In this document: piece after piece, positions 1 through 64,000 of the stretch | Layout of the letters: every line of letters starts with the position of its first letter | Position numbering within the stretch: the first letter of the stretch is position 1 | NCBI GenBank assembly: GCA_937139415.1 | Contig: CAKZPS010000011.1 | Span: 1 to 64,000 of the forward strand | Length of the DNA stretch: 64,000 nt | Direction of reading: 5' to 3' | From: an uncultured bacterium | GTDB lineage: Bacteria > Atribacterota > Atribacteria > Atribacterales > Caldatribacteriaceae | Program-made: the position numbers and the translations under genes | The notes under the pieces: model-generated | Databases searched by the model: none | Told to the model about the DNA's origin: nothing | Seen by the model: only the letters and a program-made list of their open reading frames with translations

Positions 1-199
1 TTTTCTTTTCTCTCGATGTTCTCTTAGCTCTCTGTCTTTGGCTTCAAGGACGGTAGTGAGGATATCCTTCCCTAAGTGGTGGAGAGCCTCCCACAGTTTC
101 AGTTCAAACTCCTCAAAAGTTCATTCCTTGCTCCAGGAATACAAGGGTTACCTCCAAGACCCTCTGGCATCCTTTGAGAATTTGGTGTACCATATGCAT
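1..199 (-). pseudogene. ISLre2-family (UPF0236) transposase, N-terminal part, frameshifted and cut by the window edge
   Basis: Read on the minus strand from an ATG at 199, the frame encodes MVHQILKGCQ... and stops at 113-115. One base later the next frame continues without a stop to base 1 with FEEFELKLWEALHHLG and LEAKDRELREHREKR. A short variable segment, then an FEEFE..LWEAL..LG helix, then a basic run is how ISLre2/UPF0236 transposases begin, as I know that family. The two halves join if one T is removed from the TTTT run at 115-118. A strong AAAGGAGG lies 9 bases before the ATG. The element sits directly after yceD, where rpmF is usually found. The catalytic part is outside the window, so the family call rests on about 60 residues. 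The shift could be decay, a sequencing error or slippage. Confidence 0.66.
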
Positions 200-266
200 G
201 AGACCTCGCCTCCTTTGGTGGTTGAGTTTTTCAAATTGTATAACAAACACTGGATGGCGAGGTCTC
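200..266 (-). promoter_or_regulatory. Inverted repeat burying the transposase ribosome-binding site
   Basis: A perfect 11-bp inverted repeat has arms at 200-210 and 256-266 (GAGACCTCGCC and its complement). The 45-base loop holds most of the AAAGGAGG Shine-Dalgarno (about 209-216), whose end runs into the arm next to the ATG at 199. A transcript entering from yceD would fold and hide the ribosome site. A transcript starting inside the loop would not form the stem. Insertion sequences such as IS10 and IS50 use this logic to stay silent under read-through. The role here is inferred from position only. Confidence 0.5.
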
Positions 267-316
267 TTCATTTCTTTATCCTGGAACCCCTACGATAAGT
301 TTACACTAAGCTCACA

Positions 317-853
317 TTATAGGGCTTTCCAGGTTTTCAAAACCGCTAAGCGCGGATCAAGGTTATCTTCTTCACAAGAGCATTTCCCCTGATCGAGATT
401 AGTTCCACATCGTGGACATATACCCAAACAATCTGGGCGACACAGAGGTTTCATGGGAAGATTGACCAAAATCAATTCTTCTATATCCTGGGTAACATCG
501 ATATAGGTGTCATTTTCACAAAAATAGCGAATCTCGTCAGTTTCCTCTGCTTCAGCCTCAACATCTGAAGGACGATGTAAACGATCAACATTGCGGAGCT
601 CCAATCTAAACTCGACTTTGAGTGGATGAAGAAATGGTTCTAAACAACGAGAGCAGGACAGAAGAAGAACGGTCGACAAACGTCCCAAAACCAAAATTTC
701 CGAACCACAGTTTGTGAGGGTCATCTCCACTTTCACCGGTTGGGCAAAGAGAACCTTTTCTCCTTCCCACATTAAGGGGTGAAAAATCTCACTCACCGTG
801 TCTTGCAAAGTTCTCCCAACCTCTTTCTTCACTTCTCCAATATACAAACGCAC
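317..853 (-). CDS. yceD: YceD/DUF177 family protein, large-subunit accumulation factor
   Basis: This 178-residue protein of the YceD (DUF177) family is linked in E. coli to 23S rRNA/ribosome assembly and in most bacteria is co-transcribed with rpmF. Cysteines that probably bind metal are visible: C67/C70 (CSRC), and near the C-terminus C138, C142, C146, C149, C158 and C160, followed by the family-typical ending DPRLAVLK. Translation starts at a GTG at 853 with GAGGTGAG a few bases before it. That site overlaps the ackA stop codon, so the two genes are translationally coupled. The expected downstream rpmF is not there; an ISLre2-like element follows instead. Exact biochemical role unknown. Confidence 0.85.
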   Translation of the reverse strand: MRLYIGEVKKEVGRTLQDTVSEIFHPLMWEGEKVLFAQPVKVEMTLTNCGSEILVLGRLSTVLLLSCSRCLEPFLHPLKVEFRLELRNVDRLHRPSDVEAEAEETDEIRYFCENDTYIDVTQDIEELILVNLPMKPLCRPDCLGICPRCGTNLDQGKCSCEEDNLDPRLAVLKTWKAL

Positions 854-859
854 TTAAGC

Positions 860-2065
860 TCACCTCAGCTCCTCTACAATCCTCCATGTATCCCGGGCAA
901 TCATAAGCTCTTCATTGGTTGGAACCATAAGAATTTTGACTGGAGAGCGATCCTCATTCAAGAAAGCTTCTTTCCTCCTCGCTTTATTCCGCTCTTCGTC
1001 GATATAAATACCTAAGTGTTCTAATCCCTTACAAATAGAGTATCGTATAAAGGAGGAATTCTCTCCAATTCCGGCAGTAAACACTAAGGCATCTAACCCG
1101 CCAAGGATGGCATAGTAGGCACCAATGTATTTCTTCGCCCGATAGGCGATAATCTCCAGAGTCAATCGAGATCGATGATGAGACGGGGCAGCGTCCTCAA
1201 TATCACGAGTATCGCTACTCACGCCCGAAATTCCCAAAACACCACTTCTCTTGTTCAAAATCTCTTCAACTTCTTCGGCAGAAAGGCCTTCTTTTTCCAT
1301 TAAAAAGAAAACAATAGCAGGGTCTAAATCTCCACAACGCGTCCCCATTACTAATCCTTCCAAAGGAGTAAACCCCATCGAAGTATCAATTGATTTACCC
1401 TCTTTAACGGCAGCAAAACTCACTCCGCTTCCCATGTGACAAGTGATCAAACGCAATTCTCGAAGGTCTCGACCCATGATCTTTGCTGCTCTCTCCGCTA
1501 CATAGCGGTGGGAAGTTCCGTGGAAGCCGTATCGCCGTATCCGGTATTTTTCATAATATTCATAGGGAATAGCGTAAATATAAGCATACTCAGGGATAGT
1601 ACCGTGAAAGGCAGTATCGAAAACAGCAACCTGGGGAACTCGAGGCATAAGTGCTTGACAGGCTTCAATTCCCAAGATATTCGGAGGATTATGCAAAGGA
1701 GCCAAATCGGCACATTCTCGAATGACCCGAAGCACTGTTTCGTCGATCAGGACCGAACCGGTAAACTTTTCCCCTCCGTGGACTACGCGATGACCAACCG
1801 CTTCGATTTGAGAGATACTGTGCAAAACTCGGGTCTCGCCACTTGTAAGAGTCTCAATGATCCATTCCAAAGCAATTCGATGATTAGAAGCATCTCGTTC
1901 CTGGGAAAAGACTCGTTCTCCAAATTTGTGTTCTAAACGACTACCAGGAATACCTATTCTCTCAACCAGTCCTTTGGCGAGAACCTGATACACTTCTTCT
2001 CCGTCCATAGCGAAGAGCTGATACTTCACCGTAGAACTTCCACAGTTAACCACCAATACGTTCAA
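860..2065 (-). CDS. ackA: Acetate kinase
   Basis: Acetate kinase converts acetyl phosphate and ADP to acetate and ATP in the cytoplasm, the ATP-yielding last step of acetate fermentation. The N-terminal NCGSSTVKYQLF, the middle RYGFHGTSH and GVSGVSSDTRD, and the C-terminal FTAGIGENS are signature stretches of the ASKHA fold. I place the start at TTG 2065, giving 401 residues beginning MNVLVVNCGSS: AAAGGAG lies 9 bases upstream. An ATG at 2074 directly abuts that Shine-Dalgarno, and a TTG at 2098 overlapping the pta stop has no good site. The gene follows pta and precedes yceD, so the pair forms one catabolic unit. Confidence 0.97.
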   Translation of the reverse strand: MNVLVVNCGSSTVKYQLFAMDGEEVYQVLAKGLVERIGIPGSRLEHKFGERVFSQERDASNHRIALEWIIETLTSGETRVLHSISQIEAVGHRVVHGGEKFTGSVLIDETVLRVIRECADLAPLHNPPNILGIEACQALMPRVPQVAVFDTAFHGTIPEYAYIYAIPYEYYEKYRIRRYGFHGTSHRYVAERAAKIMGRDLRELRLITCHMGSGVSFAAVKEGKSIDTSMGFTPLEGLVMGTRCGDLDPAIVFFLMEKEGLSAEEVEEILNKRSGVLGISGVSSDTRDIEDAAPSHHRSRLTLEIIAYRAKKYIGAYYAILGGLDALVFTAGIGENSSFIRYSICKGLEHLGIYIDEERNKARRKEAFLNEDRSPVKILMVPTNEELMIARDTWRIVEELR

Positions 2066-2094
2066 GGAACTCATCTCCTTTGGCAAAGTTCGAC

Positions 2095-3093
2095 TCAAAA
2101 TTGCGTTTGTAAAACAGTAATGGCAATCTGATCACGGATATCTTCCACTTTACACCCTCGGGAAAGATCGTTAACCGGTTTACGGAGTCCCTGTAAAATT
2201 GGTCCAATAGCAGTACCCTTTCCTAAGCGCTCAGTAAGTTTATAACAAATGTTTCCCGCGTTGAGATCGGGAAAAATTAAAATATTCGCTCTGCCTGCCA
2301 CAAGACTCTGGGGAGCTTTCTTTTTGGCAACCTCTGCTACCAGTGCTGCATCTGCCTGAAGCTCACCATCAACTAAAAGTTGGGGGTCCAGAGAACGAAC
2401 CATTTCCGTGGCTTCTACCACTTTGTCGACCAATTCATGCTTGGCGCTTCCCTTGGTAGAGAAGGATAACATCGCTACTCTCGGTTCCCCGCCTACAAGG
2501 AGCTTCCAGGTTTTAGCCGTGGTGAGGGCGATGTGGGCAAGCTCATCAGCATTGGGATTGGGATTCAAGCCACAATCGGCATACAAGAAAGTTCCGTTCT
2601 CCCCGTAAGGACATTGAGGGAAAACCATGAGAAAGCAGCTCGAAGCGAGTTTCATCCCCGGAGCAGTTTTAATAATCTGTAAAGCTGGTCGTATTACGTC
2701 TGGGGTAGTGTATACTGCTCCACCCACTACTCCGTCAACCTCTCCGTGGTAAAGCATCATGCAAGCATAATACATGGCGTTGGTTTGTAAAATTTTCGCC
2801 GCTTCATCCTTGGTAAGTCCTTTCGAACGCCTCAACTCGTACAGAGATTCAGTATATTCTTCCCTTCTCGGATCATGCATGGGATCAACGCAGTTCACGT
2901 TGTTCAGATTGATGTTTAAAGCATGAGCATTCTGCTCGATCATCTGTCGATTTCCAATGAGAGTGACAGAAGCAATTTCTTCGTCTGCAGCTAACTGTGC
3001 AGCCTTGAGTACTCGCTCATCGTTACTCTCCGGGAGAACCACCCTTTTCTTGAGGAGACGAGCTTTCTGGCGAATTTCTTCTAAAATTTTCAT
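2095..3093 (-). CDS. pta: Phosphate acetyltransferase
   Basis: Phosphotransacetylase moves the acetyl group from CoA to phosphate, making acetyl phosphate for the acetate kinase encoded next. The 332-residue length is that of the short, single-domain form, without the N-terminal P-loop/DRTGG extension of enteric Pta. Recognisable family stretches are RVVLPESNDERVLKAA near the N-terminus, VDGVVGGAVYTT, MLSFSTKGSA, and the C-terminal IFPDLNAGNICYKL. Its stop codon lies about 30 bases before the ackA start, and coaD lies just upstream, so CoA synthesis and acetyl-CoA use share a transcript. A phosphate butyryltransferase is less likely given the ackA partner. Confidence 0.96.
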   Translation of the reverse strand: MKILEEIRQKARLLKKRVVLPESNDERVLKAAQLAADEEIASVTLIGNRQMIEQNAHALNINLNNVNCVDPMHDPRREEYTESLYELRRSKGLTKDEAAKILQTNAMYYACMMLYHGEVDGVVGGAVYTTPDVIRPALQIIKTAPGMKLASSCFLMVFPQCPYGENGTFLYADCGLNPNPNADELAHIALTTAKTWKLLVGGEPRVAMLSFSTKGSAKHELVDKVVEATEMVRSLDPQLLVDGELQADAALVAEVAKKKAPQSLVAGRANILIFPDLNAGNICYKLTERLGKGTAIGPILQGLRKPVNDLSRGCKVEDIRDQIAITVLQTQF

Positions 3094-3110
3094 CTGAGTA
3101 AGGCCCCTTT

Positions 3111-3596
3111 CTATCTGAAAGTATCAAATCTCTCCCGCAATTTCCTCTCCACGACCGGAGGTACTAGTCCTTTTACGCATCCCCCAAAGCGAGCGATTTC
3201 CTTAACTACCGTGGAATTTAAATAGGAATATTCGGTGCTGGTAGGGAGGAATATGGTTTCAATTTCAGGGAACATTTTGCGGTTAATGACCGCAAGCTGA
3301 GTTTCATATTCGTAATCAGAGATAGCTCGTAACCCTCTCACAATAACTTTACAACCCTTCTCTTGAGCAAATTTGACCAGTAACCCCTCAAAAACCGCTA
3401 CTTCTACATTTTCAAAATCCTGTACCACTTCCTGAATCATCTGCGCTCTCTCTTCCACCGAAAAGAGAGGAAGTTTATGGGGATTACGCAAAATTGCTAC
3501 GATGAACTTTTCGAAAAGCTTTCTCCCTCTTTCGATGATATCAAGGTGCCCGTTGGTGATGGGGTCAAAACTCCCCGGATATACGGCAATGAACAC
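3111..3596 (-). CDS. coaD: Phosphopantetheine adenylyltransferase
   Basis: CoaD transfers AMP from ATP to 4'-phosphopantetheine, the penultimate step of CoA synthesis. The nucleotidyltransferase signature PGSFDPITNGH is at the N-terminus, RGLRAISDYEYE in the middle and YSYLNSTVVKEIARFGG near the end, as in the family. I use GTG 3596 as start (161 residues): AAGGAG stands 7 bases upstream and the protein then begins MFIAVYPGSFDP like its homologues. The longer frame to 3614 adds six residues with no match. It lies between rsmD and pta; the rsmD-coaD pair is a common bacterial arrangement. Confidence 0.96.
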   Translation of the reverse strand: MFIAVYPGSFDPITNGHLDIIERGRKLFEKFIVAILRNPHKLPLFSVEERAQMIQEVVQDFENVEVAVFEGLLVKFAQEKGCKVIVRGLRAISDYEYETQLAVINRKMFPEIETIFLPTSTEYSYLNSTVVKEIARFGGCVKGLVPPVVERKLRERFDTFR

Positions 3597-3614
3597 GATG
3601 CTACTCCTTCTCAC

Positions 3615-4175
3615 TCAATCGTTTTTGAGATACCCAAAGAATATTATACTCCTTCCGTACCGCCGTAAATCCTTCTCTCTAAACCAAGAGAAGGGGAAAA
3701 AAGACCTCTGCTCCTCCGGATAACGGATGACAAGAAGCGCTCTCTCGAATACCCTGGCAAAATCTACAATTTTTTGTCCTACCTGCCTACAGTCCTCTGC
3801 AAACGGAGGGTCAAAGAAAACCACCTCCGGCAACTCCATCCACTCGGGGAAGTGTTTCATTCTCAAGAAATCGAGACATACTACTTTACTCTTCTCTTCG
3901 CATCCACAAGAGAGAATATTCTGCCGAAGAAGCGAACAAATTTTCGGTTCTCTCTCCAGGAAGTAAACTGTTCTTGCTCCTCGACTCAACGCCTCAAAAC
4001 CAATAATACCACTTCCTGCAAAAACATCATACACCACTCTCCCCGGAATAACTTCCTTCAAAATTTCAAAAATCGCCTTTCGTATTACTCCGGTCATCGG
4101 TCGGACATGGAATCCTGAAGGAGTGACAATTTTCCTTCCCCTCATGGTTCCACCAATGATATGGATATACCCCAT
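3615..4175 (-). CDS. rsmD: 16S rRNA (guanine(966)-N2)-methyltransferase
   Basis: RsmD methylates G966 of 16S rRNA. Family features are the N-terminal IIGGTMRGRKI, the SAM-binding stretch VYDVFAGSGIIGFEALSRGA, and the N6/N2-methylase catalytic motif, here DPPF rather than NPPY. I chose ATG 4175 (186 residues), one base after the recG stop, because homologues begin just before IIGG. The frame extends 12 codons further to a TTG inside recG with nothing conserved. The gene is tightly linked to coaD downstream. Confidence 0.92.
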   Translation of the reverse strand: MGYIHIIGGTMRGRKIVTPSGFHVRPMTGVIRKAIFEILKEVIPGRVVYDVFAGSGIIGFEALSRGARTVYFLEREPKICSLLRQNILSCGCEEKSKVVCLDFLRMKHFPEWMELPEVVFFDPPFAEDCRQVGQKIVDFARVFERALLVIRYPEEQRSFFPFSWFREKDLRRYGRSIIFFGYLKND

Positions 4176-4176
4176 T

Positions 4177-6510
4177 TTACCCAATATCTCCCAATTGCAA
4201 ATATCGCCCAAAACGCCTCTCGATTTCCTCAGCTAAAAGACGGTATTCTCCTCCTAATTGAGGATCGACTGCAAGAATTCGTTCTGCCTCTAAGTGGGCT
4301 TTTTCTAAAATAGACCAATCCTCCAATGGATCAGCCAGTCGAAATTCTGGAACACCGTGCTGCCTCACTCCATAGAACTCTCCCGGACCCCTCAGACGGA
4401 GATCTTCTTCGGCGATTTGAAAGCCATCGTCAGTGGTGGTCATGATCTCCATTCGCCGACGTACCTCCTCCCCGTTCAAAGAAGCGAGGAGTATACACAA
4501 CCCCTCAACAGAACCTCTGCCAATCCGACCGCGGAGCTGATGCAACTGAGCTAAACCAAATCGTTCTGCATTCTCAATAACCATCACACTCGCATTGGGA
4601 ACATCGATACCAACCTCGATGACTGAAGTAGCAACCAAAACCTGAATTTCTCCCCGTTCAAAGCGATGCATAATCATTTCCTTCTCTCGCGATGGGAGCT
4701 TCCCATGAATCATTTCTAACTGAAAATCTTTGAGCCATTGAGAACGCAAGAGTTCTAAAACGGCCTTAACATTACTAATTTCCTCCTCGCTCTCCTCGAT
4801 GGCCGGACACACCACGTACGCCTGTCTTCCCTCCTCTACTTTTTTCCGTAATCTCTGATAGGCCTTAAAACGTTCCCGGAGAGAAAAACAAAGGGTGGTC
4901 ACCGGCTTTCTTCCCGCCGGTTTTTCGTCCACTACAGAAACATCCAAATCACCATAAAGAGTCAAAGCAAGCGTCCTGGGGATCGGGGTTGCAGTCATCA
5001 CCAGAGTATGGGGAATAACTGCCTTTTTTTTCAATTTCGCCCGTTGAACAACTCCAAAGCGATGTTGTTCATCAACGATAACCAACCCTAAATTGGGAAA
5101 GGTTACCTTCTCCTCAATAAGGACGTGAGTCCCTATGACCAACTCTACTTCCTGTCGCTCTATCTTCTCAAGAAGCGTTGTCTTTTCCTTATTGATACCT
5201 CCCTTAAGAAGACCCACTCTTACTCCTAAGGAAGAGAGGACATCCCGAAAACGGAAATAGTGTTGCTCGGCTAAAATTTCGGTAGGAACCATGAAAGCAA
5301 CCTGTTTCCCCTCACCAATGACGTGTAAAGCACTTAAAATAGCTACCAAGGTTTTGCCTGAACCAACATCTCCTTGAATGAGTCTATTCATCACTCTACC
5401 ACTACTTAAATCCCGAACAATTTCTTGGTAGACCCTTGCTTGCGCCGAAGTCAATTGAAAGGGGAGGAGGTGGAGCAATTTCTCTACCAAAGGGGAATGC
5501 GGGTGACAAGGCTCAACGCAGACACGATCGAGGAGGCGGCGGCGTAACTTGAGGCTGAGAGCAAAGAGCAAGAACTCCTCAAAAATGAGCGCGATATGTG
5601 CTTGACTGCGACGCCTATTGAGCGCTTCTTCCCAAAAAGAGGGGCAGTGAAGTTGGTAAATGGCCTCTCGCTTAGGAGGAAAACCATGTCGTTCTCTCAC
5701 CGCTTCGGGGAGAATTTCCGTCACCGCGGGGAGAAAAGTATGAAGAGCAAAAAGAATGATCGAACGAAGTTTCTTGGGTTGCAAACCTTCGGTGAGAGAA
5801 TAAACAGGAATGATTGATCCTAAATCCGCTTGACCATTTTCCCTCGCTTGAAATTCAAAATTAGCAATTTCCCACCCTGAAGGAGACCTTTGGAAATTAC
5901 CCCAGACCATAACCGACATCCCCTTGGGAAGTACTTGCGCTAAATATCCACGATTAAAACACACTAAAAACACTCGACCGCTTTGGTCTTGCACGCCAAT
6001 TCTCAAGAGAGGACCACGCCTCGTATGCTTTCGTTCATGAGTTACCACAACTCCCTGAATAGTTTCTATGCCTTTACCCTCCAAACGGCTGATCGGCTTC
6101 ACTTCTCCCCGGTTTCTATAACAACGAGGGAAGAAATACAAGAGATCTTCCACGGTATAAATCCCCAACCGTTGTAATTTTTTCTCTAAAACCGGCCCAA
6201 CGCCCTTGACATATCGTATTGGCTGACCAAGGTCAGGCGAAGGAGAGGGAGGAAGTTTTTGAGCGGGAGGAGTAGGTCTTGCTCGGATAAACTCTTCAAG
6301 CTTCTTCAGGATTTCCCTTTTTCCTTGCCGTTGAAAAGTGGGGTATTGCTCAAGAAGGGAAAGAAACTCGGACAGATTCTCTCGATTTTCATGTTGAGCG
6401 AGCCACCCTGTTAAAAACTGAGCAAAGCCACCGATGACTGAAGTATTATCGAGTTTTTGTTTTTCCCGGTCAACGATTTTCAAAATGAGTTCTCGGCTTG
6501 TTCTGGTCAT
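4177..6510 (-). CDS. recG: ATP-dependent DNA helicase RecG
   Basis: RecG remodels stalled forks and Holliday junctions. The 777-residue protein has an N-terminal extension of about 90 residues, as in Thermotoga RecG, then a helix-hairpin and wedge/OB region (about 95-225) including VKGVGPVLEKKL. The helicase core has Walker A GDVGSGKT (380-387) and the DEQH box (480-483). Later come the TATPIPRT motif, a QLRGRIGRG motif VI and the RecG C-terminal DEEDLRLRGPGEF-type wing. It is the first gene of the recG-yceD operon and is divergent from rpmB. A TATAAC-like -10 reads toward it at about 6605, but its -35 is weak, so its promoter is uncertain. Confidence 0.96.
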   Translation of the reverse strand: MTRTSRELILKIVDREKQKLDNTSVIGGFAQFLTGWLAQHENRENLSEFLSLLEQYPTFQRQGKREILKKLEEFIRARPTPPAQKLPPSPSPDLGQPIRYVKGVGPVLEKKLQRLGIYTVEDLLYFFPRCYRNRGEVKPISRLEGKGIETIQGVVVTHERKHTRRGPLLRIGVQDQSGRVFLVCFNRGYLAQVLPKGMSVMVWGNFQRSPSGWEIANFEFQARENGQADLGSIIPVYSLTEGLQPKKLRSIILFALHTFLPAVTEILPEAVRERHGFPPKREAIYQLHCPSFWEEALNRRRSQAHIALIFEEFLLFALSLKLRRRLLDRVCVEPCHPHSPLVEKLLHLLPFQLTSAQARVYQEIVRDLSSGRVMNRLIQGDVGSGKTLVAILSALHVIGEGKQVAFMVPTEILAEQHYFRFRDVLSSLGVRVGLLKGGINKEKTTLLEKIERQEVELVIGTHVLIEEKVTFPNLGLVIVDEQHRFGVVQRAKLKKKAVIPHTLVMTATPIPRTLALTLYGDLDVSVVDEKPAGRKPVTTLCFSLRERFKAYQRLRKKVEEGRQAYVVCPAIEESEEEISNVKAVLELLRSQWLKDFQLEMIHGKLPSREKEMIMHRFERGEIQVLVATSVIEVGIDVPNASVMVIENAERFGLAQLHQLRGRIGRGSVEGLCILLASLNGEEVRRRMEIMTTTDDGFQIAEEDLRLRGPGEFYGVRQHGVPEFRLADPLEDWSILEKAHLEAERILAVDPQLGGEYRLLAEEIERRFGRYLQLGDIG

Positions 6511-6572
6511 TTCTCTTCACCTGCTATTTTATCCATTTCCACATTCACGATAAAGATGAAAGAGAAAAGATA

Positions 6573-6591
6573 GAGAGACTTGCAGTCTCTC
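6573..6591. promoter_or_regulatory. Inverted repeat across the -35 of the rpmB promoter
   Basis: A perfect 8-bp inverted repeat, GAGAGACT (6573-6580) and AGTCTCTC (6584-6591), is separated by three bases and straddles the -35 hexamer of the rpmB promoter. It may be an operator for an unknown regulator, or chance. No long T run follows on either strand, so a terminator is unlikely. Confidence 0.3.
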
Positions 6592-6608
6592 CTGAAAACT
6601 GTTATATT
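6580..6608 (+). promoter_or_regulatory. Sigma-A-type promoter of rpmB
   Basis: TTGCAG (6580-6585) and TATATT (6603-6608) are separated by exactly 17 bases. They lie 40 bases upstream of the rpmB ATG at 6648, which has AGGTGAGG as its ribosome-binding site. The predicted start is near 6615. Confidence 0.7.
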
Positions 6609-6647
6609 GTCATAGTCATTGGAAAAAACTGAAGAAGGTGAGGATAC

Positions 6648-6833
6648 ATGGCAAAGTGTGAGATCTGTGGTAAAGCCGTCTTTTTCGGGCACAAAATCAG
6701 TCATTCCCATCGTGTCAGTAAAAGAATTTGGCGCCCCAACGTCCAAAAAATAAGAGTCTTCGTCAACGGAAAACCCCAAAGAATCTCTGTATGTACTTCT
6801 TGCCTCAAGGGAGGTAAGGTGAATAAAGCGTGA
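6648..6833 (+). CDS. rpmB: 50S ribosomal protein L28
   Basis: L28 is a small protein of the large ribosomal subunit. At 61 residues it is of normal length for the bacterial short form. It starts MAKCEICGKAVFFGHKISHSH and ends with the CTSCLKGGKV segment. The four cysteines (CxxC near residue 4 and CxxC near residue 50) mark the zinc-binding C+ version. The gene stands alone on the + strand between two minus-strand operons, with its own promoter. Its TGA stop lies inside the left arm of the terminator hairpin. Confidence 0.97.
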   Translation: MAKCEICGKAVFFGHKISHSHRVSKRIWRPNVQKIRVFVNGKPQRISVCTSCLKGGKVNKA

Positions 6834-6873
6834 AAACTCAATGCGGTCAAAACCGCATTGAGTTTTCACGCTT
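6826..6873. terminator. 22-bp perfect hairpin between convergent rpmB and rpe
   Basis: Arms 6826-6847 and 6852-6873 are perfectly complementary over 22 bp around the four-base loop CAAA. The left arm contains the last codons and stop of rpmB. rpe ends at 6902 on the other strand, so the stem lies between convergent genes and can stop transcription from both sides. There is no clean T tract after it, only the T-rich 3' arm, so termination may be bidirectional but imperfect, or the stem may mainly block 3' decay. Confidence 0.7.
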
Positions 6874-6901
6874 GAGAGAACATCTCCTTCTCCTCACTTC
6901 A

Positions 6902-7567
6902 TTAAAAAGGGGCGATTCTCGTTTTGAGCTTCTCCACCCGCTCTCGAATTTCCCCCTTATGAGAGAAGATGAGTGATCCGGCAACAATCCACGAAGCACC
7001 ACGAGAAGCCAAAAATTCGATGTTCTCTTCGTTCACTCCTCCGTCTATCTCTACCTCGGTAGAAAGTCCCTCTTCTCGAATCATCTTCCGTAAAGCAGTA
7101 ATTTTCTCTTCCATTCCTACGATGAATTTCTGTCCTCCAAACCCCGGATTGACCGTGAGCAACAAAACCAAATACACCTTCTCCAAAAGATGACGCACTG
7201 TCTCAAGCGGTGTTCCCGGACAGAGAGCAATACCAGGCTTTAAACCCCTCTTCATGATTTCGTTCACCACGGCGTCGTAATCTTGTACCGCTTCGACGTG
7301 AAAGCTGAGAATATCTGCCCCCGCTTGGGCAAAGTCAGTAACGTACGAGCGAGGATTCGAAATCATGAGATGGACGTCCAAAAGAGCATGGGGCAAAATG
7401 TTTCGCACTGCCTCCACCATGAGAGAACCAAAAGTAATATTAGGAACGAAATGGCCATCCATTACGTCAATATGGATGGTATTCGCTCCTCCTTCCTGAG
7501 CAAGCAAAAGTTCTTCACGAAGGCGAGAAAAATCACAGGAGAGAATTGACGGAACTAATTGTGCCAT
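6902..7567 (-). CDS. rpe: Ribulose-phosphate 3-epimerase
   Basis: Rpe interconverts ribulose 5-phosphate and xylulose 5-phosphate in the pentose phosphate pathway. The 221-residue TIM barrel shows the family stretches PSILSCDFSRL, HIDVMDGHFVPNITFG, LDVHLMI, VNPGFGGQKF and VEIDGGV with the expected metal-binding His and Asp residues. It ends the yicC-rpe operon, 17 bases after the PASTA gene. In Bacillota, rpe also follows the prpC-prkC-rsgA genes; here kinase, phosphatase and rsgA are missing. Confidence 0.96.
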   Translation of the reverse strand: MAQLVPSILSCDFSRLREELLLAQEGGANTIHIDVMDGHFVPNITFGSLMVEAVRNILPHALLDVHLMISNPRSYVTDFAQAGADILSFHVEAVQDYDAVVNEIMKRGLKPGIALCPGTPLETVRHLLEKVYLVLLLTVNPGFGGQKFIVGMEEKITALRKMIREEGLSTEVEIDGGVNEENIEFLASRGASWIVAGSLIFSHKGEIRERVEKLKTRIAPF

Positions 7568-7584
7568 GGTTACCCCCTTTTACC

Positions 7585-8637
7585 CTACTCCAAAGTTTTC
7601 TCCCAATAATAGTAACCGTTGAGGAAGATCACCACTTTACCTTTCCCCTTGGTCACCGCAGAAAACTCTACCAAATCGCCCCCTTGATGGGTCTTCTCGT
7701 ATAAAACTCTTTCTCCCAATTCATCGTTAGCAACTACCTTCACTTCAATAGGAACTCGAGAGTCAGGGAGAGAGAAACGCAAACTCAATTCCTTTGCTCC
7801 AGAAAGGGTGGAGGCTTCATCGGTTTCTTGGGTTCCTCTACTTACTCTTAAGTTAACTTTTTTCCCTACCTCCACTTCCTCTCCCGCCAGAGGTTCTTGA
7901 TCGATCACAATGCCTGCTCTTCTTTGAGAAGTTTGCACTTCTTCTACATCTCCCACACTCAAACCCTCTTGAGCAAGAACGGCTTTCGCCTCATTCAGTC
8001 GTAATCCCACCAGATCGGGAACCACCACCGTTTGCTTCGCAGAAGTCAGACCTCCCTTACTTACGAGGAGACTCACCACCGCTCCTTGAGCAATCTTACT
8101 CTGGGGAGGAGGATTCTGGGAAATAACATATCCTTGAGGAACTCGCTCATGACTCGCTTCAACAACTCTCCCCAATTGGAATCCACTCGCCTGAAGAATT
8201 TGCTCCGCCTCTTCTAAGGTTTTTTCTCTCACATCAGGAACTACAACGATATTCGCAGAAGAACCTCCCTGAGTGGTAGCAAAACCCTCCCCACCGTTTA
8301 CCACTAACCACACTCGACTATTCTTCTTAACCTTGCTCCCGGGTGCTGGATCTTGCTCAATAACCGCATTCGGCGCAACTTCAGGATCATACTCGAGCTT
8401 TTTCACTTCCACCTGCAAACCCAAACGGGCTGAAGCGTTTACTGCTTCAATCAAACTTTGATGACGAAAGTCGGGGAGAGTAACAGTCCCCGCTTCCAAG
8501 TAAGCCTGGAAAAACACTAAGCTCAAATACCCACTCAATGCCAATCCCAGCGCAAACAGGAGAATATAGATAATCCCCCTGAACAGTAACGAAAGTCCTT
8601 TTTCTCGATTTTTGCGAATTTTTACTTTCTCTTCCAT
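7585..8637 (-). CDS. Membrane-anchored PASTA-repeat protein without kinase domain
   Basis: This 350-residue protein has a short basic cytoplasmic tail (1-18), one membrane helix (about 19-43), three PASTA repeats outside the cell (about 50-115, 130-194 and 204-267) and a beta-rich C-terminal domain (about 284-350). Each repeat carries the family pattern of a V-P-D/L-P-D start, an EA helix, and a Q-P-P/D-P turn with VS/VV strands. PASTA domains bind peptidoglycan fragments in PrkC-type Ser/Thr kinases and some penicillin-binding proteins. No kinase domain is present, although the gene sits between rsmB and rpe exactly where prkC lies in Bacillota. Its N-terminus overlaps the rsmB 3' end by 16 bases. 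It may sense or anchor to the cell wall; this is inference. Confidence 0.88.
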   Translation of the reverse strand: MEEKVKIRKNREKGLSLLFRGIIYILLFALGLALSGYLSLVFFQAYLEAGTVTLPDFRHQSLIEAVNASARLGLQVEVKKLEYDPEVAPNAVIEQDPAPGSKVKKNSRVWLVVNGGEGFATTQGGSSANIVVVPDVREKTLEEAEQILQASGFQLGRVVEASHERVPQGYVISQNPPPQSKIAQGAVVSLLVSKGGLTSAKQTVVVPDLVGLRLNEAKAVLAQEGLSVGDVEEVQTSQRRAGIVIDQEPLAGEEVEVGKKVNLRVSRGTQETDEASTLSGAKELSLRFSLPDSRVPIEVKVVANDELGERVLYEKTHQGGDLVEFSAVTKGKGKVVIFLNGYYYWEKTLE

Positions 8638-9947
8638 ATCGCTAAAAAAAATCCATCATTATGAAAAACATGGGGAAGGATGAAAAAATTTCCTCTCCCC
8701 CATTCCCGTACTAAAGGAGAAATTTGTTCCACCGAAAAGGAAACTCTTTCGAACTCTTCTCCGTTCACTTCTTCAAACCTCCGCACCACGCCCACCGTTT
8801 CTGCCAGGGTGAAGGTACAAACACAATACAGTATTATACCTCCTTTCTTCACTAAACGGGAGGCAGAACGCAAAAGCTCGAACTGCTTCTCTGCCAAAAG
8901 TTCAACTTCCTCCTCGGTAATCTTTTCTGCAATCTCAGGGTTCTTCCGAAGTGTTCCCAAACCCGAACATGGTGCATCCAAAAAAACCCGGTCGGCACTG
9001 AAAAGATACTGCTTGGGAAACTTGGAAACATCAACCACTCCGGGAAAAACGCTCTTCACAGACATTCGAAGGATGAGATCCTGCAAAATACTGATTTTTT
9101 GGGGATTCTTATCCCAAGCCAATATTTCCCCCCGATCCTCCATCATCTGGGCAAAGGCTATAGCCTTACCTCCCACCCCACAGCAGAGGTCCATCACCCT
9201 TTCTCCCCCACGGGGATGACAGAGAAAAGCGGCAACTTGGGATCCCAAGTCTTGAGGATAAAACAACCCTTCTTCCCATTCTGGCACATTGAGAAGGTCG
9301 GAATACTCTCCTTCCACTTTCAAAGCCCACGGGAGGACTGGTATTCTCTTCACCACAAACCCTTCTTTTCTGAGCCTGGCCTGCAAATCATCTCCTTTGA
9401 TCCGCAAAGTGTTCACCCGCAGAGTGAGGGAAGGAGGCTGCCAGAGAGATTTCTTGATCTCACCAATTTCCTCCCGAGTAAAGAGAAAACCCCACTCCTC
9501 TTCCACCCACTCTGGAAGCACTACCTCCCATTTCTGCGCTTCCAAACGATACTCCTCGATCCTCTCGGTAACCCTGCGTAATACCGCATTGATGAGAGAG
9601 GTAAATTTCCCCTGGAACAGAGTCTTAGCCATCTCTACCCATTGGTGAACGCTGGCAAAAACGGGAATTTGGGAGTGAAAAATCAATTGGAAAAGAGCCA
9701 AACGTAAGAGGTTCTGAACGGATAGAGGGAGTTTTGTCCATCGTGGCAAACAGGGGAGCATTATGGCCTCAAGATGGGGTCGAGCTTTAATAGTTCCCCT
9801 GAGAAGACTCACTAAGAGTGACCGTTCTCGAGCGGAATACCCATAGCGTGAAAAACACCTATTATACTCCTGATCCAAGAAAGATAACCGCCTCGTATAG
9901 AGGCGGTCAAGGATTACGAGAGCATCGTGGCGATAACGATCAATCAA
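8622..9947 (-). CDS. rsmB: 16S rRNA (cytosine(967)-C5)-methyltransferase
   Basis: RsmB methylates C967 of 16S rRNA. The N-terminal about 140 residues match the NusB-like RNA-binding domain. The C-terminal Rossmann domain has a SAM site (DLCCGVGGKA, a variant of DLCAAPGGKT), motif IV DAPCSGLGTLRKNPE with one catalytic cysteine and motif VI YCVCTFTLAE with the second. The start is a TTG at 9947 in an ATTGATTG overlap with the zinc protease stop, with GGGGAG 7 bases upstream. At 441 residues it is normal in length. Confidence 0.94.
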   Translation of the reverse strand: MIDRYRHDALVILDRLYTRRLSFLDQEYNRCFSRYGYSARERSLLVSLLRGTIKARPHLEAIMLPCLPRWTKLPLSVQNLLRLALFQLIFHSQIPVFASVHQWVEMAKTLFQGKFTSLINAVLRRVTERIEEYRLEAQKWEVVLPEWVEEEWGFLFTREEIGEIKKSLWQPPSLTLRVNTLRIKGDDLQARLRKEGFVVKRIPVLPWALKVEGEYSDLLNVPEWEEGLFYPQDLGSQVAAFLCHPRGGERVMDLCCGVGGKAIAFAQMMEDRGEILAWDKNPQKISILQDLILRMSVKSVFPGVVDVSKFPKQYLFSADRVFLDAPCSGLGTLRKNPEIAEKITEEEVELLAEKQFELLRSASRLVKKGGIILYCVCTFTLAETVGVVRRFEEVNGEEFERVSFSVEQISPLVREWGRGNFFILPHVFHNDGFFLAIWKRK

Positions 9948-10627
9948 TCGCGACTCCCCCGAATGAGTAAGAGTCGAATGAGTTGCAATGCAGAAACGGC
10001 GGTAGCCGCCACATAGGTAAGAGCTGCCGCGTTCAGCATTGCTTTCGCTAACGGTTTCTCGTCTGCTGCAAGAAGACCTACTCGTTCTAACACCATGGTT
10101 GCCCGGCGGCTCGCATCGTATTCAACCGGTAGGGTAATGAGTTGAAAGAGAACGGCAAGGCTAAAGAAGAGAATACCAATATCCATGAGTGGACGAAGAG
10201 CAAAAAGCAAACCGATAAAAAAGAGCGGCAGGGCTAATTGGGAACCAAAACTGGCTATCGGTACGAGACTGGAACGCAACGCGAAGAAAGAATATCCTTC
10301 TCTCTTCTGTAAAACGTGCCCGATTTCGTGTGCTACGATACCGTAATCGGCGATCGAGGTTCCACGAGCTACTGTTGAGGAGAGTCGTAAAACATCTCTT
10401 GCCGGATCATAGTGATCGTTGAGTGAACCGGGGATTTCTTCCATCCTGATGCGCAAACCCAAAGCGTTCATGAGTTCTTGGGCAACCTGCCAACCGGAAA
10501 GTCCGACTCTCGCCTTTTTGCGCGAGAGTGCTGCATAGGTGTTTGCCACCTTGCTTTGCGCATAAAAAGCCAAAATCAACGCAGGAATAAGAAGTACAAA
10601 AGTATAATCGAAGGGATAGAAAAACAT
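9944..10627 (-). CDS. YugP-type zinc membrane metallopeptidase
   Basis: A neutral zinc metallopeptidase of the YugP family (PF04298), with an N-terminal membrane segment (FVLLIPALILAFYA), the zinc site VAHEIGHVLQ and three to four further hydrophobic segments in the C-terminal half. It is predicted to lie in the cytoplasmic membrane; its substrates are not known in this family. I use ATG 10627 (227 residues), which has the near-ideal AGGGGGTGA five bases upstream. The ORF extends to a GTG at 10636 that lies inside that site. YugP homologues often sit in fmt/rsmB operons, as here. Confidence 0.9.
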   Translation of the reverse strand: MFFYPFDYTFVLLIPALILAFYAQSKVANTYAALSRKKARVGLSGWQVAQELMNALGLRIRMEEIPGSLNDHYDPARDVLRLSSTVARGTSIADYGIVAHEIGHVLQKREGYSFFALRSSLVPIASFGSQLALPLFFIGLLFALRPLMDIGILFFSLAVLFQLITLPVEYDASRRATMVLERVGLLAADEKPLAKAMLNAAALTYVAATAVSALQLIRLLLIRGSRD

Positions 10628-10639
10628 TGATCTCACCCC

Positions 10640-11575
10640 CTATTGGAACTGATCTCCCACCTTGATCTGATACCCACAACACAAGTCACGAAAAAGCATT
10701 GGAGAACGATTTTCCGGTTGCACAACGTACAACGCTACATAACCCTCTTGCGCCTTAACAATAATCCCCCTCTCTCTATCAATATTTACTATCGTGCCGG
10801 GGAGAAAATCGTTCCCTTCTCCCTGCACCACAAAAGCCTCAATGACTTTCAATCTCTTCCCCCGCCAAAAGGTATACGCTCCGGGAGAACGAGTAAAGGC
10901 CCGTATTCTATTCACGATCCTTTCCGCTTTCTCTCCCCAAGAAATCCTCGCTTCTTCCTTAGAGAGACACGGAGCGTAGGAAACTTCCCCTTCTTGAGGA
11001 CGGGGAACGAGGGTTCCTTTTCTCCAACCTATGAGCGTCTCTCCAAGAAGAGTTCCTCCCAAAGCACCCAACAACACTACCAAAGAAGAATAATTGTCCC
11101 GCTCTCCAACTTCTATCGGTTGCTGCGCCAAGATCGGGCCGGTATCGACACCCTCGTCCATGAGCATCACCGTAACACCCGTTTCGGCGTCTCCCTGAAG
11201 GAGCGTCCATCGTATGGGATCGGGACCACGATGACGAGGGAGGAGAGAAGCATGGACATTGATGCATCCCAAAGGAGGTAAGGTGAGAAGAGATCGTCTG
11301 AGAATCTGTCCGTAAGCAGCAACCACAATAGCTTCGGGAGAAAGAGCACGCAGAGTCTCTACAAACTCGGGATCATTCACCCGCACCGGCTTCAAAACGG
11401 TAAGGCCAAACTCTTGAGCCTTCATGGTAACCGGTGAGGGGGTGATTCTTTGCCCTCTTCCGGCTTTGGCATCAGCCTTACTCACCACGGCCTGAACGGT
11501 AATATCGTTTCGGCGCAGAATCTCTTCCAAAACCATGGCTCCAAACAAGGAGGTTCCCATGAAAACAATCTTCAC
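10640..11575 (-). CDS. fmt: Methionyl-tRNA formyltransferase
   Basis: Fmt formylates initiator Met-tRNA using 10-formyl-tetrahydrofolate. The 311-residue protein begins MKIVFMGTSLFGAMVLEEIL. It contains the folate/catalytic segment GCINVHASLLPRHRGPDPIRW (Asn, His, and later Asp in LMDEGVDTGPIL), then the C-terminal OB-fold tRNA domain. It directly follows def, so formylation and its removal from new proteins are encoded together. Confidence 0.97.
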   Translation of the reverse strand: MKIVFMGTSLFGAMVLEEILRRNDITVQAVVSKADAKAGRGQRITPSPVTMKAQEFGLTVLKPVRVNDPEFVETLRALSPEAIVVAAYGQILRRSLLTLPPLGCINVHASLLPRHRGPDPIRWTLLQGDAETGVTVMLMDEGVDTGPILAQQPIEVGERDNYSSLVVLLGALGGTLLGETLIGWRKGTLVPRPQEGEVSYAPCLSKEEARISWGEKAERIVNRIRAFTRSPGAYTFWRGKRLKVIEAFVVQGEGNDFLPGTIVNIDRERGIIVKAQEGYVALYVVQPENRSPMLFRDLCCGYQIKVGDQFQ

Positions 11576-11581
11576 CGTTCA

Positions 11582-12082
11582 TCACCATTGCGAAGCAGCT
11601 TTTTTTAACTTACCTCCTAAGAGCAATCGTCGTGAGGGGCTCAAACGATCCACAAAGAGAATGCCATCCAAATGATCGATCTCGTGTTGCAGAATCCGCG
11701 CCAAGAACCCTTGGGCTTCCATCGTCACCTTTTCTCCCTCTTCATTCATCCCCTTGACCAATACCTCCCGACTCCTTTCTACCTTCGCGTATATCTCAGG
11801 GATACTTAAACATCCCTCTTCCCCCAACTCCCTCTCTTCGCTCCGATACACAATTTCAGGGTTCAAAAGAACACCGTCTTTTTGGGTTTCAGGGTATACA
11901 AAGGTAATAATCCGTAAAAGCACCCCCACTTGATTCCCTGCCAAACCTACCCCCGAGGAAGCATGCATGGTTTCTTTCATATCCTTTACGAGGGTAAGAA
12001 CTGTTCCATTGATCTCCTCTATCTCCTGAGCCCGCTTTCTCAATACCTCACTTCCATATTTCTGAATCATCCGCGTAGCCAC
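11582..12082 (-). CDS. def: Peptide deformylase
   Basis: Def removes the N-formyl group from nascent proteins. All three motifs are visible in this 166-residue protein: GVGLAGNQVG (motif 1, with Gly for the usual second Ala), EEGCLSIP with the metal-binding Cys, and QHEIDHLDGILF with the two metal-binding His and the catalytic Glu. It lies between priA and fmt with seven bases to fmt. The motif 1 change is mild and not expected to abolish activity. Confidence 0.97.
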   Translation of the reverse strand: MATRMIQKYGSEVLRKRAQEIEEINGTVLTLVKDMKETMHASSGVGLAGNQVGVLLRIITFVYPETQKDGVLLNPEIVYRSEERELGEEGCLSIPEIYAKVERSREVLVKGMNEEGEKVTMEAQGFLARILQHEIDHLDGILFVDRLSPSRRLLLGGKLKKAASQW

Positions 12083-12097
12083 TTTCTCACCTCTTCA

Positions 12098-14107
12098 TTA
12101 CGCATCAACCTCGATATCCCAGGTAATGCCTTCTCTACGACGGTAAGGCAAAAAGGAAACAACCGTTTCAAAAACGGCCTCCAAATCTTGTTCGGGAAAA
12201 CACACACCCAGTTCTTCTTTCCACCGACCCCTTTTCCTAAAGCCGGACCCCGGAAAAGGTCCTATTACCGTCATGCCCTTTTTTTCCAATTCTTCCTGTA
12301 GGGATTTTAGAACCAAAAGACAGGCGTCTTTATTCCGACTCTCTCCTATTATACGCAAAAGATAACCAAAGGGGGGATAACCCAATACTCGCCTCTTTTC
12401 TAAACCCTCACTATAAAACTCTCTCCAAGATTTCAAGAACTGCCCCATTCTCGTTATTGCCTCTTTCGATCCCTGGACAAATACCTGGGTATTGAGAGCA
12501 ACATCAACACCTAAAAGCTGTAGTGCCTTTCCCCACTTCACGTAGAATTCCTCGCGAGCATTGAAATCACTGAGATACAACCAGCTTTCCAGCGAAACGA
12601 CTACAAGAAGCGCACTCCTCCTCAAAAGCTCTTCCCGAAGAATCGCCGAAGTACCGACGACGATGTAAGGCGTTTTCGATTCAAGAAGCTCTTGCCCCTC
12701 TACAAACATTTCTGAATCGATGCGGAGCGTGTGATGCTTGGGGAAGATGGTTTGTATCTCTGCGTGCACCTTCTCTAATCCCTCCCCCCAATTCTCCCAA
12801 AGAGTACCTCTACAAATCGGACAAGCATCGGCAGGTTCAACTTTCCTCCCACATCGAGGACACCACAAAAATTTGCTGTCCAGGTGGTAACGGAGCGCAA
12901 CCTCACAATCCGGGCACATATAGTAAAAGCCACACTCACCACATCCCAAAGCAGAAGCGTAGCCCATCTTCTGTACCCAAAGGAGTACCGACGCACCCTG
13001 CGCAGTGACGCGAGCAATTTCCTCTCGTATAGGGGGAGCAAGAACCAATCTCTGCTTCCTTGACTCATAGGTTATGGTCTTCACCGTTTTTCTCTTGGGT
13101 AAATTGTTCTCCGGGAAATCTCTCTCTTCAAATTCTCCTTCACGGAGAAAATGAGCAATCCCGAGCGGAGGGACAATACCCACTACATGAAGTTCTCCTC
13201 CCTTAATTCTGAGCTTTTCATAGAGAACCCGTAGAGCGCTGTAGCGAGGAATCTGATCAGAAAAATGACCTTTTTCTTCCGGATCAAAAATCACGTGGTA
13301 ATACAAGTCAAAGGCCGGCAAAAAGAGAGCCAGTCGTGTCCCGAGAATAAGGTCATACTCACCTTCTTCCACCAACCGAAAGGCGAGGAGCCTCTTTTTT
13401 GCAGAAAGGCGGCTATCATACTTTATAACCCGAAGCAAAGGACATCGTTTTCGAATGAAAGCCTCAAAAGAATCTAAACTATGGAAATCGGGGAAAACGA
13501 GGAGAATCTTTCGTCTCTCTCTCTGAGCGTTTTCTATCATTTCCAGGCACCACTGCCTTCGGCTCTCGGTGAAGAGAATACGCCACCAGAAAAATCGCTT
13601 CTCCGGGAAAGAAGACTCTTGGGGAAATGTGCGCTCTCTCTCTAAACGGACAAGCCCTTCTTTCAGGAGTTTCTGCCAAGTACGAGAAGATACACGAAAG
13701 GTTTCCCGAAAAATGAAGAGATTCCGACCACCGGAGGGAATATCCCACCTTGATTCACCATCTTGCGTAAAAACTCTTTGCTCCAAAAATTTCCATTGGG
13801 ACGGGAGACAAGGAGGGAAGAAAAGCTGAGCAATTTCGCCCAAAGGGAGGAAATATATTTTAGAAAGCCTTTTTGCCCAGTCCATTTGCTTCTCTCCCCA
13901 AGGAGAAACGGGAACAATCCGCAGGATCGGCTTTAGATTTTCTTCGTTCCTTACTTGAAGCGCGCAAACCAATCCCATGAGGAGACGCTGGTGAAACTCG
14001 ACTTCGACAATGCTTCCAACCCGCACGGTATCATCAAGAGGGGAAGGAAGGAAGTAGGAGAATTCCTGAAAAACTGGAACAGGGAGTGCCAGTGAAGCTA
14101 CTTTCAT
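12098..14107 (-). CDS. priA: PriA-like primosomal protein with degenerate helicase motifs
   Basis: The protein aligns with PriA from end to end: an N-terminal 3'-DNA-end-binding domain (about 1-100), two helicase lobes, eight zinc cysteines between the lobes (C389, C392, C398, C401, C416, C419, C429, C432) and the C-terminal domain ending GITWDIEVD. The ATPase motifs are gone. The Walker A region reads RILFTESRRQW (176-186) instead of GxTGSGKT, DEEH is DPEE (275-278), SATP is IVPP (311-314), and the QVAGRAGR motif VI is absent. At 669 residues it is somewhat short. Actinobacterial PriA is also helicase-dead, so a scaffold role in replication restart is plausible. It sits in the normal coaBC-priA-def-fmt order, with a 4-base overlap with coaBC. 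Confidence 0.9.
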   Translation of the reverse strand: MKVASLALPVPVFQEFSYFLPSPLDDTVRVGSIVEVEFHQRLLMGLVCALQVRNEENLKPILRIVPVSPWGEKQMDWAKRLSKIYFLPLGEIAQLFFPPCLPSQWKFLEQRVFTQDGESRWDIPSGGRNLFIFRETFRVSSRTWQKLLKEGLVRLERERTFPQESSFPEKRFFWWRILFTESRRQWCLEMIENAQRERRKILLVFPDFHSLDSFEAFIRKRCPLLRVIKYDSRLSAKKRLLAFRLVEEGEYDLILGTRLALFLPAFDLYYHVIFDPEEKGHFSDQIPRYSALRVLYEKLRIKGGELHVVGIVPPLGIAHFLREGEFEERDFPENNLPKRKTVKTITYESRKQRLVLAPPIREEIARVTAQGASVLLWVQKMGYASALGCGECGFYYMCPDCEVALRYHLDSKFLWCPRCGRKVEPADACPICRGTLWENWGEGLEKVHAEIQTIFPKHHTLRIDSEMFVEGQELLESKTPYIVVGTSAILREELLRRSALLVVVSLESWLYLSDFNAREEFYVKWGKALQLLGVDVALNTQVFVQGSKEAITRMGQFLKSWREFYSEGLEKRRVLGYPPFGYLLRIIGESRNKDACLLVLKSLQEELEKKGMTVIGPFPGSGFRKRGRWKEELGVCFPEQDLEAVFETVVSFLPYRRREGITWDIEVDA

Positions 14108-15321
14108 TCGAAAAAAGTGCGCACGAGGTGTACCAGAATTTCCTCAGCAAGATCTCGTTTATCTAAGAGCGGGAATTCGATTTCGTTTCCTTTTCGATCC
14201 ACAACCCATGCCTGACTGGTAGGAGTTTCAAAACCACTTTCCCCTTTGGTAATACGATTCGCTACGATCATATCTAAGTTCTTATTCTTGAGTTTCCTCC
14301 TCGCTTCATTGAGGAGATCCTCGGTCTCGGCACAGAAACCAACCACTATCTTTTCCCCCTTATGAGGGGTAATGCTCGAAAGCAAATCAGGAGCAGGCAC
14401 CAAAGAGAGAGAAAAAGACTCTCTTCCCTCCTTCTTTATTTTCGAAGGAAAAGGAGTAGGACACTGGAAATCGGAAACCGCCGCGTTCATGAGAAGAATA
14501 TCACAAGAGGGAAATGCTCGCTTTAGTGCTTCTTGCATCTCGGAAACTGTTTCTACCCGTTCGACAGCAATGCCAGAGGGAAAACGCACCGAGGAAGAAG
14601 CCATAATCACTTTCACTTCTCCTCCCAAAGCCCGGGCCATACTTGCTAAGGCGCACCCCATAAGCCCACTACTCGGATTAGAAATAAAGCGTACTGCGTC
14701 TAACCACTCTCGAGTGGCTCCGGCGGTGACGAGCACTCTCTTCCTGCAGAGCTTTTTGGGCACATAGAGGCGATAGAAGATTTCTTCTACCAAATCTTCG
14801 ACTTCTTTCAATCTCCCCGTGCCCACCTCTCCACAAGCCAATATTCCTGAATCGGGAGGAATAACCTGCATCCCCTTCTCCTCGATTCGCTTGATATTCT
14901 CCTGTACTATTGGATTCCTCCACATATCCACATTCATCGCTGGGGCAACAACCACTTGGCGGGGAGCAACGAGAACCAACGTACTCAAGAGATCATCAGC
15001 TATACCGTTAGCAACCTTCCCAACGATGTTGGCCGTGGCGGGAACAATAACAATACATTGATTTTCCCGTGCTAACGAGATGTGGACAATGTTCCCCTCT
15101 CCTTCAAAAAGGTCATCATACACTCTCCTCCCTGTGATGGCTTCGAAGGTACTCTTCCCCACCAGTTTCTGGGCGTGTTGGGTCATGCAAACAGTAACTA
15201 TGGCTCCCGCCTTGACCAAATAACTGGCCAAACTTACCGCTTTGAAAGCAGCAATTCCTCCGGTAACACCTAAAAGGATTTTCTTGTCTTTCCAAAAAGA
15301 AAGAGGGTGATAGACGATCAT
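14104..15321 (-). CDS. coaBC: Bifunctional phosphopantothenoylcysteine decarboxylase / phosphopantothenate-cysteine ligase
   Basis: CoaBC carries out two consecutive steps of CoA synthesis. The N-terminal flavoprotein domain (to about residue 190) shows GVTGGIAAFK, a PATANIVGKVANGIADDLLS stretch, APAMNVDMW and the catalytic LACGEVGTGRL. The C-terminal CTP-using ligase domain has VTAGATREWLDAVRFISNPSSGLMG, NAAVSDF and a KIKKE run. The start at 15321 overlaps the rpoZ stop by four bases. CoaD, for a later step, is encoded in the next operon at 3111. Confidence 0.96.
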   Translation of the reverse strand: MIVYHPLSFWKDKKILLGVTGGIAAFKAVSLASYLVKAGAIVTVCMTQHAQKLVGKSTFEAITGRRVYDDLFEGEGNIVHISLARENQCIVIVPATANIVGKVANGIADDLLSTLVLVAPRQVVVAPAMNVDMWRNPIVQENIKRIEEKGMQVIPPDSGILACGEVGTGRLKEVEDLVEEIFYRLYVPKKLCRKRVLVTAGATREWLDAVRFISNPSSGLMGCALASMARALGGEVKVIMASSSVRFPSGIAVERVETVSEMQEALKRAFPSCDILLMNAAVSDFQCPTPFPSKIKKEGRESFSLSLVPAPDLLSSITPHKGEKIVVGFCAETEDLLNEARRKLKNKNLDMIVANRITKGESGFETPTSQAWVVDRKGNEIEFPLLDKRDLAEEILVHLVRTFFE

Positions 15322-15512
15322 TCTTCCACAAACTCGAATTGAATCGATCCGGCCATGACTTCCTGGAGAGCAATGAAGAGTGGTTTGTGAGGTTCTTTGA
15401 GCGATATGAGAGGTGTTGCCCCTTCATTGAGTTGCCGCACCCTTTTCGCCACCACTAACGCCGCAACATAGGAATTACCCACTTTTTTGACCAACTCATC
15501 GATGGACAACAT
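15318..15512 (-). CDS. rpoZ: RNA polymerase omega subunit
   Basis: This 64-residue protein has the omega pattern: an N-terminal MLSIDELVKKVGNSYVAALVVAKRVRQL helix pair, then KPLFIALQEVMAGSIQF. Omega helps assemble the beta' subunit. The gene lies between gmk and coaBC, the standard Bacillota order, six bases after gmk. Short but well placed and well matched. Confidence 0.92.
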   Translation of the reverse strand: MLSIDELVKKVGNSYVAALVVAKRVRQLNEGATPLISLKEPHKPLFIALQEVMAGSIQFEFVEE

Positions 15513-15518
15513 ATCTAC

Positions 15519-16088
15519 TCACTCCCTTATCCGACAACGCTCTGCAATAATAACTGCACGGAATCTAGCGACCGCTTCTTCTAAGACATCATTGACAATC
15601 AGATAATTATAATCCCGAATAGATTGCATTTCAAGATGAGCATTGGTCATGCGGAGGAGAATATCGTGCTCTAAGTTTGAGCTCCGATTTCGCAATCGCT
15701 CTTCTAAGATCCGCAGAGAAGGTGGAGCAATAAACACAAAGATTCCCTGAGGATACACTTTCTTCACTTGTCTTGCTCCTTGCACATCGATCTCCAAGAT
15801 GATATCAAATCCCTCTTTCCACCAATTTTCCAAGGGACGGCGAGGAGTTCCATAGTAGTTTCCGTGAACCTTTGCCCACTCTACAAACTCGCCTTGATCA
15901 CGCATTTTTTCGAACTCTTCAAGGCTTACAAAATAGTAATCAACTCCCTCTTTTTCATTTTCCCGAGGAACACGAGTAGTATAAGAAACCGAGTATTTCA
16001 ATCCTCGACAGATGCGCATGACCTCTCTGCGAATGGTACTTTTCCCTACCCCTGATGGTCCAGAAATAACGAAAAGAAGGCCAGACAT
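15519..16088 (-). CDS. gmk: Guanylate kinase
   Basis: Guanylate kinase phosphorylates GMP to GDP. The 189-residue protein shows the P-loop SGPSGVGKSTI near the N-terminus, the GMP-binding SYTTRVPRENEKEGVDYYFVS, EFVEWAKVHGNYYGTP and the LEIDVQGARQVK strand. It begins one base after yicC; the remA (DUF370) gene often found between them is absent. Confidence 0.97.
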   Translation of the reverse strand: MSGLLFVISGPSGVGKSTIRREVMRICRGLKYSVSYTTRVPRENEKEGVDYYFVSLEEFEKMRDQGEFVEWAKVHGNYYGTPRRPLENWWKEGFDIILEIDVQGARQVKKVYPQGIFVFIAPPSLRILEERLRNRSSNLEHDILLRMTNAHLEMQSIRDYNYLIVNDVLEEAVARFRAVIIAERCRIRE

Positions 16089-16089
16089 A

Positions 16090-16962
16090 TTATTCCACGT
16101 TATGCACTTGTTCCCACATCTTCTCTAAGGCGGTTTTCATGTCAATGACCAAAGAAGACAGGGACACCCCCGAAGCCTTAGAACCAACGGTATTAATTTC
16201 CCGATGCATTTCCTGGAGAATAAACTCTAACTCTCTTCCCACCACACCCGAGGAGGAAAAAACCTTTCTCGCTCTGGCGATGTGCGCCTTAAGCCGTACA
16301 ACTTCTTCGTTAATGTCACTTCGATCAACGTAAAAAATTAACTCTTGTGATAAAAGATATTCATCTACCTTCGTCTGAGGGATGTTTTCTCGGAGTTTTC
16401 GAGCGAGCTTTTCACGGTAATACTCTTCCACTACCCCCGCTTCTTGCTCCACAGCGGTCACCAAGCGCTCCAGCCCCATAAGTTGCGCCTTCAAATCCTC
16501 TTCAAGCTTTGCCCCTTCCGCTTCTCGATAAGTTAAAAAGCTCTGCACAGCAGATTCAAAAATGGGAACAAAAAAACTCCACTCCCGTTCCCATACATTT
16601 TCCCCTTTTTTGAGATGGATGAACTCCCCCACTTGGAGAAGCAATTCTAAGCGTGGTTCGAAAGATAAAGCCAACTCCTCACTCAACCGTTTGAGCACCT
16701 CGAGATAAGACCGAGCTAAAGCCGTATTCACCTCTATAGCAAAGGCCTCTTCCTTCGGTTCAAAATCGACCCGAAGCTCTACCTTCCCCCGGGAAATTGA
16801 TCCACGCAAAGCAGTGTTAATTTTCTCCTCCCAACTCACCAGCTCTCGAGGGAGACGTAGATTCACTTCCAAAAAACGGTGGTTCAAACTTTTCACATAA
16901 ACTTGGTAAAACCCGAGCTCTCCAAACCCTTCAGCGTAACCAAATCCAGTCATGCTCCTCAT
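16090..16962 (-). CDS. yicC: YicC family endoribonuclease/adaptor
   Basis: YicC (YloC in Bacillus) is a family recently tied to RNA decay. The N-terminal MRSMTGFGYAEG is the family signature, followed by the HRFLEVNLRLP segment. The C-terminal DUF1732 part has DEYLLSQELIFYVDRSDINEEVVRLKAH and LEFILQEMHREINTVGSKA. At 290 residues it is full length. GGGAG precedes ATG 16962. It is the first gene of the gmk-priA-fmt-rpe operon and shares a promoter region with divergent rqcH. Confidence 0.93.
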   Translation of the reverse strand: MRSMTGFGYAEGFGELGFYQVYVKSLNHRFLEVNLRLPRELVSWEEKINTALRGSISRGKVELRVDFEPKEEAFAIEVNTALARSYLEVLKRLSEELALSFEPRLELLLQVGEFIHLKKGENVWEREWSFFVPIFESAVQSFLTYREAEGAKLEEDLKAQLMGLERLVTAVEQEAGVVEEYYREKLARKLRENIPQTKVDEYLLSQELIFYVDRSDINEEVVRLKAHIARARKVFSSSGVVGRELEFILQEMHREINTVGSKASGVSLSSLVIDMKTALEKMWEQVHNVE

Positions 16963-16973
16963 AGGATGCTCCC

Positions 16974-17002
16974 TTTACAAGAGGTTCATTTGTCACTATA
17001 TT
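16974..17002 (+). promoter_or_regulatory. Promoter of rqcH
   Basis: TTTACA (16974-16979) and TATATT (16997-17002) are separated by 17 bases and point toward rqcH, 39 bases upstream of ATG 17041. The -10 overlaps the -10 of the opposing yicC promoter, so RNA polymerase can occupy only one at a time. Confidence 0.75.
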
Positions 17003-17026
17003 ATTGAATATCACTCATCCTGTCAA
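16998..17026 (-). promoter_or_regulatory. Promoter of the yicC operon
   Basis: On the minus strand TTGACA (17026-17021), a 17-base spacer and TAATAT (17003-16998) form an almost perfect sigma-A promoter, 36 bases upstream of the yicC ATG. It is probably the main promoter for the eleven-gene run down to rpe. Confidence 0.82.
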
Positions 17027-17040
17027 TGAAAGGCATGCCC

Positions 17041-18726
17041 ATGAAAATCTTAGAGGGATTACCACTCCGTTTCTTCGTGCAAGAAATAGCACCAATGGTC
17101 ACCAATAGTCGTATTCAGCGGGTGCTTCACCACCCCACACGACACGAAACTTGGCTTGAACTCTATACCTCTTCGGGGAAAAGATTCCTCCTCATGTCTT
17201 GTTATCCAGAGCTCAGTCTTTTCTATGTGTCTCCGGAAAAAGCCTCTCTTCCCCCTCAAGTACCTCCTACCCAGTGGATACAACTTCTGAACAAATATCT
17301 GGTGGGTGGAAAAATCGTTGCTCTCGAACAAGTAGGTTGGGATAGAGTGGTATGTTTTACGATCCGTAATGCGTCACTCTGGCAGGAAATACAAGAGTTT
17401 TACTTATTCCTCGAACTTACCAGACGGAATGCGAATTGTATTCTCACTCGCAAAGATGAACAACGAACTGTCGTAGGAGTGTATCGAAGGGTTCCGCCGG
17501 ACAAAAATCGCTTTCGCACTCTTTTAGTGGGTCACCCCTACCTTTTCCCTCCCCAAAAGAGGAAGGAAAATCCCCTCGATCTCTTGAGTGGTAGAAAAAC
17601 CCTGGCTATTGAGACCGAGAATGAAAACATTGCCCAATGGATAAAAGACCATGTCGATGGGATCGGCAATTTTTTGGGGTCCATTCTCGCCGCAGGTTTT
17701 TCTCCTGAAACCCAAGATTGGCCGACCATTTTTCAAAAACTCTTCACCCCCCTCATTACGGGTAACACGAAATTTTTCGTGTTCAGCGCTTCTCTTGAGG
17801 AAACACCGCAAGGTGTTTTCTGGGAGAATGCTTACTACCATCCTGAGGGATACCGCCAATATTTTTCCTCTTTCAACGAAGCCGTTGTTGCTTTCCATCA
17901 AAGATGGTGGGAAAAGAGAGAAGAAGAAACACGAGAAAAGGAAAGACAGAAATGGATACACCGAGAACTCGAATTTGTGGACACACAGATGCAAGAAATT
18001 CAAGCTCTTCTCTCTCAAGAAGAAGATGGAGAAAACTTCAGAATGAAGGGAGAACTGTTAAAACTCCTGCCGGGGTTACTAATTCATGAGCAAACCCCTG
18101 AAGGGATTTCTGTCGGTCATCCTCTTTCGAACACGCCCGTTTTCATCTCCCTCAATCCTTCCTGGAGCATAGCTCAAAACATGCAACACTACTTCCACTT
18201 ATACCGAAAGGCGCTCATTCGCAAAGAGAAACTAAAAGAGAAACTCCAAGCTCTAGAGAAGAAAAAAACTCAACTCCTCACCTATCTCGGTGATATCCCC
18301 TCTTCTGAGATCTCTCCTTGCCCTTCTTCCACCTCTGCCTTCTACAGATTCAAAACCGATCGAGGAAACGAAATATGGGTAGGGAGAAATAAAAAGAGCA
18401 ATCAACTCCTCATCAAAAATGCAAGCAAGGAAGATTACTGGCTCCACGTCCGGGATCTCCCCGGAGCTCATGTTCTCCTCAAGTTCTCACACCCAGAGAA
18501 CCGTGAAGAAGAAATACGTAAAGCAGCACAGATAGCAGGATACTTTTCGGCTGGGAAGAATGACAATAAGGTAGAAATCATCGTAACTCAGGTGAAATAT
18601 CTTCGCAAGATAAAGAAGAGCATAGGGAAAGTCATCTTTCGCGAAGAACAAACTCTGAGAGTGCAACCGGTTTGGCCCGACGGGGTTATATCTCAAGACG
18701 ATCTTCCCCAAAAAAACTACCAATGA
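17041..18726 (+). CDS. rqcH: NFACT family ribosome rescue factor RqcH (FbpA-like)
   Basis: The 561-residue protein has the NFACT layout: an N-terminal domain beginning LPLRFFVQEIAPMVTNSRIQRVLH, a long coiled coil (about 285-400) and the C-terminal NFACT-R domain with EDYWLHVRDLPGAHVLLK. In Bacillus, RqcH binds split 60S-type subunits carrying stuck peptides and adds alanine tails; older annotations say fibronectin-binding protein. I use ATG 17041, with GAAAGG seven bases upstream, instead of ATG 17026. Its last 41 bases overlap the end of convergent rluD. It stands alone on +. Confidence 0.9.
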   Translation: MKILEGLPLRFFVQEIAPMVTNSRIQRVLHHPTRHETWLELYTSSGKRFLLMSCYPELSLFYVSPEKASLPPQVPPTQWIQLLNKYLVGGKIVALEQVGWDRVVCFTIRNASLWQEIQEFYLFLELTRRNANCILTRKDEQRTVVGVYRRVPPDKNRFRTLLVGHPYLFPPQKRKENPLDLLSGRKTLAIETENENIAQWIKDHVDGIGNFLGSILAAGFSPETQDWPTIFQKLFTPLITGNTKFFVFSASLEETPQGVFWENAYYHPEGYRQYFSSFNEAVVAFHQRWWEKREEETREKERQKWIHRELEFVDTQMQEIQALLSQEEDGENFRMKGELLKLLPGLLIHEQTPEGISVGHPLSNTPVFISLNPSWSIAQNMQHYFHLYRKALIRKEKLKEKLQALEKKKTQLLTYLGDIPSSEISPCPSSTSAFYRFKTDRGNEIWVGRNKKSNQLLIKNASKEDYWLHVRDLPGAHVLLKFSHPENREEEIRKAAQIAGYFSAGKNDNKVEIIVTQVKYLRKIKKSIGKVIFREEQTLRVQPVWPDGVISQDDLPQKNYQ

Positions 18727-19612
18727 ACTCTTGCATATCGGAAGGCAAAGAGGCGGCAAAAGACATTCTCACCGAGGAAGTTGGGTGCACGAAAGAGAGT
18801 GCGAATGCATGGAGAGCTTGACTGGTAAAGTACTTCCGTCCCTCCTTACTCCCATAGGTTTGATCTCCCGCAATGGGATGACCCATAGCACTCAAGTGAG
18901 CCCGAATTTGATGAGTTCTTCCGGTCTTCGGTTTGACGAAAAGCAAGGAGAATTCCTTTTTTCTATGCAGCACCGACACCTCCGTGCATGAGGATTTGCC
19001 GTGGGTATAGTGAACTTCCATCCGTAAAGGATTTTTTCGACTTCGCGCCAAAGGGAGATCAATGGTGCTCACTCCTTCCCACCATCCCTCCACTATGGCT
19101 ACATAGGTTTTTTCCACCCGACGAGCCTTAAATTCCTTCACCAAGTGGAGGTAAGCATAGTCCGACTTGGCTACCACCATCACTCCCGAGGTATCTCTGT
19201 CCAAGCGATGGACAATTCCCGGACGCAATGGTCTGCCATAAGAAGCAAGCGAGAAACCATAGTACACAAGCGCGTTAACCAAAGTATTTTTCTCAAAAGG
19301 TGAGACAGGATGGACGGAGATTCCCTTTTTCTTCGAAAGGACGAGGAGATCTCGGTCTTCATAAATAATATCGAGAGGGAGAAATTGCGGTTGGGGATGA
19401 GCAAGGGATATTTCCGGCCACGAAATTTCCAAAAGGTCACCCGGCTGCACTTTTCTACTGGGCTTCTTAATCACCTGATGATTGATTTTGAGTCGCCCTT
19501 CCTTTATAAGCCGGCTCAGGAGAGAACGAGAAAGCTCGGGGAAATTATTTCGTAACCAAATATCTACCCGATCGAAGGAGGAATCATAAACTCGAATCTT
19601 TTGCCTTCTCAT
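18686..19612 (-). CDS. rluD: RluD-type 23S rRNA pseudouridine synthase
   Basis: A 308-residue RluA/RluD family enzyme. It has an N-terminal S4 RNA-binding domain (RLDxWL-like opening, RLIKEGRLKINHQVIKKPSRKVQPGD), then the catalytic domain with GIVHRLDRDTSGVMVVAKS (catalytic Asp in HRLDRDTSG), TYVAIVEG and KTGRTHQIRAHLSAMGHPI. It follows lspA with a four-base overlap, the standard lspA-rluD order. Its 3' end overlaps rqcH head to head. The exact uridines modified cannot be told from sequence. Confidence 0.93.
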   Translation of the reverse strand: MRRQKIRVYDSSFDRVDIWLRNNFPELSRSLLSRLIKEGRLKINHQVIKKPSRKVQPGDLLEISWPEISLAHPQPQFLPLDIIYEDRDLLVLSKKKGISVHPVSPFEKNTLVNALVYYGFSLASYGRPLRPGIVHRLDRDTSGVMVVAKSDYAYLHLVKEFKARRVEKTYVAIVEGWWEGVSTIDLPLARSRKNPLRMEVHYTHGKSSCTEVSVLHRKKEFSLLFVKPKTGRTHQIRAHLSAMGHPIAGDQTYGSKEGRKYFTSQALHAFALSFVHPTSSVRMSFAASLPSDMQEFIGSFFGEDRLEI

Positions 19613-20061
19613 ACCTCACGACTACGGAAAATGAATTTACTCAAGAGAAGGCCTACCCCTCCTACAATCATAACATCGCCTAAATTGAAGGTAGCCCAAA
19701 AAGATGGTTCAATGAAATCAATCACGTGGCCCCACCGCAAGCGGTCTAAAAGATTCCCCCACGCACCGGCCAAATAGAGAGCAATACCCACGAAAAAAGG
19801 GGCTTGCTCCCTCCTTACCCGCGTAATCCAAATCACGAAAACCACACTCAATACGATGGTGAGTAAAAAAATGGCAGTCCTACCCAGAAGAACAACCCCG
19901 AAAGCACTCCCTACATTGTGACGTAATCGTAATTCCAATATTCCCCGAATGAGGGGAATAGAGCCATCTTTCAAAATGTGTATCGCCCAATATTTGGTGC
20001 TCTGATCCACAAAGAGACTAAGCCCAAACACACTCAAGAAATACTTCCATCGCTTTTCCAT
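19609..20061 (-). CDS. lspA: Lipoprotein signal peptidase II
   Basis: LspA cleaves signal peptides from prolipoproteins in the cytoplasmic membrane. The 150-residue protein has four membrane segments. The two catalytic aspartates sit in family contexts: the region after RHNVGSAFGV, and GAWGNLLDRLRWGHVIDFI. Its ATG overlaps the divIVA stop by one base. Its presence implies lipoproteins are made. Confidence 0.95.
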   Translation of the reverse strand: MEKRWKYFLSVFGLSLFVDQSTKYWAIHILKDGSIPLIRGILELRLRHNVGSAFGVVLLGRTAIFLLTIVLSVVFVIWITRVRREQAPFFVGIALYLAGAWGNLLDRLRWGHVIDFIEPSFWATFNLGDVMIVGGVGLLLSKFIFRSREV

Positions 20062-20618
20062 TATGACTTCCTCAGTCTGCCCTCGTCCTTAAATTCCTTG
20101 AGCGAGAAACGTGCTATTTCTCCTCCCTCCTTAGGCTCTCCCCGACTTTTATCCACCTCTCCGGTCTCGAGTTCTGTGTTTTTCCATTCGATGCTTTCCA
20201 TGAAGGTTTGCAACATCGACCTAAAGCGAATTTGGAAGAGACGGTACTTTTCCAACAAATCACTGTACCCCGCTTCCACTTCTTTCTTCTTTCCCAAAGC
20301 TTCCTCCACAATTCGGTAAGCCCTCATTTGAGCCTCTTCTACAATCATAACCGCTTCTTTCTTTGCTAACTCTCTCTCCACATCAATCTGTTTCTTCCAT
20401 TCTTCGATTTGAGCATCAATTCTCTTCACATATTCTTCCCTTTCAGCGAGCTTCTTCTTCAATTCCCGGTTTTCCTGCACAAGCTTCTCACGCTCTTCTA
20501 AGAGCTCTTGCCAGTGAGAAGCTAATTCCTCCAAGAATTCTCGAACTTCTCCTTCACTATATCCTCGAAAGGAACGGCTAAAATCCATTTCGGCAATATC
20601 TTCTGGTCGCAGAGCCAT
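20061..20618 (-). CDS. divIVA: DivIVA domain protein
   Basis: The 185-residue protein starts MALRPEDIAEMDFSRSFRGYSEGEVREFLEELA, the membrane-binding DivIVA/GpsB N-terminal motif, and continues as a long coiled coil (about 30-145) rich in Glu and Lys. DivIVA proteins mark curved membranes such as poles and septa. The tail (150-185) is charged and unlike any domain I know. It lies between proC and lspA at the end of the division cluster, as in many Gram-positive genomes. Confidence 0.9.
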   Translation of the reverse strand: MALRPEDIAEMDFSRSFRGYSEGEVREFLEELASHWQELLEEREKLVQENRELKKKLAEREEYVKRIDAQIEEWKKQIDVERELAKKEAVMIVEEAQMRAYRIVEEALGKKKEVEAGYSDLLEKYRLFQIRFRSMLQTFMESIEWKNTELETGEVDKSRGEPKEGGEIARFSLKEFKDEGRLRKS

Positions 20619-20641
20619 TGTTCTTCACCTCACCTCAGAAA

Positions 20642-21427
20642 TCAACCCACAAGACGCTTATACGCTTCGCGAAAACCCTCCATTACAATTCCCTCAAAAC
20701 CATGTCTCTTGAGTGCTCTCACACCAGCAATGGTTATACCACCGGGGGAAGCAACCAGATTTTTGAAATATGCAGGATGCAATTCCTTATCCTTGAGGAG
20801 CGAAGCTGTTCCTAAAACGGTTTGTAGAGCCACTTTGAAACTCGTTTCCCAAGGAATACCCATCTCCACACCGGCATCCATCATTCCCTCGATAAAGAGA
20901 GCCACGAGAGCAGGACCGCTCCCACTCAGAACGGTAAAATAGTCCAGGTATCGCTCTTCCACCTCGAGAACCCAGCCTAAGGAAGAGAGAAGGAAGAGTA
21001 TCTCTTCCTTCTCGGTGCTGTGAAGCGCGTCGGAAAAGGAGATCGGAACTACTCCCTCTCCAACCTCTACACAGAGATTAGGCATGAGACGAACAATCTT
21101 ACCTCCATGGGCGAACAACTGAGTGAGAGAGTGAATATTGACACCGGCAACGACGGAAAGAATGATAGCCTGAGGGAACTTATTCACTATTTTGAAAGCT
21201 ACCTCCACATCCTTTGGTTTTACCGCTAAAATGAGAAAATGAGGAGAAATACCCTCCATATCCTTGACGCTTTCCAGTTTGAGTTCCTGAGCCAACTGAG
21301 CCGATTTCTCTTCCACCGCATCGTAAAGCAAAAAACGGAATTTTTTGTGCCAATGGTCTCGACACAAACCCCGCACCAAGGCGCTCCCCATATTGCCACA
21401 ACCCACAAGGAGAATAGATTCTTCCAC
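20642..21427 (-). CDS. proC: Pyrroline-5-carboxylate reductase
   Basis: ProC makes proline from pyrroline-5-carboxylate with NAD(P)H. The 261-residue protein has the Rossmann motif LLVGCGNMGSALVRGL at the N-terminus, LAVKPKDVEVAF, RLMPNLCVEVGEGV, and the C-terminal signature (LVASPGGITIAGVRALKRHGFEG). It starts with GTG 21427 right after the yggS stop, with GGGTGA five bases upstream. The yggS-proC pair is a widespread neighbourhood. Confidence 0.95.
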   Translation of the reverse strand: MEESILLVGCGNMGSALVRGLCRDHWHKKFRFLLYDAVEEKSAQLAQELKLESVKDMEGISPHFLILAVKPKDVEVAFKIVNKFPQAIILSVVAGVNIHSLTQLFAHGGKIVRLMPNLCVEVGEGVVPISFSDALHSTEKEEILFLLSSLGWVLEVEERYLDYFTVLSGSGPALVALFIEGMMDAGVEMGIPWETSFKVALQTVLGTASLLKDKELHPAYFKNLVASPGGITIAGVRALKRHGFEGIVMEGFREAYKRLVG

Positions 21428-22119
21428 CTATTTCACCCTCTCTCCAAACAATGCTCTCCCTAAGCGAACCATGGTAGATCCTTCCAGAATGGCCAAATGA
21501 AAGTCGTCGCTCATGCCCATGGATAGTTCTTGTACTTCCTCTCGTAAGATACCACTCGAGTTCACTCTGTCGCGTAAGAAACGTAATTTGCGAAATGTTT
21601 CCCGCACAACCTCTTCCTCCGCCAAAGGCGCAATGGTCATAAGCCCCATCACTTTTATACCCGGTTGCAAAGCAACACACTCAAGAAGCGGGAAAAGGTC
21701 TTGTTCCCGAACTCCTCCCTGGGTCGTCTTACCCGATAGATTCACCTGAATAAAGATAGGATAAGCTTCCCGACCTAACTTTTCAAGCGTTCTGGCAATG
21801 CAAGTCACTAACTCAGGACGGTCAACCGATTGGATGGAGTGAAAATTTTCCACCACCTTTTTTACTTTGTTGGTTTGGAGGCGTCCCACGAAATGCCACT
21901 CGAGGTGTTCCCGGCGGAAAAGAGCTATTTTGGGTAAGGCTTCCTGTAAACGATTCTCTCCGAGAAGATTGATACCGTTCTCTATAGCTTCCCGGATTCG
22001 TAACTCGTCAACGCCTTTGGTAATGGCTATGATTTTAACCGTCTCTTCTTTTCTCCCTGCTCTCTCACAAAAGAGACAAATCTTTTCTCTTACCCGCTCT
22101 AAATTTTCTCTTACCCCAT
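21428..22119 (-). pseudogene. yggS: YggS/PROSC family PLP-homeostasis protein with one-base frameshift at its start
   Basis: From its second codon the gene is an intact YggS protein: VRENLERVREKICLFCERAGR, then ITKGVDELRIREAIE, GENRLQEALPK, EWHFVGRLQTNKVK, IFIQVNLSGKTTQGG, VMGLMTI and the final SMGMSDDFHLAILEGSTMVRLG. YggS binds pyridoxal phosphate and keeps its level stable. The only ATG with a ribosome site (22119; GAGAGGTG upstream) is followed by GGG TAA. One extra G in the run at 22114-22117 would give MGVRENLERVR, the usual start, and 230 residues. A shorter in-frame start (GTG in EWHFVGRLQ) would lose the PLP-lysine region. Sequencing error or a tiny indel is likely. Confidence 0.82.
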
Positions 22120-22130
22120 TCTTTCACCTC

Positions 22131-23687
22131 TCAGTTGACTACCATACTCCACGGTCTCAGTTTTCCCCTCCATGGGTGAAAAGGCCACTCTTCATCTCGC
22201 TTGAGATCTCGGAAAACCTTCTTCCACTCCTGATGTTTCCCCGCCGAGGGAAGAAGAGAGGGAAGCTTTTCAGCTAACAGCCGATCGCCTCGAGCAAGAA
22301 TTAATTCGGTAAGGGCAAATCGTGGACTCTCTCCGGTAATGGTTATACCCAGCTTTCTCACTTCTCGTTCGAATTGATTTTTCTCCTTCCTCCATTGGGG
22401 AAGAGAAGGAACAAAATCTTGCCACGGGGTATGTGGTTTGGGGATGAAAAAGCTATAAGAAACTCCTATTCTTTTGGGATTCACATGTCGAGTAATCTCC
22501 TGCAAAAAAACGATATCTTCTTCAACTCCTTCTTTTATCCTCCCTAACATGAAATAGAGTTTTATCGCCTCAAAACCTATGGCTACCGCATCTTGAATGA
22601 GTTCCCTCCACTCTTCATTGGCAAGGCCTTTCCCCAAATGGGCGCGTAAAAGCGTGTCACCACTTTCCGGGGCAATAGTCAGGGTGCGCAATCCCCCTTG
22701 ACGCAAAGCCCCAAGGAGCGAAGGTTTCTGGATCAACCTTTTTGCGGAAAGAGAAGAACAGGTGAGTTTTTTCTGATGCTTGCGCAAATAAACCACCAAC
22801 TCCTCAATCGTAGGGTAACTGAGAACATCCGAACCGACAATCCCGATTTGGTCCGTCCACGCAAACACTCGATTGACCATTGCCTCCACCAGAGGAAAAG
22901 ACCGCTGCCGCAAAGGGGCATAGAGAACATACCCTGCACAGAAACGACATCCGTACCCACATCCTCGGTTTACTTCGATGAGAGCTGTCTTCCGAAAATG
23001 AGCGTAAGGCGTATAGATAAATGTTCTCGTTTCACACCTATCGAGGTTTATTCGCTGCCGTTCCACCGGAAAGGGAAAACCCTCTTGTACCTCAAATCCG
23101 ATCAATTCCCCTTTCTCATAGCGAGGAAGGATTCCCTCCGGCACATACACTCCAGGAAGAGTAGATAAGAGCTTTTTCATTTCCCATCGAGGAGTTTTTT
23201 TCTTCTTCTCTCTCGCCCAGATGACGAGGAGTTGAGGAAAAATTTCCTCTGCTTCACCGATAAAGGCAAGATCGACAAAGGGAGCTACAATTTCTGGATT
23301 CAAGCTCACCAGGGGTCCGCCAGCAATGACCCAAGGGTCATCTTCTCCTCTTTGAGAAGTAAAATAAGGAATAGGGCTTTCCTGAAGCAAGGAAAGAAAG
23401 GGGAAAAGTTCCAATTCGAAAGAGAGAGTGAAAGCAATAATATCGAAAGCAGAGAGAGGAGAACTCGTCTCGAAGGAGTAAGGCCCCCAAGAAGCAAAGA
23501 ACCGCTCTCCACCCCACGATGGCGTTTCGAAAACCAGCCGAAGAAGCGATTGGTAACCCAAGTTCGACATTCCCCAGGCATACTCCCCCGGAAAACAAAG
23601 GGCGATTTTCCATTCCCCGACCTTATGAAGTAGAGAAAGCCCCCTTTCCTCCTTCAATGGCAATTTTTCTCTTCGTCTCATCGACAT
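22131..23687 (-). CDS. Radical SAM protein with N-terminal B12-binding-like domain, function unknown
   Basis: The roughly 518-residue protein has an N-terminal Rossmann-like part (about 25-190) with PGEYAWGMSNLGYQSL and VIAGGPLVSLNPE, as in B12-binding radical SAM proteins. The radical SAM cluster motif CGYGCRFC (CxxxCxxC) follows near residue 240. The C-terminal part has LTIAPESGD, KLYFMLGR and SYSFFIPKPHTPWQ. This resembles the TIGR03960-type family found in many anaerobes; I do not know its substrate. I use ATG 23687, four bases after the ftsZ stop; a TTG at 23690 is also in frame. It lies between ftsZ and yggS, probably on the same transcript. Confidence 0.87.
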   Translation of the reverse strand: MSMRRREKLPLKEERGLSLLHKVGEWKIALCFPGEYAWGMSNLGYQSLLRLVFETPSWGGERFFASWGPYSFETSSPLSAFDIIAFTLSFELELFPFLSLLQESPIPYFTSQRGEDDPWVIAGGPLVSLNPEIVAPFVDLAFIGEAEEIFPQLLVIWAREKKKKTPRWEMKKLLSTLPGVYVPEGILPRYEKGELIGFEVQEGFPFPVERQRINLDRCETRTFIYTPYAHFRKTALIEVNRGCGYGCRFCAGYVLYAPLRQRSFPLVEAMVNRVFAWTDQIGIVGSDVLSYPTIEELVVYLRKHQKKLTCSSLSAKRLIQKPSLLGALRQGGLRTLTIAPESGDTLLRAHLGKGLANEEWRELIQDAVAIGFEAIKLYFMLGRIKEGVEEDIVFLQEITRHVNPKRIGVSYSFFIPKPHTPWQDFVPSLPQWRKEKNQFEREVRKLGITITGESPRFALTELILARGDRLLAEKLPSLLPSAGKHQEWKKVFRDLKRDEEWPFHPWRGKLRPWSMVVN

Positions 23688-23690
23688 CAA

Positions 23691-24749
23691 TTATTTTTTG
23701 CGCAAGAAGGTGGGAAAATCTAAATCTTCGGGTGGGAAAGAATCAACGAGATGGTCATGCCGTACTGATTCCTGAGGCTCTTTTCCTTCCTGAGGAGCAA
23801 ATCCAGTGGCAATAACAGTTACCTCAAGCTCTTCCTTCATGCGCTCGTCAATGACCGCTCCAAAAATAATATTTGCTTCCTGAGAAGCGGTTTGACTGAT
23901 GACTTCAGCCACACGGCTGACTTCCCAAAGTCCTAAATTCGGTCCCCCGGTAATATTGAAGAGAACCCCCTTCGCTCCCTCAAAAGGGGTTTCAAGAAGT
24001 GGACTACGAACCGCCATTTGTGCTGCTTCTTTCGCCCTTCCTCCACCACTCGCCCTCCCGATACCCATGAGTGAAGTGCCGGCATTCGCCATAATTGCCT
24101 TTACATCTGCAAAATCGAGGTTAATGATTCCCGGAACGTTAATCAAGTCGGAGATGCTCCGAATGCCTTGGAGGAGAACATCGTCAACAATCTGAAAGGC
24201 TTCCAAAATCGAAGTAGAAGTATCAACGGCTTTCAATAGCCGATCGTTCGGAACCACTATTAAAGCATCGACACTTTTTTGCAGAAGAGCAATCCCTTCT
24301 TCTGCCTGCCGCATTCTCTTTTTGCCCTCGAAAGAAAAGGGTTTGGTAACTACCCCAATGGTGAGAATACCTAATTCTTTCGCCACTGAGGCAACTACCG
24401 GAGCTCCACCTGTTCCCGTACCTCCACCCATTCCAGCAGTGACAAAAACCATATCCACCCCTTCAAGGAGCTTGAAAATCTTGTCTTTATCTTCCTCCGC
24501 AGCTTTCCTACCAATCTCAGGGTTAGCACCCGCACCGAGCCCCCGAGTCAACTTTGCTCCAATCTGGAGCTTTATCGGCGCTAAGGACTTTGCTAAAACT
24601 TGGGTATCAGTATTGATAGCTACAAAAGTAACCCCTTTTAATCCTGCCTTGATCATCCGATTAACCGCGTTACCCCCTCCACCACCTACCCCGATGACCT
24701 TAATATTCACCGTACCATTGTTGGCATTATTTTTACCCGACCATGACAT
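23691..24749 (-). CDS. ftsZ: Cell division protein FtsZ
   Basis: FtsZ is the tubulin-like GTPase of the division ring. The protein has [17 protein letters not shown], the tubulin signature [13 protein letters not shown], the T7-loop [15 protein letters not shown] and a C-terminal peptide [11 protein letters not shown] that binds FtsA. I start at ATG 24749 (352 residues), which has a GGGGG run about eight bases upstream and lies 17 bases after ftsA. In-frame ATG 24764 and TTG 24770 would add five or seven residues. Confidence 0.97.
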
Positions 24750-24766
24750 TTGACATACCCCCATAC

Positions 24767-26017
24767 TCAACCGATCATAAAGAAATCTTTCAACCAGCTT
24801 ATCACTTTAGAACCCTTTTCTTCTAAGTTCAATAGGAGTGGTTTACCTATGCTCCGTTCGATCTTTTCCCCAAAAGCAAACTGCAAAAGCCCACACGCAG
24901 TGGAAAAGATAGGGTTACCAATGCTCTGGATCATCCCCACATAATATTTACTATCCGGACAACCAAGACGTGCCGGAAGCTTGAGAAGTGAGGAAGCAAA
25001 ATCCACAATACCGTCAAGAAGGGCTGTACCCCCCGTTAAAACTACTCCCCCTCGCAAAACAGGCATTGCCCCCGATGTTCTCATTTCCCGGAGTATAAGG
25101 AGAAAAATTTCTTTTACCCGTGCTTCAATGATCCTACACATAAATCGCCTTTCGATTGTTTTGAGAGAGGAAGACCCTAAATCGCGCACTTCCACTGCAT
25201 CATCGCCTATCACTTGACTTCCAAACGCGCAACCATAGCTCACTTTAATTCGTTCTGCTTCATCGCGGTAGGTACGAATACCAATCGCTAAATCCGAGGT
25301 AATATGCTCGCCCCCCACCGGGAAAATCCGAGAATGACGAATGCTTCCTCCATAGAAAATAGAGAGATCGGTCGTCCCGGCTCCAATATCGATCAAAGCA
25401 GTACCAATTTCTCTCTCCATAGGGCTCAAAACTGCCAGAGAAGAGGCGAGAGGTTGAAAAACCGCCTGTGCCACTTCTAAACCTGTCTGCCGAAAAACTT
25501 TAAGAAAACTTTGAAAATGATTATCTTGAATGAGAACGAGATGCGTTCTTACTTTCAATTTTGAAGCGACCATCCCCACCGGATCTGCGACACCCATCTC
25601 ATCATCCACAAGATAATCCTGGGGAAGAACATGGATCACCCTCTTCGCCGTCAAATCGACCTGTGACTTGGAACCTTCAATAGCCCTCAGGAGGTCCTTA
25701 TCGGTGATTTCTCTCCCCCCCTTTCCTAAAAAAATCTCGTTTTCCAAGTTCAGCGAGGAAATATAATCTCCGGAAATACCGACATAAAGGGTATCGGGAA
25801 CCGCCTTAGCAATTTCGATAGCCAGGGCAAAAGATTCTTTTACCGACTCTGATATCTTGGCAATATCCACCACTTTACCCTTTTTCATGCCCCGAGAGCT
25901 ACTCAGGCCAACACCCAATATCTCTATAGTTGTACCTCTCTTCCTTCCGATCAAGGTACATACCTTACTGGTACCAACGTCAATCGCTCCTACGAGAGAA
26001 GATCCCATGCTCACCAT
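24767..26017 (-). CDS. ftsA: Cell division protein FtsA
   Basis: FtsA is the actin-like protein that tethers FtsZ to the membrane. The 416-residue sequence has [14 protein letters not shown] (phosphate 1), the 1C-domain region, [15 protein letters not shown] (phosphate 2) and [12 protein letters not shown] (adenosine). The final [14 protein letters not shown] is the amphipathic membrane-targeting helix. It lies directly upstream of ftsZ in the usual order. The ATG at 26017 has an AGGA about 11 bases upstream; a second ATG follows three codons on. Confidence 0.96.
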
Positions 26018-26039
26018 AGAACGCCACGTCCTCTGTACG

Positions 26040-26764
26040 TCAATCGCTTTCTCCGGTTATAATGACAATATCTTCACCCGCTTGTACATCGAAACCAATT
26101 ACTCGAATCGAACGTATCTTTACTTCGCGTAAATAAGGTTTGAGCAGGCTTACTTTACTCTTCAAATTCAATACCCCACCACATTTTATAACTATACCAT
26201 TTTGGAGTCGGAGAATAAATAATCTCTCGTGAACCACTTCAATCTCTTGCAGGGGAAGATCAAAAGTATCTCGCCAAACAGCGGCTAAGGAAATTGCCTC
26301 TTGCAAAAGCTCTCTCTTCTCTAAGAGGGGCTGCGTTGCTTCCCTTTCCTTAATTTCCACCAAAGGAGCACCATCGCCCCAACACGGTATCGTCACTCCT
26401 TCCTCATCAAAACAGGTAAAACTCTTTCCCTTCTTCACTACTGCAAGAGGCTTACGTTCTTCGAGAATAATTTTCACAACGTGTACTGAGGGTTTTTCTA
26501 CCCGAGCAGTTTTAATTCCGGGAATTCTTGACAGACTCCGTTCGATCTCCCAAGGACGAATCGCAAAAACACTCTTTCCTTTCAAGCCTTCAAGAAAATG
26601 GAGCACCGATCCCCCTAAAAGGCTCTTATCACCTTCAATTTCTACGCTCTTTATGGCGAATAAATGACTCCGAAAAACTATACCAAATATTCCAAAGGCT
26701 ATGAAACCTATCAAAAGGTAAAAAAAAAGATTTCTTTAAAGAGTCGTGTTTTTTTCCAAATCAT
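26040..26764 (-). pseudogene. ftsQ: Cell division protein FtsQ, broken by one base in a T9 run
   Basis: An ATG at 26764, overlapping the murB TGA, starts MIWKKTRLFKEIFFF and then stops at 26711-26713. With one more T in the nine-T run (26720-26728) it reads on as ...IFFFYLLIGFIAFGIFGIVF, a textbook basic tail plus membrane helix. It then enters the 224-residue downstream frame with the POTRA domain (VEIEGDKSLL to ILEERKPLAVV) and the FtsQ/DivIB beta domain. Full length would be 241 residues. The downstream frame alone has only a TTG inside the membrane helix. Because ftsQ is normally essential, a sequencing error or RNA-polymerase slippage on T9 is more likely than a true null. Confidence 0.85.
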
Positions 26765-27696
26765 CGCCATATTTCCACTTCATTTTCCAACCATACATTC
26801 TTCTCACGATATACTTCTCTCCTGATCCACTCCATGAGGTTCTCAACCTGGGAAGCAGTTGCCCCTCCCAGATTTACGATGAAGTTAGAATGTTTCGGTG
26901 AGACCCGTGCTCTCCCTAAGCGCACCCCTTTAAAACCCATTTCTTCAATCAAGCGAGCCGCGTACCCCCCAGGGGGATTACGAAAGATACTACCCGCCGA
27001 AGGCCAATCTAATGGTTGAGAAGTTCTTCGGAGAGAGGAAAATACCCGAATCATTTTCCGAGAATGCTCCTCGGACTCAAGAAAAAGCCGAAAAATAACC
27101 TTTATAACCACAGCACGCTCGCTCTTGAGGCTTGAATACCGATAGGCAAAAACCAAGTCCTCACGATTCTTCCACTTTAGGAATCCATGTTCATCTCGCA
27201 ACAAAATCTTATCCACCAAACTACCGATTTCTCCTCCAAAACACCCCGCATTAATGAGAACAGCTCCTCCAATTGTTCCCGGAACACCAACCAAAAATTC
27301 ACACCCTCCAAGACCCTCTTTCAAGCAAAAACGAACCATTTTTTGGAGGCTTGCACCTGCCCCCACTTCTATGCGATGCGTGTCCAGCCTTTTCAATCGA
27401 ACGAAGGTACCTCTCAGACGAATGACTACCCCATCAAAGCCACGATCTCTCACCAAAATATTCGATCCACGGCCAAGAATACGCCAGGGAAGATTCCCAT
27501 CTTCACATCTCGCGATAACTGTGTCTAACTGTTCTTCGTTACAGACGTCTACTAATGCTATAGCCCGCCCCCCAATACGAAAGGTGGTGAAAAACCTCAT
27601 TTCCGGATAATCGATCACTCGCAAACCTTCTATACTGTGAAGACCTTTGACCACATTTTCCCATTCTTCTGACAGAGCATAGCACCTACTCTCCAT
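26761..27696 (-). CDS. murB: UDP-N-acetylenolpyruvoylglucosamine reductase
   Basis: MurB reduces enolpyruvyl-UDP-GlcNAc to UDP-MurNAc with FAD and NADPH. Motifs are TTFRIGGRA, LGRGSNILVRD, GVPGTIGGAVLINAG, YRYSSLK, and SAGSIFRNPPG with the catalytic serine, then NFIVNLGGAT. At 311 residues it is a type I/II length. Translation from ATG 27696 (AGGTGA four bases upstream) overlaps the end of murC by 67 bases; a GTG at 27654 would cut this to 25. Its stop overlaps the true ftsQ ATG. Confidence 0.95.
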   Translation of the reverse strand: MESRCYALSEEWENVVKGLHSIEGLRVIDYPEMRFFTTFRIGGRAIALVDVCNEEQLDTVIARCEDGNLPWRILGRGSNILVRDRGFDGVVIRLRGTFVRLKRLDTHRIEVGAGASLQKMVRFCLKEGLGGCEFLVGVPGTIGGAVLINAGCFGGEIGSLVDKILLRDEHGFLKWKNREDLVFAYRYSSLKSERAVVIKVIFRLFLESEEHSRKMIRVFSSLRRTSQPLDWPSAGSIFRNPPGGYAARLIEEMGFKGVRLGRARVSPKHSNFIVNLGGATASQVENLMEWIRREVYREKNVWLENEVEIWR

Positions 27697-29051
27697 ACAT
27701 CACCTGCACCCATGGTAATAAGCATATCGCCCGGCTTAAGAATTTTTTCACATGCAAGCGCCACTTCCTGAAAATCATCCATGAATTGCACCGTCTCGTA
27801 CCCTTTTTGAATCATCACCTGGTAAATGAGTTCTGAGGAAACCCCAGAAATCATTTCCTCATTTGCCGAATAAATAGGGAGAATAAAAACATGGTGGGCA
27901 ATTCCCAAGGCCTCGGCCATCTCTTGGTACAAACGTTTCGTTCTCGTATATCGATGAGGTTGAAACACCACCACGATTTTCCCAGGAACAAAATCGCGAG
28001 CTGCCTCTAAAACCACCCTCATTTCGGTAGGATGATGCGCATAATCATCAATAACCAAAGCCCCTTGAAACATCCCCACCTTTTCAAACCTTCTCTTCAC
28101 CCCTCGGAATGAAGCGAGTGTCTCTTGGATGTAATCTACTTTTACCCCTAATTCCATGCCCACCGCCACACAGGCTACGGCATTACTGACGTTGTGCAAC
28201 CCGGGGAGATTCAGGGAAAAGTCGGCGATTTTCCTGCCCCGCCACAGGGCCTCGAAGGTAAACCCTCCTACCCTCTTTTGCAGAACTCTCCCCAAGAAAT
28301 CCACCAGAGAGCTGGTGATACCGTAGGTCGATACTCGTGGCACGTAAGCCTTTTTGAGGATATCGACCACGTTGGGGTGATCTCCACACACCACCCCCAT
28401 CCCACCTTCCTTCACTCTCTGGAGAAAAGTTAAAAAAGCCATTTTCTCCCGTTCTATATCACCATAAAACTCTAAATGATCGTCCTCAATGTTGGTTACT
28501 ACTGCGCAGAAAGGCGAGAGCTTTAAGAAAGAGCCATCACTCTCATCCGCCTCGGCAACAAAAAATTCTCCCTTTCCCTCTTTTGCATTTCCTCCAATAT
28601 CTTCAAGCTCACCACCAATGAGGACTGTGGGTTCTAATCCCGCAGTTTCAAGAAGCAGAGAAATCATCGAAGTAGTAGTGGTTTTTCCATGCGTTCCGGC
28701 AATGGCCACACCCTTTTTCCGATTCAAAAGAAGGGCCAACATCTCCCCGCGATGGATGACGAGAAGACGCAAACGCCTTGCCTCCTTCAGTTCTTCGTTA
28801 CTTTCGGGAATCGCCGAAGAGACTACCACCGCCTCGGTTTCCCACACTTGCTCCTTCCGATGCCCGACAAATACATTTATCCCTTTCGCTCGCAAACGTG
28901 AAATAGCATCATTCTCAACGAGGTCTGAGCCACTCACAACATACCCCTGTTCCGCGGCTAAAAGAGCCAACCCGCTCATCCCTGTTCCACCAATACCAAT
29001 AAAATGAAGCCGAAGAGGTAACTTTTCAAGTTCAAGATTTCCTAATGACAT
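27630..29051 (-). CDS. murC: UDP-N-acetylmuramate-L-alanine ligase
   Basis: MurC adds L-alanine to UDP-MurNAc. The 473-residue Mur ligase begins with the LHFIGIGGTGMSGLALLA UDP-binding motif, has the P-loop IAGTHGKTTTT, the EADESDGSF and NIEDDHLEFYG substrate loops and the C-terminal DYAHHPTEM and QPHRYTRTK motifs. It overlaps murG by 20 bases and murB by 67. Confidence 0.97.
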   Translation of the reverse strand: MSLGNLELEKLPLRLHFIGIGGTGMSGLALLAAEQGYVVSGSDLVENDAISRLRAKGINVFVGHRKEQVWETEAVVVSSAIPESNEELKEARRLRLLVIHRGEMLALLLNRKKGVAIAGTHGKTTTTSMISLLLETAGLEPTVLIGGELEDIGGNAKEGKGEFFVAEADESDGSFLKLSPFCAVVTNIEDDHLEFYGDIEREKMAFLTFLQRVKEGGMGVVCGDHPNVVDILKKAYVPRVSTYGITSSLVDFLGRVLQKRVGGFTFEALWRGRKIADFSLNLPGLHNVSNAVACVAVGMELGVKVDYIQETLASFRGVKRRFEKVGMFQGALVIDDYAHHPTEMRVVLEAARDFVPGKIVVVFQPHRYTRTKRLYQEMAEALGIAHHVFILPIYSANEEMISGVSSELIYQVMIQKGYETVQFMDDFQEVALACEKILKPGDMLITMGAGDVWRVGAMLCQKNGKMWSKVFTV

Positions 29052-30156
29052 TAACCACCTTTCTCCTCTCTTGCCAAGACCCCTCTATGATTCTCTGTGC
29101 AATAACTTGTGCCGCATCTTGAAAATATAACTCTTCCTCATGACGTGCATAGGGATGAACCGCCAACATCCTTTGTATCTTTTCCGCTAAGAGAGCAGGA
29201 CAAAGCTCCCCTTCTTCGACTATTTCTACTGGTTGATGTTGTTGCAACCATAAGGCATTGTATCCCTGATGTGAATCGGCTGCATCTCCGTAAGGAATTA
29301 ACACTGCGGGTAAACCAAAGAAAAAGAGTTCGAAAACCGTATTCGCTCCAGCACGACCAACAACTAAGTCCGAAGCAGCATAGGCGATCCCTGGAGAAGA
29401 GAGAAAAGGGTATACCCGATAAGGAAAAGGGGAATTTTTAGCTTTCTCTGTTACTCGCGAAAAATGGTTCTCTCCGGTGAGATGAATAACTTGAATATCC
29501 TCCTTCCTCAACCATGATAGAGCTTGCAAGAAGGTTTCGTTGATGATTTCTGAACCCCGACTTCCACCCATCACTAAAATAGTACGGCGTTGCGAGTCTA
29601 AATGCAACTCTTTTTGCGCTATTGCCTTTTTCCCTTTCCAATACCTCACCTCTTCTCGTAAGGGATTACCAACCACTTCCACGTTGTGGCGTTGTGGGAA
29701 GTAACAAAGTGTATCAGAAGCCGAAATGAAGACCTTCTTCGCCCAGCGAGAGATGATACGATTCGCGAGTCCCGGATATATGTTTTGTTCGTGCACATAA
29801 ATGGGGATACCCCATAGCTTCGCCCACATCGCTCCCAAGAGAGAGAGATAACTCCCCATGGCCAAAAGAGCTATCGGTCGGTAACGCAAAAAATACCACC
29901 CTCCTAAGATCATCCCCAAAATATTTTCTCCCACCATACGAAAGAGGGTTCTATCAAAGCGCCGATCCCATCCCCGCGCAGTGAGATAAAGGATGGGAAA
30001 CCCGTGATCGGCAATAATCTTCCCCTCCATGCCTCTTCTCGTTCCCAAAAAAACAATTTCCAAATCTACTTGTTTCTTGAGCTCTAAGGCGACACAAAGA
30101 GAGGGAAAAACGTGCCCACCCGTACCCCCTCCAGCGATGAAAAGACACGGTTTCAT
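29032..30156 (-). CDS. murG: UDP-GlcNAc:lipid I transferase
   Basis: MurG converts lipid I to lipid II at the inner membrane face. The 374-residue GT-B enzyme has the N-terminal GGGTGGHVFPSLCVA loop, VHEQNIYPGLANR, VMGGSRGSEIINE and the UDP-GlcNAc site VVGRAGANTVFELFFFGLPAVLIPY. It overlaps ftsW by four bases. The C-terminus runs about 20 residues beyond the typical end and is coupled to murC. Confidence 0.96.
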   Translation of the reverse strand: MKPCLFIAGGGTGGHVFPSLCVALELKKQVDLEIVFLGTRRGMEGKIIADHGFPILYLTARGWDRRFDRTLFRMVGENILGMILGGWYFLRYRPIALLAMGSYLSLLGAMWAKLWGIPIYVHEQNIYPGLANRIISRWAKKVFISASDTLCYFPQRHNVEVVGNPLREEVRYWKGKKAIAQKELHLDSQRRTILVMGGSRGSEIINETFLQALSWLRKEDIQVIHLTGENHFSRVTEKAKNSPFPYRVYPFLSSPGIAYAASDLVVGRAGANTVFELFFFGLPAVLIPYGDAADSHQGYNALWLQQHQPVEIVEEGELCPALLAEKIQRMLAVHPYARHEEELYFQDAAQVIAQRIIEGSWQERRKVVNVIRKS

Positions 30157-31316
30157 ACTTCCTTCTCCGTACCCGTACTACGGGCAATGTTAAAGAGAAT
30201 TCCTATGCTCACCAGGGTCACCAAGAGCGAAGAACGACCATAACTGAGTAAAGGGAAGGTGATCCCGGTAACCGGTAAAAGCCTCAACACTGCTCCCATA
30301 TTGATAAAAGCCTGCAAAACAATCATAGACAGTATACCCATAGCCAAAAGAAAACCAAATTCATCATGAGTATTCAAGGCGATTCTCCAACTCCTCCAAA
30401 GAATAATACCCAAAAGAACCAAAACGGCAAGCGTTCCCAAAAACCCTAATTCTTCCCCAATTATGGCATAAATGAAGTCAGTATGTCGATCAGGAAGAAA
30501 AAAGAATTTTTGACGACTCTCACCCAAACCCCTCCCCCATATTCCTCCTGATCCCAAAGCAATGAGTGATTGAATAATGTGAAAACCTTTTCCCAGAGGA
30601 TCTTTCCATGGATCCAAAAAAGCTATTAACCTGTCCCTCCAATACTCCTTCCCTCGAACGAAGAGGAGAAAGAGTCCGGGAGGCATAAGTATCGCCCAAA
30701 CCAAGAGAAGATGAGTAATTCTACTCCCGCCCAAAAACAGCATGACAAAGGTAAGGAGAATCAAAAAAATAGCGGTCCCCAAATCCGGCTCTATTAATAC
30801 CAAAAGGCAAATAATTCCTACAATGATGAAAAAAGGTATCACTCCTCGCCAGAAGTCTTGAATCCGATTTTGGTAGGTAGCCAGGGCGTCTGCCATATAG
30901 AACACAATAGCCAATTTAGCAAACTCCGATGGTTGGAAGTTCGAAATCCTTAAGTTTAGCCATCGACTCGATCCTCCCGCTTGTTGTCCTATACCCGGCA
31001 CAAAAACCAAGACGAGCAAGAGAAGAGTGAGAAAAAGGAAGGCCTTGCTCAATTTTCGCAATTGCTGGAGAGGGAAAAAACTTGCCAACGCACCACCCAA
31101 AAGACCCAAGAGAATCCCGATAATATGGTCCTTGAGAAAGTAAAAAGCATTTCGGTATGCATAGATCCCAGTGGTCATACTGGCACTAAAAACCATGGTG
31201 GTCCCCAAAAGAAGCATGATGACCACCGACCAAAATAAATAAGGATCAATCATCCACCACCATTTTGCTCCGGTCTCCAAAGAAGGTATCACAGAAAACA
31301 CCTTCTTCCATCCCAT
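30153..31316 (-). CDS. ftsW: Septal peptidoglycan polymerase FtsW
   Basis: A SEDS-family glycosyltransferase that polymerises lipid II at the septum with its partner penicillin-binding protein. The 387-residue protein has about ten membrane helices. Family stretches include RWLNLRISNFQPSEFAKLA with the catalytic-region Asp segment, LIEPDLGTA, the long loop with GLGESRQKFFFLPDRHTDFIYAIIGEELG, and the final PLLSYGRSSLL. Position between murD and murG favours FtsW over RodA/SpoVE. Confidence 0.95.
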   Translation of the reverse strand: MGWKKVFSVIPSLETGAKWWWMIDPYLFWSVVIMLLLGTTMVFSASMTTGIYAYRNAFYFLKDHIIGILLGLLGGALASFFPLQQLRKLSKAFLFLTLLLLVLVFVPGIGQQAGGSSRWLNLRISNFQPSEFAKLAIVFYMADALATYQNRIQDFWRGVIPFFIIVGIICLLVLIEPDLGTAIFLILLTFVMLFLGGSRITHLLLVWAILMPPGLFLLFVRGKEYWRDRLIAFLDPWKDPLGKGFHIIQSLIALGSGGIWGRGLGESRQKFFFLPDRHTDFIYAIIGEELGFLGTLAVLVLLGIILWRSWRIALNTHDEFGFLLAMGILSMIVLQAFINMGAVLRLLPVTGITFPLLSYGRSSLLVTLVSIGILFNIARSTGTEKEV

Positions 31317-31319
31317 ATC

Positions 31320-32660
31320 CTATTCATCACTCAAAACGAGTTTACGAAAATGCCATCCCCGCTCGGTAAAATCTCGATACTGGTCCCAACTGGTACACGC
31401 AGGAGAGAGGAGCACTACATCTCCACTCTGAGCAATGTTTCTCACTACCTCTACTGCTTCCTTCAAGGTGGGGACGAAATGAGAGAGCCGGCGTGGAGGA
31501 ATAAAATGAGCAAGGAGCTGGCGAGCTTCGCCGTAAACTATAATCGCTTTTACCTTAGGCGTATCTAAAACATCTCTCAACTCAGAAAAATCACGAATTT
31601 TCGCTTTTCCTCCCAAAATGAGAATGAGAGGTCCAGGCAATGCTTCTATTGCCCTTCTTGTCGAGGAAGGAGTAGTTGATTTAGAGTCATCGATATAGTG
31701 TACCCCGTGAATACAACCTATCCACTCTAAACGATGAGGGAGACCCCGAAAGGTAGACAATGCTCGGGCAATCGTCTCCTGAGGAATTCCGGTAGACCTT
31801 GCTATCGCTACGGCAACGAGCACATTTTCCCAGTTGTGCCTTCCAATCAAGGGGAGTTCCCTTATAGGGACTACCGTTTGTTCCGGCACCCCCGCTTCCC
31901 TGATCACCCCTTGGGAGACGTACAAACCTTCGCGTAAACGCTTCCCCACCGCCACAGGGAGAATCGATGCCTTGAGACCGCTTATCACCCGCGTTTGCCA
32001 CTCATTCTGGGTCACATTCACAATCGCAATATCGCCTTTCTTCTGATGAGCAAAAATTCTGGCTTTCGCCCGATAATACCTCTCCATAGTGACATGGTAA
32101 TCTAAGTGGTTGGGAAAGAGGTTGAGTAGTGCAGCAATGTGAAAACGTGCGCTATAGGTCCTCTCCAGTTGGAAACTACTCAATTCTACAACTCCCCATT
32201 CCCACTGTTTCTGAGAAGCAACGCTTTCGATCAAAGAGGTTCCCAAATTCCCTCCTACAAAAACATTGTATCCTGCCTCTTTCAAGAGGTGCCCAGTGAG
32301 ACTCACGGTAGTACTTTTTCCACAAGAACCGGTTATTCCGATGAGGGGAAAAGAAAGATGGCGTGTCGCAAACTCGATCTCACTCACCACCGGAATCCCT
32401 CGTTCTTCTAAAAACCGAAAGACCGGATGGTCAGGAAAAATACCAGGGCTGGCAATACATTCCTCAACCGATCCAGGGTATTTCCCGATAAATTCCTCGG
32501 TAGAGAAAAATTGAAAATGAGGACAATCAGTAAATTCCTGAGGAAGAACCTCCCATGACAAACGATCGTCGATGGCGATAACTCTCTCCCCATGCGTAAG
32601 CAAATACCGAGTTACCGCCTGCCCAGTAGTTCCTAAACCTAAAACTAAGAACAGAGACAT
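31320..32660 (-). CDS. murD: UDP-N-acetylmuramoyl-L-alanine-D-glutamate ligase
   Basis: MurD adds D-glutamate to the peptide stem. The 446-residue protein has the N-terminal FLVLGLGTTGQAV Rossmann motif, a P-loop variant ITGSCGKSTT, VELSSFQLE, NLFPNHLDYH, GLPHRLEWIG and YIDDSKSTTPSS, the MurD hallmark. The P-loop has Ser-Cys where Thr-Asn is commoner and keeps the Gly, Lys and Ser/Thr needed for ATP. Confidence 0.96.
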   Translation of the reverse strand: MSLFLVLGLGTTGQAVTRYLLTHGERVIAIDDRLSWEVLPQEFTDCPHFQFFSTEEFIGKYPGSVEECIASPGIFPDHPVFRFLEERGIPVVSEIEFATRHLSFPLIGITGSCGKSTTVSLTGHLLKEAGYNVFVGGNLGTSLIESVASQKQWEWGVVELSSFQLERTYSARFHIAALLNLFPNHLDYHVTMERYYRAKARIFAHQKKGDIAIVNVTQNEWQTRVISGLKASILPVAVGKRLREGLYVSQGVIREAGVPEQTVVPIRELPLIGRHNWENVLVAVAIARSTGIPQETIARALSTFRGLPHRLEWIGCIHGVHYIDDSKSTTPSSTRRAIEALPGPLILILGGKAKIRDFSELRDVLDTPKVKAIIVYGEARQLLAHFIPPRRLSHFVPTLKEAVEVVRNIAQSGDVVLLSPACTSWDQYRDFTERGWHFRKLVLSDE

Positions 32661-32663
32661 AGT

Positions 32664-33626
32664 TCACCCACGCACGCTTCCCAACGCAACGAGAACACCC
32701 AAAATTTGCACAATCCAAAAGCGAATGGTAACATGGCTCTCCTTCACTCCCCGAAGTTCAAAATGGTGATGCAATGGACTCATGAGAAAGAGGCGTTTCT
32801 TTCGTATCTTGAAGGAGATCACCTGTAACACTACCGAGAGGGTATCAACCACGAAAATGACTCCCGCCAAAACCAAAAGGAGGGAATGTCCTGAAGCGAG
32901 AGACAAAATACCCATTAAAGCTCCCAAAGGAAGCGAACCAGAATCGCCCATAAAAATTCGTGCCGGCCAAAAATTGAACCATAAGAAAGCCAGAAGGGCA
33001 CCTATGGCTGCTTCGGAGAGACCTACTAAGGCGAGACGATTTTGGGTCCCAAGAATGATGGACCAAAATGCAAAGGTGAGTAGTCCACAACCTGCGGCTA
33101 ATCCATCAAGCCCATCGACAATGTTAAAAGCATTCATAGACGCGACCATGACCAATACTCCGTAGAGCAAAAATTCGACCACGCCTAATTCCACACTGTA
33201 ATTGGTAAAAGGAATGGTAAAATGGTGGGGAAAGAAACGAAAACCCCACAGGAGTAAGCCAGCACTCCCCAAGAGTTGAGCAAAAAATTTGTACCGCGCC
33301 TTGATACCCCAAGGTCTTCCCAAAACACTCTTTTGGTAGTCATCCCAAAACCCTAAGGCAAAAAAGAGGAGAAGGAAGAGAAAAATAACTCCCGTCAAAC
33401 GGTCTAATCCTCCACCGAACCACAAACCCAAAAAACTACTCATGATGATGATTAATCCACCCATGGTAGGAGTATTTTCCTTATGGAGATGTAAATTGGG
33501 TCCTTCTTTTTTGATTTTCTGTCCTACTCCCCATGATTTTTGCCATCGGATGAAAAAAGGGAAAAAGACCATTCCTCCCCCAAAGGCGATGAATAGTGGT
33601 GCTAAGATGGTTTTACTGGGCAACAT
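32664..33626 (-). CDS. mraY: Phospho-N-acetylmuramoyl-pentapeptide transferase
   Basis: MraY attaches the MurNAc-pentapeptide to undecaprenyl phosphate, forming lipid I. The 320-residue, ten-helix membrane protein has the catalytic motifs LHLHKENTPTMGGL, FALGFWDDYQK (Asp pair), AFNIVDGLDGLAAG and MGDSGSLPLGA, plus SPLHHHFELRGV. It lies between murF, which it overlaps by 14 bases, and murD. Confidence 0.97.
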   Translation of the reverse strand: MLPSKTILAPLFIAFGGGMVFFPFFIRWQKSWGVGQKIKKEGPNLHLHKENTPTMGGLIIIMSSFLGLWFGGGLDRLTGVIFLFLLLFFALGFWDDYQKSVLGRPWGIKARYKFFAQLLGSAGLLLWGFRFFPHHFTIPFTNYSVELGVVEFLLYGVLVMVASMNAFNIVDGLDGLAAGCGLLTFAFWSIILGTQNRLALVGLSEAAIGALLAFLWFNFWPARIFMGDSGSLPLGALMGILSLASGHSLLLVLAGVIFVVDTLSVVLQVISFKIRKKRLFLMSPLHHHFELRGVKESHVTIRFWIVQILGVLVALGSVRG

Positions 33627-35022
33627 CTTCTTGCCTCCATTCTTCAGGAATTGCTTTCTCCATAGTCATCGCTCGTGAACCCTTGAAGAGAACAACCCAA
33701 TGAGAACGTGAAGAAAGAGTTTCTACTAAAAACTTTTGAATACTTTGATGGGAAGAAAAGATCGACAATCGCCCTGCTCTTACTTCTTGAGGGAAGTATC
33801 TCTGAGCTACTTCCGCAAAACAGGAACCCAAGAGAACAACCTGCCCAAGAGACGGAGGAGCTAAAACCTCGGTGAGTAACTCTCGATGCGCCCTCTCGGT
33901 AAAGTCACCCAGCTCCAACATGTCTCCAGCTACAAGTACAGTATAAAGTCCTTCTCGAGCAAGGAACTTGAGCAATTGGAGAGCTTTCCGAAAGGAGACC
34001 GGATTGGCGTTATAAGAATCATCGATCACCGTGCCACCTGGGGGAGAAAAAGTATTTCCCCGACCAGGAGGCATTTTCCAAGAGGAAAGGACCTCTTGGA
34101 TAGTTTCTTGGGGAATACCCCACTCCAATGCTAAGTGAAAAGCGGGAAGAAAAGAGATTAATACCTCGGGAAAAAGGATGGGAGCTCGCCAGGAAAAAAG
34201 GCGATGGTCCCATTCTACCGAGAATTGGGTTACCATTTGGGGAAGAGTAAAAGAAAAATGGGATATGCGGAGGTCATCATCTCTTCGCGTGCCGAAGGAA
34301 AAACATTCCCTTTCACTCTCTTTCCAGGAACCCACCGGCAAACGAGCCTTCCAATCTCCCGGAAAGTAAATACGTCGCGTCTTTGGGGTAACCAATTGAC
34401 ACTTCTCTTCGATAACTTGCGCTACGCTTCCCAAACCCTCGAGGTGCCCCTCGCCGAAGGCGGTGAAGATAACCGTATCCGGCTGAATAATCTCTGCCAA
34501 GGTGGCCATCTCTCCACGCTGACTAATCCCCGCCTCAACAATGGCGAATTGGTTCGTCTCGGTAAAATTAGCTAAAGCCGAGGAGACACCGATAACCGTA
34601 TTAAAGCTCGAAGGAGTCATTTCGGTGGCAAACGCGCTCTCTAAGAGCGCTCGCAAAAAATGCTTACTCGTGGTCTTCCCCACTGTCCCGGTAATGGCAA
34701 TCTTTTTCCCCTGGAACCGCTGTGAAGCTCTTTGACCGATGTTTTTCAAGCCCTGAACGGTATCCTCCACTTGGAGAAGGGTTCGATCACGCACCTTCCC
34801 GGGTACGGTGTTCTCTTCGATCAGAGCCCCATACGCACCCCGAGAGAATCCGTCCTCAATAAAGAAATGTCCGTCAGTTCTCTCTCCTCGGAGAGCAACA
34901 AAGAGCTGTCCCCGGTGAGCGAGGCGACTGTCAATCGCTACTCCCTCGAAAAGAAGGTACGTTCCTTTACGAATGATAGAAGCTCCTGTTGTGCGCCGTA
35001 ACTCTTCTAAGGTAAATTTCAT
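33613..35022 (-). CDS. murF: UDP-MurNAc-tripeptide-D-Ala-D-Ala ligase
   Basis: MurF adds the D-Ala-D-Ala dipeptide, completing the UDP-MurNAc-pentapeptide. The 469-residue protein has the N-terminal GVAIDSRLAHRGQLFVAL domain, the P-loop ITGTVGKTTSK, VEAGISQRGEM, the GEGHLEGLGS loop and the C-terminal DDSYNANPVSF and LGDFTE motifs. It overlaps murE by four bases. Confidence 0.96.
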   Translation of the reverse strand: MKFTLEELRRTTGASIIRKGTYLLFEGVAIDSRLAHRGQLFVALRGERTDGHFFIEDGFSRGAYGALIEENTVPGKVRDRTLLQVEDTVQGLKNIGQRASQRFQGKKIAITGTVGKTTSKHFLRALLESAFATEMTPSSFNTVIGVSSALANFTETNQFAIVEAGISQRGEMATLAEIIQPDTVIFTAFGEGHLEGLGSVAQVIEEKCQLVTPKTRRIYFPGDWKARLPVGSWKESERECFSFGTRRDDDLRISHFSFTLPQMVTQFSVEWDHRLFSWRAPILFPEVLISFLPAFHLALEWGIPQETIQEVLSSWKMPPGRGNTFSPPGGTVIDDSYNANPVSFRKALQLLKFLAREGLYTVLVAGDMLELGDFTERAHRELLTEVLAPPSLGQVVLLGSCFAEVAQRYFPQEVRAGRLSIFSSHQSIQKFLVETLSSRSHWVVLFKGSRAMTMEKAIPEEWRQEDVAQ

Positions 35023-36536
35023 ACCGTCTCTTTTTTCGATAATCTCTTTTCCAGTAATTTTTTAGCTACCCAGTAATCGCTGTGGGGAACGATTTTCCCA
35101 TCATACACCTGAAAGCGCTCCGGTCCTTTTCCTGCTAAGAACACCACGTCACCTTTTCGAGCAATGGACAAAGCCTTTTCAATAGCTTCCGCACGGTCCA
35201 AAATAACCTCACAGGAGAGGCTCTTCTCTTGTCTCACCTTCTCTACACCTTTCAAGGCATCTTCTGCAGTTTGTACGGGATTTTCACCACGAGGATTATC
35301 CGCGGTGATAATACACCAATCACTATATCGAGCTACCGTTTCCCCCATAAGCGGCCTTTTATTACGGTCTCTCTCTCCACCACATCCGAATACGGTAATG
35401 ACCCGTCCCAAGGCAAATTTCCGTACCGTAGACAAGGTAGATTCTAAACCATGCCAATTGTGGGCAAAATCGACGACAACGACAAAATCCTGCCCCGCTT
35501 CCACTAATTCCCATCGGCCAGGGACACGGCGACAACTCACCAGGCCTTCTTGAATTACCTCTTTACTTATTCCCTGAAAAAGGGTCACCGCTATGGCTCC
35601 CAAGGCATTGTATACGTTGTATACACCTGGATAGGGAATGGTGACCTCCATATTCCCCCAAGGAGTGAATACCTGAAAACGAGAGTGACGGAGGGAAAAA
35701 TCGAATCGTGTCGCCCAAATATCCCTTTTTTTGTCGAGACCAAAAGTCAAGGCAGGAACGGTTAAATTCTCGAGCATCCGCAAACAGTGAGGATCGTCTC
35801 CGTTCACCACCACTCCCCGTGGATATCGTTTCGCCACATTCTCTTCGACCTTCTCTAACAATTTCCGTTTACTCGAAAAATAGTGTTCAAAGGTCCGGTG
35901 AAATTCAAGGTGTTCGGGAACGATATTGGTCACCACCCCGGTATCAAAGCGTACCCCTTCCACCCTTCCGATCGCTAAACCATGAGAAGAAACTTCCATA
36001 ACCACATGGTCGATGCCCATGCGGCGCATGGCATCGAGGTAGGCAAAAATCCGCAAGGATTCTTCAGTGGTATTCACCGATTCAAATTCCCACGGACCGA
36101 TGAAATTCCGCACCGTGGTAAGGAGACCGCAAGGGACACCACTCTTCTCCAAAATATTGTGGATAAAAAAACAGGTGGTGGTCTTACCATTCGTTCCGGT
36201 AACCCCGATAACCCGCATTGATGCCGAGGGATCGCCGTAAAAGAGACAAGAAAGGAGAGCCAAGGTTTTACGCCCGTTCTCAACCAAGATCCAAGAATGC
36301 TCCTCTTCCAAAGACGCCAATGCCTCTCGGCGTTCGCCGATACACAAGATCGCCCCCTTGCGCAGTGCTTCGCCTAAATACAGATGCCCATCGGTATTCG
36401 CACCACAGAGAGCAAAAAATATGTCCCCCGGGCGTACCTTGCGTGAATCGAAAGAAATGCCTTTAATCTCCTGATTCTCGTCATGTATTCGTGCTTCAAT
36501 GTAGGGGATTTTCCCCACTATATCCCTAACCTTCAA
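35019..36536 (-). CDS. murE: UDP-MurNAc-tripeptide synthetase, meso-diaminopimelate type
   Basis: MurE adds the third residue of the stem peptide. The 505-residue protein has SFDSRKVRPGDIFFAL, P-loop GTNGKTT (114-120), EVSSHGLA and DNPR at 412-415. DNPR is the known signature for meso-diaminopimelate rather than lysine, so the wall is probably DAP-type. One usually constant stretch, DYAHTPDAL, reads DFAHNWHGL here (about 355-363), an unusual change next to the ATP/UDP-sugar site. Frame and length are otherwise normal. It overlaps ftsI by four bases. Confidence 0.95.
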   Translation of the reverse strand: MKVRDIVGKIPYIEARIHDENQEIKGISFDSRKVRPGDIFFALCGANTDGHLYLGEALRKGAILCIGERREALASLEEEHSWILVENGRKTLALLSCLFYGDPSASMRVIGVTGTNGKTTTCFFIHNILEKSGVPCGLLTTVRNFIGPWEFESVNTTEESLRIFAYLDAMRRMGIDHVVMEVSSHGLAIGRVEGVRFDTGVVTNIVPEHLEFHRTFEHYFSSKRKLLEKVEENVAKRYPRGVVVNGDDPHCLRMLENLTVPALTFGLDKKRDIWATRFDFSLRHSRFQVFTPWGNMEVTIPYPGVYNVYNALGAIAVTLFQGISKEVIQEGLVSCRRVPGRWELVEAGQDFVVVVDFAHNWHGLESTLSTVRKFALGRVITVFGCGGERDRNKRPLMGETVARYSDWCIITADNPRGENPVQTAEDALKGVEKVRQEKSLSCEVILDRAEAIEKALSIARKGDVVFLAGKGPERFQVYDGKIVPHSDYWVAKKLLEKRLSKKETV

Positions 36537-38224
36537 AATACTTTCACCTCGGCGTCTCCTGATATTATACCAGCATACCTCACGATGTTCATAGCAATTT
36601 CCCGAAAGACGGGTGCGGCAATATCTCCTCCATAATATTCGCCCTGAGGTTCATCAAGCATAATGAATATCCCAAACAAGGGTTCAGGGAGAGGGAAGAA
36701 ACCGACAAATGAGGAATAAAACTTCCCCAGAGCATATCGGCCACTCTCATCTACCTTCTGACCGGTACCGGTCTTACCAGCGATTCTATATCCACTGATA
36801 CCCGCTCTCTTGCCCGTCCCTTTACTCACCACTTTTTCCATCATTTCCAATACTAAAGCGGCGACTTTCTCCGATACTACTTGTTTCAGAGGAGTGACGG
36901 GAAACTCCTCCACCACCTTCCCGTTGCTCCCAACAATTGCTTGTACTAACCTCGGCTGCATAACCCTTCCTTTGTTTGCCAAGGCTGACAGAGATCGCAA
37001 AACCTGCAAAGGAGTAACCATCATCTCCTGGCCGATAGGAATCGCGCCCAAGGAAAGCAAAGACCAATCCTTGGGTTTCCGTAAAAGTCCTATTTCTTCC
37101 CCGGGAAACCCCCAGCCACTTTCTTCAGCCAGTCCAAAATCACGGAGATAGCGATACAGTCTATCCACTCCTAACTTCTGAGCCACTTCGATCATGCCTA
37201 CGTTGCACGAATTGATGATGAGATCCTCTAAGCGCTCCTGGCCGTGCGCCTTGATATCTCGTACTCGGTGCTTATGGACTACAATACCCCCTGAACAGAA
37301 AAATTGATCATCGAGACGTACCACTTTCTCTTGGAGGGCTCCGGCCATCACTAAGGGTTTCACCGTCGACCCCGGTTCAAAAACCATCTCTAAAGCCAAA
37401 TTTCTCCACGAAGAGGGATCATAAGTACTGAAATAGCGATTGTCGAAAGAAGGACGGGAGGCCATGGCTAAAATATCCCCAGTTTGGGGATTATTGACGA
37501 TAATAACTCCTCTTTTGGCCTGTGTTCTTTCCATAACCCCATCTAAAGCTTTTTCTACGAAAAATTGAATATTCACATCCAGGGTAAGGATGAGGGTACA
37601 TCCCTCACGGGGAGGAAAGTATTGAGTACTCAGGGGAATCTCTTCCCCTAGAGCATCCTTTTCGAAAGAGGCATAACCCTTCTCCCCCTGGAGATATCGG
37701 TCGAAGACGAATTCCAATCCCTCCAATCCCTGATGCTCGTCTCCCACAAATCCCAAGAGATTACTGAGCAAGGGGGCTTTGGGATAGAAGCGCATTTGCT
37801 CTCTTACCCAATAAATTCCTGGCAAGCGTTCACGGAGCAACTGTTCTTCGAGGTGGAGGGGAACTCTCTTTTTAATCACGAGCCAAGTCGTTCCCTGCGA
37901 GAGTTTCTCGGAGAGATCCTGTTCATCGAGGGAGAGAGTTTGTGCTAGCTTTTGAGCAACCTTTTGAGGGTCATCGATCAAAACTGGACAAGCGAAGACC
38001 GACAAGACTTCCACATCCTTTGCCAACACCTCCCCATTCCGATCGAGAATTTGTCCTCGGGGTGCAGGAATTTCGTTGAGTGAAAGACGCGAGAGAACAA
38101 AATCTCGATACAAGGGAGCAGCAACTACTTGCACGGAAACAAGCCGCCACAAGGTAATCCCTATGAGAGAAAAAAACACGAGTACCAGAAAATTTGCCCT
38201 CTGGACAAACTTTCTGGAAATCAT
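36533..38224 (-). CDS. ftsI: Septal class B penicillin-binding protein (FtsI/PBP2x-like)
   Basis: A 563-residue transpeptidase with one N-terminal membrane helix (about 11-34), the dimerisation domain starting PAPRGQILDRNGEVLA, and the catalytic domain with SxxK at 286-289 (GSTVKP), SxN at 339-341 (SCN) and KTGT at 484-487. It crosslinks septal wall with FtsW. There are no C-terminal PASTA repeats, unlike PBP2x or SpoVD. It overlaps ftsL and murE by four bases each. Confidence 0.95.
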   Translation of the reverse strand: MISRKFVQRANFLVLVFFSLIGITLWRLVSVQVVAAPLYRDFVLSRLSLNEIPAPRGQILDRNGEVLAKDVEVLSVFACPVLIDDPQKVAQKLAQTLSLDEQDLSEKLSQGTTWLVIKKRVPLHLEEQLLRERLPGIYWVREQMRFYPKAPLLSNLLGFVGDEHQGLEGLEFVFDRYLQGEKGYASFEKDALGEEIPLSTQYFPPREGCTLILTLDVNIQFFVEKALDGVMERTQAKRGVIIVNNPQTGDILAMASRPSFDNRYFSTYDPSSWRNLALEMVFEPGSTVKPLVMAGALQEKVVRLDDQFFCSGGIVVHKHRVRDIKAHGQERLEDLIINSCNVGMIEVAQKLGVDRLYRYLRDFGLAEESGWGFPGEEIGLLRKPKDWSLLSLGAIPIGQEMMVTPLQVLRSLSALANKGRVMQPRLVQAIVGSNGKVVEEFPVTPLKQVVSEKVAALVLEMMEKVVSKGTGKRAGISGYRIAGKTGTGQKVDESGRYALGKFYSSFVGFFPLPEPLFGIFIMLDEPQGEYYGGDIAAPVFREIAMNIVRYAGIISGDAEVKVF

Positions 38225-38562
38225 CGCCCTTTTTCCTCACCCCGTTCCTCAAAATTGAGGGCCAGTTGCGTTTCGCCTTCGCCCTTTGCTGTTTTTGTCC
38301 CGGTGACAAGGTATACCACCTGACGAGGAGACACCATACCTAAGCGGTTTTCAGCAATCTCTTTTATCCGTTCCAAGGAGGTTAGTTGGGCAATTTCCAT
38401 CTCAAGGCGTATCTTTTCCGCCATGAGATTCTCTATTCGTTCCCTCTTACTCTCCACCAAAAATCCCCTCTCTAAGAGCAAAGCTTGCAAACTCAGATAA
38501 AAGAGTGCTCCAAAAAAGCATAAGAATACACCAACTACCCATAAATTTTTCCATCGTTTCAT
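38221..38562 (-). CDS. ftsL: Cell division protein FtsL
   Basis: A 113-residue bitopic protein: a short cytoplasmic tail, a membrane helix (about 8-28) and a leucine-rich coiled coil (about 35-70), ending with the RIKEIAENRLGMVSPRQVVYL segment typical of FtsL/DivIC. The family is poorly conserved, so the call leans on topology and on position between rsmH and ftsI. It forms the FtsQLB-type complex with FtsQ. Confidence 0.85.
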   Translation of the reverse strand: MKRWKNLWVVGVFLCFFGALFYLSLQALLLERGFLVESKRERIENLMAEKIRLEMEIAQLTSLERIKEIAENRLGMVSPRQVVYLVTGTKTAKGEGETQLALNFEERGEEKGR

Positions 38563-38563
38563 T

Positions 38564-39454
38564 CTACGCCCACCCCGTTTCGTTCCTCTCCGCTACCCTA
38601 AACCGAGCGCTTCGAGAACGAAAATTACTTTTCACTTCTTCTTTACTGGGACGAAGGGGTTTTTGAGTGAGAACATTGAGCAAGGGTGACTCACGAAAAA
38701 ACTTCTTCACGATACGATCTTCCAGGGAATGGTAACTCATCACGCCTACCCTTCCCCCTCTCTCAAGAAGCAAGGGTACCTGGGAGAGAGCCAAAAACAA
38801 TTCTTCTAACTCTCGATTCACAAAAATGCGTAGCGCCATGAACGTTCGAGTCGCAGGGTGAATTCTTCCTCCTTTGGGCACGATCCTCGAGATAAGCTCG
38901 GCGAGTTCACGAGTTGACCGGATAGGTGCTTTTACCCTCTCTCTCACAATTGCTCGAGCAATACGACGAGCGTATTTTTCCTCTCCGTAGCGGAAAATAA
39001 GGTCAGCTAATTCTTTTTCTGAGTAATGGTTTACCACCCAGTAAGCATCTAATGATTGAGTAGTATCCATGCGCATATCTAAGGGCCCCTCCTTGGCAAA
39101 ACTGAAACCTCTTCCTCCCTCATTGAGCTGCCACGAAGAAACACCAAGGTCGAAGAGTATTCCCGTAACTCGGGAAATATTCAATGCACTCAGCACTTCC
39201 CCTATATGAGAAAAATTTCCGTGAACGAGCGTAACCCGATCTCGAAAAAGCTCCAAAACTTTCCTCGCCCTTTCCAGTGCTTCCCGATCCCGATCGATAC
39301 CAACCAAATATCCCTCCGGAAGACGACTCGTCAAAGCCAGAGCATGTCCTCCCCCTCCAACCGTCGCATCCACATAGACACCTTGGGGACGGGTCACTAA
39401 CCATTGGCACACTTCCTCCACCATAACTGGTTGATGAAAATCATCAATCACCAT
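38564..39454 (-). CDS. rsmH: 16S rRNA (cytosine(1402)-N4)-methyltransferase
   Basis: RsmH (MraW) N4-methylates C1402 in the ribosomal P site. It has HQPVMVEEV at the N-terminus, YVDATVGGGGHALAL, GILFDLGVSSWQLNEGGRGFSF, the ATRTFMALRIFVNRELEEL stretch and SYHSLEDRIVKKFF near the end. I use ATG 39454 (296 residues), overlapping the mraZ stop by 11 bases. A TTG at 39466 in the same frame has no better signal, and no clear ribosome site is visible for either. Confidence 0.95.
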   Translation of the reverse strand: MVIDDFHQPVMVEEVCQWLVTRPQGVYVDATVGGGGHALALTSRLPEGYLVGIDRDREALERARKVLELFRDRVTLVHGNFSHIGEVLSALNISRVTGILFDLGVSSWQLNEGGRGFSFAKEGPLDMRMDTTQSLDAYWVVNHYSEKELADLIFRYGEEKYARRIARAIVRERVKAPIRSTRELAELISRIVPKGGRIHPATRTFMALRIFVNRELEELFLALSQVPLLLERGGRVGVMSYHSLEDRIVKKFFRESPLLNVLTQKPLRPSKEEVKSNFRSRSARFRVAERNETGWA

Positions 39455-39887
39455 GAATCGGTTCAATCATTTCAATACTTTCGGCAATAGCCTCAAACTT
39501 ACCTTCTAAATTCTTCATGTAGTTATTCCAATTCTCCTCGGACCAGATTTCTATGCGATTCCCAACCCCGGCGAGAACCACTTTTTTGTCAATCTGGGCA
39601 TAATTTCGTAGATGAGTAGGCAACATGACCCTCCCTTGAGGGTCAATCTCAGCAGAAGCAGCGCTTGACAGGAAGAGACGCATGAAATCACGTGCTTCTT
39701 TCCGGGTAAGAGAGAGAGAGGCTACCCTCTGATAAAACCTCTTCCATTCTGATTCGGTGTAGAGAAAAATGCAGTTCTCGATACCCGGAGTGAGGAAAAC
39801 CGTTTCTTGGAGTTTTTCGCGAAATTCGCTGGGAATAACGATGCGACCCTTTCGGTCCACGGAGTGATAATAATGGTTAAGAAACAT
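39444..39887 (-). CDS. mraZ: Transcriptional regulator MraZ
   Basis: MraZ is a double SpoVT/AbrB-fold DNA-binding protein that represses or tunes its own dcw operon. The two repeats are visible: DRKGRIVIPSEFRE near the N-terminus and DPQGRVMLPTHLRNYA in the second half. The start is ATG 39887 (147 residues), with GGGAGG just upstream. The GTG at 39908 in the same frame lies inside an operator box. It is the first gene of the cluster, as usual. Confidence 0.95.
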   Translation of the reverse strand: MFLNHYYHSVDRKGRIVIPSEFREKLQETVFLTPGIENCIFLYTESEWKRFYQRVASLSLTRKEARDFMRLFLSSAASAEIDPQGRVMLPTHLRNYAQIDKKVVLAGVGNRIEIWSEENWNNYMKNLEGKFEAIAESIEMIEPIHGD

Positions 39888-39903
39888 GGTCCCTCCCTTT
39901 TGC

Positions 39904-39940
39904 CCCACTTTCTACCACAATAATACCACAACCAACCACC
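39904..39940 (-). promoter_or_regulatory. Predicted MraZ operator: four GTGG boxes
   Basis: On the minus strand GTGG occurs four times, at 39936-39939, 39926-39929, 39915-39918 and 39905-39908, at steps of 10, 11 and 10 bases. The middle two are identical 8-mers TTGTGGTA. MraZ is known to bind direct repeats of a TGGG/GTGG core spaced one helix turn apart just ahead of its own gene. The AT-rich stretch 39941-39980 upstream could hold the promoter (TATATT at 39944-39949), but no convincing -35 is seen. Confidence 0.72.
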
Positions 39941-40020
39941 ATAAATATAAAATAGTGCACAATGAAAAAAAATAGAATACTTGTTTTATTCTCGAAGGGG
40001 AAAGAGCGGTGAGGAACTAA

Positions 40021-40773
40021 CTACCGGTGAACGATCTTTCGTCCATCCCGACCGTAAAGGGCCAAGATAAATTCACGCCAGCCCATACCACGCATCGCGA
40101 AATGGGTAACTCCTTGTCCAATCTCCTCCAAAGAATGAGCATCAGAAGAACAAAGGTATTGGAGGGCAGGTGAAAAACCACGATGTAACACCTCCTCACG
40201 GGAAGTCGCAGGAGAAATTTCGACAACTTTGATTGCCAATTGAGGGGGAATAAACCCCAGTTGAGAAAAAAGACTATAGCTTTTTCTATCCACATGGGCA
40301 GGAACGGGTATTCCTCCATGTGACACCACCAAAGCATGGGTTTCTTCCAAGGTCAAATGAATGGGACAAACAAGAAGATGGTCTTTCTTCTCTACTATTG
40401 TTCCCTCTTCGTTGACCACCCACTCTTCCCCCCAGATTTCTTCGCGGAGAGGAAGGCGGGGGAGAAATCGTTGGAGTTCCTGAGTGAAGCGAGAGAGCAT
40501 TGTTACAGTGGGAAAATAACCGAGGAGATGAATTTCTTCTTTGGTTTCTACTTCAATACCAGGAATAACCCATACCCCAAAACGAGCACCTAAGGATACC
40601 GCCACTTCTACGTTGTCACAGGCATTGTGATCACAAAGAGCTATAATGTCGATTTTCTTCTCTAAAGCCTCCAAAATAATACATTGCGGAAGCATCTCCC
40701 GCTGGGCACAGGGAGAGAGCACGCTATGAATATGGAGATCGGCGACAAAGAGACGGAGGTCACCGGACAACAC
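40021..40773 (-). CDS. PHP-domain phosphoesterase of a hydrogenase-like regulatory module
   Basis: A PHP-family metal-dependent phosphoesterase: ADLHIHSVLSPCA near the N-terminus, ALCDHNACDNV, PGIEVETKEEIHLLGYF, PVPAHVDRKSYSL and SSDAHSLEEIG supply the His/Asp/Glu metal ligands. The substrate is unknown. I choose GTG 40773 (250 residues) because homologues start just before ADLHIHS and it overlaps the preceding DRTGG gene by only 14 bases; the frame continues to 40824. It is the last gene of a DRTGG-HATPase-FeFe-DRTGG-PHP set. Confidence 0.85.
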   Translation of the reverse strand: MLSGDLRLFVADLHIHSVLSPCAQREMLPQCIILEALEKKIDIIALCDHNACDNVEVAVSLGARFGVWVIPGIEVETKEEIHLLGYFPTVTMLSRFTQELQRFLPRLPLREEIWGEEWVVNEEGTIVEKKDHLLVCPIHLTLEETHALVVSHGGIPVPAHVDRKSYSLFSQLGFIPPQLAIKVVEISPATSREEVLHRGFSPALQYLCSSDAHSLEEIGQGVTHFAMRGMGWREFILALYGRDGRKIVHR

Positions 40774-41125
40774 GCCGCTTTTTACCAGGTACACCGAGAC
40801 GAGAGAGAATAGCCACCGTTTCAAAAGAAGAGAGAGAAGTTCGAAGAAGGGTAATTTTTTGCTCTCTCGCTTTCTCTAAGGTTTGCTCCTGCACCTCCTG
40901 GCTGTTCGTAACGATAATACAACGTATTCCCACCAATGTCGCCACCGCTACCACGTTGGGGTGAGATTGGACAGTAACCCAAACACTGTTCTCCTCTGCA
41001 TGAGCGATACAATCACTTAAGAGGTCCCCACAATATCCTCCTTCTACTTCTTCGCTTTCCATGCCACCTCTGACCAAAATTTCCGCTTGCAATGGTTCGA
41101 CGAACTCACGAATTTTGATTCCCAA
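40760..41125 (-). CDS. DRTGG-domain protein (second copy)
   Basis: This 121-residue protein matches the small DRTGG-domain proteins of hydrogenase clusters: an N-terminal MGIKIREFVEPLQAEIL strand-helix, YCGDLLSDCIAHAEENSVWVT, HPNVVAVATLVGIRCIIVTN and ITLLRTSLSSFETVA. The family takes its name from a motif in Pta and HPr kinase N-terminal regions; its ligand is not established. It starts at TTG 41125 inside the end of the hydrogenase-like gene, with GGAGGGG seven bases upstream. It is a diverged paralogue of the protein at 42907. Confidence 0.8.
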   Translation of the reverse strand: MGIKIREFVEPLQAEILVRGGMESEEVEGGYCGDLLSDCIAHAEENSVWVTVQSHPNVVAVATLVGIRCIIVTNSQEVQEQTLEKAREQKITLLRTSLSSFETVAILSRLGVPGKKRRVVR

Positions 41126-42455
41126 CTTTTTTCCCCTCCTCTTCTTTAATCATCGTTTGAGGAACTTTACTCGCCAATTCGTACATCTCCACCGCTAAGT
41201 CCACCATTCGATTACGCAACAAGAAAGGACAATCCACTTCCAATGCTTTTTCTTGTACGATATCTTCAGCCAAAGCCCGGCAAGTAGGAGAACCACACGC
41301 ACCACAGTCTAACCCGGGGAGTTTTTCTACCAGTTTCTCAATGGTCTGATATTTCTCCAAAGCGCGATGGAGGTCTCGATCGAGCCGCATGACCTCCTTT
41401 GCCTCGTAAGGTTTGCTCCGCAAGAAAACTCCCTTCTTCCTCCACTCGGCTTGATGCGTTTTCTCTATCGGGGCATAGAAATTATACTTCTGCAGGAGGT
41501 GATTGACGTTCACTTTAGCAATAAAGGGATTTTGAACCGCAAGCACTCCACCAATACATCCCCCTACACACGCTTGCGCTTCACAGTACACTACCTCCTT
41601 CAGCTCCCCCACTTCAATCTTTTCGAGTACGGCAATGACATGATGGATCCCATCAACGGCCATGTACTCCCCCGGTCCCAAGGATTCTTGTTCTCCACCG
41701 GAACGAGCCCAACCAATCCCTCGAAAACCGGCCATCTGGGAATGAATGACTTCTTCGATGGTTGCCAATTCATTGACCAGGCGCGAGTAAACACTACTCA
41801 TCGATATCGCTCCATCAACACGTGCCAAATCATCGCCGCTCTGCCTTACCTCGGTCACTTTTGCTGGACAAGGAGTAATAAAGAAAATCCCTATTTCCCG
41901 TGGACGATAACCCTTTTTCATAGCCTCTAAACGAGCAATTTTTGCCACTACCCCGAGGGGTGAATCGAGGGGAAGAAGATTTTCTAAGAGAGAAGGGAAT
42001 TTTACCTCGATGAGTCGGACAACCGCAGGACAAGCAGAAGAAATAACCGGCTTGACAATATCTCTTCTCTGCAAATAGCACTTGATTTCTTCGGCAAGGA
42101 TTTCAGCTCCGCGTGCTACCTCAAAAACATCATGGAACCCAATCTTGAGAAGACCGGAGAGAACTTTACTCAAAGGGAGAGTAAACTTGAATTGAGCATA
42201 AAAGGCGGGTGCAGGAAGGGCAATAGTGTATTTAAATTCTTTAATCGCTTCCAATGGGTCGGATTGCGCATATTTAGCATAATTGGGACAGGTTCGGATA
42301 CATTCCCCACAATCGATACACCGCTCTTCATTAATCCGAGCTTTACCACCCTTTACCCGAATGGCCTCGGTAGGACACCGTCGAATGCAGTGAGTGCATC
42401 CTTTACATTTGCTTTCGTCCAATCGGACGGAATGAAAAATCTCCTCTCGAGACAA
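41106..42455 (-). CDS. [FeFe]-hydrogenase-like iron-sulfur protein (putative redox/H2 sensor)
   Basis: The 449-residue protein has an N-terminal two-cluster ferredoxin domain (C17, C20, C23, C27; C46, C49, C52, C56) and a hydrogenase-like core. A C-terminal 4Fe-4S domain follows (C384, C387, C392, C409; DCGACGSPTC). The core keeps the four H-cluster cysteines in altered contexts: C142 (SSACPAV), C196 (TPCPAK), C296 and C300 (ACVGGCIGG). Hydrogenases of this short type sit with kinase-like and DRTGG/PHP genes in anaerobes and are thought to sense rather than make H2. The start is TTG 42455, with no strong ribosome site. Catalytic activity cannot be judged from sequence. Confidence 0.82.
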   Translation of the reverse strand: MSREEIFHSVRLDESKCKGCTHCIRRCPTEAIRVKGGKARINEERCIDCGECIRTCPNYAKYAQSDPLEAIKEFKYTIALPAPAFYAQFKFTLPLSKVLSGLLKIGFHDVFEVARGAEILAEEIKCYLQRRDIVKPVISSACPAVVRLIEVKFPSLLENLLPLDSPLGVVAKIARLEAMKKGYRPREIGIFFITPCPAKVTEVRQSGDDLARVDGAISMSSVYSRLVNELATIEEVIHSQMAGFRGIGWARSGGEQESLGPGEYMAVDGIHHVIAVLEKIEVGELKEVVYCEAQACVGGCIGGVLAVQNPFIAKVNVNHLLQKYNFYAPIEKTHQAEWRKKGVFLRSKPYEAKEVMRLDRDLHRALEKYQTIEKLVEKLPGLDCGACGSPTCRALAEDIVQEKALEVDCPFLLRNRMVDLAVEMYELASKVPQTMIKEEEGKKVGNQNS

Positions 42456-42464
42456 TTGTACTCA

Positions 42465-42914
42465 TCAACCTTTCATGAAGGATGGAAGAAAAAAATCCAT
42501 GATTACCCGAGTCCCCTCCTCTACTCTGGTATCGATGTGCAATCGATCAGAACACTTCTTCATGTTTGATAAACCGTACCCCGCTCCAAAACCCATCTCT
42601 CGAATGTGAGGAGGAGCGGTCGAATACCCCTCTTGGAAAGCCAACTCCAAATCAGGAATACCAGGTCCTTCGTCATCTACCTCGATATGCACTCGATCAG
42701 AATAGATTTGTACACGAAAGATGCCCCGGTAAGCATGAATAACCACATTCATTTCTGCTTCATAGGAAGCAATAACCACTCGGCGATTGAAAGGAGCTGG
42801 AAAACCGGCTTGCTGGAGAATGTTTTTCAACTCGCTCGAAACATCACCTGCCCGCTGAAAGTCTCCTCCTACAATTTCTCGCTCCATCTCAACTAAGGGG
42901 TTTTCCTCAGGCAT
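42465..42914 (-). CDS. HATPase_c (anti-sigma-factor/serine kinase-like) protein
   Basis: A 149-residue stand-alone GHKL ATPase domain of the RsbW/SpoIIAB type. It has the N box EAEMNVVIHAYRG, G1 DEGPGIPD and G2 GAGYGLSNMKK. In its family such proteins phosphorylate or sequester partner proteins; no partner anti-anti-sigma or sigma gene is nearby. It sits between the first DRTGG gene, which it overlaps by eight bases, and the hydrogenase-like gene, so it probably passes on a redox signal. The N-terminal NPLVEMEREIVGGDF may be a dimer strand. Confidence 0.85.
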   Translation of the reverse strand: MPEENPLVEMEREIVGGDFQRAGDVSSELKNILQQAGFPAPFNRRVVIASYEAEMNVVIHAYRGIFRVQIYSDRVHIEVDDEGPGIPDLELAFQEGYSTAPPHIREMGFGAGYGLSNMKKCSDRLHIDTRVEEGTRVIMDFFLPSFMKG

Positions 42915-43266
42915 CGCTCAGTTCACTACATCCTCGAAGTCCTTTGAGGTACAAACGACCACAAGACTCGTACATGGGAAGATGGGTACTCAAAAGAGGA
43001 ATCTTCTTGAGCGAAGCCAACTCTACGGTGGCGGTTTCGGGTTTTTTCCCTCGCACAAACACAATTCCCAAAAGGTCGATCATCTCTGCCGTACGGATAA
43101 CCTGGGCGTTGGTTAAGCCGGTGAGAAGAAGCGCATGTTCTTTGGCAAAAGCCAAAACATCGCTTAAAAGATCGCTCCCACACGCATAGTAAATTTCCCG
43201 ATCCAAAAGCTCTTCTCCGACCAAAACCTTGGCCTTCAATATTTCTTTGATCTCTCTCAATCTCAT
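42907..43266 (-). CDS. DRTGG-domain protein (first copy)
   Basis: A 119-residue DRTGG-domain protein: MRLREIKEILKAKVLVGEELLDREIYYACGSDLLSDVLAFAKEHALLLTG, then NAQVIRTAEMIDLLGIVFVRGKKP and a final SLKKIPLLSTHLPMYESCGRLY. It is the family partner of the copy at 40760 and first of the five-gene module, ten bases after the SPOR gene. Ligand unknown. Confidence 0.83.
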   Translation of the reverse strand: MRLREIKEILKAKVLVGEELLDREIYYACGSDLLSDVLAFAKEHALLLTGLTNAQVIRTAEMIDLLGIVFVRGKKPETATVELASLKKIPLLSTHLPMYESCGRLYLKGLRGCSELSDA

Positions 43267-43276
43267 GCCTCTCCCC

Positions 43277-43885
43277 TTACCTTCCCATGAAGCACTCTAT
43301 TCCTTGTGCTTTCAATCTATTGACCACTTTCTGCGCCTCTTCTTGCGAAGAAAAACCGTATATCCTCACCCGATACAAGGAAGAAACTTGTTCCACCACT
43401 GCCGAATACCCCAATCCCTGGAGGGTATTCACCATATTCTGGGCATTGGCTTCCTTAGAAAACGCACCCACCTGCACAAAGAATTTACCTGATTTCGGGG
43501 ATACTCGCGGCGAAGGCTGTGGAGAAGGGGAAGAAGACTTTTCCACCTTCGGTGGCTGCTGAGGAGTGACATCGGTCTCTTCCTTAGAAGCAACAATGTG
43601 TACCGATGGTGAAGGGGTAACAATTGCCGTTTGTGCTTCTTCTACCCCATTTTCCATGTCTTGGGATTCTTCTCTCAACGGTTCCATAACCCCCACGGCG
43701 AAATGGTCCGGCACCGCCACCGTCTCCTTTTCAAGAAACGGAACTCCTCTCACCAGAAGTCCCATATAAGCGTCAAGATCTCCTCTGGCCATGAAAAAGG
43801 CGAAAACCACTACCACTAAACCTCCCAGAACCACCACCAGCATTTCTATCGGGTCTCGATGGTGGAAAAACGGGAAAAGTTTCAT
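43277..43885 (-). CDS. SPOR-domain membrane protein
   Basis: A bitopic protein with a membrane helix near the N-terminus (MLVVVLGGLVVVVFAFF), a long linker rich in Pro, Ser and Glu, and a C-terminal SPOR domain (FFVQVGAFSKEANAQNMVNTLQ... to VVNRLKAQGIECFMGR). SPOR domains bind glycan strands stripped of stem peptides at division sites. The start is ATG 43885 (202 residues), overlapping the valS stop in an ATGA; the ORF extends to 43912. Its location just before the dcw cluster fits a division role. Confidence 0.88.
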   Translation of the reverse strand: MKLFPFFHHRDPIEMLVVVLGGLVVVVFAFFMARGDLDAYMGLLVRGVPFLEKETVAVPDHFAVGVMEPLREESQDMENGVEEAQTAIVTPSPSVHIVASKEETDVTPQQPPKVEKSSSPSPQPSPRVSPKSGKFFVQVGAFSKEANAQNMVNTLQGLGYSAVVEQVSSLYRVRIYGFSSQEEAQKVVNRLKAQGIECFMGR

Positions 43886-46521
43886 TGCATGCCCTCTTTT
43901 AACCTCTTCCATCTTTCTTCCTCTTGAAGAAGCCTGGAAAGCCTCTCTTTTTCTTTATCCACGACTTCCTGCGGAGCTCTGGCCAAAAAATTCTCGTTTT
44001 CCATCTTGCGTTTCACCTGGGCAATTTCCTCCCCGAGACGGATCATCTTCTTACTTAACCTCTCTACTTCCTCCTCTACGTCAACGAGCCCTTCGACCAA
44101 AAGGTAGATATCCACCCCGGGCACTCTCCCTACCGCCACTTGGTGAGGCTTGGGAAGATGCAATCCCATCTCGAGGTCACACTTTCCCAACTGCTCAAGG
44201 TAAGGAACATTCTTTTCGCACTGGGACAAGAATTCCCTTTCGGAAAAACTCAAGTATACCCGACACTTCTCCGCGGGAGAGATTCCTAATTCTGCCCGAA
44301 GGTAACGTATTTCTCGAATAATCTCCTGGAGGAGAGCGACAATTCTTTCCGCCTCTTCATCCACATCACCGTTTACCGAGGGCCACGGCGATACGATGAG
44401 GCTTACCCTTTCACTTCCGGGAAGATTATGCCAGATTTCCTCGGTAATAAAAGGTGCCACAGGATGGAGAATTTTTACGATACCGGCAAGAAGATATACC
44501 AGGAGGTTCTGCGCCTTCATTCTCTTTCGGGCATCTCCATGGTACAAATCCTCTTTACTCCACTCCACGTACCAGTCGCAGTATTCTCCCCACACGAAGT
44601 CGTAGGTGAGTTGCACATATTCTCCAAAATCAAGATTTTCCAAGGCTTGCGTTGCCGAACGGAGCAGACGATGGAAACGAGAAACGATCCATCGATCTTT
44701 CACGTCAAAGGTTTCCACCAAGGAAGACCAAGGCATGGCTTGAAAATCTTCCGAATTCATGAGCACAAAACGAGCCGCATTCCATAATTTATTCATAAAA
44801 TGACGTGCCGCCTCTACGCGTCGCAAGGAAAAGTGGATATCTCTCCCTTGAACCGTAAGCCAGGCCAAGGCGAAACGCAAAGCATCGGCGCCGTAGTTCT
44901 CTACTATCCCCAGAGGGTCAACCGTATTCCCCAGAGATTTACTCATTTTTTTCCCTTTCTCGTCACGCACTAAGGGGGTAATGTAAACCTCGCGGAAGGG
45001 GACTTCTCCCATAAACTTTAAACCCATCATGATCATCCGCGCGACCCAGAAGAAAATGATGTCAAAACCGGTCACAAGGAGTGAGGTAGGATAGAAGTCA
45101 CGGATATCAGGGGTTTTCTCTGGCCAACCCAAAGTGGAAAAGGGCCATAGAGCCGAGCTGAACCAGGTATCTAAAACGTCCTCGTCTTGTAAAACTGCCC
45201 CGCCACACCGAGGACAAGCCGAGGGTTCTTCCCGATGAGTAAAAACATAATCACATCGTTGGCAATAGAATACCGGGATGCGATGGCCCCACCAAATTTG
45301 CCGAGAAATACACCAATCCTTAATATTTTCCATCCACTCGAAATATACTTTGGCCCAACGCTCGGGAACGAATTTCACCTTTCCTTGGCGGACGGCTTCA
45401 ATCGCCGGTTGAGCGAGATCTTTCATTCTGACAAACCACTGTCTCGAAACCAAAGGCTCGATGACCGTCCCACAACGGTAACAGTGACCTACCGAATGAG
45501 TATAATCCTCTATTTTCTCTAAAAGACCTGCCTCTTCCAAAGCCGCGACCACCTTTTCCCGAGCAGTTTCTCGGAGAAGACCGGCAAATTCTTTGGCGCT
45601 TTCGGTCATCATACCCTTCGCATCAATGACCTTCACGAGCGGCAATTTATGTTTCGCTCCTAATTCAAAGTCACGGGGATCATGTGCCGGGGTAACTTTT
45701 AAAACTCCGGTGCCAAATTCCATATCCACATAGTCATCGGCAATGAGAGGTATTTCTCTCCCCACAAGAGGGAGAACAAAGATTTTTCCCACGAGATGAC
45801 GGTAACGTTGATCTCGGGGATGAACTGCTAAGGCCACGTCCCCCAGCATGGTTTCCGGTCTTGTAGTAGCTACCACAAGGTAATCGGTGGGATCGGCCTT
45901 AGAAGGATACCGAATATAGTAGAGAGAAGAACGATGTTCCTCGTATTCGACTTCGATATCGGCGAGAGCGGTTTGACAACGAGGACACCAGTTGACAATA
46001 TATTCGTCTTGATAGATTAAGCTCTCTTCAAACAGGCGAACGAAAACTTCTCGTACCGCCCGGGAAAGCCCTTCATCCATGGTAAAACGTTCCCGAGTCC
46101 AGTCACATGAAGCGCCCATTCTTTTAATTTGTTCTACAATTCGCTTATGGTATTCCTCCTTCCATTGCCAAACCTTCTCCAAAAATTTCTCCCTGCCCAG
46201 ATCTTCCCGCCGCAAGCCCTCACGAGCTAACTCTTTTTCCACCACATTTTGGGTAGCAATTCCAGCGTGATCCGTTCCCGGAACCCACAGGGCTCGATCG
46301 CCTTGCATCCTCCGAAAACGAATAACGATATCCTGCAAAGTGAGATTCAAGGCGTGACCCATGTGGAGGTGTCCGGTGACATTGGGAGGGGGAATAACGA
46401 TGCAAAAGGAAGGCCCCGAAGGAGGAGGAACAAAACATCCCTTCTCCTCCCAGAATTGGTACCACTTCTCCTCGATGAAACGGGGGTCAAAAGCTTGTGA
46501 GAGCACTGCCTTCTCTTCCAT
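43882..46521 (-). CDS. valS: Valine-tRNA ligase
   Basis: ValRS, 879 residues, class I synthetase. It has the HIGH-type motif NVTGHLHMGHALN, the CP1 editing domain with TTRPETMLGDVA, a zinc-binding CxxC pair region (CQRCDYVF...CPRCGG), and KKMSKSLGNTVDP. A C-terminal coiled coil (from about 810) is typical of ValRS. It is located between clpX and the SPOR gene. Confidence 0.97.
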   Translation of the reverse strand: MEEKAVLSQAFDPRFIEEKWYQFWEEKGCFVPPPSGPSFCIVIPPPNVTGHLHMGHALNLTLQDIVIRFRRMQGDRALWVPGTDHAGIATQNVVEKELAREGLRREDLGREKFLEKVWQWKEEYHKRIVEQIKRMGASCDWTRERFTMDEGLSRAVREVFVRLFEESLIYQDEYIVNWCPRCQTALADIEVEYEEHRSSLYYIRYPSKADPTDYLVVATTRPETMLGDVALAVHPRDQRYRHLVGKIFVLPLVGREIPLIADDYVDMEFGTGVLKVTPAHDPRDFELGAKHKLPLVKVIDAKGMMTESAKEFAGLLRETAREKVVAALEEAGLLEKIEDYTHSVGHCYRCGTVIEPLVSRQWFVRMKDLAQPAIEAVRQGKVKFVPERWAKVYFEWMENIKDWCISRQIWWGHRIPVFYCQRCDYVFTHREEPSACPRCGGAVLQDEDVLDTWFSSALWPFSTLGWPEKTPDIRDFYPTSLLVTGFDIIFFWVARMIMMGLKFMGEVPFREVYITPLVRDEKGKKMSKSLGNTVDPLGIVENYGADALRFALAWLTVQGRDIHFSLRRVEAARHFMNKLWNAARFVLMNSEDFQAMPWSSLVETFDVKDRWIVSRFHRLLRSATQALENLDFGEYVQLTYDFVWGEYCDWYVEWSKEDLYHGDARKRMKAQNLLVYLLAGIVKILHPVAPFITEEIWHNLPGSERVSLIVSPWPSVNGDVDEEAERIVALLQEIIREIRYLRAELGISPAEKCRVYLSFSEREFLSQCEKNVPYLEQLGKCDLEMGLHLPKPHQVAVGRVPGVDIYLLVEGLVDVEEEVERLSKKMIRLGEEIAQVKRKMENENFLARAPQEVVDKEKERLSRLLQEEERWKRLKEGMQ

Positions 46522-46533
46522 GAATACTCTCCC

Positions 46534-47781
46534 CTAAGCCAGCTTTTCTTCGTCCTCGAAAACCGAAAAGTAATGTTCTCTCGCTACTGCCTGTTCATCA
46601 ATAACAACCTTTTTCAATACATTCCTCCGCGAGGGGACTTCAAACATCAATTCCATCATAATTCTTTCCATGATGGTTCGCAATCCCCGGGCACCCGTAC
46701 CTTTCTCGATCGCTTTACGAGCAATCAGTCGCAAAGCTTCAGGAGCGAAAATAAGTTCTACTCCTTCCATGGCAAACAACTTTTGATATTGTTTCACCAA
46801 GCTATTTTTGGTGCCGGTCAAGATACGTACCAAATCTTCCTCGGTCAGTAGGTCTAAAGCACAAACAATGGGAATACGACCGACAAACTCGGGGATCATA
46901 CCAAATCTGAGTAAATCCTCGGGTTGAACCTCGTGAAGGAGATTCTGCGCAACGCTCTTCTCTCCTAAACTCTCTTGGGCTCCAAATCCGATTTTGCGGT
47001 CTTTCAAGCGATTTTCTATAATCTTTTCCAGACCGACAAAAGCACCCCCACAGATAAACAGAATGTTTTCAGTGTTAATCTGGATAAACTCCTGATGAGG
47101 ATGCTTCCTGCCACCTTGAGGCGGGACGTTGGCAATAGTTCCCTCTAAAATTTTCAAAAGCGCTTGTTGTACACCTTCTCCAGAAACATCTCGGGTAATC
47201 GAAGGACTGTCACTTTTGCGAGCTATCTTGTCCACTTCATCAATATATACAATGCCTCGTTCCGCCTTTTTCACATCGAAATTGGCGTTTTGAATGAGTC
47301 GGAGAAGGATGTTCTCTACATCTTCACCTACGTATCCCGCCTCGGTAAGGGTTGTGGCATCGGCAATGGCAAAAGGAACGTTGAGGAATCGAGCCAGAGT
47401 CTTGGCCAAAAGGGTTTTCCCTGAACCGGTGGGACCCAAAAGAAGGATATTGCTCTTCTCGATTTCAATATCATCTTCAGAGGGTTGAATAATACGCTTG
47501 TAATGATTGTATACTGCTACCGAAAGAGTAATTTTGGCCTTCTCCTGCCCCACAACGTATTGATCCAAAAACGCCTTAATCTTCTTTGGGGTAGGTAACT
47601 CCTCGAGAACAAACTCTTTTTTCCTTCCCTTTGTGTCTTCATGAAGAATTTCGTTACATAACTCTATACACTCATTACAAATGTATACCCCAGGGCCGGC
47701 AATTAATTTTTTTACTTCAGACTGGCTTTTCCCACAGAAAGAACAACGCAATTTAACTCTTTCCTCCTCAATTCGCGGCAT
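46534..47781 (-). CDS. clpX: ATP-dependent Clp protease ATPase subunit ClpX
   Basis: ClpX unfolds substrates and feeds them to ClpP. The 415-residue protein has the N-terminal zinc-binding domain (C13, C16, C35, C38), Walker A GPTGSGKT (116-123), Walker [14 protein letters not shown], the pore loop GYVGEDVE and the KIGFG loop that docks on ClpP. It overlaps clpP by 14 bases in the classic tig-clpP-clpX order. Confidence 0.98.
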
Positions 47782-48409
47782 CCTCTTTCGATTCTCCTTT
47801 TTGGTCTTCTTTAGGATAAAGAACCCGATCGATCAGTCCGTATTCCTGTGCCTCTTCGGGAGACATGAAGAAGTCCCTTTCAGTATCGCGACGGATCTTT
47901 TCAATGGGCTGCCCGGTGTGATACGACAAGACCGCGTTCAGCTTTTCGCGGATTTTCACCATCTCCCGCGCATGAATCTCGATGTCGGTTACCTGTCCTT
48001 GTGCTCCCCCAAGCGGCTGGTGAATCATAATCCGAGAGTTAGGAAGGGCCATCCTTTTCCCCTTGGTCCCCGCAGCAAGAATCACCGCTGCGCCACTTGC
48101 TGCCTGACCAATACATATGGTAGCTACGTCGGGTTTGATATAGCGGATCGTATCGTATATCGCCAGAGTAGCCGACACCGAACCACCGGGGCTATTGACA
48201 TAGAGATTAATGTCTTTCTCTTTATTCATCGCCTCGAGAAAGAGTAACTGAGCAATCACCAGGTTCGCCACCGTATCGTCGATCTCGGTCCCTAAAAAAA
48301 CAATGCGGTCTTGCAAAAGACGAGAATAAATGTCATATGCTCTTTCACCACGTGGTGTTTGTTCCACCACTATGGGGACTAAGTAGCTTAACCGCGGCTC
48401 TCGTCTCAT
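47768..48409 (-). CDS. clpP: ATP-dependent Clp protease proteolytic subunit
   Basis: ClpP is the tetradecameric serine protease that works with ClpX. Family stretches are [39 protein letters not shown], the catalytic Ser in [14 protein letters not shown] (Gly where Met is usual after it), the catalytic His in [12 protein letters not shown] and the Asp in [14 protein letters not shown] use ATG 48409 (213 residues), overlapping the tig stop by four bases; the frame to 48448 adds 13 residues with no match. Confidence 0.97.
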
Positions 48410-49713
48410 GATATCATCTCCTCTTCTGGATTCTCCAAGACTTTCCATTGATCAAAGTTCAGCGGCTCCTCTAAGGTCTTGACCTTCACTCGAGAGGTAA
48501 GATGTTCCATAAGCTTTTGCATTTTCAAGCGTTCTTGTGTTTCCTCTATTTTATCATTTCGTGTCAGAATTTCACGCACATCTTCTTTGGTTCGCCCTGA
48601 AATTTGAGCCAATCGCTCTAATTCCTTATCGAGATCTTCGTCGCTCGCTTCAATAGCATACTCTTTCGCATACTGCTGAAGGACAAAGAACTTTTTGAGT
48701 TCCCAATGTGCCACTTTACGTAGTTCCTTCTCTACCGTGGCGAAATCGGTGTTGGTCAACTCTAAGTACCGTTCCAGCGTCAAACCGTCTTTCTTCAACT
48801 GATCTTGAAATCCATCAATTTTGTGCCTGGTTTGAAGTTCTAAGAGCGGCGCAGGGATATGCACAGTAGAATGTTTACCCAAGGCTACTATGGCCTCTTT
48901 TTGAAACCTCTCCTCTACAAGATCGTTTGCTAAACGTTCCAAACTCTCACGAATTTTGTCCCTGAGTGTTTCTAATGAGTCAATATCACTCCCTAAATTG
49001 CGCAAAAATTCCTGATCGATCTGGGGGATTTCCTTCTCCATAAGGCCGGTCACTTGAAACTCAACCTCGGTGGCTTCTCCTTCCTGGTTGGTGAGGGCTA
49101 CCTTTTTGCTCTCACCAACCTTCATTCCTAAAACTTCTCGAGCAATGGCGTTTTGCTCATCCTTTTCTTGCGCCAAAATGGTGTAGTTGCGGCCCTGAAC
49201 GGTGAGTTTCACTAAGTCACCGCTAATAGCCACGCTCTCTTTTTCCTTCTCCTTCCAAGTACTTCGTGCTACCCGTAACCGTTCCAGCTCTCTTTCGATA
49301 TCCGATTCTCTCACTTCCAAACGGTATTTCCGCGCTTCTAAGTCCTCGGGGTGCGGGAGAAGCACGGTTGGATTTTCAATGACTTGCAAACGAAAAACGA
49401 GAGGAGCGTCTTCGGCGATGTGGAGAATCTCCATCTCTGGTTCCCCGATAACTTCAATCTTTTCCTGTTCGAGAACCTCGCGGGTCACTTGAGGAATCAG
49501 GGTACGAGCCAAAGAATCTAAAATTGCTCCTTTCCCCAAATACGTCTTGAGGATATTCCACGGCGCTCTTCCCTTTCGAAATCCCGGAATATTCACCCGA
49601 CTACTCAGATCTCGATATGCATTTTTCAAGGCTTCCTGAACACGTTCCTCTTCTACGGTAACCTCTAAAAGATACACGTGCTTTTCTTTTTCCTCTTTTT
49701 TGACCTCTACCAT
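48406..49713 (-). CDS. tig: Trigger factor
   Basis: Trigger factor is the ribosome-bound chaperone and prolyl isomerase. The N-terminal domain has the ribosome-binding signature in [16 protein letters not shown] shortened FKBP-like middle (about 155-245) follows, then the helical chaperone C-terminal part. At 435 residues it is normal. The first gene of tig-clpP-clpX; its leader contains a hairpin that also terminates the upstream operon. Confidence 0.95.
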
Positions 49714-49741
49714 CCTTAGCCACCTTCCTCAGTAAACTGAC

Positions 49742-49775
49742 AAAAATATACCTCGATGAATCCCATCGAGGTATA
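49742..49775 (-). terminator. Rho-independent terminator after the ABC exporter operon
   Basis: On the minus strand a perfect 12-bp stem (arms 49764-49775 and 49747-49758, loop of five) is followed by TTTTT (49746-49742). It lies about 70 bases after the GNAT stop and 28 bases before tig, so it should end the marR/ABC transcript. Because it is so near tig it could also be part of the tig leader; no clear tig promoter is seen elsewhere. Confidence 0.78.
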
Positions 49776-49846
49776 GAGAGAATGCACCGGCATTTTTCTA
49801 TTCGGGATCGAGAAAAGAATAGAGACTACCCACCAATGAGCTTATT

Positions 49847-50500
49847 TTATATTCCTCGTACCTTTCTGTCAAATGAACATTCAGGAGAAACGTTACCCTC
49901 CAAAAGATCCTTGACCATGCGATACAAATGGGTAGATCGTCCCCGAGAGAGGAGAGTTTTTTCTCCGGTTATTCGATAACCCAACCGCTCATAGAAACGA
50001 ATTGCAAAGACGTTCTCCTTTTCTACATCTAAAGCAATCCATCGACAATCTTCTTTTCTTGCCTCGCTTTCCATAAAGGCAAGGAGCGTCTTCCCGAAGC
50101 CCTTTCTTTGATACTCCGGAGAGACGGCGAGGTTACTCAGGTAATAGGTAGCAGGATGGTCTACTCTGGTTGCCCGACCCAAAGAAACCCAAAAAGAAAA
50201 CGTGTTCATCATCTGCCACCCGAGGGAATACCCCAATAAGAGTCCCGTTCGTAAGCTCTCCTTTCTCCTTATCCCACTCCTATACCCCAGCGCCATTCCC
50301 ACCTTCGTTTCCCCGAGGAGCACAAAGTAGGTGTGCTCAAAGCTCAAAAGAGTGTTTCTTCGAGAGAAAAGCAATCTCAAGGCCCGTTCTAATCTTCCCG
50401 TATCCTTTAAAAAAGATTTGAAAAACGACGCTGAAAGAAGAAAGAGGGGTACAAAATCGTCTCCCTCTTCCCAGGACGCTCTCCGAACTACAGTATGCAA
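49847..50500 (-). CDS. GNAT family N-acetyltransferase
   Basis: A 217-residue protein whose C-terminal half is a GNAT acetyltransferase: YYLSNLAVSPEYQRKGFGKTLLAFME holds the acetyl-CoA loop (Q-R-x-G-x-G), and NVFAIRFYERLGYRITGE the final strands. The N-terminal 80 residues are unlike common GNATs. The substrate is unknown. It follows the ABC exporter, probably on the same transcript, so a role in modifying an exported or toxic compound is possible but unproven. Confidence 0.82.
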   Translation of the reverse strand: MHTVVRRASWEEGDDFVPLFLLSASFFKSFLKDTGRLERALRLLFSRRNTLLSFEHTYFVLLGETKVGMALGYRSGIRRKESLRTGLLLGYSLGWQMMNTFSFWVSLGRATRVDHPATYYLSNLAVSPEYQRKGFGKTLLAFMESEARKEDCRWIALDVEKENVFAIRFYERLGYRITGEKTLLSRGRSTHLYRMVKDLLEGNVSPECSFDRKVRGI

Positions 50501-50549
50501 GGAATCACACCTCTTTGAACGGACAGGTCACAAGAACAGCTATTCATCC

Positions 50550-52442
50550 TCACTCTCCCTCAACGGATAGCGGGATACGTGGTAAAGACTCTCCCCCAAA
50601 TTGACTCATATAGAGTCGATAATAAGAACCCTTCTTCTGCAATAATTCCTCATGAGTCCCTCGTTCAATAACTTTGCCCTCTTGGATTACCAAGATCATA
50701 TCAGCATGGCGAATAGTACTCAAACGATGGGCAATGACTAAACTGGTACGACCACTCATGAGACGACGCATGGCCGATTGAATATACTTTTCAGTTCGAA
50801 TGTCCACATTGCTTGTCGCTTCGTCAAGAATGAGAATCGCAGGATCAGCGAGAATAGCTCGGGCAATGGCAAGAAGCTGCCTCTGTCCCTGACTCAGATT
50901 TTTCCCTCCGTCAAAAAGGAACGTATCATATCCCTCGGGTAGTTTGAGGATAAATGATTCCGCATGAGCGAGTCGTGCTGCTTCTTCAACTTCTTCGTCA
51001 GTCGCGGAAAGGCGCCCGTAACGTATGTTCTCTCGTATCGATTCCGAAAAAAGATACGTATCTTGGAGTACTATCCCCAATAACGACCGAAGAATATCTC
51101 TTTTAATCGTTCTTATATCCTTTCCGTCTATGAGAATAGTGCCACTATCGATATCGTAAAACCTGGTTAAAAGATTAACAATGGTGGTTTTACCCGCCCC
51201 GGTCGGTCCTACCAAAGCCACCATTTGACCGGGTTGAACATGGAAGCTCACGTTTTCAAGTACTGGCACGCCTTCCCGATAAGAAAAGGAAACATTTCTG
51301 AATTCCACCTCTCCGCGAAGACGCTCAGGCTCTTCAGCGTCGGGGGGATCGGGAGGTTCGGGAGGTTCATCCAAAATTTGGAAGATCCTCTCTGCACTGG
51401 CAATAGCCGACTGTAACATATTCAAATTGGTAGCTAACTCGCTGAGTGGACGAGAAAACTGTCTTGAATAGGTGATGAAGCTGGCTATGGTTCCTACCGT
51501 GATCACTTTCTGAATAGCGAGCCATCCTCCAAATCCTCCAACCAGGGCGAAACTCGCATTGTTGAGGGTATTCATGAGCGGTCCAACTATTCCAGAGTAA
51601 ATTTGTGCTCTGATACTTGTATCTCGCAAGCGTTCATTCACCACATGAAACTTCTCTCTCTCCTTTTCTTCTCGAGAAAAGATTTTCACCACTTTGAGGC
51701 CGGAAATATTTTCTTCTACCAAGCCATTGAGTTCGCCCAAAATGGTTTGATTTTCTGAGAAATATTTGCGGGTTTGACGGGAGACCGCTTGAGTACACAA
51801 AAAGGTCAAAGGAGTCACAATCATGCTTATCCCGGTGAGCACAGGACTCAACCATAGCATGACTATCACTGTGCCAATGAGAGTAATAAGGCTTGAAAAA
51901 ATCTGCGTTACACCCATACTGAGGGAATTACTGATATTATCGAGATCATTGGTGACTCGACTCATCAGATCCCCATGAAGTATACCATCAAAAAAACGTA
52001 CCGGAAGATTCTGAAGGGCGTCAAACGCCTCTTTCCTCATTTCGAAAATGATTTTTTGAACCGTCTTCGCAGTGAGGCGACCCTGTAACCAAAGGAGGAG
52101 AGAATTGCCAAGATAGAGAACGACCATAAAGATAACCAAAGAAGAGAGACCCGGGAAATTTTTGGGAATGATAAAATTATCGATGGCCTTTCCGATGAGA
52201 TAAGGACCCACCAACGCCGAAAGAGAAGTGATCATGACTAAGACAAATATAGTCGCAAGATGCAAAGTATGACTTCTAAAGTATTTCCACAACTTCCTCA
52301 CGGTGTTAACGGTATTTCGAGGTTTTATCGGGGAACCAAGAAAAGCGTGACCCATGGGTCCAGGTCCGAGAGGCAATCCCCCTGGACCTCTGTGCAAACC
52401 AGAATACGGTGAAGCATCTCTCTCTCCTCTACCGTGAGGCAT
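50550..52442 (-). CDS. Heterodimeric ABC exporter, subunit with the catalytic ATP site
   Basis: A type IV ABC exporter half (about 630 residues) with six membrane helices and a C-terminal ATPase. It has Walker A GPTGAGKTT, signature LSQGQ (not LSGGQ), Walker B ILILDEATS with catalytic Glu, and the H-loop IAHRLSTI. Its own Walker motifs are intact, but its signature is degenerate. This is the pattern of the TM288/BmrD-like partner in heterodimers. The N-terminus has an extra Gly/Pro-rich stretch of about 40 residues. The start is ATG 52442, with AGGAG ten bases upstream and a 14-base overlap with the partner gene. Substrate unknown; a multidrug or lipid role is possible. Confidence 0.9.
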   Translation of the reverse strand: MPHGRGERDASPYSGLHRGPGGLPLGPGPMGHAFLGSPIKPRNTVNTVRKLWKYFRSHTLHLATIFVLVMITSLSALVGPYLIGKAIDNFIIPKNFPGLSSLVIFMVVLYLGNSLLLWLQGRLTAKTVQKIIFEMRKEAFDALQNLPVRFFDGILHGDLMSRVTNDLDNISNSLSMGVTQIFSSLITLIGTVIVMLWLSPVLTGISMIVTPLTFLCTQAVSRQTRKYFSENQTILGELNGLVEENISGLKVVKIFSREEKEREKFHVVNERLRDTSIRAQIYSGIVGPLMNTLNNASFALVGGFGGWLAIQKVITVGTIASFITYSRQFSRPLSELATNLNMLQSAIASAERIFQILDEPPEPPDPPDAEEPERLRGEVEFRNVSFSYREGVPVLENVSFHVQPGQMVALVGPTGAGKTTIVNLLTRFYDIDSGTILIDGKDIRTIKRDILRSLLGIVLQDTYLFSESIRENIRYGRLSATDEEVEEAARLAHAESFILKLPEGYDTFLFDGGKNLSQGQRQLLAIARAILADPAILILDEATSNVDIRTEKYIQSAMRRLMSGRTSLVIAHRLSTIRHADMILVIQEGKVIERGTHEELLQKKGSYYRLYMSQFGGESLPRIPLSVEGE

Positions 52443-54168
52443 AGTGAGCACTCTCCTCCCCTACCTGAAGCTTGTACATTTCCTGATAAATGGCACAGCT
52501 TTCTAAAAGTTCGGGATGACTCCCTTGGGCAACCAATTCCCCCGCATCGAGTATCAAGATTTTATCCGCATTCATAACCGTACTCACCCTTTGCGCAATC
52601 ATAAAAATCGTACCTCGATACACGCGCCTCATTTCCCTCAGAATACGTTGTTCGGTAGCCACGTCAACCGCACTCGTACTATCATCGAGAATTAAAATGG
52701 TCGGCTTTCTTACCAATGCTCTGGCAAGAGCAATTCTCTGTTTCTGTCCTCCAGAGAGATCGACCCCCCGTTGTCCGATAAGAGTATGGTATCCGCAAGG
52801 CAAGGTAAGGATAAAATCATGGATCTGGGCAACTCGAGCTGCCTCTACAACTTCTTCTTCCGACGCAGCATCGTTTCCCCAGCGAATATTGTCCTCTATG
52901 GTGCCAGAAAATAAGAGTGGCTCTTGGGGCACCATACCAATCGCAGACCGCAAGGTGTGAAGATCGAGAGTACGAACATCCCGTCCGTCCACGAGCACTC
53001 GACCTTGGGTAACATCGTAGAGACGAGGGATAAGATGAACCAGAGTTGACTTTCCCGAACCGGTTGCTCCTAATATTGCCACCATTTCTCCAGGATGAAC
53101 CACAAAAGATACATTTTTGAGGGCAAGATCTTTTCCTGATCCATGGTAACGAAAAGAGACCCGTTCAAAAACAACTTCACCTCTCACGATGCTTGTTTGA
53201 TCAGGGTTTTCAGGATTCTCGACACTAACGGTAGTTTCAAGAATTTCATTGACCCGGCCTGCCGAAGCACCGGCTCTACTCATAAACATGAGAATACTTC
53301 CAATCATCATTAAAGAGAACATAATTTGTGTTAAATAGGTAATAAAAGCCATGATTTCCCCAACCTGCATGCCATCCCGAGCCACGAGCAAACCACCAAA
53401 CCAGAGTACGGTAACCACGCTGAGGTTCATCACCAAAGTGAGAAAAGATATGAGCGTCATCATCGGTAGAAGGGCTCGAACAGTACTGTCCATGAGTTCT
53501 TCATTAGAAGAAGCGAATCGCTTCCTCTCTTTCGCGGAGCGCACAAAGGCTTTTACCACCCGCACCCCGGCCAGGTTTTCTCTGAGTATCGTATTCACCT
53601 TGTCTATCTTTTGTTGTACCAAGACAAAGAGAGGGAATCCTCTCTTCATGAGATAGAAAAACACTCCTACCTGTACAGGAATGGTAATCATGAGTAAAGA
53701 AGATAATTTCCCATTGATAGATATGGCCATAATGATTCCACCGATAAAGAGAAGTGGTGCTCTTACCACGATTCTCAAGGTCATCAACACTAAGTGTTGG
53801 AGCTGGGTAATATCGTTCGTAATTCGAGTAATGAGGGTTGAAGGCTTAAAAGCATCCACGTTAGCAAGAGAGAAAGATTGCGCCTTTTGAAATACTGCGC
53901 TCCGCAGATCCGTTCCGAAGCCCTGGCTTGCGATACTGGCGGCTATGGTACATCCAACCCCTCCCATCATCCCCAAAAGAGCTACTCCTACCATCAAGAC
54001 TCCCGTTTTCCCGACGAGCTCTATATCTCCCCGGACAATACCTTGATCCACAATCCGGGCTAAGAGGGTAGGTTGGGTCAGATCACAGATTACTTCTCCC
54101 ACCATAAGAAGCGGTGCCAAAATGACCATTTTCCAATAAGGCTTAAGGTACACGAAGAGTTTCCTCAT
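52429..54168 (-). CDS. Heterodimeric ABC exporter, subunit with the degenerate ATP site
   Basis: The partner half-transporter, 579 residues: six membrane helices and an ATPase domain with Walker A GATGSGKST and an intact signature LSGGQKQR. Walker B is ILILDDSTSAVD, where Asp replaces the catalytic Glu, and the H-loop reads IAQRVSTV, with Gln for His. With its neighbour it would form one active and one non-hydrolysing ATP site, as known for TM287/288 and BmrCD. It lies 26 bases after marR and is probably under its control. Confidence 0.92.
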   Translation of the reverse strand: MRKLFVYLKPYWKMVILAPLLMVGEVICDLTQPTLLARIVDQGIVRGDIELVGKTGVLMVGVALLGMMGGVGCTIAASIASQGFGTDLRSAVFQKAQSFSLANVDAFKPSTLITRITNDITQLQHLVLMTLRIVVRAPLLFIGGIIMAISINGKLSSLLMITIPVQVGVFFYLMKRGFPLFVLVQQKIDKVNTILRENLAGVRVVKAFVRSAKERKRFASSNEELMDSTVRALLPMMTLISFLTLVMNLSVVTVLWFGGLLVARDGMQVGEIMAFITYLTQIMFSLMMIGSILMFMSRAGASAGRVNEILETTVSVENPENPDQTSIVRGEVVFERVSFRYHGSGKDLALKNVSFVVHPGEMVAILGATGSGKSTLVHLIPRLYDVTQGRVLVDGRDVRTLDLHTLRSAIGMVPQEPLLFSGTIEDNIRWGNDAASEEEVVEAARVAQIHDFILTLPCGYHTLIGQRGVDLSGGQKQRIALARALVRKPTILILDDSTSAVDVATEQRILREMRRVYRGTIFMIAQRVSTVMNADKILILDAGELVAQGSHPELLESCAIYQEMYKLQVGEESAHYASR

Positions 54169-54194
54169 TTGATCCTCCAGAAATATTTTGATAG

Positions 54195-54650
54195 CTAATA
54201 ACTTTCTCCAGTTTTCTCGTTGACACCTTTGAGATTATCTCGAATTTGAATGAAAAATCTTCGTAAGAGAACCCTTTCTTCAAGGGTAAACCCGGCAAAA
54301 CATTCCTCTTCCAAGATTTTGGTTACCTTTTCTATACTTTCCTTGATATTTCGCCCCTTCTCGGTGAGATAGACTCGAGAGATACGCATATCCTCCAAAT
54401 CTGGTTCTCGTTTTACCAATCCGGCACGTTCCATCCGTCTTATGATTGCTGTTACCGTAGGTGGTTTGAGCTTCAAATGGTCGGCGATCTCCTTTTGGGT
54501 TAAACCATCTTGTCCCCACAATATGGCCAAAACCGGAGGTTGACCCTTATGAATTCCAATGGTGCTGAGGAGATAATGATGTCTAATGAAGTGTTGTCGT
54601 ATTACCTGCCACAACAAAGCATGCAAGGAACTCTCTTCCTTCCCCAACAT
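54195..54650 (-). CDS. MarR family transcriptional regulator
   Basis: A winged-helix MarR repressor, 151 residues from ATG 54650. It has PPVLAILWGQDGLTQKEIADHLKLKPPTVTAIIRRMERAGLVKREPDLEDMRISRVYLTEKG, the complete MarR helix-turn-helix and wing. I prefer this ATG because GGAGG lies five bases upstream; the longer frame starts at ATG 54662, ahead of that site. It heads the ABC exporter operon and has a palindrome at its own promoter, so it likely represses itself and the pump. Its ligand is unknown. Confidence 0.92.
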   Translation of the reverse strand: MLGKEESSLHALLWQVIRQHFIRHHYLLSTIGIHKGQPPVLAILWGQDGLTQKEIADHLKLKPPTVTAIIRRMERAGLVKREPDLEDMRISRVYLTEKGRNIKESIEKVTKILEEECFAGFTLEERVLLRRFFIQIRDNLKGVNEKTGESY

Positions 54651-54660
54651 ATCATCCTCC

Positions 54661-54680
54661 ATTTAGTTAGATAGCTAAAT
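54661..54680. promoter_or_regulatory. Predicted MarR operator
   Basis: ATTTAG (54661-54666) and CTAAAT (54675-54680) are inverted repeats eight bases apart, with the inner TTAGATAG also partly symmetric. This resembles the TAG-N-CTA rich palindromes bound by MarR proteins. It abuts the -10 of the marR promoter and covers the predicted start point, where a bound dimer would block transcription. Confidence 0.55.
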
Positions 54681-54706
54681 ATTAGCAGAAAAGGCGTGCA
54701 TGTCAA
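54679..54706 (-). promoter_or_regulatory. Promoter of the marR-ABC exporter operon
   Basis: On the minus strand TTGACA (54706-54701), a 16-base spacer and TAATAT (54684-54679) form a near-consensus sigma-A promoter, about 29 bases upstream of the chosen marR ATG. Confidence 0.78.
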
Positions 54707-54791
54707 GCATCTCGGACAATGATTCTCCATTCACTTCGAACAACCAATGATGCCCGATGCATCAAATGAAGCTTTGCTCAGAAAAGATTTA

Positions 54792-54821
54792 TTTACCAAG
54801 TCAATGGAGAAATATTACAAT
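54792..54821 (+). promoter_or_regulatory. Promoter of the TGS GTPase gene
   Basis: TTTACC (54792-54797) and TACAAT (54816-54821) with an 18-base spacer lie 25 bases before the ATG at 54846, which has an AAGGTGGTG ribosome site. The match is moderate. Confidence 0.5.
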
Positions 54822-54845
54822 AGATAGAAAAAACAAGGTGGTGCT

Positions 54846-55835
54846 ATGCCGGCAAACTTACCGCCCCAGTACTTTGTGGTAGAAGAGAAATACCAAAAAG
54901 CCAAGACCCCGGAGGAAAAACTGGAAGCTTTGGAAGAAATGTTAGCGGTAATTCCCAAACACAAGGGAACAGAAAAACTGCAAGCCGAAATCAAGCAAAA
55001 AATCTCCAAACTCAGAAAGGCCGCACAAGAGAGGACAAAACGGGGGAAAACCTTTGATCCATTTCTGATCGAAAAAAGCGGGGCCGCGCAGGTTTTGGTC
55101 ATCGGTTCTCCCAATAGCGGAAAATCAACCTTCCTCCACGTTTTTACTCATGCTCGACCCGAGGTCGCGGAATACCCTTTTACCACTTTCTACTCCACTC
55201 CCGGAATGATGCCTTACGAAGACATTCAAATTCAACTCCTCGATACGCCCCCGATAGCTGAGCGCGAAATAGAAGGAAATTTTATCAACGCTCTGCGTCG
55301 TGCCGATGGAGTTCTCTTCCTCCTTGATGCCAAGAGCGAAAAACTCCTTGACGAGCTTGAAACCATTCTTGAAGCTCTTAGAAAGGGGAAAATCGAGGTT
55401 GACCGGAGAAAGACTGCCATTTCCGAGAACTGGTGCTTCTTGCCCGCTATGGTTCTCATCAACAAGATGGAAAGAGAAGAACACCGGGAAATCGTCTCCC
55501 TCGTTCGAGAATTGTTTGGCGAAGAGTTTCCCGTAGAGGGAATTTCTCTCCATCACCTAAGCGAAGAAGAGAAAAGGGAACTCAAGCAGAAAATTTTTGC
55601 CATGGTCGGTATCGTGAGGGTCTATAGTAAACCTCCGGGAAAGCCTCCTGATTTCTCTCGCCCCTTTATTCTCAAAAGGGGGGCTACAGTCCGAGACTTG
55701 GCCGAACACATTCACCATGATCTCTTGAAAAATCTCAAGGGAGCACGAGTGTGGGGTTCAGCCCGTTTTGAGGGACAATTGGTTCCTCCAGAATACCTTC
55801 TGTCGGATAGAGATGTGGTCGAAATCAGAACTTAA
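54846..55835 (+). CDS. TGS-domain Obg/DRG-like GTPase
   Basis: A 329-residue P-loop GTPase with an N-terminal helical part (about 1-70), the G domain and a C-terminal TGS domain (about 260-329, KRGATVRDLAEHIHHDL...DVVEIRT). Motifs are G1 GSPNSGKST, G3 DTPP where DxxG is usual, and G4 NKME instead of NKxD. The layout resembles DRG-type GTPases, which bind ribosomes, and similar small GTPases in other anaerobes. The G3/G4 changes suggest altered nucleotide use. It is a single gene with its own promoter and shares its stop with the convergent radical SAM gene. Confidence 0.85.
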   Translation: MPANLPPQYFVVEEKYQKAKTPEEKLEALEEMLAVIPKHKGTEKLQAEIKQKISKLRKAAQERTKRGKTFDPFLIEKSGAAQVLVIGSPNSGKSTFLHVFTHARPEVAEYPFTTFYSTPGMMPYEDIQIQLLDTPPIAEREIEGNFINALRRADGVLFLLDAKSEKLLDELETILEALRKGKIEVDRRKTAISENWCFLPAMVLINKMEREEHREIVSLVRELFGEEFPVEGISLHHLSEEEKRELKQKIFAMVGIVRVYSKPPGKPPDFSRPFILKRGATVRDLAEHIHHDLLKNLKGARVWGSARFEGQLVPPEYLLSDRDVVEIRT

Positions 55836-56830
55836 AGAGCCAAAAAACATTGGACATCTTCGGCAAAGGGGTCACGAGAGAGAGCGTAGGTTAAAGCCCG
55901 ACAGCCAAAACAACCGGCTACTTGGCAACGACTACACCTTCCCTGGAGACGATCTCTTCGCAAGAGGGAAACGAGGAAGGGATGATTCTCAATACTCGGC
56001 CACAATCCTTCCTTGAGGATATTCCCCAAAGGATAGACAAAACGACGGCACGGAAGGAGCATCCCATCGGGCATGATACAGAAGGCTTCCCCAAGATTAC
56101 ACCGTGCTCCCCACAAGGTGATTCGAGGAGTGAGTTCAAAAAGAAAGGCTTTATAGGGAAGTAAATCTTCGGGAGTAACCTCAATCTTACTCCAGTCGAT
56201 GATCATTTGCACGAGTTTTTTCCACTCCAGTGCCCCCAAGGTTTCCACACTCATCTGCCGTCCCCTTCCCTCGGGAATGAAACGTTCGATCATCACTCCA
56301 TCCAGGCCTAACTCTTGTGCCCAATCGAGAAGCTGAGGAATTTCCTCAAAATTCCCCCGGTGAGCGGTGAACATGAAAAGAAGCTTTTTCCTCGTCAATT
56401 TTCGCGTCATACGCACTCGCTCCACTACTTTGTGAAATACCCCTTTCCCTCGGATACAATCGTTGGTCGAGGCGTTTGCGCCCTCAAGCGAAACCTTGAG
56501 GGCCTCGAGCTTGGTGTAGTTATCGAGAGTATGCAACAACGGTTCGTTGAGCAAGAGACCATTGGTGATGATGGTCACCTTTTGAACCTGCGCGGCTTGC
56601 TCCAAAAGATCGAGGAGGGAGAAAAGGACTTCACCCAAAAGAAAAGGCTCTCCTCCGGTGAGGTTCAGGGTAGTCATAATCTCTCTTGCCCCTAACTCGG
56701 CAAGGAGACGGTGGGCAACGGAGAAGATGGTCTCCGGTTCGCTACCATCTTCGAATTCATCCTGGTAGCAGTGGAGACAACGGAGATTGCAATGATTGGT
56801 GAGGTGCCATTGAAAATCGAGCGTATGCAC
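55832..56830 (-). CDS. Radical SAM/SPASM protein in a sugar-transport operon
   Basis: A 332-residue radical SAM enzyme. It has CNLRCLHC (CxxxCxxC) near residue 14, NLTGGEPFL, and a cysteine-rich SPASM-type C-terminus with C in GARCNLGEAFC, LLPCRRF, RCSRCQVAGCFGC and QCF, which should hold one or two auxiliary iron-sulfur clusters. Such proteins modify peptides or proteins, or mature sulfatases. No sulfatase or small peptide gene is visible next to it. It starts with GTG 56830, directly after a permease gene (AAAGGG ribosome site), as the last gene of the operon. The substrate is unknown. Confidence 0.86.
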   Translation of the reverse strand: MHTLDFQWHLTNHCNLRCLHCYQDEFEDGSEPETIFSVAHRLLAELGAREIMTTLNLTGGEPFLLGEVLFSLLDLLEQAAQVQKVTIITNGLLLNEPLLHTLDNYTKLEALKVSLEGANASTNDCIRGKGVFHKVVERVRMTRKLTRKKLLFMFTAHRGNFEEIPQLLDWAQELGLDGVMIERFIPEGRGRQMSVETLGALEWKKLVQMIIDWSKIEVTPEDLLPYKAFLFELTPRITLWGARCNLGEAFCIMPDGMLLPCRRFVYPLGNILKEGLWPSIENHPFLVSLLRRDRLQGRCSRCQVAGCFGCRALTYALSRDPFAEDVQCFLAL

Positions 56831-57664
56831 TTACCCTTTTACCGCTCCTCCTGCCAATCCCTGGACCAATTCGCGTTCGATGAACATGAAAAGAATGACT
56901 ACCGGAATGAGAGCTAAGATGGCTGCTGCCATAAGGTACTGCCACTGGACCGTCCACCGACCGATGAAATTGTATAATCCCAAGGTGAGAGGTCTTTTAT
57001 CCATAGAGGTAATGAAGGTCAAAGCGAACATGAATTCATTCCACGCAGAGATAAAGGTGTAAATAACCGTGGTTACCACTCCCGGCATAGCCACCGGTAG
57101 GAGAACACGAACAACAGACTGGAGGCGCGAACATCCATCGATCAGCGCCGCTTCTTCAATTTCCTTGGGAATACCTCGGAAATATCCGCTCAAAAGCCAT
57201 ATCGCAAAGGTAAGGGTAAAAACACTGTTCGTGAGTACAAGGGAAAGGAGGGTATCTAATAAACCCAGGAGAGCGACAATTTTAAAGAGAGAAATAACGA
57301 CAATGATGGGAGAAAACATCTGTACCACTAAAAACAAATACATGATAAAGCTCTTTGCTCGAAATCGTAACCGCGCCACGGCGTAGGCCGCAGGGATACA
57401 AAGCACCATGTTTAAAAAGGTAGTCCCCAAAGAAATGATAAAGCTATTCTTAAAGTAAGCACCCAAGGGGTATTTGCCCCAAATATCGGAGAAATTAGCC
57501 CATCGCCACTCTCGCGGTATCCAGTGAGGAGGGTTAGCATAGACTTCACTCACCGGTTTCAAAGCGGTGGAAACCATAACAAAAAAAGGGAAGAGGAGAA
57601 TAAGAAGGATAAAGACCGTAAGTGGATAGACGAAATACAAGCTCTTTCTTTCTCGTTCTTTCAC
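56831..57664 (-). CDS. ABC sugar permease, MalG/UgpE type
   Basis: The 277-residue inner-membrane permease has six hydrophobic segments and the EAA loop EAALIDGCSRLQSVVRVLLPVAMPG that contacts the ATPase. It starts at GTG 57664, with AAGGAG nine bases upstream. Together with the MalF-type permease and the binding protein it makes an uptake system. No ATPase gene is present, so it probably borrows a shared MsmX/UgpC-like subunit encoded elsewhere. Confidence 0.93.
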   Translation of the reverse strand: MKERERKSLYFVYPLTVFILLILLFPFFVMVSTALKPVSEVYANPPHWIPREWRWANFSDIWGKYPLGAYFKNSFIISLGTTFLNMVLCIPAAYAVARLRFRAKSFIMYLFLVVQMFSPIIVVISLFKIVALLGLLDTLLSLVLTNSVFTLTFAIWLLSGYFRGIPKEIEEAALIDGCSRLQSVVRVLLPVAMPGVVTTVIYTFISAWNEFMFALTFITSMDKRPLTLGLYNFIGRWTVQWQYLMAAAILALIPVVILFMFIERELVQGLAGGAVKG

Positions 57665-57665
57665 T

Positions 57666-58556
57666 CTACAGCGCTCCTTCGCGAAAGTAACTCCGCGCGT
57701 AAACTATACTCACGATGAGGAGAATGCCAAAGGTAATAACCGCCATAGCCGCCGCCGGACCGAAACGGAGATACTGGAAGGCATACTTATAGATATAGGT
57801 GATGAGGATGTCGGTGGAAGTTCCCGGACCCCCGGCGGTGAGCACGTAAATGACGTTAAAATCGTTGAACGTCCACAAGGTGGAAAGAAGGGTAGCCACG
57901 GTGAGGACACCGCTCAAAAGAGGCAAGGTTACGAAACGAAACTTACTCCACGGAGTTGCTCCATCGACTTCGGCTGCTTCATAGAGCTCTTGAGGAATGG
58001 CCTGCAGTCCAGCAAGAAATACCAAAGCCATAAAAGGAATCCCACACCAAATGTCAACCCAGAGATTGGCCATAAAAGCAGAACGAGGTTCTGCTAACCA
58101 AATAGGGGGGTTTCTCCAAACACCCAAAGAGCGCAGGGTATGGTTCAAGAGCCCAAAATCGCTATTGTACGTCCATTGCCAAATCATGGCACTGATGGGC
58201 ACAGAACTCGCCCAGGGAATGATTAAGAGGGTGCGTGCCAATCTCTTCCCTACAAATTCTACATTGAGAAGGAGGGCAATAACCAACCCAAAAGCGGTTT
58301 TCACTGCCACAGCGATAGCCGTCCACACACAGGAACGCACCACAACTTGCCAAAACTCAGGCTTATCAAACATGAAGCGAAAATTACCCCAACCAAAGAA
58401 GGATACTAAATCTCCTAATTTGTTGACCCGAAAGAAAGACATGAGAATCACATACACAATGGGATAGAACATGAACATCAAGAGAAACACCGACGCGGGG
58501 ATCATGAAAAGGTATGCTACTGTGGACTCGGTTCTCCAAAATTTGCCTTTCGTCAA
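57666..58556 (-). CDS. ABC sugar permease, MalF/UgpA type
   Basis: A 296-residue permease with six membrane helices and the EAA motif EAAEVDGATPWSKFRFVTLPLLSGV. It begins MTKGKFWRTESTVAYLFMIPASVFLLMFMFYP, typical of the UgpA/MalF short form. It lies after the binding-protein gene, separated by a strong hairpin. Confidence 0.93.
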   Translation of the reverse strand: MTKGKFWRTESTVAYLFMIPASVFLLMFMFYPIVYVILMSFFRVNKLGDLVSFFGWGNFRFMFDKPEFWQVVVRSCVWTAIAVAVKTAFGLVIALLLNVEFVGKRLARTLLIIPWASSVPISAMIWQWTYNSDFGLLNHTLRSLGVWRNPPIWLAEPRSAFMANLWVDIWCGIPFMALVFLAGLQAIPQELYEAAEVDGATPWSKFRFVTLPLLSGVLTVATLLSTLWTFNDFNVIYVLTAGGPGTSTDILITYIYKYAFQYLRFGPAAAMAVITFGILLIVSIVYARSYFREGAL

Positions 58557-58578
58557 AAAGCACGCTCCTCATAAAGTG

Positions 58579-58603
58579 TGGGGAGGGAGGAAATCCCTCC
58601 CCA
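58579..58603. other. Intergenic hairpin between binding-protein and permease genes
   Basis: Arms 58579-58588 and 58594-58603 are perfectly complementary (10 bp, G/C-rich, loop of five). No T run follows on the minus strand, so it is not a classical terminator. Hairpins at this place, as in malE-malF, often protect the 5' message and let the binding protein be made in excess. That role is inferred here. Confidence 0.6.
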
Positions 58604-58613
58604 TAGGGTTATT

Positions 58614-59846
58614 CTACATTCCTCGAATCGAATCGATCTCCTGAGCAGCGTCATCCATAGCCTTTTGCGGAGTCTTCTCGCCTAAGAAGGTGGCAACAAT
58701 GTTATCCCAAATGATATCGTTACATTCCGGCCATTCTGGCATGAGCGGCCATCCTTTGGCACCGGGAATCTGCTGAATCATCACCTGATAAACTGGCTTT
58801 TGGAAAGCAGGATCATTGGCTAAGGATTTGGTTACCGGGGGGAAACCGACCAACTTGTCGAACTCTAAACGCCATGGGTCAGAATAGAAGAAATCTAAGA
58901 ATTTGCCTGCTTCTTCCTTTGCTTGAGAATCCTTGAACATGACGATAGAATCGGTAATGATGATGGTACTCTGAGGTTTTCCCTCAAAGTGAGGCATGGG
59001 CGCAACGCTCCATTCGAAAGTCGCTCCCCGTTGCTCTAAGAGGGTCGCAGTAAAACCACCGCTTAAGAAGATTCCCAAATTACCGGCGATGAAGAGGTCT
59101 TGGAGTTCATCTCTCCGGTACGCAGTAACGCCGGGTTGGGTAACCTTGTACGTATTAACCAAATCATTCATGAAGGTGAGTGCTCCTACGCCGGCCTCAT
59201 CGTTGACAGTGCACTTCCCGTAACTTCCGTCGGGTAAAATCTCGAAGAAATACCCACCGTTCCCGAAGAGGTAGTAAGCGTATTCGGTAAGCTCCACGTA
59301 CTTTTTCCCACTCATTCCCACCGCATAGAATTTCTCATCAGGCTTATTGATCTTCTGAGCAACTTGGAGCATTTCTTCAAAGGTTTCTGGAACCTTATCG
59401 ATGATATCAGAACGATAGTACATGAGTCGTGTCCCTGCAGCAACTGGTAATCCGTAGAGAACCCCCTTAATCTTTCCTTCCATAAGAGCGGGATCAATAT
59501 TATTGAAGAGGTCTTTGCTGATCCACTGTTCAATCGGCTCCACCACACCCATGTCAATGAGCTCAAGGAGCCACCGCGTCCCGATAACCGAGAGATCCGG
59601 AGGTTGTTTACCGGCAACGAAAGCAATCAGTCGATCATGCATTTTATCCCAGGGAGTAGAGATGATGTTGAGATCAATATCTGAATACTCCTTCTCGAAA
59701 GCCGCCTCTAAGTTGGAAGCGTAATCGGGAGTGAGACCATCATACTCTGCCCATAATACACTCACTTGCTTTCTCTGCGCCGAGACTCCTCCTCCAATAC
59801 CTAAAAGGAAAACCACAACCAAAATCCAAACCAACTGTTTCCTCAT
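58614..59846 (-). CDS. Extracellular sugar-binding protein (ABC family 1)
   Basis: A 410-residue binding protein. Residues 1-24 form a Sec signal peptide (positive MRK, a hydrophobic core LVWILVVVFLLGIGG, cleavage near VSA-Q; no lipobox Cys). The mature part has the family-1 pattern PWDKMHDRLIAFVAGKQPPDL, GVLYGLPVAAGTRLMYYRSD, and GNLGIFLSGGF. The start is ATG 59846, with AAGGAGG seven bases upstream; an earlier ATG abuts that site. The sugar cannot be told. A TACAAT-like -10 in the gap to the epimerase gene (59847-59943) may add an internal promoter. Confidence 0.93.
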   Translation of the reverse strand: MRKQLVWILVVVFLLGIGGGVSAQRKQVSVLWAEYDGLTPDYASNLEAAFEKEYSDIDLNIISTPWDKMHDRLIAFVAGKQPPDLSVIGTRWLLELIDMGVVEPIEQWISKDLFNNIDPALMEGKIKGVLYGLPVAAGTRLMYYRSDIIDKVPETFEEMLQVAQKINKPDEKFYAVGMSGKKYVELTEYAYYLFGNGGYFFEILPDGSYGKCTVNDEAGVGALTFMNDLVNTYKVTQPGVTAYRRDELQDLFIAGNLGIFLSGGFTATLLEQRGATFEWSVAPMPHFEGKPQSTIIITDSIVMFKDSQAKEEAGKFLDFFYSDPWRLEFDKLVGFPPVTKSLANDPAFQKPVYQVMIQQIPGAKGWPLMPEWPECNDIIWDNIVATFLGEKTPQKAMDDAAQEIDSIRGM

Positions 59847-59943
59847 GTACATCCCTCCTTACTAAGAATTCTCATCCCCTTTTTAAACTCGAACCCTCTT
59901 TTTTCGCCTCCTTTCCAAAGATCATTGTATCCTATGCTTTATT

Positions 59944-60795
59944 CTATGCCATCTTGAGAAGGCAATCAAGATTGGCAGAGAGATTCATCAGTAACGCTTC
60001 CCGATGGTATCGGTACGGAGGAATGAATTCGGCAATGAGATAATCATCGTAATTGATTGCCTTGAGTGCTTCCATGACTCGAGGCCAGTTGACATCTCCC
60101 TCCAAGGGGAGACAAAAACCATGAATATTTCCTACCGCCACCTTAAAGTCTTTCACGTGCACCGCCACAATACGATTCCCAAGGATATGAATCCACTGCT
60201 CGGGATAACCAAAAGGCAACATATTGCCTGTGTCAAGGTGCACTCTTACCTGAGGATGGTTAATTTCATCAATGAACTGACGGAATTCAAGCGGCGAAAG
60301 GAGAAACTTATTCCACACATTTTCAACCCCCAAGAGAACCTCTGTTCCTTGGGCGAAAAGAGCCAGTTCTTGAAGGGTAGATATAGCTCGTTCCCAGGCA
60401 AAATCATAGGAAACAACTTCTGCCTGGGGTTCCCAGGGAATGTTCACATATCCCGGAATCACTAAAACCGATCTTGCTCCGACAAAATGGGCGATTTCGA
60501 TTAATTTCTTCCCCACATCTTTGGCCTTGATCGCTACTTTTTCATCCGAGGACACCAAGTTATACTTCCACCATAATCCTGAAGCAATACTCCGTATTTC
60601 TAAGCCGCCATCGGACACCTCGGCGCGCATGCTCTCCCACCGTGCCGGAGGAAGGTGAAGGGAAAAATCTCCTTCCTCCCCTACACACAGTTCTATTCCT
60701 TGAAAACCATACTTTTTACTCACTTCCACTATTTCTCGCAAACTCAACCTCTCCGGAAAAGCCCAAAGATTCACTCCTTTCTTCACCTCATGCAC
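59944..60795 (-). CDS. Sugar phosphate isomerase/epimerase-like TIM barrel
   Basis: A 283-residue member of the AP-endonuclease-2/xylose isomerase-like family: GVNLWAF near the N-terminus, GFQGIELCVGE, the metal-binding Glu in LLGVENVWNKF, HLDTGNMLPF, VAVHVKDFKV and DDYLIAEFIPP. The closest known enzymes are hexulose-phosphate or tagatose-type 3-epimerases and IolE-like proteins. It lies between the symporter and the binding protein, so it probably acts on the imported sugar. GGGAGGTG precedes ATG 60795. Confidence 0.85.
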   Translation of the reverse strand: MHEVKKGVNLWAFPERLSLREIVEVSKKYGFQGIELCVGEEGDFSLHLPPARWESMRAEVSDGGLEIRSIASGLWWKYNLVSSDEKVAIKAKDVGKKLIEIAHFVGARSVLVIPGYVNIPWEPQAEVVSYDFAWERAISTLQELALFAQGTEVLLGVENVWNKFLLSPLEFRQFIDEINHPQVRVHLDTGNMLPFGYPEQWIHILGNRIVAVHVKDFKVAVGNIHGFCLPLEGDVNWPRVMEALKAINYDDYLIAEFIPPYRYHREALLMNLSANLDCLLKMA

Positions 60796-60821
60796 CTCCC
60801 CTTTTATCCTCCTCTAAAGTC

Positions 60822-62246
60822 TCACGCTCCTCTTTTCTTGTCCGAAGTAAAAAGGACAACTAAAGGGAATACCCCTAACGGAATGAGAATGGCCAAAGAC
60901 CCTACGAGGGGAATGACTTGAGATTGAAAGCCATAGTACCATGAAGCTCCCAAACCTATACTGATACCACAGATCATACTCACTATGGCTGCAGGAAGAT
61001 TGGCTCTCTCCCAGTAAAGACCGTAAAGATAAGGGGCAAGGAAAACTCCTGCGGTAGTTCCCCAGGAAATGGACATGAGATTGACAATGAAACTGATCCG
61101 ATAAAAAGCGATCAAGAGGGAACAGAGAATGAATACCCCACACAAAAGACGCATGAGGAGAAGGGAAATCTTTTTGTCCCGTAAGGAGAAAAGATCGATG
61201 GCAATCGCCGAAGAAGATACAAGCACCAGAGAAGAAAGGGTGGACATGGAGGCAGAAAAAACGAGGAGTAAAAGCACCACGGCAAACGAGAGAGGCATAA
61301 ATTGAGACATGAGCTGGGGCATTAAGAGCTCAGGATTCGGTTTTCCCGCAAATTCGGGAAGGGTGGGAAAAAAGAGATGGGTAAGGGCACCGGAAAAGTA
61401 AGCACTAAAAGTGCATACCAAAGCAAAAACGGTAGCGATCACCGTTGCCGCAGTAATCACCCGTTCACTCTTAATAGAGTAAAATTTTTGAACCATTTGC
61501 GGTAATCCCCAAGCACCGAGACTGGTCACCATTACAAGCCCAAAAAGCGACCAAAAACCCGGTGCGCCAACCGGGGCTACTAACTTTGGATCGATCATTT
61601 TTAAACGCTCTATCGCTTGATAGAGCCCACCACTCTCCGGACGATTCAGAATAAAAAGGATGAGGAGCAATGCACCAAAAAACATGATCACCCCTTGGAC
61701 CAAACTATTCACACTGACTGCCAAGTATCCTCCCATAATGAGATACGCACCGGTTAAAACGGCCATCAGGAGAAGGGCGTAAACATAGGGAATTCCCATG
61801 ACCACATCGAAAAGATAACTCAATCCCATGTATACCGAGGCAGAGTAAGGCACAAGAAAAATGAAAATCACCACCGCCGAAAACACCCGCAAGAATCGAC
61901 TCTGATAGCGACTCTCCAAAAATTCGGGCATGGTCATTGCCCCGAGCTTCTCGGTTATGACCCTCGTCCTTCGAGCTAAAATTAACCAGGCAAGGAGAGA
62001 GCCTACCAAAGCGTTCCCCACAACGATCCAGAGACTGGAAAGCCCAAATCCCCAACCAATTCTCCCCGCGTATCCAATAAAAAGTACGGCGCTAAAATAA
62101 GTCGTTCCATAGGCGAAGGCAGAGACCCAAGGACCCAAGGCTCGATTGGCCAAAAAGAAATCGCCCACGGTTTTGGTCCGACGCATACTGTAATAACCGA
62201 TACCAATCATGACCACCACGTACCCCAAAAGCAGAGCGAGCTTCAT
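60822..62246 (-). CDS. Sodium/solute symporter (SSS family)
   Basis: A 474-residue protein with about 13 membrane helices, of the SSS/PutP-SGLT family. It begins with the YYSMRRTKTVGDFFLANRALGPWVSAFAYGTTYFSAV segment typical of the family. RTRVITEKLGAMTMPEFLESRY is the conserved loop, and SMSTLSSLVLVSSSAIAIDLF the Na2-site helix. It should import a small solute with Na+. The substrate is unknown. As first gene of the operon it would supply a second uptake route beside the ABC system. Confidence 0.92.
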   Translation of the reverse strand: MKLALLLGYVVVMIGIGYYSMRRTKTVGDFFLANRALGPWVSAFAYGTTYFSAVLFIGYAGRIGWGFGLSSLWIVVGNALVGSLLAWLILARRTRVITEKLGAMTMPEFLESRYQSRFLRVFSAVVIFIFLVPYSASVYMGLSYLFDVVMGIPYVYALLLMAVLTGAYLIMGGYLAVSVNSLVQGVIMFFGALLLILFILNRPESGGLYQAIERLKMIDPKLVAPVGAPGFWSLFGLVMVTSLGAWGLPQMVQKFYSIKSERVITAATVIATVFALVCTFSAYFSGALTHLFFPTLPEFAGKPNPELLMPQLMSQFMPLSFAVVLLLLVFSASMSTLSSLVLVSSSAIAIDLFSLRDKKISLLLMRLLCGVFILCSLLIAFYRISFIVNLMSISWGTTAGVFLAPYLYGLYWERANLPAAIVSMICGISIGLGASWYYGFQSQVIPLVGSLAILIPLGVFPLVVLFTSDKKRGA

Positions 62247-62274
62247 TGGAAAGCTTTCCCCCTTGTGCTATTAT
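62246..62274 (+). promoter_or_regulatory. Promoter of nth, probably giving a leaderless message
   Basis: TTGGAA (62246-62251), 17 bases, then TATTAT (62269-62274). Transcription should begin about seven bases on, near 62281, and the nth ATG is at 62282. No Shine-Dalgarno is visible before that ATG, so translation may start on a leaderless message. Confidence 0.55.
62248..62259. promoter_or_regulatory. Palindrome between the sugar operon and nth
   Basis: GGAAAGCTTTCC is a perfect 12-bp palindrome, located two bases from the symporter start codon and overlapping the -35 of the nth promoter. It may be an operator for the sugar operon, but no regulator gene is nearby. Chance is possible. Confidence 0.35.
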
Positions 62275-62281
62275 TGGTCCT

Positions 62282-62929
62282 ATGAATAACCAAGAAATCG
62301 AGACCGTTTTAACCATTCTACAGAATGAGAAGAAGAAATGGCAAGACGAAACCTTGAACACCTTAGAAAAAACCCCTTTTCGGGTGTTAATCGGGGGTAT
62401 CCTCAGCCACCGCACCAAGGACACCATCACCAAAAAGGTGATGGAAAGAATGTTCCGCGTGGTTCAAAAGCCGGAAGATTTTTTGGCCATTCCTGAGGAG
62501 CGTTTAGCGGAACTCATCTACCCGGTGGGTTTCTATCGCCGGAAAGCCCAAATACTCCGTCAACTCGCTCAAGTCCTCCTCAGCGAGTACCAGGGTAAAG
62601 TTCCCAATCAGCTCGAGGCCCTCCTTAACCTTCCTGGGGTGGGACGCAAAACCGCTAATCTCGTCTTGGCCTTAGCGTTCCAGAAACCCGCCATCTGCGT
62701 TGATGTCCATGTCCACCGTATTGTCAATCGGTGGGGATACGTCTATACCAAGACTCCCGAAGAGACTGAAAGAGCATTGCGGGAAAAACTCCCCGTTGTT
62801 CACTGGATTCCCTTGAATCATCTCCTGGTGGTATTCGGCCAAAATGTGTGCCTTCCCCGTCGTCCTCGTTGTTCGGTGTGTCCCGTGGAAAAGATGTGTC
62901 CTAAAATAGGCGTTCCTTTCTCAAAATGA
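62282..62929 (+). CDS. nth: Endonuclease III
   Basis: Nth removes oxidised pyrimidines and cleaves the DNA backbone. The 215-residue protein has the helix-hairpin-helix LPGVGRKTANLVL with the catalytic Lys, VDVHVHRIVNRWGY with the catalytic Asp, and the C-terminal 4Fe-4S loop C-x6-C-x2-C-x5-C (CLPRRPRCSVCPVEKMC). The ATG at 62282 gives a family-like N-terminus; the frame extends 12 codons upstream across the promoter. It overlaps the next gene by four bases. Confidence 0.93.
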   Translation: MNNQEIETVLTILQNEKKKWQDETLNTLEKTPFRVLIGGILSHRTKDTITKKVMERMFRVVQKPEDFLAIPEERLAELIYPVGFYRRKAQILRQLAQVLLSEYQGKVPNQLEALLNLPGVGRKTANLVLALAFQKPAICVDVHVHRIVNRWGYVYTKTPEETERALREKLPVVHWIPLNHLLVVFGQNVCLPRRPRCSVCPVEKMCPKIGVPFSK

Positions 62930-63615
62930 GGTACTGGATTTTCTTTCTCGTCGCTTTCTTCTCCAGTTTCGGGCTGTGGAAGTGGATCTATCGCCGAAAC
63001 ACCCCCTTGCGGTGGGGAGTCCTCACCTTTATGGTCTTCGGCTTCACCTTCACCCCTTACCGTTTTTTAGAAAAAATGCTCCTTGAGGTTTTCTCGGGGG
63101 TAGAATCGGCTCTCTTGGTAAGCCTTCTCCTCAACGCCCTCGAGTACACGGTGCTCGTTAGCCTCCTGTGGTTGGGAAGAAAAAGAGGATTTTTTTCCTC
63201 CACCACTCAAATTTTCGCCTTTTCTTCTCTCTTGGGACTCACCATGGGATGGGGCAAAGCCGGTCGGGATTCTCTCCTCGTTTTCTTCCCCTCTCTCTCG
63301 CAGTGCTTTGGATACAGCCAATTCCTGATTTTTCCCTCCCACTCTTACCTCTTGATCAAGACCCTGGAAGTGCTCTTCGAGGTGGAGGTAACCGTAATGG
63401 TGGGAAGAGTGCTCTCCTCTTCTCTCCGAACACCCCTTTTTCTCTCCATTCTCTTTCTCTTTCGCGGAACGGTAGGGATGTTCCAAACCGCTGTACAGTT
63501 CATTCCCCCGTTCAGGATCTTCTCCCTTCTCTATTCGGTAGCTTTTCTCCCTCTCCTCTTGATCATAGGAGCGAGCATGCTATGGTATCTACGAACCAAG
63601 TTTGTAACTCAATGA
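62926..63615 (+). CDS. Integral membrane protein of unknown function
   Basis: A 229-residue protein with about seven hydrophobic segments (such as YWIFFLVAFFSSFGLW, LLVSLLLNALEYTVLVSLLWL and PLLLIIGASMLW). I recognise no family and no catalytic motif. It is coupled to nth by a four-base overlap and to the following secreted protein by another, so the three are one transcript. A shared function of the last two in the envelope is possible. Confidence 0.75.
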   Translation: MRYWIFFLVAFFSSFGLWKWIYRRNTPLRWGVLTFMVFGFTFTPYRFLEKMLLEVFSGVESALLVSLLLNALEYTVLVSLLWLGRKRGFFSSTTQIFAFSSLLGLTMGWGKAGRDSLLVFFPSLSQCFGYSQFLIFPSHSYLLIKTLEVLFEVEVTVMVGRVLSSSLRTPLFLSILFLFRGTVGMFQTAVQFIPPFRIFSLLYSVAFLPLLLIIGASMLWYLRTKFVTQ

Positions 63616-64000
63616 GGATACTCTTCTCCCTCACCCTCTTAGGCGCAATTTTGGGTTGTTTCGGTCTTGTCTTCGCACAAGAGATCTTCACCTATCAAGT
63701 GATCATAAGAGGTAAAAAGGTGGGAACGATAGAATATCACATTGAGAGAGGTATTTCGTTCACCCGTTACACTTCTTTCTTCCCCACTCAAGACGGTCGC
63801 CAACAAAGGGACGCCGAATTCTGGCTTACTCCGAATGGGAAACCTCTTCTCTCGCGAAAGTGGTTACCCGGCGCTCATGGTGAAACCTTTGTAGAAACCC
63901 GCTATCACGAAACATACATCGAAGTATGGCTCAGGGCTCCCCAAGGAAGAAAGAAAATGCGAATCAAGCTTTCTTCTCCGGTATTCGATCTTGAATCTCT
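63612..64000 (+). CDS. Secreted protein, cut by the right window edge
   Basis: From ATG 63612 (an ATGA overlap with the previous stop) the frame is open to the end of the window, 129 codons. It starts MRILFSLTLLGAILGCFGLVFAQE, a signal peptide with cleavage likely after VFA; the Cys is in the hydrophobic core and is not a clear lipobox. The mature part begins IFTYQVIIRGKKVGTIEYHIERG, which reads like a beta-rich periplasmic protein (compare DUF3108/DUF6134-type proteins), but I cannot assign a family. The C-terminus is not in the window. Confidence 0.72.
   Translation, partial: MRILFSLTLLGAILGCFGLVFAQEIFTYQVIIRGKKVGTIEYHIERGISFTRYTSFFPTQDGRQQRDAEFWLTPNGKPLLSRKWLPGAHGETFVETRYHETYIEVWLRAPQGRKKMRIKLSSPVFDLES

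Follow-up and report, generated by a model that had tools for sequence, protein, structure and literature searches.

Locus and domain organization of PriA

The window, that is, the whole stretch of 64,000 nucleotides that was analysed, comes from an uncultured bacterium of the Caldatribacteriaceae, which we take to be the family of Candidatus Caldatribacterium (OP9). The following genes and domains, all on the minus strand, were assigned at and around priA.

12098..14107 (-): priA, encoding a PriA of 669 amino acids without ATPase motifs (open reading frame, PriA family models, AlphaFold model and PDB matches)
13814..14107 (-): 3'-end DNA-binding domain, residues 1-98 (Pfam PF17764, 6.4e-14, above cut-off; dN/dS 0.14 within the order)
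13073..13591 (-): motor lobe 1, residues 173-345 (from the alignment, with approximate lobe boundaries; dN/dS 0.15), with Walker A replaced by TESRR, DEEH by FDPE and SATP by GIVP
12800..12952 (-): cysteine-rich region, residues 386-436 (eight zinc cysteines, C389, C392, C398, C401, C416, C419, C429 and C432)
12422..12799 (-): remainder of motor lobe 2, residues 437-562 (motif V altered yet conserved, VGTS...E; motif VI arginines gone; dN/dS 0.11)
12101..12421 (-): C-terminal domain, residues 563-669 (Pfam PF18074, 1.4e-6)
14104..15321 (-): coaBC (dfp), upstream of priA in the conserved order (Pfam DFP/Flavoprotein; order kept across the phylum)
10640..12082 (-): fmt and def, the next genes after priA in the conserved order (Pfam; order likewise kept)
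4177..6510 (-): recG, with Walker A (GSGKT), DEQH and GRIGR all intact

The features of the PriA family present in the protein were the 3'-end-binding domain, the eight-cysteine zinc region, the C-terminal domain, and the fold of the whole protein. Retention of the 3'-end-binding domain, the eight zinc cysteines and the C-terminus, as first proposed from the sequence, was borne out by Pfam (PF17764 and PF18074) and by alignment. The PriA zinc ribbon match of Pfam fell just under the cut-off, and the eight cysteines were invariant in alignments A1 and A2 and kept in E. coli and in all Atribacterota checked. Residues 99-172, the winged-helix region, had no Pfam match and consisted of helices and short strands in the AlphaFold model. 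This model, computed from the window protein and 15 natural relatives, had a pLDDT of 85.8 and a pTM of 0.88, and its best PDB matches in Foldseek were all PriA (TM 0.74, E 4e-42). The NCBIfam PriA models covered most of the protein with E-values down to 3e-52, all under their cut-offs, and NF011453 spanned it nearly end to end (residues 15-626). The TIGR00595 score was 168.7 bits against the curated cut-off of 230 bits, a shortfall that accompanied the loss of the motor motifs described below.

The gene order YicC-Gmk-CoaBC-PriA-Def-Fmt-(zinc peptidase)-RsmB-PASTA protein was kept across the order of the window, and it was nearly identical in the one locus of the JS1-like class that was checked (L057). 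By this gene order, the window gene is the orthologous PriA of Atribacterota. The RecG that had been noted near priA was indeed encoded there and intact. Beside rsmB, at 7585-8637 (-), lies an open reading frame for a membrane protein that carries three PASTA domains but lacks a kinase domain, and its position was also conserved across the order.

Loss of the ATPase motifs

The PriA proteins of E. coli and Klebsiella (PDB 6dgd, 4nl4, 8fak) shared with the window PriA the domain order, the fold (TM 0.74), the zinc cysteines, the 3'-end-binding domain and the C-terminal domain, whereas ATPase motifs I, II, III and VI were absent from the window PriA. In the full-length alignment with PriA of E. 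coli K-12 (21% identity, BLASTP), GSGKT corresponded to TESRR, DEEH to FDPE, SATP to GIVP, and GRAGR to LLGVD. All four elements of the signature of an active SF2 motor (Walker A GxGKT, DEEH, SAT, and motif VI GRxGR) were thus replaced. In 48/48 canonical PriAs of the same alignment, the P-loop had its G and K and motif VI its two arginines, and the P-loop column contained R or S in 20/20 members of the order counted, being the least conserved of the motifs. A shifted yet intact P-loop was also looked for, and neither G.GK[ST] nor a looser pattern occurred in any frame of the priA coding strand.

Motifs IV and V persisted in altered but strongly conserved form (WVQK.GY and VGTS...E). The original prediction that every helicase motif had been lost was therefore correct for the ATP-handling motifs I, II, III and VI only, since motifs IV and V survived. 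Within the order, the entropy was 0.81 bits at motif II, 0.53 at motif IV and 0.72 at motif V, against a protein mean of 1.68, while it was not low at Walker A (1.99 bits) or motif VI (1.67). Conservation above the mean at motifs II, IV and V but not at Walker A indicated that the scaffold was held and ATP handling was not. No second PriA was present in the window genome (2.3 Mb, 96% complete), where the other matches to the PriA models were RecG, Mfd and UvrB fragments; the protein, ATPase-dead as judged by its sequence, is the sole PriA, in agreement with the original prediction. The window PriA is accordingly predicted to lack ATPase activity. Residues of the 3'-end pocket (D17) and the SSB pocket varied among canonical PriAs or mismatched the E. 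coli numbering, so that no claim was drawn from them.

The motorless state and its stepwise decay in Atribacterota

The window PriA had at first appeared to be the oddity of one anaerobe, but our results showed that the state is phylum-wide in Atribacterota and decayed in steps. Among the 50 Atribacterota genomes examined, 45 had an alignable PriA. Motif VI GR.GR was found in 0/45 of these proteins and the P-loop GK[ST] in 0/41 of those spanning the region, the other four ending at contig ends. Because the loss was seen in 45 genomes, it was due neither to chance nor to sequencing faults. The JS1-like families (f5, f7) retained the aromatic-rich loop LYKEER.PRY.AREVA, an SxTPS-like motif III (SETPS) and the GTQ of motif V (GTQM). 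In the window's order (f1-f4), where PriA identity between families was 35-55%, these remnants of the aromatic loop, motif III and GTQ were gone, and the sequence FDPEE.GH.SD..P.Y stood at motif II instead, with D275, P276, G280 and P287 invariant in both alignments of the order (13 and 16 rows). Atribacterota formed a single clade in the RpoB tree (SH-aLRT 99). The simplest history would be one loss on or before the Atribacterota stem, followed by more decay in the window's order, and the loss of the motor probably predates the radiation of the phylum.

Selection on the protein was evaluated by pairwise dN/dS, which was mostly 0.1-0.2 among close relatives with a maximum of 0.30. By domain within the order, the values were 0.14 for the 3'-end-binding domain, 0.15 for lobe 1, 0.11-0.20 for lobe 2, 0.11 for the zinc region, and 0.19 for the C-terminus. 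The motorless PriA thus persists under purifying selection, motor lobes included, and the PriA of Atribacterota is a maintained scaffold and not debris.

When genome contigs were scanned with the alignment of the window-order PriAs, the named matches were Atribacterota, save one weak match; the scan with the window PriA alone as the query gave no match. A single gammaproteobacterial contig (L159, uncultured Granulosicoccaceae, CALFBL010000390.1) fitted the peptide patterns of Atribacterota PriA, with weak tblastn support.

Comparison with other PriA proteins lacking the motor

ATPase-dead PriA had been expected to have its known counterpart in Actinobacteria. Two proteins of the PRK14873 group (G156/L064 and G286/L065), which we assign to Actinobacteria on the assumption that this group is actinobacterial, resembled the window PriA in that the P-loop, DEEH, SATP and motif VI were all replaced in the alignment, and differed from it in the replacement sequences. 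The expectation therefore held as far as the missing motifs are concerned. Our literature search found no paper testing a PriA of the actinobacterial type, and the assayed precedent comes from Deinococcus-Thermus, for which the PriA pseudohelicase as a kind is already published (PMC4504706).

The PriA of Deinococcus radiodurans, like that of the window, has lost Walker A and Walker B and kept the 3'-end-binding domain, the cysteine-rich region and the C-terminus (PMC4504706). In this one assayed case, neither ATPase nor unwinding activity could be measured, single-stranded DNA and forks were bound at a level close to that of active PriAs, and there was an interaction with DnaB; according to the same paper, primosomes are still assembled by an E. 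coli PriA that is ATPase-dead (PMC4504706). The two proteins differ in the extent of the loss: the P-loop lysine of D. radiodurans PriA is changed to arginine within a recognisable GRT, whereas in the window PriA the replacement extends over the entire P-loop, DEEH, SATP and motif VI.

Proposed role in replication restart

The window genome encodes DnaB, and it encodes DciA in a dnaA-dnaN-recF-dciA cluster. No clear candidate for a loader of the DnaC/DnaI type was found in this genome, in which the best IstB match overlapped DnaA. The precedent of D. radiodurans PriA, the presence of DnaB and DciA, and the lack of a clear DnaC/DnaI-type loader make a platform role the most likely one. We consider, with a probability of about 0.74, that the window PriA is a pseudohelicase that recognises forks and serves as a platform for the reloading of DnaB without unwinding; the structural restart role suggested in the original prediction is thus the best reading. 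The two RecA-like lobes would stay as a folded scaffold from which the site of ATP binding and hydrolysis has gone. Restored or abandoned forks would be recognised via the 3'-end-binding domain and the lobes, and PriA would then be the platform at which DnaB lands again with the help of the DciA loader. The lagging-strand arm would either not have to be opened or be opened by another helicase. Fork binding and DnaB recruitment are ascribed to Atribacterota PriA by analogy, and its DNA binding may differ from that of the Deinococcus protein, because the elements that contact DNA in PriA (motifs III and V and the aromatic-rich loop) have changed in the window's order.

DciA itself was divergent in Atribacterales, with matches of 1.6e-6 in the window genome (G000:C53:15307-15558) and of 5e-4, below the cut-off, in G017 (G017:C1:836578-836829), while the matches in JS1-like relatives ranged from 1e-16 to 5e-24. 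This divergence of DciA in the window's order paralleled that of PriA, and co-evolution of the two is possible. As a partner specific to the loss, neither DciA nor PcrA/UvrD qualified, since the presence of neither separated genomes with a motorless PriA from those with a canonical PriA.

It is unlikely that PriA was repurposed after the loss of the ATPase, its motif II surface having given it a new activity or partner particular to the lineage, so that it would now be more than a restart platform. The new conserved sequence at motif II and the aromatic loop in the window's order, with its four invariant residues, and the strong hold on motifs IV and V are consistent with such a change, but the JS1-like class has an older version of the motif II stretch, the gene order and the zinc domain are unchanged, and the conserved loop could just maintain the lobe fold or a DNA contact. 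Slightly less probable is a division of labour in which PriA only flags the fork, and a second enzyme, either a 3'-5' helicase of the PcrA/UvrD type or RecG, is recruited by it to unwind in trans. Although a PcrA-family helicase (G000:C19, 1e-152) and an intact RecG are encoded, PcrA-type helicases also occur in nearly all genomes with a canonical PriA, some Atribacterota (G025, G026) had no PcrA/UvrD match, and no physical link was seen between PriA and the helicases. The PcrA-type helicase or RecG could thus provide unwinding, and the reliance on another helicase raised in the original prediction is possible, but as such enzymes accompany working PriAs too, nothing ties them to the loss of the motor.

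The high divergence between families of the order might suggest a decaying gene without function, which we regard as very improbable because priA is intact in more than 40 genomes, dN/dS is mostly 0.1-0.2 even in the motor lobes, the zinc cysteines are invariant, and the locus is fixed. It is just as improbable that the protein is a normal PriA helicase whose nucleotide site is shifted or cryptic: some carboxylates are still near motif II, but the coding strand contains no P-loop pattern, R or S occupies the P-loop column throughout the order members counted, and the motif VI arginines are gone.

Motorless PriA in other bacteria

Our survey covered 160 further bacterial families with one genome each, and PriA was assessable in 149 of them. 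The P-loop and motif VI were both missing by alignment in 18 (about 12%), which is a lower bound since the other 131 were mostly scored as canonical from the PriA-model score and the start position, without individual alignment. Placing the motorless and canonical states on the RpoB tree took 12 changes, of which well-supported branches forced at least 6, and clear motorless/canonical sister pairs were observed (G114/G249, G127/G160, G236/G148, and G121 with G116 and G105). These sister pairs and forced changes indicated that the loss of the PriA helicase is recurrent across bacteria. The independent loss put forward in the original prediction is supported to this extent. The motorless lineages nearest to Atribacterota were G077, G219, G279, G127 and G228/G088. 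The loss in Atribacterota may or may not be distinct from the losses in all other motorless lineages: the actinobacterial type stood apart from Atribacterota in the free PriA and RpoB trees, not decisively, and the AU test did not reject the two as one clade (p = 0.57 for PriA and 0.49 for RpoB).

According to the 2015 paper, the motifs of PriA are well preserved beyond Deinococcus-Thermus (PMC4504706), against which a whole phylum and about 12% of the sampled families with an assessable PriA now stand without them. No paper naming both PriA and Atribacter* was found in our literature search, and three points appear to be new: the state is fixed throughout Atribacterota, it decayed in steps with the motif II stretch being rebuilt, and it is frequent among bacteria. 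It seems that in many bacteria broken replication forks are restarted with a PriA that has no motor, and the repeated losses in nature make the need for the PriA motor in restart directly testable. Caution is advisable in annotating motif-less PriAs as helicases. More tentatively, and with some doubt on our part, motorless PriA may be a stable and repeatedly evolved restart state, the motor having disappeared many times, and from whole phyla, since a platform that binds forks, together with DciA-type loading of DnaB, is sufficient, and the motif II site of Atribacterota having been rebuilt as a new conserved contact surface.

A possible intermediate was seen in G228 (L087/L110) and its sister G088 (L200), whose PriAs retained the P-loop (PPRSGKT and PPRTGKT) while motif II DEEH and motif VI were gone; these proteins possibly bind ATP and do not hydrolyse it. 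In nine genomes of other families (G066, G081, G082, G084, G108, G126, G138, G161 and G241), no PriA match was found besides RecG/Mfd/UvrB-like fragments, and PriA may be absent from them, as some are more than 95% complete. Extremely diverged PriA-like proteins, recognisable mostly near the zinc region and motif V, were encoded at L102 (G086), L103 (G131) and L109 (G208).
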